IMG/VR virus record: IMGVR_UViG_3300031841_001384
Location: 1 to 29,377 of that record
Length of the DNA: 29,377 bases
Origin: a virus
Reading direction: 5' to 3' (one strand)
Every line of letters begins with the position of its first letter. The stretch's first letter is position 1. Of this stretch, positions 1 to 29,377 are shown in pieces. The position numbers and the translations under genes are program-made. The notes beneath the pieces are model-generated. The model had not been told where the DNA came from. It worked only from the letters and a program-made list of their open reading frames with translations, and did not search any database.

Positions 1-414
1 GGAGCAGAAAAAGTAAGAATTGATTCAGATGGACTTAAATTTAACGGAGACACAGCAGCAGCCAACGCACTTGACGATTATGAAGAAGGTACTTGGACTC
101 CAACTCATGGGGGTAACAATATGGTTGGTGATGCTACATATGTAAAAGTTGGAACTTTAGTATATGCAAAAGCAGATGTTACTTCTGCATCAGGTTCAAC
201 AACATCTAGTGCTATAGGTGGATTACCTTTTACTGCTAGTAATATTCATGGTGTATGGTATGTAGGATGGACTAACACAGCTTCAGGTGTTCAGGGTGGA
301 TTTGTTGATGACCTTTCAACAAATCTAAATGCTATAAATGCTGGTGCTTCAACAGGTGCAAATATACAAGCTGGAGAAAGATTAATATTAACTGCTGTAT
401 ATTCATCAACTTAA
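1..414 (+). CDS. Tail-fibre-like structural protein, C-terminal part
   Basis: The reading frame is open from base 1 to a TAA at 412-414, so the gene begins before the window; the first internal ATG (121) is probably not the start. The segment upstream of it encodes DDYEEGTWTPTHGG, a motif I know from phage tail-fibre and other structural proteins, where it precedes a small beta-rich domain of the 'YVKVGTLVYA' type, which is also present. The remainder is rich in Gly, Ser and Thr with no charged active site. It probably forms the end of a tail fibre or receptor-binding protein. The role rests on motif resemblance and position only. Confidence 0.6.
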   Translation, partial: GAEKVRIDSDGLKFNGDTAAANALDDYEEGTWTPTHGGNNMVGDATYVKVGTLVYAKADVTSASGSTTSSAIGGLPFTASNIHGVWYVGWTNTASGVQGGFVDDLSTNLNAINAGASTGANIQAGERLILTAVYSST

Positions 415-425
415 TTTAACTAATA

Positions 426-463
426 TACCTAGTGGATTCTAGGTACGGACATAGGAGAAAAAA
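426..463 (+). promoter_or_regulatory. Leader hairpin with three GGA motifs before the curli operon
   Basis: A 7-bp stem TACCTAG/CTAGGTA (426-432 with 439-445) presents TGGATT in its loop. Two more GGA triplets follow at 447-449 and 454-456, the last being the Shine-Dalgarno core of the gene at 464. No T-tract follows, so this does not look like an intrinsic terminator. A GGA in a hairpin loop plus a GGA in the ribosome-binding site is the usual form of a CsrA-regulated leader, and this phage encodes a CsrA. The regulatory role is inferred. Confidence 0.45.
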
Positions 464-757
464 ATGGCAATAACAAAAGAAATAATAGAAGATAAAATAG
501 AAGTTGTAGGAGACTACAAAACTATACAAGTAAGAACAGCTACTGTTATCAAAGAAGATGGTGTAGAGCTATCAAGGTCTTTTCATAGACACGCATTAGA
601 ATGTGTAAGCTCTGTAAAGAACGATGACGATACTTGGACTCATACAGATACAGATGTATCAGGAGAGTCTACAGAGGTTCAAGGTATAGCTTCAACTGTT
701 TGGACTGATGAGGTAAAGGCTGCAAAAAGAACAGCTAACGAAAACTCAAGTATTTAA
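464..757 (+). CDS. Hypothetical small phage protein
   Basis: This 97-residue soluble protein has a clear AGGAGA ribosome-binding site about 8 bases before its ATG. I do not recognise the family. It is polar and acidic, with a C-terminal stretch (WTDEVKAAKRTANENSS) that looks helical, and has no signal peptide or membrane segment. It follows a tail-fibre-like gene and its TAA overlaps the next ATG (TAATG), so the two downstream products are probably translated with it. It may be a small tail-associated or fibre-assembly protein, but that is a guess from position. Confidence 0.6.
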   Translation: MAITKEIIEDKIEVVGDYKTIQVRTATVIKEDGVELSRSFHRHALECVSSVKNDDDTWTHTDTDVSGESTEVQGIASTVWTDEVKAAKRTANENSSI

Positions 758-1107
758 TGGATGCTGCTGTTACTTTAATCCAAGAAGTTGGATTTCCTAT
801 TGCTGCCGCAGGTGCTCTTGGTTGGTTTATATATAAACTAATTATGCGTATTGTTGATGGTATGGAGGCTAAACTTGATGTGGTAGATGAAAAAGTAGCA
901 GAACAAATAGCAGCCGTAGAGCAGAGACTTGGAACAAAACTTGACTCACAGCATGGAATACTTGTAGCATTAATTGATAGGGTGCGTAGTTTAGATAACG
1001 AAATCATAAGACAAGACACTTTAATTAAGACTATTCTTGGCGTACCTCAGTTAATTGATAGCAATAAGATTGCTAAGGCGGACAGAGATGACCAAAGAAA
1101 AGACTGA
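757..1107 (+). CDS. Small membrane protein with coiled coil, holin-like
   Basis: The 116-residue product has one N-terminal hydrophobic segment (about residues 10-32, including PIAAAGALGWFIYKLI). A long charged helical region with heptad-like spacing follows (about 36-95), and the tail is polar. This shape is common among phage holin-like or antiholin-like accessory membrane proteins and also among structural scaffolds. It starts on the stop codon of the preceding gene and overlaps csgF by 20 bases, so it lies in the same operon as the curli genes. The function is unknown; 'holin-like' refers only to topology. Confidence 0.6.
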   Translation: MDAAVTLIQEVGFPIAAAGALGWFIYKLIMRIVDGMEAKLDVVDEKVAEQIAAVEQRLGTKLDSQHGILVALIDRVRSLDNEIIRQDTLIKTILGVPQLIDSNKIAKADRDDQRKD

Positions 1108-1573
1108 TAATATTTGGATATATAGAATAGCAGCTTCGCTGTTTTTATTCTTTATAATACTCATACTTACCAATCCTTTATGGGCGGACGAGATGGTGCA
1201 TAAGTTTAAGTCTCCTTCTTTCTCCGGGGTTGGAACTTCAGCACATTATCTTACAATAGAAAATCAACAGTTCAATCGTAAGCAAGCTCTAAAAGCAGAA
1301 ATAAAAGCTTTGCAGGACGAAATAGAAAGAGATAAAGAAAATACTACTTTAGCTAGATTTATAAGGAACTTAGAGTCAAGAATCTATGCACAATTATCAA
1401 GACAGTTGGTAGAAAATTTATTTGGAGAAACTCCAAGCGATAGTGGAGTATTAGAATTAGAAGGTAATAGAATAGAGTATAATGTTGTTGATGGAATTAT
1501 AACTTTAAACATAACAGACAGTGATGGCAATACGACAACTATATCTCTTCCTATCGGCAGCTTTACTTTCTAG
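1088..1573 (+). CDS. csgF: Curli assembly protein CsgF
   Basis: CsgF binds the CsgG outer-membrane channel, its N-terminal peptide entering the pore, and in Enterobacteria helps couple subunit export to fibre nucleation. The chosen ATG (1088) has AAGGCGG six bases upstream and gives 161 residues. Residues 1-33 form a signal peptide ending LWA. The mature start carries FKSPSF (40-45), matching the FRNPNF channel-binding peptide of E. coli CsgF in spacing and type. The C-terminal third (IEYNVVDGIITLNITD, then TTTISLP) matches the conserved CsgF C-terminal beta region. Between them is a longer charged helical segment (about 63-110) than in E. coli. The gene overlaps csgG by 50 bases. I recognise the family from remembered sequence, without an alignment. 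Confidence 0.88.
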   Translation: MTKEKTDNIWIYRIAASLFLFFIILILTNPLWADEMVHKFKSPSFSGVGTSAHYLTIENQQFNRKQALKAEIKALQDEIERDKENTTLARFIRNLESRIYAQLSRQLVENLFGETPSDSGVLELEGNRIEYNVVDGIITLNITDSDGNTTTISLPIGSFTF

Positions 1574-2390
1574 CTGTGCAATAATAATAGATCCATTAGA
1601 GAATAATCTACCCCCCATACAAAAGATAGAAAAGCCAGAGATAGGCACATTACTTGTACCTGAACTTGCTAATATCAAATCAGCAAATAAAGTAAAGCCA
1701 GTTGTTGCTATATATACAGGCGGTTTTACAGATCAAACAGGGCAAAGAAGAAGTAATAGTTCGTATGCAACCTTTTCTTCCGCCGTAACCCAAGCCCCAG
1801 ATGCTTATTTAATCCGTGCATTAAAACACGCAGGGAGTAATTACGATGGATTCTTTGATGTTGTAGAAAGGGTTGGTTTGGATAACGTAACCAAAGAACG
1901 TCAAATAATAAGAAGTGCTAGGCAACAAAATAAAAATAATCAAAAATTACCAGATTTGTTATTTGCAGGTTTGATAATGCAAGGGGGCGTGATATCATAC
2001 GAAAGTAATGTAAAGTCTGGCGGTGCAGGAGCTAGGTACTTAGGCATTGGAATGTCTAGGCAATATAAACAAGATACTGTAGCCATATCTTTACGGACTG
2101 TATCTGTAAGTACAGGTAGAGTATTACTAGAAGTTTTAGTAACTAAAACAATATTAAGTGCTTCTATAGACCAAGATGTCTTTCGTTTTATTACTGACAG
2201 TACGGAACTAGTAGAAATAGAAAACGGATTAGTCAGAAATGAGTCAATCAATATAGCACTACAAACAGCAATAGAGACGGCTGTTTTAGAAACCATCAAG
2301 GAGGGTACAACCAGAGGATATTGGAATATAAATGAACAACTTAAAGTTATTGATTGCGATACTGATTGTGTCGCCTCTTTACGCGGCTGA
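1524..2390 (+). CDS. csgG: Curli secretion channel lipoprotein CsgG
   Basis: CsgG forms the nonameric outer-membrane channel that exports curli subunits. The protein has a lipoprotein signal peptide with lipobox LSSC and the lipidated Cys at residue 18. The core is unmistakable: YESNVKSGGAGARY at 159-172 is almost identical to E. coli CsgG. RTVSVSTGRVL, SKTIL-like TKTIL, VFRFI and RGYW occur in family order, and the length (288) is near the usual 277. In the constriction loop, Phe84 matches E. coli Phe56, while Tyr51 and Asn55 are replaced by Ser and Thr, with a Tyr (81) shifted to the Ala53 position. A GTG sits just before the ATG at 1521. There is no good ribosome-binding site, so translation is probably coupled to csgF. 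The last 59 bases also encode the next protein's signal peptide. Confidence 0.95.
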   Translation: MAIRQLYLFLSAALLSSCAIIIDPLENNLPPIQKIEKPEIGTLLVPELANIKSANKVKPVVAIYTGGFTDQTGQRRSNSSYATFSSAVTQAPDAYLIRALKHAGSNYDGFFDVVERVGLDNVTKERQIIRSARQQNKNNQKLPDLLFAGLIMQGGVISYESNVKSGGAGARYLGIGMSRQYKQDTVAISLRTVSVSTGRVLLEVLVTKTILSASIDQDVFRFITDSTELVEIENGLVRNESINIALQTAIETAVLETIKEGTTRGYWNINEQLKVIDCDTDCVASLRG

Positions 2391-3042
2391 TAATGAAATA
2401 TATATTGATCAGTCAGGTTCTACAGCAAACATAGATTTAGAGCAGTTAGGATCATCTAACATTATTGGCGGACTTAATTCGGTTGCAGGTACGTTAACAG
2501 CACTAGATTTAGATGGCCTTAATTTAACATTAGATATAAACCAAATAGGTAACACTAATAAATTTTTAGGTGATATTCTTGGTGACAACATTACAGGTTT
2601 CTTTGAGTTTGACGGAGATAGTAATACTTTTACTATACAAGGCGACCCAACAGATACCTATGGTATAGATAGTTCTGATTTTAATGTAGATGTTACTGGA
2701 AGCTCTAACACATTTACGTTAGATGTAGGTACAAGCGCTTTAGCTTCAAACCTTGATTTAGACTGGATAATTAATGGCGACAGCAACACCTTTGATTTTG
2801 ATATAAACTATGATGGTGCTACTAATTATGTAGATGTAGACGGAGATAGCAATACAATAAACTTTACAGGAAGTGGATATGCAGGCGGATATTTCTACCT
2901 CGACCAAACAGGTAACAGCAGAACATTCAATATCATACAATCCTCAACACTTGCTGCTGATTGGTTACAAATTAATTCTACTGGTTCTAATGGTACTATT
3001 TGTGTCGTTCAGAACGATGGCGGAACCAGCACCAGCTGTTGA
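2332..3042 (+). CDS. Secreted curlin-like amyloid repeat protein
   Basis: Residues 1-18 are a signal peptide (cleavage after PLYA). The rest is built from imperfect repeats of roughly 22-30 residues centred on QLGSSN (38), QIGNTN (71), GDSNTF (95), GSSNTF (123), GDSNTF (149), GDSNTI (171) and QTGNSRTF (192). The Q-x-G-x-x-N pattern is the curlin repeat signature; later repeats keep G-x-x-N with alternating hydrophobic residues, as expected for a beta-solenoid. The sequence is acidic and Asn/Ser/Thr-rich, with Cys at 224 and at the very C-terminus (236). Position directly after csgF-csgG makes it the likely exported substrate. It is longer than E. coli CsgA (151) and poor in Gln, so CsgA- or CsgB-like roles cannot be separated. 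Three GGA motifs precede its start (2300-2325). Confidence 0.8.
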   Translation: MNNLKLLIAILIVSPLYAADNEIYIDQSGSTANIDLEQLGSSNIIGGLNSVAGTLTALDLDGLNLTLDINQIGNTNKFLGDILGDNITGFFEFDGDSNTFTIQGDPTDTYGIDSSDFNVDVTGSSNTFTLDVGTSALASNLDLDWIINGDSNTFDFDINYDGATNYVDVDGDSNTINFTGSGYAGGYFYLDQTGNSRTFNIIQSSTLAADWLQINSTGSNGTICVVQNDGGTSTSC

Positions 3043-4069
3043 TGTAGGAAATATATCTGAATTAACTGGCTTAGCACAAATAGTAAGAGACAAACCTTAT
3101 CAGGCAAAAGAGTCTTTTAACATACAACAAAACGATGAAGCTATAACAACTAATGGTCGTATGGCTATTAGATTTTTAGATGACTCACAAGTAAAGTTAA
3201 CCGAACATTCGCAACTTACTATAGACGAATATATCTTTGACCCTAATCCTAGCAAATCTAAAATGGCTATTACCTTTGGTTTGGGTACAGCCAGGTTTAT
3301 TACTGGTGGTCTAAACAAGATAGATAAAAATAATATAGATCTCAAGACCCCCACTGCAAACATAGCTATAAGAGGTACTGATTTTACAGTTACTGTTGAT
3401 GAAATTGGCAGGTCCTTGTTAATACTTCTTCCAGATGAGTTTGGTAATTCTAGTGGTGAAATCTTAGTAACTACAGCTATGGGTACAGTTACATTAAATA
3501 AACCTTATGAAGCTACAACTGTGGATGTATTTGAAAAATCACCCAGTTCACCTGTGATTTTAGATTTAACCTTAGAGCTTATAGATAATATGTTGATTGT
3601 AAATCCACCTAAAGAAGAAGCTGCTATAGAAGAAACAGTACAAACGCAAAAGAAAAACATATTAGACTTTAATGATTTAGATATAGATTATTTAGAGGAA
3701 GATTTTTTTAAAGAAGATGAATTAGAGTTTACCGAGTTAGATATAAATTATCTTGATGTAAACTTCCTGGAAGACTTGTTAGATGTTATAGATGCATTAC
3801 AAGAAATAAAACAAGAAGACCAATTAGCACAAGATGCTACCTCTACAAATATAGTAGGTACGAAATTAGGACAAGATTTACAGACACAAGTAACATCTTT
3901 TGTAACAGGAGAAGCGTTAACATTGATGCGTAGTGTTAGTGATTCTGCTAGAATAGATATAGATTCTGCTGGAAGCTATACTGTTATTTTTATACAAGAT
4001 GGTACATCTAACATTATTAAGATAAATGGAGGCTCTAGCAGTACAATTAAAATAACTCAAAGTAATTGA
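2990..4069 (+). CDS. FecR-domain periplasmic protein with curlin-like tail
   Basis: The FecR domain (about residues 22-195) is seen as ISELTGLAQIV, FLDDSQVKLTEHSQLTIDEY, FGLGTARFITG and TANIAIRGTDFTV, a typical series for this beta-rich domain. A very acidic helical stretch follows (223-269), then a C-terminal tail QDGTSNIIKINGGSSSTIKI that resembles curlin repeats. The start is uncertain. ATG at 2990 gives a short signal peptide ending TMA before EPAPA. A TTG at 2951 in the same frame would give a better 23-residue one, MLLIGYKLILL onwards. Neither has a clear ribosome-binding site. The gene overlaps the curlin-like gene by 53-92 bases and its TGA overlaps the cyclase ATG. FecR proteins are often partners of membrane signalling proteins; pairing with the cyclase is inferred. 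Confidence 0.82.
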   Translation: MVLFVSFRTMAEPAPAVDVGNISELTGLAQIVRDKPYQAKESFNIQQNDEAITTNGRMAIRFLDDSQVKLTEHSQLTIDEYIFDPNPSKSKMAITFGLGTARFITGGLNKIDKNNIDLKTPTANIAIRGTDFTVTVDEIGRSLLILLPDEFGNSSGEILVTTAMGTVTLNKPYEATTVDVFEKSPSSPVILDLTLELIDNMLIVNPPKEEAAIEETVQTQKKNILDFNDLDIDYLEEDFFKEDELEFTELDINYLDVNFLEDLLDVIDALQEIKQEDQLAQDATSTNIVGTKLGQDLQTQVTSFVTGEALTLMRSVSDSARIDIDSAGSYTVIFIQDGTSNIIKINGGSSSTIKITQSN

Positions 4070-5814
4070 TGAAACGGATTTTATTTATACTACTTATACT
4101 ACTGGGGCTACCCTTAGTATTTCAAAGTACGCCTACAGAAATACTAAAACTAAAAGTCTTTGATTATCTTGTACCCCAACAACAACCATCTGGTTACTTT
4201 ACTATTCTAAACATAACCGAAAAAGATATAGATGCAGAAGGTGGTTGGCCAATACCAAGGCAAAGGCTGGGAGAAATACATAAACAAATTATTGATGCTG
4301 GTGCATTAGGTGTAGGTTGGGTTGTTAGTTTTCCACATCCTGATAGGTTTGGAAGTGATAACTACTTCGCGGAAACCCTTAAACAAAGCACCTCTATTCT
4401 AGCTATGTTTGAAACACCAAACAAACAATACCCACAAACTGTAGGTACAGTTATACTTGGTGATGATATTGGTGGTATGATGTCACAAGGGGTAGTTGTT
4501 AATACGCCGATATTATCGGAGTCTGCAGCTGAAGGTATTGCTACTGCTCCCACTGACGTAGATAATTTAGTCAGACAAATCCCCCTTTTATTACGTACAC
4601 CAGATGGATATGTTCCTGCTTTTGGTACAGAAGTATTAAAAGCTTTAGTTGGGGCCAGTACTTACATTATAAAAACTAATGATAATGGTATATCAGAAAT
4701 ATCTATAAAGGGAGTGCCACCTGTAAAAACAGATATCTTTGGTCGTAAATGGATTAGTTGGGTTGATACCCCTCAGACTGACTTACAAAATATGGATGTA
4801 GCAAATAAATTTGTATTTGTGGGTATAACTGCAAATGGAATTATGCCACAAGTTGCAACTCCAGTTGGATTACTAGAGCCACATAAAATTCAAGCTGCAC
4901 TATCTGAGTCTATTCTTATAGAAAATTCTCCTTATATTCCTGACTGGGCATTAGCAGTTGAACTTTTAATTTTTGGAATTTTGGTGTCGCTGACATGGCT
5001 CACAATCAATTATCTTGGTGTAGTTAAGGGTCTAAGTATAGCTATAGTTTTGCTTTTTACTACAGGCTTCTCAGGAGTTTTTAGCGTTCAGAAGGGTATT
5101 TTGCTGGATTTTTCATGGACTTTTATTTCACAAATCATAACTTCTACTGTTGCTTTCTACGTAAATTACAGAAAACAATACAAACTACGCCAACAAATTA
5201 AAAAACAATTTGAACACTACTTAGATCCAAGACAAGTAAAACAATTGCAAGATAATCCTGAACTACTAAAACTTGGTGGCGAGAAAAAATATTGTACATT
5301 TTTGTTTACAGATGTAAGGGGTTTTACTAATCTATCTGAAAAACTTTCTCCTGAAGAAGTAACAGATATAATGAATAAAGTACTTACCGCACAAGTTGCC
5401 TGCGTACAAGCGCATGGTGGTATGGTAGACAAGTTCATAGGCGACGCATGCATGGCCATATTCAATGCCCCCCTAAACATCGATGACCATGAAAAACGTG
5501 CCGTCGCCTGTGCCCAAGATATGCGTACAGCGATTCGCATGCTACAAAAAGAGTTACCCGAACCTATTGCAATTGGTATTGGTGTAAATTCAGGAGAAGC
5601 TGTAGTAGGTAATATGGGGTCTAATACAAGATTTGATTACTCAGCAATAGGTGATGCTGTAAATACAGCTGCAAGATTAGAGTCGGCAACAAAAGAAGCG
5701 GGTGTTGACATACTTATCGGGGAAGCTACAATTAAGAAAACGAAGAATGGCATTTTTCATAAGAAAATATATGTAAAGGGGAAAAAGCAACCACTAAAAG
5801 TTTATACCATATAA
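4069..5814 (+). CDS. CHASE2-domain class III adenylate cyclase
   Basis: This 581-residue sensor enzyme should make cAMP from ATP. An N-terminal membrane anchor (1-20) leads to an extracytoplasmic CHASE2 domain (about 25-290; YFTILNITEKDI and GGWPIPR are typical). Three membrane helices (about 295-367) and a cytoplasmic class III cyclase domain (about 405-581) follow. Catalytic residues look complete: metal-binding Asp in FTDVRGFT (415), Asp459 in DKFIGD, the Lys455/Asp523 pair expected for adenine, and the transition-state Asn532 and Arg536 in GDAVNTAARLE. ATG overlaps the fecR stop (TGATG); a TTG lies just upstream at 4066. A stretch near 5401-5540 is about 52% GC with different codon use, hinting at a foreign or host origin. 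Confidence 0.92.
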   Translation: MKRILFILLILLGLPLVFQSTPTEILKLKVFDYLVPQQQPSGYFTILNITEKDIDAEGGWPIPRQRLGEIHKQIIDAGALGVGWVVSFPHPDRFGSDNYFAETLKQSTSILAMFETPNKQYPQTVGTVILGDDIGGMMSQGVVVNTPILSESAAEGIATAPTDVDNLVRQIPLLLRTPDGYVPAFGTEVLKALVGASTYIIKTNDNGISEISIKGVPPVKTDIFGRKWISWVDTPQTDLQNMDVANKFVFVGITANGIMPQVATPVGLLEPHKIQAALSESILIENSPYIPDWALAVELLIFGILVSLTWLTINYLGVVKGLSIAIVLLFTTGFSGVFSVQKGILLDFSWTFISQIITSTVAFYVNYRKQYKLRQQIKKQFEHYLDPRQVKQLQDNPELLKLGGEKKYCTFLFTDVRGFTNLSEKLSPEEVTDIMNKVLTAQVACVQAHGGMVDKFIGDACMAIFNAPLNIDDHEKRAVACAQDMRTAIRMLQKELPEPIAIGIGVNSGEAVVGNMGSNTRFDYSAIGDAVNTAARLESATKEAGVDILIGEATIKKTKNGIFHKKIYVKGKKQPLKVYTI

Positions 5815-5823
5815 GGAGAATAT

Positions 5824-6303
5824 ATGAAGTTTGGATTGATTAAAAACGTAGTAGGAGCAATAGCACCAACATTAGGCTCTGCTCTTGGTGGACCTTTAGG
5901 AGGACAAGCAGCTAGTGTGGTTGCAAAAGTATTAGGTTGTGACCCTGAGCCAAAAGCTATTAACAAGGCTATTCAGTCAGCAACTCCTGAACAAATGTTA
6001 GAACTTAAAAAAGCTGAACAATCTTTTGAGTTACAAATGAAAGAGCTCGAAGTAGATGTATTTAAGCTTGAAACACAAGACAAACAAGATGCTAGATCTA
6101 GATTTAGTAAAGACTGGACTGCAAGAATTATAGGTATTGCTACCCTAGGTGGTTTTTTAGGATATATATTCCTAGTAACTTTACAACCACCAGAACAGAA
6201 TTCTGAAGCTCTAATTAATTTAGTATTAGGGTATTTAGGAGGATTGGCGAGTGCTGTTATATCATTTTATTTTGGCGCTTCTAACACACCAGACAAAGAT
6301 TAA
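5824..6303 (+). CDS. Holin, three-helix GTA-type
   Basis: The 159-residue protein has an N-terminal Gly/Ala-rich hydrophobic stretch (about 9-37), a charged helical middle (55-95) and two strong membrane helices (101-120 and 128-150), with a short polar end. This order matches the holin family first named from gene transfer agents (3TM holins). Holins make inner-membrane lesions that let endolysin reach the wall. The endolysin gene lies 248 bases downstream and has no signal peptide, so a holin is required nearby. The ribosome-binding site AAGGAGA is ideal and flanked by ATAT on both sides. Family membership is from topology and context. Confidence 0.72.
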   Translation: MKFGLIKNVVGAIAPTLGSALGGPLGGQAASVVAKVLGCDPEPKAINKAIQSATPEQMLELKKAEQSFELQMKELEVDVFKLETQDKQDARSRFSKDWTARIIGIATLGGFLGYIFLVTLQPPEQNSEALINLVLGYLGGLASAVISFYFGASNTPDKD

Positions 6304-6314
6304 GGAGAAACATT

Positions 6315-6554
6315 ATGTCTGAATCACAAATAAAAACTGTTAATTTTGAAAACGAAAACTATAAAATAGAGGATTTAACTCCTAGAGCAATTGAAGGGTT
6401 TAATATGCTTATTAAACTTAACCAAGAACTTGCGGATATAACCTATCAATTAAAAAAATGCCAAGCTGCACAGGTACATACTTCAGAAGAATTAAAGAAT
6501 ATTATCAAAGAAGACAAAATAAAGCCTGTCGTAGAAGAGGAATCAAAAGAATGA
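6315..6554 (+). CDS. Small coiled-coil phage protein, DUF6447-like
   Basis: The 79-residue protein has a short beta-type start (VNFENENYKIEDL) followed by a helical region (TPRAIEGFNMLIKLNQELADITYQLK). This resembles the small 'V-x-G-x-x-Y-x-L-E-x-L' proteins of cyanophages and other marine phages, grouped, as I remember, as DUF6447. It has AAGGAGA upstream and ends with TGA overlapping the endolysin ATG. Its job is unknown; the location between holin and endolysin suggests only co-expression with lysis genes. Confidence 0.6.
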   Translation: MSESQIKTVNFENENYKIEDLTPRAIEGFNMLIKLNQELADITYQLKKCQAAQVHTSEELKNIIKEDKIKPVVEEESKE

Positions 6555-6994
6555 AGATATCAGAAGAAGGTAAAAATCTTATAAAAAACTTTGAAGGTTG
6601 TGAATTAGAAGCATATTTAGATGCTGTTTCTGTTCCAACTATAGCCTATGGTAGAACAAAAGGTGTTACAATGGGTGATACTTGTACTCAAGAACAAGCA
6701 GAAGCTTGGTTAGAAGAGGAGCTTATTGAGTATGAAAATTATGTAAATGAAGCGGTACAAGTACCATTAGAGCAGAATCAATTTGATGCTCTTGTATCAT
6801 GGACCTATAATCTTGGACCGTCAAATTTGAATAAGAGTACTATGCTTAAAGTATTAAATGCATCAGCTTATGAGGATGTACCAGCTCAAATAAAACGTTG
6901 GAACAAAGCTGGAGGTAGAGTACTAGAAGGACTTGTAAGAAGAAGGGAAGCTGAAGCCTTATTATTCAAAGGAGAAGATTGGAGTACTGTATAG
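6551..6994 (+). CDS. Endolysin, GH24 T4-type lysozyme
   Basis: This enzyme cleaves the glycan chains of peptidoglycan. The catalytic triad of T4 lysozyme (Glu11, Asp20, Thr26) is present with identical spacing as Glu15, Asp24 and Thr30. Downstream family features are QNQFDALVSWTYNLG, STMLKVLN, RWNKAGGRVLEGLVRRREAE and a C-terminal Trp. The length of 147 is normal for phage GH24 enzymes. I chose the ATG at 6551, which overlaps the previous TGA; the longer in-frame extension upstream lies inside that gene and has no family similarity. There is no signal peptide or SAR helix, so export depends on a holin. Confidence 0.93.
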   Translation: MKISEEGKNLIKNFEGCELEAYLDAVSVPTIAYGRTKGVTMGDTCTQEQAEAWLEEELIEYENYVNEAVQVPLEQNQFDALVSWTYNLGPSNLNKSTMLKVLNASAYEDVPAQIKRWNKAGGRVLEGLVRRREAEALLFKGEDWSTV

Positions 6995-7264
6995 ATGGAT
7001 GTTTCAAAACGGCTTGAAAAGTTAGAAGATAAAATTGATAAGCTTTCAGAAGCTGTCATTGCTATTGCGAGAATAGAAGAGAGAGTAACTACTGTTTTGA
7101 AGCAAAATGACCGATTTATTGCCCGTTTAGATAGACTCGAAGATAGAGTAGAAGTAGTAGAACAAACTACTAAATTAAATAAAAAAGATGTAAGTAATGG
7201 TGAGAGAGTCTTTTGGATAGTATTTTCAGCAGTTATAGCTGCAATAATGTATACTTTCAGATGA
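6995..7264 (+). CDS. Coiled-coil protein with C-terminal membrane anchor
   Basis: The ATG immediately follows the endolysin stop and the protein has 89 residues. Residues 1-68 form a charged coiled coil (SKRLEKLEDKIDKLSEAV, RLDRLEDRVEVVEQT) and residues 72-88 are a single membrane helix (VFWIVFSAVIAAIMYTF). Tail-anchored coiled-coil proteins next to endolysins occur widely in marine phages and have been called holins, antiholins or haemolysin XhlA-like proteins. XhlA has exactly this layout, so an accessory lysis role is reasonable. The evidence is topology plus position. Confidence 0.65.
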   Translation: MDVSKRLEKLEDKIDKLSEAVIAIARIEERVTTVLKQNDRFIARLDRLEDRVEVVEQTTKLNKKDVSNGERVFWIVFSAVIAAIMYTFR

Positions 7265-7265
7265 T

Positions 7266-9260
7266 ATGGCATACTTTAAACTCATTACCTTTGGCGGATT
7301 AGCTCCACAATTATCCCCTAGATTACTAAAAGATAACCTCGCTCAAACAGCAGAAGATGTTAATTTAGAAAGTGGTAGGCTTGTACCTATTACTGATAAT
7401 TCTCAGACTCTTGTTCTTGATGATGCAAACAGAAGAAGCATATACAAATACACAGATTCCCCTGAACGTTGGTTAGAGTTTGATGAAGATGTAAACGTCG
7501 TCCCTGGACCGATTGCCGGTGATACAAATGATACTGTCTATTGGACAGGGCAATCTTACCCACGTATGGGTAGAAGTTCTGTTATTGTAGGTAGTGCACC
7601 TTTCCCTAGTAATTTTTATAGGTTAGGTATCCCTGCTCCAAGTGCAGCACCGACCGTCGCCCTTGATACGCCAACCGAGATTGACGCTACAATAACCACG
7701 ACCAACGGTTCATCAGTTTTAACAATTACAACAGCTAGTGACCACGGTGCATCTATAGGCGAATATGTAAAACTTTCTAGTTTTGGGGGTGTAACAGAAC
7801 TCCCCGTAAATGGTATTCCTGCTGCAGACATAAATGGGGATCATAAAATTGTAACAGTACCTAGTGCAACAACCCTAACAGTAGAAGTAAATAGCGCTGC
7901 AACTTCTACAGGAACATCAAGCTCGGTTACAGATGGAGCAGCCTTTAATGATGCTTCTGATGCTCTGACCGATTTTAGTACTGCTTATGTTTATACTTTT
8001 GTAAGTGCTTACGGCGAAGAAGGACCCCCTTCTGCAGCTTCTAGTATTGTAACTACAGATGATAATAGAAGTGTAACTATATCGGGCCTTGAAACAAGTA
8101 CCTCGGGCACTGGTAGAACTAACACTAATTTAAGTAAGAAAAGAATATATCGTTCTAATACAGGTTCAAATACAACCATTTTCCAGTTTGTAGCAGAAGT
8201 AACTTTAGCAACAACTTCTTATACTGACACTTCTGATAATGCAGATTTACAAGAAATTATTCCTTCTACTTATTGGATTGGTCCACCAAATGAAGATACA
8301 AGTTTATATCCTGATGGACCTATGAAGGGTTTAGTTGCTTTACCTTATGGTGTATTTGCAGGCTTTACTGGTAAACGTATTTGTTTCTCCGAACCTTTTC
8401 TACCCCATGCCTGGCCTGTTACTTATAGAATTACTTTAGAAGACAATATTGTAGGTATAGCAGTGTCTGGTAATGGTTTAGTTGTAGGGACAGAAGGAAG
8501 ACCCTATTTAATAACAGGTACAGACCCTCAATCTATGAGTGCTATTCGTATTGAAGCAGCTCAAGCTTGTTTAAACAAACGTTCAATGGTGGATATGGGA
8601 AGTTATGTTTTATATGCAGGTCCAGAAGGATTAGTTGCAGTACAAGGGGCAGAAGTACGTATTGTAACTGAAGGTTTAATTAGTCCAGACCAATGGCAAT
8701 CGGCTTATTACCCATCAACAATAAAAGGTTTTTTATGGAAAGGTAGGTATGTAGGTTATTACTATACAGGTTCTGCTTACGAAGGATTTATATTTGACCC
8801 TAGAGGTGGAGAAGCTACACTTACGAGTTTAAGTTTTTCTACTGAAGTTGCTGGTGGTTTTACAGACCCAGATGATAATGAGTTATATATTATTGTTGAT
8901 GATGATATTAAAAAGTTTCAAGGTGGTTCTACTAATGAAACATTTACTTGGAAATCAAAAGAATTTGTACCACCAAAACCCACTAGTATGGGGTTTGCAA
9001 AAGTTGATGCAGAAGCTTATCCCGTAACTTTAAAAGTATATGGAGATGGTTCAGTTATTTATAATGCAACCATTAGCACTTCAGGTAGTGTGTATTCTGT
9101 AACAGGTACTACTCCAAGTTTTAGTGCTACTACTATATATGAACCAATAGTTAGACTCCCAGCAAGTGTGCACCGTACTTTTGCTGTAGAAGTATCTTCA
9201 GCACAAACGGTTAATGAGATTTGTATAGGTGAGTCTATAGATGAATTAAGGGCTATTTAA
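7266..9260 (+). CDS. Large tail or baseplate-type structural protein
   Basis: This 664-residue protein has no signal peptide and is rich in beta-strand patterns. Its N-terminus (FGGLAPQLSPRLLKDNLAQTAEDVNLESGRLVP) is typical of a protein found in many marine podovirus-like genomes that I know only as a structural/tail protein. Inserts around residues 130-340 look like immunoglobulin- or fibronectin-like repeats (TYVYTFVSAYGEEGPPS, then TLATTSYTDTSDNADL). The second half has repeated YG/WKGRYVGYYY-type strands. It overlaps the next gene by TAATG. Particle location and exact role cannot be read from sequence. Confidence 0.65.
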   Translation: MAYFKLITFGGLAPQLSPRLLKDNLAQTAEDVNLESGRLVPITDNSQTLVLDDANRRSIYKYTDSPERWLEFDEDVNVVPGPIAGDTNDTVYWTGQSYPRMGRSSVIVGSAPFPSNFYRLGIPAPSAAPTVALDTPTEIDATITTTNGSSVLTITTASDHGASIGEYVKLSSFGGVTELPVNGIPAADINGDHKIVTVPSATTLTVEVNSAATSTGTSSSVTDGAAFNDASDALTDFSTAYVYTFVSAYGEEGPPSAASSIVTTDDNRSVTISGLETSTSGTGRTNTNLSKKRIYRSNTGSNTTIFQFVAEVTLATTSYTDTSDNADLQEIIPSTYWIGPPNEDTSLYPDGPMKGLVALPYGVFAGFTGKRICFSEPFLPHAWPVTYRITLEDNIVGIAVSGNGLVVGTEGRPYLITGTDPQSMSAIRIEAAQACLNKRSMVDMGSYVLYAGPEGLVAVQGAEVRIVTEGLISPDQWQSAYYPSTIKGFLWKGRYVGYYYTGSAYEGFIFDPRGGEATLTSLSFSTEVAGGFTDPDDNELYIIVDDDIKKFQGGSTNETFTWKSKEFVPPKPTSMGFAKVDAEAYPVTLKVYGDGSVIYNATISTSGSVYSVTGTTPSFSATTIYEPIVRLPASVHRTFAVEVSSAQTVNEICIGESIDELRAI

Positions 9261-11461
9261 TGGCTACTAATGGCACTAAAGTTCCTGCCTTAAAAAATGT
9301 TCCTGCAACTACAGACAGGGAATTAAAGGCAACACTTGAATCTATGAAAGAGGCACAAGAGATTCGTCTTGGCCGTAGAGGAGACCCAAGAGATAGAGCC
9401 ATTACACTTAGAGAACTTATTGAAAGCGGGCTTGCTAAACAGTTAAGAGAAAACCCGTTTGACCCGAATGCTGGCGCCGGTGCAATTGATTTCACCGCTA
9501 ATACCCCCTTAGGTGACTTAACCGTGCCGCCAGCCCCTACTGCTTTAGAAGCTTCGGGGGCATTTACTGCAATTATCCTGAACTGGAATGGTATGAGTGC
9601 AAGTGCACCTTATGGTAATCATGCTTATACTGAAATCTGGAGGTCAAGAGATAATAACCTCGCAGGAGCTACTTTACGTGCAACTACAACTGCTTTTATT
9701 TATACAGATGAAGTAGGGTATGGTGAAACTTATTACTACTGGGTTAGATATGTAAGTACATCAAATGTTCCAGGTCCTTACAATAATACAAATGGAGTAG
9801 AAGCTTCAACTGTAGAAAACATAGCTGAAGTAATGCAGGAACTTTCAGAAGAGTTGCAAGATTTACCTGGGTATTCAGCTTTAACTGATTTAATATCTGG
9901 ATCAGCTGGAACAGCTGCTACAGTCATTAGATCTATAAGCTCACCAACAACTAGAGATAATGGAGATGCTTTAGTAGGAAACGATATTTGGATTGATACA
10001 GATGATAATAATCAAGCCTATTTTAGGAATGCTGCTAACAGTGCATGGATAGCAGCAAGAGATTCTAATCTTATTAGTTTATATAATAGTTTAAGCTCAA
10101 CTGTTACTACAAACACTAGTAATATTTCTACTGCTCAATCAGATATAGTAACACTTACAAGTGATACAACTGCAAATGCTTCTGCAATTACAAGTTTAAC
10201 TTCTACAGTAAATTCTAATACCTCAGCTATATCAACTAATACCTCAGCTATAGCAACAGAACAAACTGCTAGAGCAAACGCAGATAGCGCATTAGCAACA
10301 GATATAACTAATTTAACATCTACAGTTAACAGCAATACTTCTGCAATATCTTCTGAAGCAACAACTAGAGCAAATGCAGACAGCGCATTATCTACAAGTA
10401 TTAGTAATTTAACTTCTACTGTTAATGGTAATACCTCAAGTATTACTAGTTTAAGTACTACAACTGCAAACATCAACGGTGATCTAAATGCAATGTATGT
10501 ACTACAAGCTGCAACTGAGACTAATGGGAGTGTTTCTGTTGCAGGAATGGTTATTGGATCTAATGCAGATAGTGGATCAGGGGCTCAATCATATGTCCAG
10601 TTTCAGGCAGATAAGTTCGCAATATGGAATGGGTCATCAGAAATAGCACCTTTTATTGTATCTGGAGGCACAGTTTTTATAAAAAATGCCATGATTCAAG
10701 ATGCAGCAATAACTAATGTTAAAATTTTAGATGGTACTATTCAAACAGCAAAGATAGGCGATGCTCAAATTACTAACGCTAAAATAGGCGATGCTCAAAT
10801 TACTAACGCTAAAATAGTTGATGCAACAATTCAAACAGCAAAAATACAAGATGCGGCAATTACTAACGCAAAAATTAATGATTTAAGTGCTGACAAAATA
10901 AACGCAGGATTTATTAGTGCAGACAGAATTCAAGCAAATACCATTACTGCTGATAAGATAAATGTAACTGATCTGGCCTTAGAATTTATAGCAGCGACAG
11001 TGAGTGGGACAACCATTGGTTACTGGAATAACAACACTATGCGCTTGAAAAAGGTGGCAGACTTAGGAACAGCACCCGGAATTTATCATATTTTTTGCAG
11101 AGTTTTTGGAGGAAGTGGACAGGTTAAAACTCTATCTATTGTTGCAGGTGATGGTACTTATGGAACAGGTTCTAGTTTTGAATTAAGAGATGATTTTGCA
11201 TATGGTGTAAACCAGTTATTTGCATTAAATTTACCAATAGCAGATCAGGGTTATGCTCAGTATAATTCAGGTCAAGCACAAACATGGTCAGGTGTAGATA
11301 GATTTGACTCAACTTATAAAATGGTGCAAAAAGACTTTATAGTTAGAAAGGTAAGCAGCACAAGCAGAACCTTATCTTTATACATTCTTGCTCAGGGAGA
11401 TGGAAGTTTTAGATATCTATCAAATGTTCAATACGGGGTTTATAAATTCTCAGAAATATAA
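9260..11461 (+). CDS. Lambda J-like host-specificity / central tail fibre protein
   Basis: The 733-residue protein contains, in order: an N-terminal helical region (15-65); a fibronectin type III domain (about 90-180; PPAPTALEASG, ILNWNG, YYYWVRYVS); a Ser/Thr/Asn-rich helical repeat region (about 270-400; TSTVNSNTSAIS repeated); and a DUF1983/phage J C-terminal-type region (VAGMVIGSNA, YVQFQADKFAIWNG, FIVSGGTVFIKNAMIQDAAI). A decapeptide repeat AKIxDAxIT(N/T) follows (about 485-545), then a unique C-terminal domain (570-733) that is the likely receptor contact. J proteins decide host range. Start and stop overlap both neighbours by TAATG. Confidence 0.8.
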   Translation: MATNGTKVPALKNVPATTDRELKATLESMKEAQEIRLGRRGDPRDRAITLRELIESGLAKQLRENPFDPNAGAGAIDFTANTPLGDLTVPPAPTALEASGAFTAIILNWNGMSASAPYGNHAYTEIWRSRDNNLAGATLRATTTAFIYTDEVGYGETYYYWVRYVSTSNVPGPYNNTNGVEASTVENIAEVMQELSEELQDLPGYSALTDLISGSAGTAATVIRSISSPTTRDNGDALVGNDIWIDTDDNNQAYFRNAANSAWIAARDSNLISLYNSLSSTVTTNTSNISTAQSDIVTLTSDTTANASAITSLTSTVNSNTSAISTNTSAIATEQTARANADSALATDITNLTSTVNSNTSAISSEATTRANADSALSTSISNLTSTVNGNTSSITSLSTTTANINGDLNAMYVLQAATETNGSVSVAGMVIGSNADSGSGAQSYVQFQADKFAIWNGSSEIAPFIVSGGTVFIKNAMIQDAAITNVKILDGTIQTAKIGDAQITNAKIGDAQITNAKIVDATIQTAKIQDAAITNAKINDLSADKINAGFISADRIQANTITADKINVTDLALEFIAATVSGTTIGYWNNNTMRLKKVADLGTAPGIYHIFCRVFGGSGQVKTLSIVAGDGTYGTGSSFELRDDFAYGVNQLFALNLPIADQGYAQYNSGQAQTWSGVDRFDSTYKMVQKDFIVRKVSSTSRTLSLYILAQGDGSFRYLSNVQYGVYKFSEI
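10754..10813 (+). repeat. Perfect 30-bp tandem duplication in the tail fibre gene
   Basis: Two identical 30-base copies (10754-10783 and 10784-10813) encode IGDAQITNAK twice. They lie within a longer series of diverged 10-residue repeats of the same type. The identical DNA suggests recent duplication by slippage, which would lengthen the fibre shaft by one turn per unit. Confidence 0.85.
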
Positions 11462-11811
11462 TGGCGATTCATAATTTTAATTACACTTATACTTATCAAA
11501 GCTGCAAAGCTGTCCACAAAAGTATTGATGATGATACTTTAATTGTTAGAGAAGTAACTATAGAAATAGTAGCTGTTGATCAAGCAGACCTTTCTCAATC
11601 AATAACTTTAGTAGAATCCGCCCCTTTAGACTATTTACCTTTACAAGACGCAGAAACCCTACCTGACTCTTTTATACCCATTGATGAGATTACTAATCAA
11701 CAAATGATTGACTGGTTTTTAGCTAAAGTTACAGATACTATTTTAGATGGATTTTGTACTTGGCAACTTTACGGGGCGAATGAAGTTGACCCAATTGTAG
11801 ATGAGAGTTAA
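11461..11811 (+). CDS. Hypothetical protein following the tail fibre
   Basis: This 116-residue acidic protein begins on the stop codon of the J-like gene (TAATG). I do not recognise a named domain. It opens with beta-type sequence (FNYTYTYQSCKAVH, IVREVTIEIVAVD) and continues with a helical part (EITNQQMIDWFLAKVTDTILDG). The layout resembles small proteins that follow tail genes in marine phages, such as fibre chaperones or assembly factors. That role is only a suggestion from position. Confidence 0.55.
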   Translation: MAIHNFNYTYTYQSCKAVHKSIDDDTLIVREVTIEIVAVDQADLSQSITLVESAPLDYLPLQDAETLPDSFIPIDEITNQQMIDWFLAKVTDTILDGFCTWQLYGANEVDPIVDES

Positions 11812-11821
11812 TATAGGTTTT

Positions 11822-11989
11822 ATGAAAAACTCAAATATTAACCAACCTATTGGTCATAAAGAACCCCATACCTACAAAGATCTTTGTAGTTGTAAGTATT
11901 CATCAGTAAAAGACCATTCTGGTGAGATTCCAGGTGTAAAAGAATCTGATAAGAAATTTTATGATCTTTGGAGACAAGACAAGGAATAA
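11822..11989 (+). CDS. Hypothetical 55-residue protein
   Basis: A short open frame runs from ATG 11822, or from ATG 11801, which overlaps the preceding gene by 11 bases. The protein is polar with two neighbouring Cys residues (DLCSCKY) and a C-terminal helical end (KESDKKFYDLWRQDKE). Family and function are unknown. It is kept because it fills the gap between two genes with same-strand spacing. Confidence 0.45.
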   Translation: MKNSNINQPIGHKEPHTYKDLCSCKYSSVKDHSGEIPGVKESDKKFYDLWRQDKE

Positions 11990-11992
11990 ATT

Positions 11993-12112
11993 ATGCCATA
12001 CGGACCGGGAACATATGGGTCTAAAGTAGGAAGACCTAAAAAGAAAAAATCAATGACTAAGAAACCTAAGTCAATGAAAATGTCCTACAAGAACAAAAAG
12101 AAAAAGAAGTAA
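11993..12112 (+). CDS. Tiny basic protein with AT-hook-like motif
   Basis: The 39-residue product starts MPYGPGTYGSKVGRPKKKK and ends in a lysine run. VGRPKKKK resembles an AT-hook (GRP core flanked by basic residues), which binds the minor groove of AT-rich DNA. The N-terminal MPYG-x-GTYGS pattern is one I have seen in small proteins of marine phages. The ATG follows the previous stop by three bases. DNA or RNA binding is likely from charge; the biological role is unknown. Confidence 0.55.
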   Translation: MPYGPGTYGSKVGRPKKKKSMTKKPKSMKMSYKNKKKKK

Positions 12113-12118
12113 AGAATT

Positions 12119-12343
12119 ATGGATAAGCTAGGAGTGCTTTGCGCACAAAAAGAAGTGTTACACGGACAACGTGCGAGGATAAGTTTAGATTTAGAAGTAC
12201 TGTTAAACAGTCCAACTAGTATTCCTGAACATACTGAATATAGTATTGAAGTAGATAAATTAATTGGTCAGTTAGCAGAAGTAAACGATAAAATAAAAAT
12301 TGTAGATTTTTTAATATCTACATCGGAGAAAGCAAATGGCTAA
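12119..12343 (+). CDS. Hypothetical small helical protein
   Basis: The product has 74 residues, mostly helical and amphipathic (LCAQKEVLHGQRARISLDLEVLL, SIEVDKLIGQLAEVNDKIKIVDFLI), consistent with a helical hairpin. It is not basic, unlike its neighbours. It overlaps the next small gene by 8 bases. I do not recognise the family. Confidence 0.5.
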   Translation: MDKLGVLCAQKEVLHGQRARISLDLEVLLNSPTSIPEHTEYSIEVDKLIGQLAEVNDKIKIVDFLISTSEKANG

Positions 12344-12473
12344 TCAAAAATATATGCAGGCTGCAAAAGCTAGGAAAAAGAAAAGAAAGAAATCAAACTT
12401 AGCTTCTTTATATGGTGACCCCAATAAAATAACAAGAGGGGATATTATTACTGCGGCAAAAAGAAATGCGTAG
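12336..12473 (+). CDS. Tiny basic protein
   Basis: A 45-residue protein starts MANQKYMQAAKARKKKRKK and ends with a neutral helix (GDIITAAKRNA). A GGAG sequence lies about six bases before the ATG, inside the preceding gene, and the stop overlaps the following start by 8 bases. High lysine/arginine content near the N-terminus suggests nucleic-acid contact. The family is not recognised. Confidence 0.5.
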   Translation: MANQKYMQAAKARKKKRKKSNLASLYGDPNKITRGDIITAAKRNA

Positions 12474-12654
12474 AAAAGGCGTAAAGAAAAAATCTATGAA
12501 GGTTGTTAAATCTGGTGTATCAAAACGTCAGCAATCTTCAATAAATAAAATTAAAGACCCAAAACAAAAAGCTTTTGTTAAAAGACGCATGCTCATGGGA
12601 GACAGCATAACTAAAGCTAAAAAAGCTTATGCCAGCAAAAAGAAATTATCGTAA
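12466..12654 (+). CDS. Small basic protein
   Basis: A 62-residue, strongly basic protein (MRRKGVKKKSMKVVKSGVSK). The central segment KIKDPKQKAFVKRRMLMGDSITKAKKAY looks like two short helices and recalls a small helix-turn-helix, but I see no reliable domain match. It overlaps both neighbours (8 and 26 bases), so the cluster is read as one translationally coupled unit. Confidence 0.5.
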   Translation: MRRKGVKKKSMKVVKSGVSKRQQSSINKIKDPKQKAFVKRRMLMGDSITKAKKAYASKKKLS

Positions 12655-12886
12655 AGAATACGATAATTATCATTCTAAAGCAGCCCAAAAGAAACGTAGA
12701 GCTGGACGAAACAAAGCTAGACGCATTATGGAACGTGCTGGTAAGGCACGAAAAGGGGATGGTAAAGACGTAGCCCATAAAGACAATAATCCTTTGAATG
12801 CAAAAACAAAGAATATACGTATGGAATCGCGTAAATCTAACCGTTCTTTCCCTAGAACTAAAACATCAAGAAGAAAACGTAAATAA
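12629..12886 (+). CDS. Basic HNH-like small protein
   Basis: The 85-residue protein has a basic N-terminal helix region (YHSKAAQKKRRAGRNKARRIMERAG) followed by GDGKDVAHKDNNPLNAKTKNIRMESRKSNRS. The second part resembles the D-x-x-H-K-D-x-N-P-x-N core of HNH/AP2-type homing-endonuclease modules, with His50 and Asn53/Asn57 in place. The usual first HNH His is replaced (DVAH instead of DVDH/HH), so nuclease activity is doubtful and it may only bind DNA. Similar small proteins are common in marine phages. Basic tail KTSRRKRK. Confidence 0.58.
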   Translation: MPAKRNYRKEYDNYHSKAAQKKRRAGRNKARRIMERAGKARKGDGKDVAHKDNNPLNAKTKNIRMESRKSNRSFPRTKTSRRKRK

Positions 12887-12905
12887 CTTATGGTAGACTT
12901 ATATT

Positions 12906-13031
12906 ATGATTAAAAAAATTATTAAAAAAATAAACTCTTATATGAAGAAAAGTTACACTAAACTTTTTAAAGAAAATTTGAGTATGCAACCGGCCCCTAA
13001 AAAAAGAGGTAGGCCAAGGAAGAAAAAATAA
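12906..13031 (+). CDS. Tiny protein with canonical AT-hook
   Basis: The 41-residue product ends APKKRGRPRKKK, a textbook AT-hook (RGRP core with basic flanks), preceded by a basic amphipathic helix (MIKKIIKKINSYMKKSYTKLF). An AT-hook would bind the minor groove of the AT-rich phage or host DNA. Its TAA overlaps the next ATG. A role in DNA condensation or packaging is possible but not shown. Confidence 0.6.
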   Translation: MIKKIIKKINSYMKKSYTKLFKENLSMQPAPKKRGRPRKKK

Positions 13032-13210
13032 TGCCAAGGAAAGCTATTAAAAAGAAAACCACTAAAAGAAAAGGCGCAACTCCTACTAATCCTAGTCTAT
13101 ATGCTAGAGTAAAGGCAGAAGCAAAAAGAAAGTTTAAAGTTTATCCTTCTGCTTACGCTAACGGTTGGTTGGTAAGAACCTATAAAAAACGTGGTGGTGG
13201 CTACAGATAA
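13031..13210 (+). CDS. Small basic protein, DUF5872-like
   Basis: The 59-residue protein contains TNPSLYARVKAEAKRKFKVYPSAYANGWLVRTYKKRGGGYR. The 'NP-x-L-x-x-x-K...KF-x-V-YPSAYANG-W...Y-K-x-x-GG-x-Y/W' pattern is one I know from many marine phage genomes, as a DUF5872-type domain if I remember the name correctly. Start and stop overlap both neighbours by TAATG. Function is unknown. Confidence 0.6.
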   Translation: MPRKAIKKKTTKRKGATPTNPSLYARVKAEAKRKFKVYPSAYANGWLVRTYKKRGGGYR

Positions 13211-13500
13211 TGGCTAAACCTCAAGGTGGACTCACTAAATGGTTTAAAGAAGAGTGGGTAGACATAGGTAGAAAAAAGAAAGGTGGCGGATATGCACCTT
13301 GTGGAAGAAAGAAAGCTTCCACTAAAAAGAAAGGGTATCCAAAGTGCGTGCCAAAAGCAAAAGCTGCACGTATGACTGCATCGCAGAAAAGGAGTGCTGT
13401 AAAACGTAAACGAGCTAAAGCCCAAGGTGTGGGTGGCAAGCCAACTAGAGTTAGAACTATAGCAAAGAGGAAGACAAATGCCCGCAAAAAGAAAAGGTAA
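13210..13500 (+). CDS. Basic protein, DUF6321-like
   Basis: The 96-residue protein contains GLTKWFKEEWVDIG, GGGYAPCGRKKA, KGYPKCVPKAKAARMTASQKRSAVKRKR and GKPTRVRT. This order is characteristic of a small protein widespread in cyanophages and pelagiphages, DUF6321 from memory. Two cysteines at regular distances (PCGRK, PKCVP) could bind metal. The N-terminal half resembles the domain in the preceding gene. It is strongly basic at the C-terminus. Function is unknown. Confidence 0.62.
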   Translation: MAKPQGGLTKWFKEEWVDIGRKKKGGGYAPCGRKKASTKKKGYPKCVPKAKAARMTASQKRSAVKRKRAKAQGVGGKPTRVRTIAKRKTNARKKKR

Positions 13501-13765
13501 GATGCCAGCAAGAAATAAAAAGAACTTTCGTTCTACAAAATCTGGTGCGGGTATGACTGCGGCAGGAGTAAAAGCTTATAGGAGATTAAATCCTGGTTCT
13601 AAATTAAAAACAGCAGTTACTGGTAAAGTTAAAAAAGGTAGTAAAGCAGCGAAAAGAAGAAAGTCTTTTTGTGCTAGATCTGCTGGTCAGATGAAAAAAT
13701 TTCCAAAAGCGGCAAAAAATCCTAATTCAAGACTTAGACAAGCAAGAAGACGCTGGAAGTGTTAA
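13478..13765 (+). CDS. Basic protein of the marine phage 'GAGMTAAGVKAYRR' type
   Basis: The 95-residue protein contains KSGAGMTAAGVKAYRRLNPGSKLKTAVTG, KKGSKAAKRRKSFCARSAGQMK and a C-terminal RQARRRWKC. I recognise this sequence type from many phage and some bacterial genomes; the function is undetermined. Two Cys (FCARS and the final residue) are in family positions. It overlaps the previous gene by 23 bases and is the last plus-strand gene before the convergent minus-strand block. Confidence 0.62.
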   Translation: MPAKRKGKMPARNKKNFRSTKSGAGMTAAGVKAYRRLNPGSKLKTAVTGKVKKGSKAAKRRKSFCARSAGQMKKFPKAAKNPNSRLRQARRRWKC

Positions 13766-13873
13766 TTTTCTAGCTTTTTGAAAAAAACGACCTCACTAGA
13801 AGCCCGTGATGAACATATCTTAAGGTAGGTAAGGCCCTAAGTATCGGAAGACTTAAAATTTAATACAGAGCTT
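13766..13873. other. Convergent intergenic region with a stem-closed structure
   Basis: This is the junction of the late plus-strand and replication minus-strand operons. A 7-bp stem TAGAAGC/GCTTCTA (13797-13803 with 13870-13876) closes a 66-base interior. Inside it, TTAAGG can pair with CCCTAA (one mismatch) around a small loop. A weaker TTTTC/GAAAA hairpin lies near 13766-13784. No strong GC stem plus T-run terminator is seen on either strand. It may act as a folded transcript end or RNA processing site. Confidence 0.35.
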
Positions 13874-14140
13874 CTACGTGCGTTTAACGCGATTTTCCAT
13901 TTTTATCTGTCTAATTGAGTATTTTTCGCCTGCATTTTTTAAATTTATGAGTTTTTTCTGTAAATCGGAGTATTTTCCCCAATCTTTTATTTCTTCCGCG
14001 GTTCTACCACACCCTTTACATCTGTCATCTCCCCATTGGGTAACGGAACAAATTCCAATGCAGGGACAATCTGCAAGACTTGAACAACATCCTAGTGTTT
14101 TTGTGAGGTGTGTGAATAGAGTTGTTTCACTATTTATCAT
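13874..14140 (-). CDS. DUF1289-like cysteine-motif protein
   Basis: This 88-residue form starts at ATG 14140 (a GTG nine bases earlier is also possible). It contains CPCIGICSVTQWGDDRCKGCGRTAEEIKDW, which matches the DUF1289 pattern PCIG-x-C...CRGCGRT-x-EEI-x-W. Four cysteines are spaced to bind a metal, probably zinc. DUF1289 proteins are small bacterial proteins of unknown function. It is the last gene of the minus-strand replication operon and overlaps DUF3310 by 11 bases. No clear ribosome-binding site is seen, so coupling is likely. Confidence 0.78.
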   Translation of the reverse strand: MINSETTLFTHLTKTLGCCSSLADCPCIGICSVTQWGDDRCKGCGRTAEEIKDWGKYSDLQKKLINLKNAGEKYSIRQIKMENRVKRT

Positions 14141-14360
14141 TTTTTTCACTTACGCTATTTATTAGACGACGTAAGTACCACTCTGCTTTAAGTAAGTCCT
14201 GCTGTTTATTTTTGTGTTCATACCTCCAAAGGTATTTCATTACATTTCCTTTGCAGTACGCCTCAAATTGTTCAGCAGTCATACTTGCTCTTATTGCTTC
14301 AATACACTCTATACCACTTTGGTTATAGTGCATTGGCTTATTTACTGGGTCAAATTCCAT
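14130..14360 (-). CDS. DUF3310 family phage protein
   Basis: The 76-residue protein carries the DUF3310 core: VNKPMHYNQSGIECIEAI, FEAYCKGNVMKYLWRYEHK and DLLKAEWYLRRLI. DUF3310 is common in phages, often mis-named nucleotide kinase; the fold may relate to MazG-like helical proteins but the activity is not established. ATG 14360 is chosen because GGAGGA lies five bases upstream; a longer frame reaches 14384 without support. It is encoded within the replication/nuclease block. Confidence 0.88.
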   Translation of the reverse strand: MEFDPVNKPMHYNQSGIECIEAIRASMTAEQFEAYCKGNVMKYLWRYEHKNKQQDLLKAEWYLRRLINSVSEKNDK

Positions 14361-14371
14361 TTTTTCCTCCT

Positions 14372-14785
14372 TTATTGTAAACATATGTTTATTAATTTGT
14401 CTATAAATTGATCAAAAGTCCCGGCATGCTTTAGATATTCGTTTAATGTAAAAAATTCTTTTTGAAAGTTTTGACTTACAAGAACGTGATCCGGGGATCC
14501 TAGTACGTAATACACTGGCATATTGTAATCATATTGTTGTTGCAACCAGAGTCTTTGTTGCTTAGAAAGGTCTACGGTTATTTTAGACGAACCACGGGCG
14601 GGAAGTTTTTGTTTGTATTTGTATTCAATGAAAGCAAACCCTTTAGGGCCAGAGTAGAAAGTGTCAGGCACGCCCCCATGATATGGGTCGTTTATTTTCC
14701 ATCTGTAAATTTCCTTTGGAAGTTTTTTATGGACTTTGTTAATGAAATCCTTTTCTTTCACATAAGAAGTATAACATACGTACAT
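14372..14785 (-). CDS. VRR-NUC-like PD-(D/E)XK nuclease
   Basis: The motif GVPDTFYSGPKGFAFIEYKY gives the catalytic signature PD(41)...E(54)-x-K(56) of small PD-(D/E)XK enzymes. A downstream segment LSKQQRLWLQQQYDYNMPVYYVLGS is typical of the VRR-NUC and Holliday-junction-resolvase-like group in phages. The length of 137 residues fits. The start is uncertain: ATG 14785 directly abuts a strong hairpin, and GTG 14761 (MKEKDF) is an alternative. Neither has a Shine-Dalgarno sequence. The likely role is cutting branched DNA or recycling host DNA in replication. Confidence 0.8.
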   Translation of the reverse strand: MYVCYTSYVKEKDFINKVHKKLPKEIYRWKINDPYHGGVPDTFYSGPKGFAFIEYKYKQKLPARGSSKITVDLSKQQRLWLQQQYDYNMPVYYVLGSPDHVLVSQNFQKEFFTLNEYLKHAGTFDQFIDKLINICLQ

Positions 14786-14810
14786 GGGTGCGAAAGAATA
14801 GTTCGCACCC
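14786..14810 (-). terminator. Strong hairpin between two minus-strand genes
   Basis: A perfect 9-bp GC-rich stem GGGTGCGAA/TTCGCACCC with a 7-base loop lies 13 bases downstream (minus strand) of the stop at 14824. It ends exactly at the ATG of the nuclease gene. The following sequence is only moderately T-rich, so it may be a partial terminator, an RNase processing site or a translational block rather than a full terminator. Confidence 0.5.
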
Positions 14811-14823
14811 GTACGCAACTTAA

Positions 14824-15486
14824 TTACTTAGAAACGCTTTCAAATACTTTTTTAGCGCTTTCGTAATCTTCGTCAGTTACCCAACCAACATTTTCTACTG
14901 CAATGTTGTAGAACTTTTGACCAGCTCTGTTTTGGGTTTGTGAAGAAGACATTTTCCATAATGATGAAAAACGGTCTCCACCAAGACGGGCAATTTGAGT
15001 ATTCCATTCTCTTGATACTCTAAGCTTCGATGAAGCACAATCAAAAATAAATGGTGTATCTAAATTACCAGTTTCTGCATCTTTCATAATTAAAAGATGG
15101 GATTGAGTTTGTGTGATATCAAAATCATCGGGGTTCAATCCTTGAGCTGTGAGTGTATCAATAGCTTCTTTTTCAGTACTATATGTACCTGCTAAGCCGC
15201 CACCTTTCTCACGTTTTTTCCAAGCGACAAACTCTTCTGTAAACTTTACGTTAATAACATAAATGTCTTTTCCGTAGTTTTCTCTTGTAATTGTATTGAT
15301 AAAGTCGCCTGGTTTGCTACCTTCAATATACTCACTGTGGTTTTCATCAACCTCATTGCTGAGCTGTTGAAGTTGTTTAACCCTAGGGGTTTGCAAATGG
15401 TCTGCAGTAACATTTTCGTTACCAAGACCACCACCAGCCTGCACGTGTGCAGGTACTTTATCACTTACTAGTGCAATATCTTTCAT
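14824..15486 (-). CDS. Possible single-stranded DNA-binding protein
   Basis: This 220-residue soluble protein has AAGGAGA upstream of its ATG. I do not recognise a certain family. Position in a replication operon between nuclease and helicase genes, a moderate beta-rich core (DIYVINVKFTEEFVAWKK, SHLLIMKDAETG, PFIFDCASSKLRVSREWN, GGDRFSSLWKMSS) and an acidic/polar C-terminal helix fit a phage ssDNA-binding protein. No other SSB is seen in the window. N-terminal residues 15-50 look disordered. A palindrome AGAACGTTCT sits between ribosome-binding site and start. The functional call is an inference from context. Confidence 0.45.
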   Translation of the reverse strand: MKDIALVSDKVPAHVQAGGGLGNENVTADHLQTPRVKQLQQLSNEVDENHSEYIEGSKPGDFINTITRENYGKDIYVINVKFTEEFVAWKKREKGGGLAGTYSTEKEAIDTLTAQGLNPDDFDITQTQSHLLIMKDAETGNLDTPFIFDCASSKLRVSREWNTQIARLGGDRFSSLWKMSSSQTQNRAGQKFYNIAVENVGWVTDEDYESAKKVFESVSK

Positions 15487-15521
15487 AGAACGTTCTCCTT
15501 TTTTCGTTGATATTGTTTATA

Positions 15522-15887
15522 TTATTTTGACCTGAAGTTAATTCGGGTCAACTCCGTTGATGTTACGCCTGGAACAGCCTGTCCCATTTGTAACAACTCC
15601 CTATATGCAGTGGCTGACATACGTTTTTGCAGCAGCTCAAATTGTTTTGTATCAATTATATGCTGATGCAATGTATCCCAGTCATCTACTGTAGGAACTA
15701 TTTCCTGTTTAATGGAAACAGTACACTGGTCGTTACCAACTCGATCAATTCCTTGTTCTTTAAGGCTGGTAGCGATTTGTGTTTCTAACATAGTTTTAGT
15801 ATGTTTTAATTCTTTCTCTTGTTCTAACAAAGTGGCCAGATTTTGACGAACGTTTGTTAGTTCATTTAACATTTCATCTATAGTCAA
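15522..15887 (-). CDS. Coiled-coil hypothetical protein in replication block
   Basis: The product has 121 residues with a TTG start: AAGGAG is about nine bases upstream and TTGA overlaps the preceding stop. The first 45 residues are a coiled coil (ELTNVRQNLATLLEQEKELKHTKTML). A compact domain with a beta turn and two helices follows (VDDWDTLHQHIIDTKQFELLQKRMSATAYRELL). The C-terminal VPGVTSTELTRINFR is well ordered in appearance. I have seen this domain order in podovirus replication clusters without a known function. It may assist recombination or ssDNA handling. Confidence 0.6.
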   Translation of the reverse strand: MTIDEMLNELTNVRQNLATLLEQEKELKHTKTMLETQIATSLKEQGIDRVGNDQCTVSIKQEIVPTVDDWDTLHQHIIDTKQFELLQKRMSATAYRELLQMGQAVPGVTSTELTRINFRSK

Positions 15888-16141
15888 TGTAAAATCTCCT
15901 TATTTTTATCGTAGGGAGTATCAAGGTATATCCCTTCAGTTAATATTAAAGCTTCCTTGCAAGCATGATTTAACAATTCTTGTAAGTTTTTATTTTCATA
16001 TTTTTCAGGTTGAGTTATTAATGCGTGTTCTATACATGTCATAACTAAAGCTAAAGCTACAACTCTTTGTGGGCGTGTAGATAATTCTGTTAATGTTTCG
16101 CTCATAGTTTCTTCAAGTAATTTTAGTATGTGATTATTCAT
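15884..16141 (-). CDS. Hypothetical small helical protein
   Basis: An 85-residue helical protein (LLEETMSETLTELSTRPQRVVALALVMTCIEHALI). The segment from 28 to 42 is hydrophobic but short for a membrane helix and looks like the core of a helical bundle. A GGAG site lies eight bases upstream and the start overlaps the helicase end by 8 bases. No family is recognised. Confidence 0.55.
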   Translation of the reverse strand: MNNHILKLLEETMSETLTELSTRPQRVVALALVMTCIEHALITQPEKYENKNLQELLNHACKEALILTEGIYLDTPYDKNKEILH

Positions 16142-17480
16142 TATTAAGCTCCGTAAGAATGTGAAGTAAGTTTTCCATTTTACCTAACTTTCCATTTAGT
16201 TTTTTGTATACTTCTTCTTCCCACGTTTTTCTAGCAGCAATAAGAATTGTTTCAGTTTTTTGTGTTTGACTAGCTCTGTGTATACGTCTATTAAATTGTT
16301 GAAAGTGTTCAGCATTGTAAGTAGGTGAACACCAGATAGCCGTCGTAGCTTTTGTAAGCGTAAGACCGTGGCCCGCTGATTGTGGGTGACAAAATAATAC
16401 ACGAATATGGCCAGCTTGAAATCTTTGTACAATATCTTTACGTTTTTCAGCAGGTACACTGCCGTCAATAATTTCATAAGATATTTTTTGTTTTTCTGCT
16501 AGTTGTATAAGTGCATTTCTTTCGTGACGCCAGTTAAATGCAACAATGGAATGTTTACGTTCTGCAACTAGATCCATAACTATGTCGTAACGTTCTTGAT
16601 GTAAGTATTGAACTAGTCCATCTTCGTCATAAACACCACCAGATATTATTTGTAATAACTTTTTAACCCGGGCTCCTGCGTGTACAGCATTAATAGTTCC
16701 GTGTTTGGTATACAAAACTGAATCTTTACTGAAGTCGTTGTACATACGTTGAACCTCAGGGCTCAGGTTTGTACGTACCGTTCTAAGAATGTTTGGTGGT
16801 AAATCAATGCAATCTTCTAATTTATAACGTATAGTTATATCACTTAGTTTGGCTCCTACAGCTTGTTCGATCCCAGGTTTGTCAACCCATTCATTAGCAA
16901 AGCCATTAAACTTTGGTGTACAAACCTGATTACGGTAGGAATAAAAGCGTTGCCCAAGATGTTCTCCATCATCTACGAGCAACACTGGGTGCCAAAGGTC
17001 TAGAATAGAATTACTATTAGGAGTACCAGACATGGCAATCCTATGAGTAAACTGTGAGATAAAATTTCTGAGGTTTTTTGAACGTTTTGAATCTTTATTT
17101 TTGAAAGCGGTAAACTCGTCAATAACGATTGTAGTAAATCCATTAAGTAATTTTGGATTTTTGTGTAAAAAGTTAACGGCTTCAAAGTTAGTGATGACCA
17201 TTTTATAGGAAGTGTCAGCAAATATTTTTTTACGGTTTTTAGCATATGCAACTCCAAATTTTATATTAGGTTGAAACTTTTTAATATCATCAACCCAAGC
17301 TGCTTCTAGTATAGATAAAGGTGCAAGTACAAGTGTTTTACCTGGAAAGTTTGTAATAGCATCTAATACTGCTCGTGTTTTACCTGTACCAGGATCTGAC
17401 GTTATAAGACAGCGTGGATGAGAAATTATAAAGTTAGAGGTTTTTAATTGATGCGCATAAGGCGCAGGTATATTATTCAT
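16134..17480 (-). CDS. SNF2-type superfamily 2 DNA helicase
   Basis: The 448-residue protein has the full SF2 motif series: Walker A DPGTGKT (29-35), motif Ia LVLAPLSIL, DEAH-box variant IDEF (119-122), motif III AMSGTPNS (148-155), motif V GHGLTLTKA and motif VI QFNRRIHRASQ. Motif spacing and 'NRRIHRASQ' are those of the SNF2/phage DEAD-like group, which use ATP to move on duplex or branched DNA. Length and placement next to primase and nuclease genes match the replication clusters of HMO-2011-type and pelagic phages. Upstream ribosome-binding signal is weak (CGGAAAACG). Confidence 0.92.
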   Translation of the reverse strand: MNNIPAPYAHQLKTSNFIISHPRCLITSDPGTGKTRAVLDAITNFPGKTLVLAPLSILEAAWVDDIKKFQPNIKFGVAYAKNRKKIFADTSYKMVITNFEAVNFLHKNPKLLNGFTTIVIDEFTAFKNKDSKRSKNLRNFISQFTHRIAMSGTPNSNSILDLWHPVLLVDDGEHLGQRFYSYRNQVCTPKFNGFANEWVDKPGIEQAVGAKLSDITIRYKLEDCIDLPPNILRTVRTNLSPEVQRMYNDFSKDSVLYTKHGTINAVHAGARVKKLLQIISGGVYDEDGLVQYLHQERYDIVMDLVAERKHSIVAFNWRHERNALIQLAEKQKISYEIIDGSVPAEKRKDIVQRFQAGHIRVLFCHPQSAGHGLTLTKATTAIWCSPTYNAEHFQQFNRRIHRASQTQKTETILIAARKTWEEEVYKKLNGKLGKMENLLHILTELNNE

Positions 17481-17527
17481 TGTTCGTTTTCCGTTGTTAA
17501 TGTTTCGTCGTTAAGTAGTTATTATAA

Positions 17528-18283
17528 CTATTTAAGACCCCATTCGCAAATAGGATATTCACCATTTTTAAATGAACACCATTTGCAATTATAAGTAGAT
17601 GGATTAGGGGGAAACTTTGTAGCAGTAGTCATTTCAATAGCTCGTTCTTGTAAGTTTGGTAAGAACGCCATAGCTTGATCTCTTGTATATATTTGTTCGC
17701 TAAGTTCTCCTAAATCTAAATACCATAATTCTGTTTTTGCAAGTTCTAATTCTGGATATCTCATAAAACTTCCAATAGCATAAGTTAGTGCTTGCTGTGA
17801 GTGGCTTATCTCATTACCAAAGCGTTTGCCTGTTTTATAATCAATAACTCGCGCTGAAGTTTCTGACTCATGCATAATTGCATCTAATTTAACTCTACCC
17901 CATACTTCAGGAGCCATCCAACCGCAAGGTTCCCAGTCAATAGTAAACCCCCATTCTCCTTCTAGTTCTACATTTGCTTCTGCAAATTGTTCACGTAAAT
18001 ATTTAAATTGAGATTGAAATTTTTTAAGAGTATCAGGTAGTTCGCCTAATTGACCATTTACATAATCTTCAGCTTGTTGGTGTATTTCTGTACCACGTGC
18101 AGCGGCTGGGCCAAAGTCTTCTTGTACTTTTTTTACTTTAGAAATGTAAGAACGATAAGCACAAGTTTCGTAAGTTTTTAAAGCGGAATGAGACCAGGTA
18201 GGTATTAAACCCAACTCCTTTGGTTTGTCCGTCACTATTACATTATTTAGATCAGGACGCTTGTTTTGTACAAGCTCGGTCAT
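17528..18283 (-). CDS. Cas4/RecB-like PD-(D/E)XK nuclease with Fe-S cysteines
   Basis: The 251-residue enzyme shows WSHSALKTYETCAYRSY (Cys41), RGTEIHQQAEDY (His68), GRVKLDAI (Asp134) and VIDYKTGK (Asp148, Lys150), the ordered motifs of PDDEXK_1/Cas4-type nucleases. Cys233, Cys236 and Cys246 at the C-terminus join Cys41 to form the four-cysteine set that holds a 4Fe-4S cluster in Cas4 and AddB. It is probably a 5'-3' or end-processing exonuclease for replication or recombination. No CRISPR array is near. Its ribosome-binding site is inside the primase stop region and is bridged by a hairpin. Confidence 0.9.
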   Translation of the reverse strand: MTELVQNKRPDLNNVIVTDKPKELGLIPTWSHSALKTYETCAYRSYISKVKKVQEDFGPAAARGTEIHQQAEDYVNGQLGELPDTLKKFQSQFKYLREQFAEANVELEGEWGFTIDWEPCGWMAPEVWGRVKLDAIMHESETSARVIDYKTGKRFGNEISHSQQALTYAIGSFMRYPELELAKTELWYLDLGELSEQIYTRDQAMAFLPNLQERAIEMTTATKFPPNPSTYNCKWCSFKNGEYPICEWGLK

Positions 18284-18311
18284 ATAGTGTTTAGCTTTTA
18301 GCTAACTCCTT
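18284..18311 (-). promoter_or_regulatory. Hairpin-bridged ribosome-binding site
   Basis: On the minus strand, AAGGAG (18306-18311) lies 22 bases from the ATG at 18283, too far for normal use. A perfect hairpin TTAGC-TAAAA-GCTAA (18305-18291) fills the gap exactly. Folding it leaves seven bases between AAGGAG and ATG, the optimal spacing. A similar device is known for T4 gene 38. Confidence 0.65.
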
Positions 18312-20751
18312 TTAGTAGTTGCTTATCTCGTTCTTCAAAATGAGTGTCAATTATCTCTTGTTTAGTATTATTATCTAATTTCCAAAGTAAGACAACCCCT
18401 CTAGCTGTTTTATCTTTTACACGTTTTACTGCAGTAGTTACATTTAAACGTGACATAGCTTTTGTAAAGTCTCTTTGAGACAATTTATTTCTTGTATCAG
18501 TCAGTACATCATAAACTAATTTAAAATGAGACATAGGTATGCAAACTTCTTCACCTGTTTTTGCAACCCAATCTTTTACATAACGCTGTGCTGTACTTAT
18601 TCCGCCAGCGTCAAATGTGTTTGTAAGAGGGATTTCTAATAATTCTGTAAAATAAACTAAATTTCTTTGACGTATTGCAAAAGCAAATTCTTCTAAGACT
18701 GACATAGATATTTCTTTCATTTTAGATTTAGCTTCGTTTTCTAAAGCTGTATGTGCCATACGTTGGTCTACTTGAAATTTATTTAAGACACCTGCAAAGA
18801 TATATAATTCTTTTTCTATTTTGTCTATATTTTGTAGAAGTTGAGGTTCACCTATTTCTAATTTTGTTTCTTGACGTGGTGAAATGTTATAACGTCTGTC
18901 ACCATCTTCTATTTTAACTGCGTCACCTCTGTTAGTTAAAAATATAAAATTACAAAAAGATGGCAGCTCAATTTGATTTGTACGCATTGCACGTATAGTT
19001 AATGTAGGTTCTGTAATTTGATGTTTAAGTTTATCTGCCATTTTACCTACACTACCTGCATCTCCCATGCGAAACTCATCAACTACTAGGAATAAAGCAG
19101 TACGCATATATAAATTGAATTGTTCTTCTATATTTTCTAGAGAACGCATTGGAACTTGAGGTTCACCAAATAAAGGTTTTAAAACTTTATGTATTAACAA
19201 ACCTTTACCAGTGCCTGGTACGCCTGTAAATATCCATGCTGTCATTGTTTTGCGTTTGTTTTGATATATATAAGCTAGCCAGTTAATAAAATGTTCTACC
19301 TCTGTTTTACCATTACCAAGAACATGAGACAACAGAGTGTATATAGATGGAGTTAGATTTTTAATCTTCTCTGCCGTCCCATATTCTAGTTCAGGTACAT
19401 GCTCTTCTTGTTGTAGCATGTAAGATGTTTTTCTATATAAATTTACATAGTATGGTGTTTCTTCAAGTTGAACACCTTTATTAGAACTTGGATCAAAAAC
19501 AACCCTAGCGTCTGGAATAAAATCCAAATTGGGGCGATTGTGAGACCTAAGAAAATCTTCAATCGATTGTTTATTTGTTGGCGTAAGGGGATAATTTTCT
19601 GTAAATTGTTGTAATGTTTCATCAAATACTCCGTTATAGTAAGTGTCAGTATAAAAATCTCTAAGAGCTAAAGGTTTTAATTTTTTGTCTTTATCAATTT
19701 TATCTGCAAAAGTTTCAAATATGTTTTTATAAAAATCTGGATCGGCTTTTTGTATTTCCCATATAGGCTCACCTTTAAAGTTATACATATAATGTGGATT
19801 AGTTAATACAAAATAATAACCACCGCTATCGCCTCCATTTACATTACAATTAACATAAGGCTCTGCAACACGACTTATTTCAATAGTCATTTTGTCAGGG
19901 TTTTGTAAAACTTCTTGGGGTTCGCCCGCAATATTTACTGTAGCTGTTTTTGTAGTTTTTTTAGGTAAATTTAATTTTTTTCTTAAGTTATCTTTTATTT
20001 GTATACCTAAATTATGTACACGTTCAGGGTTAACTGTAATTAATAGAGTAGATAAATCTAAAGTTTCAGAAGTACGTTTTACGTGTACAAATCTTGAACC
20101 TGAGATCGGATTATGTACATCTTTATTAAAAGTAGGAGCAGCAAGATAAATAATTTTTGCATTATCTGCGACTCCTGGGTCTAATCTATAAGATAAACTT
20201 TGTCCATTTGCTGACAAAGTTAATTGAGCTGCTAATGTATCTGTTTCGTAATTTAATAATTTTAATAACTCTTTTAATACTTTAGGATGACTAGCGTGTT
20301 CAAGTATAAAAAAGATATGCATAGATATTTTATCTTTTTTAAATCCTAATGAAGCACTTGCTTGGGCTACGTAACTTACATTATGAAATTCTGCTGGCAA
20401 TTGTTGTACTAATTGTTCAGCTAAAAATTCTAAATCTTGAGATTTAAGTTCTGATTTTTTTGGAATACTAGATTGAATATCATCAAAGTCTAATACTAAT
20501 AAGTTAGTGGGTGATACACGGTCCGTCATTAACGCTCTTGGCTCATGTTTGAGTGGGCGTTTTAATAAACCTTTGTGTAAACACATGCCAGCCTCAGCTG
20601 CTTTTGTAAGTTCTGTATATAATTTTTTAGTATCTTTTGATATATCTTTATGGACTGATGTAAAGTTTTTAATGAGTGGGTAAGGAGTAACTCCTTCTTC
20701 TGTAAAATGTTTTGCTAAAGATTGTTTAGCTTTTAAAAATACTAATTCCAT
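18298..20751 (-). CDS. Primase-polymerase / SF3-type helicase fusion
   Basis: The 817-residue replicative enzyme has an N-terminal archaeo-eukaryotic primase-like region (about 60-260), with LLVLDFDDI (Asp88/Asp90) as probable metal ligands. The C-terminal helicase is DUF5906/SF3-like: Walker A TGVPGTGKG (about 508-516), Walker B LFLVVDEF, then the sensor-like CNFIFLTN. A final winged-helix-like part (about 700-790; SHFKLVYDVLTD, SQRDFTKAMSRL) may bind DNA. It should unwind and prime phage DNA for the family A polymerase encoded two genes upstream. AGGAG lies seven bases before ATG. Confidence 0.88.
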   Translation of the reverse strand: MELVFLKAKQSLAKHFTEEGVTPYPLIKNFTSVHKDISKDTKKLYTELTKAAEAGMCLHKGLLKRPLKHEPRALMTDRVSPTNLLVLDFDDIQSSIPKKSELKSQDLEFLAEQLVQQLPAEFHNVSYVAQASASLGFKKDKISMHIFFILEHASHPKVLKELLKLLNYETDTLAAQLTLSANGQSLSYRLDPGVADNAKIIYLAAPTFNKDVHNPISGSRFVHVKRTSETLDLSTLLITVNPERVHNLGIQIKDNLRKKLNLPKKTTKTATVNIAGEPQEVLQNPDKMTIEISRVAEPYVNCNVNGGDSGGYYFVLTNPHYMYNFKGEPIWEIQKADPDFYKNIFETFADKIDKDKKLKPLALRDFYTDTYYNGVFDETLQQFTENYPLTPTNKQSIEDFLRSHNRPNLDFIPDARVVFDPSSNKGVQLEETPYYVNLYRKTSYMLQQEEHVPELEYGTAEKIKNLTPSIYTLLSHVLGNGKTEVEHFINWLAYIYQNKRKTMTAWIFTGVPGTGKGLLIHKVLKPLFGEPQVPMRSLENIEEQFNLYMRTALFLVVDEFRMGDAGSVGKMADKLKHQITEPTLTIRAMRTNQIELPSFCNFIFLTNRGDAVKIEDGDRRYNISPRQETKLEIGEPQLLQNIDKIEKELYIFAGVLNKFQVDQRMAHTALENEAKSKMKEISMSVLEEFAFAIRQRNLVYFTELLEIPLTNTFDAGGISTAQRYVKDWVAKTGEEVCIPMSHFKLVYDVLTDTRNKLSQRDFTKAMSRLNVTTAVKRVKDKTARGVVLLWKLDNNTKQEIIDTHFEERDKQLLKGVS

Positions 20752-20767
20752 ATCTAACTCCTATGTT

Positions 20768-20953
20768 TTATGGATTGTTGTGTTTTGAATTATATAATTC
20801 CTCTCTGTCAATTTGTATGTCATTATTTGCTTCAAATGCTAGCTTTGTTTGTTTTGCACCTAAAGAGGTAACAGTAATTTTACAAATAACTTTGTTATCT
20901 TTATAGATTACTATTGAATCACCTTTTCTTCTTGTTAAAACTAGATTGCTCAT
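20768..20953 (-). CDS. csrA: CsrA-family RNA-binding translational regulator
   Basis: CsrA dimers bind A-N-GGA in mRNA leaders, usually blocking ribosome access. The 61-residue product matches CsrA throughout: LVLTRRKGDSIVI at the N-terminus (bacterial L-I-LTRR-x-GE-x-x-x-I), VTSLGAKQTKLAFEAN in the middle and IQIDREELY at the end. RNA-contact residues of E. coli CsrA correspond to the LTRR arginines (8-9) and Arg50 in DREELY. Compared with E. coli it has a longer strand 2 region (YKDNKVICK). ATG overlaps the polymerase stop (ATGA) and the primase gene follows, so it is expressed with replication genes. No GGA lies near its own start. Confidence 0.92.
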   Translation of the reverse strand: MSNLVLTRRKGDSIVIYKDNKVICKITVTSLGAKQTKLAFEANNDIQIDREELYNSKHNNP

Positions 20954-22752
20954 TTGTCATATTGTTGACTGTAACTCCCTTCGGCATCTAGTGGTAAATC
21001 TGAACACCAAAAAGGAGGTGTTTTCATTATACCTATAATTTTATCAAGTGTCTCGTCTGGGTTAATATTTGAACCAAGACCTATAATCTCATCGTGTACC
21101 TGTAATACAACCGAAACTTCTGGCAGTTTGTGTACAGCTAACATTTGTTCAATAATTACAATTCTTGCAAGAGCTTGAACAACATTTTCTGTTACTCGTG
21201 CGCCATAAGTTTTAATAAGACCTTTACCGCTGTTATACATATGCTGTCCCCCTTGATAAACAAGTTCTGGATAATATAAATGCATTGTATTTGGTAATTG
21301 AATAGCTTTGTTTTTAATTACTAAAGGGCCATATGGTATTCTGTTTTCCTCACTTGTATTAATCATAGTAAACAAGTGTTGTTTAAAAGCATTCCACAAT
21401 TTAGGTATGTTAGGATACATAGCTCTATACTGACTAACAATTGCAAGTGCTGTAGAATCTGTTATTTCTACAGATGGCGATCCTGTTTTAAGTGTGTACT
21501 TAAATTTTTCATGACCCATACCATAACCTAAACCTAAGATAGCTGTTTTACCAACATATCTTTCTAACTTGTTAGCTTTAGTAATTGGACGCCCATAAAT
21601 TTGAGATGCAAAATTACTGTACACATCTTCGCCGGCAGCGAATGCATCAAGTAAGTCAACTTCTTTTGCAAGCCAGGCTAACATACGTGCTTCGATGTTT
21701 GATAAGTCAGCAACATACAAAAGTTGACCGTTAGGGGCTTGTATTGCTTTACGTAACACAGATCCCCGGGGAAGGTTTTGTAAGTTAATACTTTCAGTGC
21801 CCCCAAATCTACCTGTATGTGCAGCGTAATATCTTAAAGGTACAGAAAAAGTATTGTCAGGGTTTATGTTTTCTAACATTCTTTGCGCACGTGTTTCTTC
21901 AATACGTGACTTGACAGCTTCTCTAGCATCCCATAAGTGTTGGTATTCAGGGTAAACTTTTTGCATTTGTATATAAGCTGAGTCAGTTTTACTAAATGCA
22001 GGAATCTTTTTACCTGTACTTGGACTAGTTTTAGTTGGGACAACGATGTTTAAGCTTTCTAAATATTCAGCAAATTTCTTTTGCGAAGCCAACGTTTCTC
22101 GGTCGACGCCCGATTGTTCTATAAGTTGTTCAGTGTTTGTTTTTATTGTTTCTTTGTGCGTTATTAATAGTTCACGATTTAAAGTTAGTTTTGGCTCTAC
22201 ATACATACGACAAGTTAAATCAATTACATCTAGCTCATCCTGTGGATAACTTCGTACAAACTTTTGAAAGATTGCATAAGTTAGATCAACGTCTTGTATA
22301 CAATAACCAGCTATTTGTTCTTCAATGTCAGGTGGTAAATCTCTAATACCTTTCGCATTTACAAGCTCTTCTCCTTTTCGCATACTAGTATCATTAGGAA
22401 AAACACGTTCTGCTGTAGCTTTGAGTGAAGCCGATTGATTTGGATACAAACCCCGGGACATTGCAGCTGTGTCGTAATAATATGCAGGATATAAACCTAA
22501 ATATTGAGTGAGGATGTAAGCATCAAATAAAGTATTGTGGCATATTACAGAAGACTCTTCCCAGGGTATGTTTTGTAATGCATCTAAATATTCATCTTCA
22601 CCAAACCATTCGGTTGGTTCATTATTAAGTTTTATACCTACACCCCATATTTTAAAGTCTGGGTGATGTACGTATTGAACAGTAGTTATTTTACTTAAGC
22701 TTAGAGTGCTGTCGTAATAAGTTTCAAAGTCTAAATAAACTTTATTTTTCAT
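20950..22752 (-). CDS. polA: DNA polymerase, family A, with 3'-5' exonuclease
   Basis: This is the phage replicative polymerase. Residue numbers count from an in-frame ATG four codons upstream (22764). The exonuclease domain has LDFETYYD (Asp12, Glu14), CHNTLFDAY (Asp81) and YCIQD (Tyr154, Asp158). The polymerase has motif A YVADLSNIEAR (Asp353), motif B ERYVGKTAILGLGYG (Arg402, Lys406, Tyr414) and motif C LQVHDEII (His557, Asp558). The residue matching E. coli Phe762 is Leu410. ATG 22752 is preferred because it overlaps the upstream TGA. About 600 residues without a 5' nuclease domain resembles T7-like polymerases. Confidence 0.95.
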   Translation of the reverse strand: MKNKVYLDFETYYDSTLSLSKITTVQYVHHPDFKIWGVGIKLNNEPTEWFGEDEYLDALQNIPWEESSVICHNTLFDAYILTQYLGLYPAYYYDTAAMSRGLYPNQSASLKATAERVFPNDTSMRKGEELVNAKGIRDLPPDIEEQIAGYCIQDVDLTYAIFQKFVRSYPQDELDVIDLTCRMYVEPKLTLNRELLITHKETIKTNTEQLIEQSGVDRETLASQKKFAEYLESLNIVVPTKTSPSTGKKIPAFSKTDSAYIQMQKVYPEYQHLWDAREAVKSRIEETRAQRMLENINPDNTFSVPLRYYAAHTGRFGGTESINLQNLPRGSVLRKAIQAPNGQLLYVADLSNIEARMLAWLAKEVDLLDAFAAGEDVYSNFASQIYGRPITKANKLERYVGKTAILGLGYGMGHEKFKYTLKTGSPSVEITDSTALAIVSQYRAMYPNIPKLWNAFKQHLFTMINTSEENRIPYGPLVIKNKAIQLPNTMHLYYPELVYQGGQHMYNSGKGLIKTYGARVTENVVQALARIVIIEQMLAVHKLPEVSVVLQVHDEIIGLGSNINPDETLDKIIGIMKTPPFWCSDLPLDAEGSYSQQYDK

Positions 22753-23237
22753 GCTGGCCACCATGTTGGTTGTTTTCTGTTTTTATTCCACATTGCATAT
22801 TTTTTTTCTGCAATAACGTATTGACGATACGAAAGTATTGGGTCATCTGGTTCTTTGTATTGGTCAGGCATTGCTAAAGCAATAGGTGTTTGTCGTGCTA
22901 TTTTTATATTTTCAGGCACACGAGATAAAGGTTCTGCTAATTTTGTATAAGATAAATGCTCTCGATAATATCTATGTTCATATTCTTTACAAAGCGCAAT
23001 AAAGTGTGCATATAACCAACCATAATTACCAGAAGTTTCTCTGGCCCATATTGTACAGGGGTGGTTTACATACGCAGCTTTATAGATCTTATGTTTGTCT
23101 GCATATTTATCACCATCTAACACTCTATGTGCAGTAGATAACATTTGCGCAGTTTCAAGTGGCATCTTTACTAACATTTTGTCAGGTTGTGCTTGTGCAG
23201 ATTTAATAGGGCATTCGTCAAAATAAAATATGTTCAT
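22749..23237 (-). CDS. PF03013-like phage protein (pyrimidine-dimer glycosylase family)
   Basis: The 162-residue protein begins MNIFYFDECPIKSAQAQPDKMLVKMPLETAQMLSTAHRVLDG. HPCTIWARETSGNYGWLYAHFIALC and SYRQYVIAEKKYAMW follow. This is the pattern of a widespread phage family that I associate with PF03013, related to pyrimidine-dimer excision proteins. The Asp/Lys/His residues (DKMLVKM, NHPCTIW) are kept. DNA repair is the named function of the family but has not, to my knowledge, been shown for this phage branch. AAGGAC lies six bases before the start; it overlaps the next gene by ATGA. Confidence 0.7.
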   Translation of the reverse strand: MNIFYFDECPIKSAQAQPDKMLVKMPLETAQMLSTAHRVLDGDKYADKHKIYKAAYVNHPCTIWARETSGNYGWLYAHFIALCKEYEHRYYREHLSYTKLAEPLSRVPENIKIARQTPIALAMPDQYKEPDDPILSYRQYVIAEKKYAMWNKNRKQPTWWPA

Positions 23238-23440
23238 GTTTCGTCCTTAAGTTGTTCAATTTTAGTTTTCCATTCTTGATATTCACCTTTCTTTGCTCTT
23301 TCCCAACCGACTTGTTTACTGTGAACCATGTTAAAAGCTGTAGCTTTATTAACTAATTTCCATTGAATATATGGTAAATCGTCTGGATTAGAGTAACGAT
23401 AGGGGTGTATAGGGTTTCTTTTTACGTAAACTTTTGACAT
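23234..23440 (-). CDS. Hypothetical protein, first gene of the replication operon
   Basis: The 68-residue basic protein (KVYVKRNPIHPYRYSNPDDLPYIQWKLVNKATAFNMVHS) has AAGGA seven bases before ATG. It is the most upstream minus-strand gene of the polymerase operon and overlaps the next gene by ATGA. No domain is recognised. It lies directly beside a divergent control region, a common place for small early proteins. Confidence 0.58.
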   Translation of the reverse strand: MSKVYVKRNPIHPYRYSNPDDLPYIQWKLVNKATAFNMVHSKQVGWERAKKGEYQEWKTKIEQLKDET

Positions 23441-23533
23441 TAATTATCCTTAATTAAAGTTGACATTCATCATGAATGCTTTATGTTTTTAATTATGGCA
23501 CAGTTTTGTGCAAATTTAAAATAGGAGAAAAAA
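23441..23533. promoter_or_regulatory. Divergent control region with sigma70-type promoter and two inverted repeats
   Basis: On the plus strand, TTGACA (23460-23465) is followed after 16 bases by TATGTT (23482-23487), a plausible host sigma70 promoter for the gene at 23534. The spacer contains the inverted repeat CATTCA-TCA-TGAATG (23464-23478), placed like an operator. A second inverted repeat GCACA-GTTT-TGTGC (23498-23511) lies near the expected transcription start. The region also serves as the 5' side of the minus-strand replication operon. AGGAGA precedes the plus-strand ATG. Confidence 0.6.
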
Positions 23534-23944
23534 ATGGCATCAACATATACTTCAGATGTAGTAAGTGGAAACCAATCTTTCAAACCTTTTCCTTCTGGAA
23601 TTATGGGTGTTAGATATTCAAAGTTCGAAGCTTCTACAGCATTAGTACTTAATGATGTTATTCAGATGGTTGACGTATTTGCAGGTGAGACTGTTCACAA
23701 AGTTGTGATTAAAACAGACGACCTAGATACTGGTACAACAATTGTTCTTGATGTAGGTGACGGCACAACAGCTGACTACTACATTGACGGTTCTACCGTT
23801 GGACAAGCTGGTGGTACTGATGAGATCGATGCAAATATTGCACCAAAAGAATATTCATCTGATGACACAATCGATATTTTAGTACAAGCAGCACCTACAG
23901 GTGGCGGTACTGGAACAATCGAAATGTGGGTACACGTATCTTAA
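23534..23944 (+). CDS. Structural-type protein (possible head decoration protein)
   Basis: The 136-residue, acidic, beta-rich protein (MVDVFAGETVHKVVIKT, TTIVLDVGDGTTADYYIDG, GGTGTIEMWVHV) lacks a signal peptide or membrane segment. The sequence style is that of phage capsid-decoration or other virion surface proteins, a type common in marine phages. It is isolated: it has its own promoter region and ends just before a strong terminator, flanked by minus-strand genes on both sides. The capsid role is a guess from composition. Confidence 0.62.
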   Translation: MASTYTSDVVSGNQSFKPFPSGIMGVRYSKFEASTALVLNDVIQMVDVFAGETVHKVVIKTDDLDTGTTIVLDVGDGTTADYYIDGSTVGQAGGTDEIDANIAPKEYSSDDTIDILVQAAPTGGGTGTIEMWVHVS

Positions 23945-23951
23945 ATAAATA

Positions 23952-23969
23952 GCCCCCTGTATTGGGGGC
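23952..23969. terminator. Bidirectional intrinsic terminator
   Basis: GCCCCC-TGTATT-GGGGGC forms a 6-bp GC stem that can extend through flanking AATAAAT/ATTTATT pairs (with one bulged A). A/T-rich tracts follow on both strands. It lies between the convergent ends of the gene at 23534-23944 and the minus-strand gene at 23975-24301, so it probably stops transcription from both sides. Confidence 0.82.
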
Positions 23970-23974
23970 ATTTA

Positions 23975-24301
23975 TTAATTAGTTTTACGCCAGTCTGGAT
24001 TGCATTCTTTCCAACGCAAAGTTGGTGCTGAGAAATCTAGTTTGTAAAACTTAAGTGGTTTCTTCTCAACAGTAAGTTTTTCATGCACCATCGTTTTTTT
24101 CATAATAAATAAAACAATAGAAGCAGATAAACCACCAACCATAGCAGCAGTCATACCGCTGAATGTACCATAGAAGCACACCATTAGCGTGACTGTAATA
24201 AGGACGTCTACAAAAATATCGTGACCGATAGTTTTACGTCCACCAATTTTAAGCGCTAGCAGCAACAGTCCCAGCGCGCTGACGATACCTATTAATATCA
24301 T
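23975..24301 (-). CDS. Small multi-pass membrane protein
   Basis: The 108-residue protein has three hydrophobic segments (about 2-18, 28-46, 48-67; ILIGIVSALGLLLLALKI, VLITVTLMVCFYGTF, GLSASIVLFIM) and a polar C-terminal tail (LRWKECNPDWRK). It is the last gene of the MoxR/VWA minus-strand operon, after two other small membrane proteins. I do not recognise a family; a holin-like or membrane-remodelling role is possible. Confidence 0.58.
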   Translation of the reverse strand: MILIGIVSALGLLLLALKIGGRKTIGHDIFVDVLITVTLMVCFYGTFSGMTAAMVGGLSASIVLFIMKKTMVHEKLTVEKKPLKFYKLDFSAPTLRWKECNPDWRKTN

Positions 24302-24401
24302 TATGTTTGTTCCTCCACATTAGATAGGCCATATAGCCAAATTGAATAAGCTCAATGAGAATCCAAAGAGCGGTTGTAGCAGATGCAACGATGTTAGCCA
24401 T
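24249..24401 (-). CDS. Tiny membrane protein
   Basis: The 50-residue product MANIVASATTALWILIELI continues with QFGYMAYLMWRNK, giving one membrane helix (about 8-28) and a basic tail. It has GGAGA seven bases before ATG. It overlaps the upstream gene by 8 bases and the downstream gene by 53 bases. The good ribosome-binding site and helical pattern argue that it is real, but the overlap is large. Confidence 0.48.
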   Translation of the reverse strand: MANIVASATTALWILIELIQFGYMAYLMWRNKHNDINRYRQRAGTVAASA

Positions 24402-24579
24402 TATTTAATCTCCATAATAAAAATATTACTGCACCCAGGCATAAGGATATTGCAGCAAGCATTAGAAAATGATGCAGTGATGTAGCAATAGCCATAAGAC
24501 CAAGCAACACTGCACCTCCAGTAAGAACAGAAACACCAAACTCTTTGATGTTTTGTTTAAATTTTGATGATTTCACCAT
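24394..24579 (-). CDS. Small two-helix membrane protein
   Basis: The 61-residue protein starts at ATG 24579, with AGGAGG six bases upstream; a longer frame reaches back into the VWA gene without support. After a basic N-terminus (MVKSSKFKQNIKEF) come two membrane helices (about 15-33 and 36-55). It overlaps the VWA gene by 23 bases. It may be a membrane partner of the MoxR/VWA system or a holin-like protein; the sequence does not decide. Confidence 0.58.
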   Translation of the reverse strand: MVKSSKFKQNIKEFGVSVLTGGAVLLGLMAIATSLHHFLMLAAISLCLGAVIFLLWRLNNG

Positions 24580-25654
24580 AAGGCGCCTCCTCAGCGTAAG
24601 TTGATACCCATAAAACTGGATATGGTGGTTGTTCTCCGAAGTCGTTTGACTCAAGGTCAGTTAGATAAACTAACGCTTCGACATTAGGATGTTTTTCATT
24701 GATGTATTCAATGATTGGGCTAAAGCAAGTACCACCTCTACCTTGATATGTAACCTTAAGAGGTAATGACTCACGTGTATAAGTTTCAGCAGCTTGAACT
24801 TCAGTATCAAACTGTAAGAAATGTACAGCGTTTGGAGCTAGGTCTTGCAGAATAGTAGATGTTTCTTTTGTAAACTGTTCTAGCTCTTCATTTGTTATAG
24901 AACCTGAAGTATCAACAGCAACAGCTATTTCACCTATACATGGATTATAAGCAGAAGGTAAGAACATACCTTGACCAATAAACCTACGGTTTGGTCTAAC
25001 CCATGAATAGTCAGATTGGTTGTATGAACGCAAGAATCTTGCAAGAACCATACGCCAGTCAACTTTAGCTTCTGTTGCAATACCAACTACTTCTTCCATT
25101 TTACTAGATAGTTTGCCTTGTGCTTTTGCAACTTCAGCTGCTTGGTTAATTGCAACTGTAAGTTGTGCTTCGACTGCACTAACAGAGGCACTGTTTGCAT
25201 CTGGGTGGTCAATAACACCACCACAACCACCAAGGTCTACAGCGATAGAGTCCCATCCCTCGGGAGGTTCGGGGAGTATACTGTAAACATGTTCGGTGGT
25301 CATGTTGGCGTATTGTGGGTCATACAAACCACCAGTGGGTAGTATGAAACTTTCTTGAGTTAGCAGATAATTAATCACATAGTCAGCAGCTACGTTCCAC
25401 TTTTTTGGATGTCTTTCTTGTCTACGTATGTGATGCATAAATACAACATGCATAACCTCGTGAGCTAGAAAACCTATACGTTCTTCAGGTTTGAGTTTGC
25501 CAAACCATTTTGGATTGTAGATAAGTGATTTACCATCAGTGGCACCCGTATCAATGTTGTCATCTTCTACAGGTTTTAAGCGTAGACATAGAGTGCCAAA
25601 GAATGGATTGTCAAGAATAAGTCTTGCACGTGCTTTTACAAATAATTCGTTCAT
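24557..25654 (-). CDS. VWA-domain protein with DUF2201 metallopeptidase-like region
   Basis: The 365-residue protein has an N-terminal DUF2201-type region with LAHEVMHVVFMHH (HEVMH, residues 65-69), a zincin-like zinc motif. The C-terminal VWA domain has the MIDAS series DTSGS (248-252), Thr309 in GRGGTCFS and Asp333 in LTDLES. VWA proteins of this type work with MoxR AAA+ ATPases, one of which is encoded three genes upstream in the same operon. The pair may act as chaperone or remodel a protein target. Proteolysis is uncertain because the third zinc ligand cannot be identified. ATGA overlaps the preceding stop. Confidence 0.88.
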   Translation of the reverse strand: MNELFVKARARLILDNPFFGTLCLRLKPVEDDNIDTGATDGKSLIYNPKWFGKLKPEERIGFLAHEVMHVVFMHHIRRQERHPKKWNVAADYVINYLLTQESFILPTGGLYDPQYANMTTEHVYSILPEPPEGWDSIAVDLGGCGGVIDHPDANSASVSAVEAQLTVAINQAAEVAKAQGKLSSKMEEVVGIATEAKVDWRMVLARFLRSYNQSDYSWVRPNRRFIGQGMFLPSAYNPCIGEIAVAVDTSGSITNEELEQFTKETSTILQDLAPNAVHFLQFDTEVQAAETYTRESLPLKVTYQGRGGTCFSPIIEYINEKHPNVEALVYLTDLESNDFGEQPPYPVLWVSTYAEEAPYGEIIKI

Positions 25655-26232
25655 TGTTCTAGTTTCCTTGCTAATACTTGAGCTTTTCTTTTTTCAAATT
25701 TCTCAATAGCTTTTTGATGTTTATCCTTGTCTGGATCGTCAGTATGTTTAGGGTCAGACATTTTTTCTAGTTTGTCTTTATCTAACCAATACAATATATT
25801 TGGAACTTGCCAACCACTTGGTTCTTGTTCCCATCTTGGTTTAAGTGGGGAATCAAAGTCAGCTAATCCTTGTATAGTAGATTGCCAAACTGGCAGAAAA
25901 GTATGAGCTACTTTTTTTACTGCAGGCTGCATGCCTTTCGGCCAGTCATCTGGTATCCATTGTGGATTTCTTAAATTGTAATCACTTAATGGTTCCCAAC
26001 CAGTCCTTATCCATTTTTCACTAATGTGTGGCCAACCTTGGTTTAGGCCATACAATTTAGTGCAGTTATATATAATTTGAGGATCAGGATATTTTGTAGT
26101 ATCTGGGTCATTGTATGGAGAATAAGGTCTTTGTATAAGCCATCTCCAACTATTAATCCTGGCAAAACTGGTGCCACCACAAAAGTGGTAAGCAACCCAG
26201 TCGCCTTCATTATAAATACGCGTAGTATTCAT
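25651..26232 (-). CDS. Hypothetical Trp-rich protein in MoxR/VWA operon
   Basis: The 193-residue soluble protein is unusually rich in Trp, Tyr and Pro (INSWRWLIQRPYSPYN, EKWIRTGWEPLSDYN, NPQWIPDDWPKGM). Its C-terminal tail is charged and lysine-rich (150-193). No known domain is recognised. GGAG lies about eight bases upstream, the start overlaps the previous stop (TAATG) and the end overlaps the VWA gene (ATGA). Tight coupling suggests a job with the VWA protein. Confidence 0.6.
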   Translation of the reverse strand: MNTTRIYNEGDWVAYHFCGGTSFARINSWRWLIQRPYSPYNDPDTTKYPDPQIIYNCTKLYGLNQGWPHISEKWIRTGWEPLSDYNLRNPQWIPDDWPKGMQPAVKKVAHTFLPVWQSTIQGLADFDSPLKPRWEQEPSGWQVPNILYWLDKDKLEKMSDPKHTDDPDKDKHQKAIEKFEKRKAQVLARKLEQ

Positions 26233-26888
26233 TAGTCACTCTCCAAGAGTTTTGATGTTAATAAGACTTCATTAAGCTCTTGTTCTTGTTCAGCAATAAG
26301 TTCGCGTTGTTGTTTTTGTTTAGCTTTACGACTTACTTTTTCGTGAACTTTTTGAATCTTGTCATGAGGTACAAGAGCTTCAAGTGCAGGCCAAGCTGTA
26401 AGAGCTTGGTTAAGAGTAGAAAATTTACTGCAAGTTTCATCAACTTTGTTTACATACTCTCTTTCCTTGTCATCTAGTTTGTCATTGTATTCACGTATTG
26501 CTTCTAGTTTTTTAATAAAAGAATCATTAATATCTAGTCTTACTGTAGCTTCACTAGAATAATAACTAGTACCAGTTAGAAACTCAGGCACATCACGTGG
26601 AGTAGCAAAATGACAAGTATAAGATTTTGTTCTTGCATACCTGTCAGTTTCTTCTGGGTCAGTAGACTTGAAAACAATAGTATCTATTTGTTTTGTATTA
26701 AATATTTGAATACCTTCCATAGTTGCATTAAAGTCTTCCATTGCTTTGTTAACTTTTGGTGCAATATTTTGGTCATAATAAGTATCCGGTTCTGGATAAT
26801 CTTTTGTTGGATTAACAAGCGTAAATTTATCGCGTGCTTTTTGACGTATTTCACTCAACAAACGTTGAGACATTCTTACTGTAGCCAT
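26232..26888 (-). CDS. Hypothetical helical protein in MoxR/VWA operon
   Basis: The 218-residue protein has a beta-containing middle (IDTIVFKSTDPEE, KSYTCHFATPRDVPEF, EATVRLDINDSFI) and long helices at the C-terminus (about 120-150 and 172-212; KVHEKVSRKAKQKQQRELIAEQEQEL). It has no recognised domain. AGGAGG lies before the ATG within the small inverted repeat TATA-GGAGG-TATA. It lies between MoxR and VWA genes and could be a substrate or adaptor for them. Confidence 0.6.
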   Translation of the reverse strand: MATVRMSQRLLSEIRQKARDKFTLVNPTKDYPEPDTYYDQNIAPKVNKAMEDFNATMEGIQIFNTKQIDTIVFKSTDPEETDRYARTKSYTCHFATPRDVPEFLTGTSYYSSEATVRLDINDSFIKKLEAIREYNDKLDDKEREYVNKVDETCSKFSTLNQALTAWPALEALVPHDKIQKVHEKVSRKAKQKQQRELIAEQEQELNEVLLTSKLLESD

Positions 26889-26899
26889 ATGTATACCTC

Positions 26900-27922
26900 C
26901 TATAAAATGACATTAGCATTATCAACAATCCACTGACGACAGTGTTTGTTGGATTTAAGATTTTTATCAACAGCTAAACAACCCTTGATAAGTATCACTT
27001 GGAACTCGACAGGTAATTTTTTAGCTAGTTTAATTATGTTTTCCATTACATTATCGGTAGCTCTAGCAGCGACCGAACTAGACAATGCATACAGAATCGC
27101 TGGGTTCTCATCCTTCTTGTAAGTAGATGGGTCAGCAATTAATTTGTCGATGTTAGGCAACTTGTCTGCAATTTCTTTGTAAGCAAGAAACTCACCAGCT
27201 GGACCATCACCAACAATTGATGAGATACCAAAGAATAACGAATCATGGTCGATTTGGTCAGGCTGCACTTTTAGTTTTTTGTTAACAAAGGCCCACGCAC
27301 GTGGAGTTGGGAATGCATATTCATCAGCTTTGAAACTGTAAAGTAGATTAGGTCTGTATTGCAAGAAACCAATAACTTCTGGAGAGACATTATTGGCATA
27401 AGCCCATGTAGTCCAATCTTCGATGTTAGCTTCCAACTCGTAGTGCGCAAGCCTGTTTCTTACAGGAGATGGCATTTGATAAACTGCTGCAGCATCAGTA
27501 AGCCTGTTGCCGGCAGCAAGAATTGACCAGCCTTCTGGTAACTCATAGTCACCGATACGTCTGGTAAGTAATAATTGCAGGAAAGCATTTTGTGTAGCTG
27601 GGGGAGCTGTAGGAAGTTCGTCAATGAACATCATACCTGTTTCACCATCCCTACTTTTGATAGGGAATACATCGGGAACAGCCCAGCGTGTAAAACGCTT
27701 TCCTGTCTCTTTCTCCTGCATGATGTGTGGGACTCCACGCACATCCACAGGATCGTAAAGGTTGGCACGAAAGTCTATAAGATTCATGTTGAGACTTTCA
27801 GCTACCTGTTGTGGTATTTCTGATTTACCGATGCCTGGTCCACCCCATATCATGGTGTTGATACCGGCACGCATATTTTGTTTAATCTCTGATATCAGAG
27901 CAGTGGGTTTAATAGAATGCAT
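26900..27922 (-). CDS. MoxR-family AAA+ ATPase
   Basis: The 340-residue protein has Walker A WGGPGIGKS (26-34), Walker B GMMFIDELP (96-104), sensor 1 in LAAGNR (Asn139) and an Arg-finger region PSPVRNRLAH. MoxR ATPases work with VWA-domain partners as chaperone-like remodelling machines, for example RavA-ViaA or MoxR with its VWA partners. The VWA gene lies downstream in the same operon, so a phage MoxR-VWA complex is likely. AAGGAGG lies six bases upstream of ATG. The target of the complex is unknown. Confidence 0.92.
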   Translation of the reverse strand: MHSIKPTALISEIKQNMRAGINTMIWGGPGIGKSEIPQQVAESLNMNLIDFRANLYDPVDVRGVPHIMQEKETGKRFTRWAVPDVFPIKSRDGETGMMFIDELPTAPPATQNAFLQLLLTRRIGDYELPEGWSILAAGNRLTDAAAVYQMPSPVRNRLAHYELEANIEDWTTWAYANNVSPEVIGFLQYRPNLLYSFKADEYAFPTPRAWAFVNKKLKVQPDQIDHDSLFFGISSIVGDGPAGEFLAYKEIADKLPNIDKLIADPSTYKKDENPAILYALSSSVAARATDNVMENIIKLAKKLPVEFQVILIKGCLAVDKNLKSNKHCRQWIVDNANVIL

Positions 27923-27932
27923 AGTAACCTCC

Positions 27933-28118
27933 TTATGTTTCTATTGGTTCTACATTAATTACATCTATTTGCTGGCCCGTACTTATTAACTTAATAAGAG
28001 CTAATTTAGCTAGCAGTGAGTAATTAAAGCTATTATTTACTTCTGGTGCATCAAACGTAATTGTTATCTGCATATCTGGTACATCTTTATCGATGAATGT
28101 CGCTCGCCATTTAATCAT
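27933..28118 (-). CDS. Hypothetical 61-residue protein
   Basis: ATG 28118 is chosen because GGGAGG lies five bases upstream; a longer frame reaches back into the previous gene. The protein is a small alpha/beta type (MIKWRATFIDKDVPDMQITITFDAPE, then helices LLAKLALIKLISTG and a final strand). No family is recognised. Its ribosome-binding site is an 11 of 12 match to the CsrA consensus. Confidence 0.55.
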   Translation of the reverse strand: MIKWRATFIDKDVPDMQITITFDAPEVNNSFNYSLLAKLALIKLISTGQQIDVINVEPIET

Positions 28119-28437
28119 GTTTACCTCCCTGTATAACTGTAAATGGATATTTTTTCTTTTCTGGTTCAAAATGAACCTCTGGCTCAAATCTTGGTGTAGT
28201 AAACCAAACAGCCACGTTCAACGGTTCACGTTCGTCAAGATGTGCTGACTCACGATAAGACCGGCATAAATCTTCGACTTGATTTTGTAATTGCATGAAT
28301 GTAAAGCTATCGCCTTTGGCTCCAAGACAATAATTTGTTTGTTGAGACAGTTCTTGAAAGTCTAAGCGTAATGCTGTTTCTTCTTCAAGAACTGATATTT
28401 GAATATGAACTTCGTAAGCAATGTCATCTGCATGCAT
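28111..28437 (-). CDS. Hypothetical 108-residue protein
   Basis: I start at ATG 28437, with GGAGG seven bases upstream; the GTG at 28443 would be too close to it. The protein is acidic, with a helical central part (ALRLDFQELSQQ, FTFMQLQNQVEDLCRSYRE) and a strand-rich C-terminal part (LNVAVWFTTPRFEPEVHF). No known domain is seen. It overlaps the next gene by 8 bases. The ribosome-binding site lies in a CACA/TGTG hairpin. Confidence 0.55.
   Translation of the reverse strand: MHADDIAYEVHIQISVLEEETALRLDFQELSQQTNYCLGAKGDSFTFMQLQNQVEDLCRSYRESAHLDEREPLNVAVWFTTPRFEPEVHFEPEKKKYPFTVIQGGKHD
28123..28134 (-). promoter_or_regulatory. Predicted CsrA site over ribosome-binding site
   Basis: On the minus strand, ATACAGGGAGGT matches the in-vitro selected CsrA consensus RUACARGGAUGU at 11 of 12 positions. 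The GGA is inside the Shine-Dalgarno sequence of the gene starting at 28118. TAC and GTA on either side can pair to show AGGGAG in a loop, the preferred CsrA geometry. Target status is inferred. Confidence 0.5.
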
Positions 28438-28440
28438 ACT

Positions 28441-28455
28441 CACACCTCCCTGTGC
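28441..28455 (-). promoter_or_regulatory. Predicted CsrA hairpin over ribosome-binding site
   Basis: GCACAGGGAGGT (minus, 28455-28444) matches the CsrA consensus at 10 of 12 positions. CACA and TGTG form a 4-bp stem with GGGAGG as the loop, the Shine-Dalgarno sequence of the gene at 28437. This would allow repression by the phage or host CsrA. Confidence 0.5.
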
Positions 28456-28460
28456 AAATA

Positions 28461-28527
28461 CTGAAAAGCCAAGAACCCACTTTTAGGGAAAGACGGGCAT
28501 GATGAATAACTAGTCTTGGCTCTTCAG
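28461..28527 (-). ncRNA. Long-stem structured RNA element
   Basis: Arms CTGAAAAGCCAAGA (28461-28474) and TCTTGGCTCTTCAG (28514-28527) are inverted copies with one A/C mismatch. On the minus-strand transcript that position becomes a G-U pair, giving a continuous 14-bp stem around a 39-base loop, inside which CCC and GGG can pair. It lies between two small genes, just upstream of a CsrA-like site. It could be an RNA processing site, a transcript stabiliser or a small RNA. It is not a simple terminator, as no T-run follows directly. Confidence 0.5.
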
Positions 28528-28534
28528 TAAACTT

Positions 28535-28699
28535 TTAAATGTTTTGTTTCCATACAGATTCTGCATAGTCTTGAGACATAGAATCATTTGGATAAGTAGT
28601 TCTGATTACAGCTTGAAACTGCTCATAACTAAAACCTTCTTCGATGCACTCTTGACAAAGCGCATCGATATCTAACATGTGGTCTTTTAATCTAGACAT
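28535..28699 (-). CDS. Hypothetical 54-residue protein
   Basis: The product MSRLKDHMLDIDALCQECIE continues with EGFSYEQFQAVI and a second helix, giving a compact helical protein. A ribosome-binding site AGGGGGA is eight bases upstream. The start overlaps the stop of the next upstream gene (TAATG). No family is recognised. It is kept for its coding composition and overlap with the neighbouring gene. Confidence 0.55.
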   Translation of the reverse strand: MSRLKDHMLDIDALCQECIEEGFSYEQFQAVIRTTYPNDSMSQDYAESVWKQNI

Positions 28700-28797
28700 T
28701 ATATAGTCCCCCTAAATAGGTAAAATAAAGCTCTTAATCTCCACTCTTCTAAGTGGCGTAAATGTTTTGGAATATTTTGACGATTAATTTCTTTCAT
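28699..28797 (-). CDS. Tiny 32-residue basic protein
   Basis: The frame encodes MKEINRQNIPKHLRHLEEWR then LRALFYLFRGTI, an amphipathic basic helix. It begins two bases after the stop of the previous gene and ends in TAATG with the next. Its Shine-Dalgarno sequence is weak (GGTGG). The tight fit between neighbours argues for a real gene, but it is short. Confidence 0.42.
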   Translation of the reverse strand: MKEINRQNIPKHLRHLEEWRLRALFYLFRGTI

Positions 28798-28799
28798 AA

Positions 28800-29183
28800 T
28801 TACCACCAACAATTGTACCAAACTTTAGTGTTTTCTTCGTCTAATTTTTCAAGAGCGACATTACAAAAGTTTAAGTCTTGTTCTAAATATTCTCTTGAAG
28901 ATTCATATTGATACTCTGTACCCCAAAAGAATCCATCTTTAGCTTCTGGCAAATTGCCATTAGTTACTAACTCGCGTAACTGCAATATATCTTCTTTATC
29001 AAGATACATAACTTCACAGTTAAACTCACATCCCATAACTCCGTATGGAGCTTCTTCATCTTTTCTTTTGTACCAGAGTTGACGCATAAACTCATGCAAC
29101 TGTGCATGTTTACGCCACTCAAATACGCTTTCTGTAGAATCTGATTTGGTATCTAACCAACCAGCTGACATATCTAATCCCAT
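28800..29183 (-). CDS. Phage protein of the 'MGLDM...SWW' family
   Basis: The 127-residue protein starts MGLDMSAGW, then FEWRKHAQLHEFMRQLWY, FNCEVMYLDKEDILQLRELV, LPEAKDGFFWG, and ends VWYNCWW. This conserved outline belongs to a phage family sometimes mis-named phosphoglycerate kinase; its function is unknown to me. ATG 29183 has AGGAGG seven bases upstream, in the loop of a CACA/TGTG hairpin; the GTG at 29189 is too close to it. A leader with two hairpins precedes it. Confidence 0.68.
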   Translation of the reverse strand: MGLDMSAGWLDTKSDSTESVFEWRKHAQLHEFMRQLWYKRKDEEAPYGVMGCEFNCEVMYLDKEDILQLRELVTNGNLPEAKDGFFWGTEYQYESSREYLEQDLNFCNVALEKLDEENTKVWYNCWW

Positions 29184-29186
29184 GTG

Positions 29187-29201
29187 CACACCTCCTATGT
29201 G
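29187..29201 (-). promoter_or_regulatory. Ribosome-binding site in a hairpin loop
   Basis: CACA (29201-29198) and TGTG (29190-29187) pair to leave TAGGAGG in the loop, the Shine-Dalgarno sequence of the gene at 29183. It repeats the arrangement at 28441-28455, including the CACA/TGTG stem. Confidence 0.42.
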
Positions 29202-29205
29202 TAAA

Positions 29206-29277
29206 ATGAAAGGTGGGGCTTTTCATCCCCACGTGGTCGTTACGGAGACACCGCTTCAGTAGTGACGCCTACTGAAG
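29206..29277 (-). promoter_or_regulatory. Leader with a 9-bp hairpin and alternative hairpins
   Basis: CTTCAGTAG/CTACTGAAG (29254-29262 with 29269-29277) is a perfect 9-bp stem with a 6-base loop. Nearer the gene at 29183, GTGGGG/CCCCAC (29213-29218 with 29227-29232) competes with ATGAAA/TTTCAT (29206-29211 with 29221-29226), so only one can form. The first is followed on the minus strand by CTTTCATTTT, weakly terminator-like. This may be an attenuator or the end of the upstream gene's transcript. Confidence 0.45.
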
Positions 29278-29289
29278 TTGCATTAAAGA

Positions 29290-29377
29290 CTAAGCTACGT
29301 CTGATAAATCAATAGACTCGTTAGCTTGCTTAGTCATAGTGACTGCAGATTTGATGGAAGTATCAACTACGTTGTTG
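29290..29377 (-). CDS. C-terminal end of an unknown gene
   Basis: On the minus strand the frame is open from the window edge to TAG at 29290-29292, giving NNVVDTSIKSAVTMTKQANE then SIDLSDVA. The helical, polar sequence looks coding, and a leader region follows, but only 28 residues are visible. The family cannot be identified. Confidence 0.4.
   Translation of the reverse strand, partial: NNVVDTSIKSAVTMTKQANESIDLSDVA

Follow-up and report, generated by a model that had tools for sequence, protein, structure and literature searches.

Comparative analysis of a clade of uncultured marine phages suggested that the CsrA encoded by these phages would, as a dimer, chiefly control the translation of their own early genes, a reading to which we assign a probability of about 0.6 on sequence evidence. 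That phages carry CsrA has already been published, and the new result is the set of candidate targets among the genes of the phage itself. The usual view of phage CsrA is that it rewires the host or silences CRISPR-Cas. If the present reading is true, at least one widespread clade of marine phages regulates itself by CsrA via structured operators that can be recognised in the sequence. The target sites would then be specific and testable, and T4 RegA would have an independent counterpart that relies on a different protein. The DNA analysed, hereafter the window, is an IMG/VR virus record of 29,377 bases that forms part of a larger genome, and its features are listed in Table 1.

Table 1. Positions of the genes and RNA elements discussed, in window coordinates.
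Feature	Position	Strand	Basis or remark
Leader hairpin, ultraconserved, UGGAUU loop	427..444	plus	not specific to phage CsrA
Cassette of CsgG, putative curlin-like protein, FecR and CHASE2-adenylate/guanylate cyclase	1521-5814	plus	
Primase/helicase (DUF5906)	18298..20751	minus	downstream of csrA; Pfam DUF5906, PHROG DNA primase
Hairpin at csrA-primase junction	20747..20774	minus	candidate CsrA site
csrA, CsrA-family RNA-binding protein of 61 aa	20953->20768	minus	Pfam PF02599, fold match, invariant contact residues
Family A DNA polymerase	20950..22764	minus	upstream of csrA; Pfam DNA_pol_A
68-aa gene, first in polymerase-csrA-primase operon	23234..23440	minus	ORF; conserved in clade
GGA-loop hairpin over SD of 68-aa gene	23440..23457	minus	family-wide hairpin, covariation
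SELEX-consensus match, 11/12	28123..28134	minus	weak candidate
Hairpin with AGGGAG (ANGGAN) hexaloop closed by CAC/GUG, over SD of gene starting 28437	28436..28461	minus	
CACAU-AGGAG-GUGUG hairpin over SD of gene starting 29183	29187..29201	minus	

The csrA gene and its place in the replication operon

The 61-amino acid ORF was confirmed as an intact CsrA by its sequence, by the fold predicted for it and by the residues that contact RNA. Pfam gave a single family, CsrA (PF02599, score 45.3 bits, cutoff 27), and the PHROG match was PHROG 9500, 'CsrA-like regulator'. An AlphaFold2 model of the monomer had a pLDDT of 90 and its best PDB matches were all CsrA, RsmA or RsmE (probability 1.00, TM about 0.7-0.8), among them RsmE bound to the hcnA Shine-Dalgarno (SD) sequence. 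Residues L6, R8 and R50 of the phage protein are the equivalents of L4, R6 and R44 of E. coli CsrA, of which L4 and R44 are critical for RNA binding (PMC7652899), and all three were invariant in the 61 distinct clade proteins. Pairwise dN/dS of csrA within the close group was 0.10-0.21. A preliminary description of this DNA, which gave no strand for csrA (the gene lies on the minus strand), had claimed a CsrA with its RNA-contact residues kept and had named loss of the binding arginines in homologues as a ground for refuting it; the claim stands, both arginines being retained in 61/61 proteins.

The C-terminus beyond DRKE was replaced or shortened in the CsrA of L087, L088, L089 and L093, where the usual helix sequence is gone and the arginine is retained. 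CsrA-like ORFs of other phages (L035, L036 and L037) carry an insertion that separates the N- and C-terminal parts.

The same description had placed csrA within the replication operon by an ATGA overlap, and this was borne out: the csrA ATG (20953-20951) and the polymerase TGA (20952-20950) share the ATGA at 20953-20950, and the primase start codon, at 20751, follows csrA by 16 nt. Relatives were gathered by scanning viral contigs with CsrA and with the primase. Over all loci, csrA was found at the polymerase-primase junction in 107 of 108 distinct junctions, a count that includes two loci (L171 and L194) lying outside the junction search pattern, whose CsrA was retrieved separately. The single junction without csrA was that of an outgroup, Aeromonas phage phiA008, and the whole genomes of the GenBank relatives phiA008 and phiR18 gave no CsrA match. 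The primase-based scan, which involved no selection for csrA, showed the gene in each of the 73 loci whose junction was visible. Because the same gene occupies the same junction in 107/108 distinct sequences, a chance ORF is ruled out; judged by these junctions, csrA is a core gene of the clade. Distant relatives, with 40% identity in the primase and 53% in the polymerase, still carry a CsrA of 33% identity in the same position, and phages of the GenBank-derived collection showed only distant similarity to the clade CsrA. No csrA-less clade member was found among the loci scanned, so that loss of csrA could not be compared with loss of the hairpins described below.

In five loci (L106-L108, L110 and L111) an additional small hydrophobic ORF separates the polymerase from csrA, whose GTG start there forms a GTGA overlap. 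Most clade members have an opposite-strand gene (window 23534-23944, plus strand) inserted into the early module; it diverges from the operon head and is accompanied by a promoter match of TTGACA type at 23460. A primase-alignment scan of genomes returned only three loci, in metagenome-assembled genomes (MAGs) named for three different phyla, and therefore no host was inferred.

If phage CsrA acted mainly on host mRNAs, such as those for metabolism, motility, CRISPR-Cas or other defence, with the phage hairpins secondary or otherwise used, its constant place in the replication operon would go unexplained. Such a host-directed role has been proposed in print for phage CsrA generally (PMC8450108, PMC7366521). 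In its favour, plaques of E. coli phage PTXU04 became smaller when its csrA homologue was knocked down by CRISPRi-ART (PMC11879866). For the present clade we consider it unlikely as the main role.

GGA-loop hairpins at early gene starts

The starting clue, in a comparison of orthologous leaders, was the arrangement CACAC-AGGAG-GTGTG across the SD of two early genes. Sites were counted where the GGA of the SD lay within the loop of a hairpin (loop 4-7 nt, stem >=5) upstream of ORF starts, and expectations were obtained by shuffling the left flank. The settings for stem length and loop range were chosen post hoc with examples in view, and gene calling relied on one simple ORF rule, favouring SD-bearing starts, for all sets alike. 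In the clade 77/666 sites were found against 27.8 expected, while csrA-minus marine contigs gave 26/490 against 23.9. Removal of similar sites left 48 against about 18-19 expected in the clade and 15 against 14-15 in the csrA-minus phages.

The excess was confined to GGA itself, other offsets not being clearly enriched. Analysis of the loop registers in the clade revealed 30 sites of NGGAN against 7.0 expected (z 9.5) and 26 of NNGGAN against 6.7 (z 7.9); registers starting with GGA were at expectation, some neighbouring registers had a smaller excess, and no register was enriched in the csrA-minus phages. NNGGAN corresponds to the ANGGAN hexaloop of RsmE structures (PMC7652899), and published targets of CsrA and RsmE comprise ANGGAN hexaloops and loops overlapping the SD (PMC7652899, PMC4894983). 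Some clade stems, at 7-9 bp, are longer than is the norm for SELEX ligands of CsrA, whose stems typically have four bp or fewer (PMC7652899).

The early strand, which is that of csrA, held 35 sites against 10.4 expected, and the late strand showed a weak excess (13 against 8.1). When one random site was taken per protein family, early genes of the clade gave 8.3 against 2.1 (z 4.4) and the csrA-minus phages 9.4 against 8.0. The post hoc choice of parameters was addressed with a hold-out of 92 contigs outside the discovery set, restricted to sites unlike any discovery site and sharing ancestry with that set: hairpins in the CsrA register occurred at 16/203 sites against 3.35 expected, a count reached in 0/500 shuffles, while the remaining registers gave 2 against 4.7. 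Early genes with the element are a minority. The window alone had 2 sites against 1.1 expected, which is not significant, so that the case rests on the clade, and a scan of the window for the SELEX consensus gave no excess (1 against 0.57 and 11 against 8.35). In seven larger contigs GGA hairpins were not in excess genome-wide, the excess being at gene starts.

Enrichment was absent from four unrelated csrA-carrying phages (1 against 2.7) and from the 47 sites of the distant csrA-carrying relatives L196 and L197. The hairpins are thus no general consequence of carrying csrA, and a self-regulon would be specific to this clade; the proposition that every phage CsrA comes with SD hairpins was rejected on the four unrelated phages. 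These phages also lend weight to action on host mRNAs, since CsrA can evidently serve phages without phage targets. Such action nevertheless fails to explain why GGA-loop hairpins of a specific register lie on the early strand of the clade.

At the operon head, the 68-aa gene has a leader of this kind. The hairpin was present in 9/9 family members on full contigs; the isolated window copy gives a weak fold (-2.7 kcal/mol). Alignment of the leaders revealed an invariant AGGA and a stem that varies on both sides, as in ATTTAATTA/TAATTAAAT, ATAAATA/TATTTAT, ACAATTA/TAATTGT, AGTC/GACT and CATTC/GAATG. In a set of 24 distinct leaders picked by hand, all with a 5-nt loop, 84.8% of stem cells were paired against 62.7% after shuffling, two-sided changes numbered 28 cells against 9.6, and the covariation score was 0.452 against 0.121 (0/500); the shuffled controls are inflated by sequence relatedness, and the slid control, which is free of that, reached at most 0.145. 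Across all 53 leaders of this gene the paired cells numbered 319, against 277 under permutation, with a maximum of 293; for another gene family, located immediately beyond the gene at 14372, the count was 219 against 175 (maximum 198). This strong covariation argues that the operon-head leader is a structured RNA hairpin with an invariant AGGA loop. An earlier suggestion that the phage CsrA may time the phage's own genes is thereby backed by comparative RNA evidence, in the form of register-specific enrichment, the hold-out and covariation.

Covariation reveals a structure and not its reader. The hairpins might be regulatory and yet be read by the CsrA of the host, by another phage or host protein, or act through RNA structure alone, with phage CsrA perhaps a competitor. 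A host CsrA is possible as reader, and the lack of enrichment in the distant csrA-carrying relatives fits such an arrangement. The loop register, on the other hand, is that of CsrA/RsmE, starts whose SD has no GGA show a weak excess only (16 against 10.8), and csrA-minus marine phages have no enrichment; we regard a different reader as improbable, by a little more so than a mainly host-directed CsrA.

Individual leaders in the window

The strongest candidate sites in the window are 28436-28461, 23440-23457, 29187-29201 and 20747-20774. Leaders in the window were individually unexceptional in fold energy, the hairpin at the csrA-primase junction excepted (MFE -6.0 kcal/mol, z -3.0, 1/200 shuffles). 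In this hairpin the inner loop contains a GGA (20761-20759), and the primase AUG lies within the outer stem. A similar fold was found in L002 and a weaker one in L001, and most of the more distant loci showed no conservation.

Three leaders had previously been proposed as targets of the phage CsrA. That at 28441-28455 proved a good candidate, with its ANGGAN hexaloop and a hairpin of the CACACAGGAGGTGTG type in 5/5 orthologues of the gene starting 28437; the MFE is -8.5 but z is only -0.3 against shuffles. The leader at 28123-28134 fared poorly: a SELEX match of 11/12 has a chance expectation of 0.57, no stable hairpin is predicted, and the corresponding gene of L001 is without CAGG(G)AGG. The element over the SD of the gene starting 29183 is also present in L001, where a C-G pair replaces U-G, and MFE folding of the window favours an alternative pairing that sequesters the SD.

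The third proposal, 426-463, lies in the leader ATACCTAGTGGATTCTAGGTACGGACATAGGAG (422-463, plus strand), which forms a 7-bp hairpin and in whose UGGAUU loop one base precedes GGA. The exact 22-mer CCTAGTGGATTCTAGGTACGGA was found in 91 viral stretches, and in nearly all of those inspected it lies just upstream of one type of gene (MAITKE...), also present in SAR11 podophages, in phages that are otherwise different. CsrA was lacking in 27/28 tested records with this leader, and the leader was therefore rejected as a specific site for phage CsrA. It is possibly a regulatory element or a recombination joint for a tail-fibre-linked cassette.

Proposed regulation, known systems and the curli cassette

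Regulation of the phage's own genes by CsrA would proceed as follows. The ATGA overlap with the polymerase suggests coupled translation, so that csrA, at the core of the replication operon, would be translated alongside DNA polymerase and primase. Early phage mRNAs would offer, as the statistics and covariation indicate, an SD GGA inside a hairpin loop of CsrA type, and a CsrA dimer would be expected to bind such loops and block access of the ribosome. As infection proceeds and CsrA builds up, early synthesis would be throttled by negative feedback on early genes, those of the replication operon among them, much as with T4 RegA. Since CsrA both activates and represses (PMC7652899), activation in place of repression is possible. 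Further, putative effects of the phage CsrA on host mRNAs are likely. We lean slightly towards the view that the phage lineage domesticated a bacterial CsrA as a regulator of the RegA type, with GGA-hairpin operators across early genes, one of them heading the csrA operon itself.

The likeness to T4 RegA, a small protein that represses some 30 mRNAs and whose gene lies in the core replication cluster (PMC3014915), appears to be functional and positional only. Both would be small translational regulators of many early phage mRNAs encoded among core replication genes, repression being a prediction for the clade CsrA. RegA, however, is an unrelated protein and its operators are unstructured and A+U rich, whereas the candidates here present GGA in hairpin loops. 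With bacterial CsrA, RsmA and RsmE the phage protein shares the Pfam family, the predicted fold, the equivalents of L4, R6 and R44, and GGA-loop hairpins over the SD; it differs in being phage-encoded within a replication operon, with phage genes as probable targets. A sponge RNA of the CsrB/RsmZ type, as in the bacterial Csr/Rsm systems, was not found in the window, itself a genome fragment, either as an Rfam match or as a cluster of GGA hairpins.

CsrA homologues are likewise carried by F116-like phages, Vibrio phages, the Bcep22-like phage JC1 and PTXU04. A list from 2020 gives 30 phages with CsrA (PMC7366521), and a 2021 survey of GenBank and IMG/VR advanced an anti-CRISPR hypothesis (PMC8450108). 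Those genes are described as moron or host-manipulation genes, and that of JC1 adjoins the capsid gene (PMC9144972), whereas csrA of the present clade lies in the replication operon. The available parts of PMC7366521, PMC8450108, PMC11879866 and PMC9144972 propose effects on the host or the virion and name no phage targets. RsmQ is a plasmid-borne CsrA homologue and so also resides on a mobile element; it has been shown to redirect host translation (PMC9928087), while the evidence for the clade points to the phage's own genes.

The preliminary description had also counted the curli cassette among the genes that CsrA may time, and control of this cassette by the CsrA of the same phage now seems highly improbable. 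The two co-occur in the window, and CsgG is present in 14/43 clade records, many of them fragments. The cassette thus occurs in only part of the csrA-carrying clade, and CsgG is missing from four near-complete contigs of 56-59 kb that carry csrA (G001, G005, G008 and G045), so that the curli cassette is not why csrA is retained; on this co-occurrence test a curli coupling was rejected as a requirement. The late strand, moreover, shows little hairpin enrichment. A similar set of curli genes is annotated in Methylophilales phage Melnitz-3. A 60.8-kb contig binned as a Neomarinimicrobiota MAG (L195) belongs to the phage clade and has both csrA and the curli cassette.
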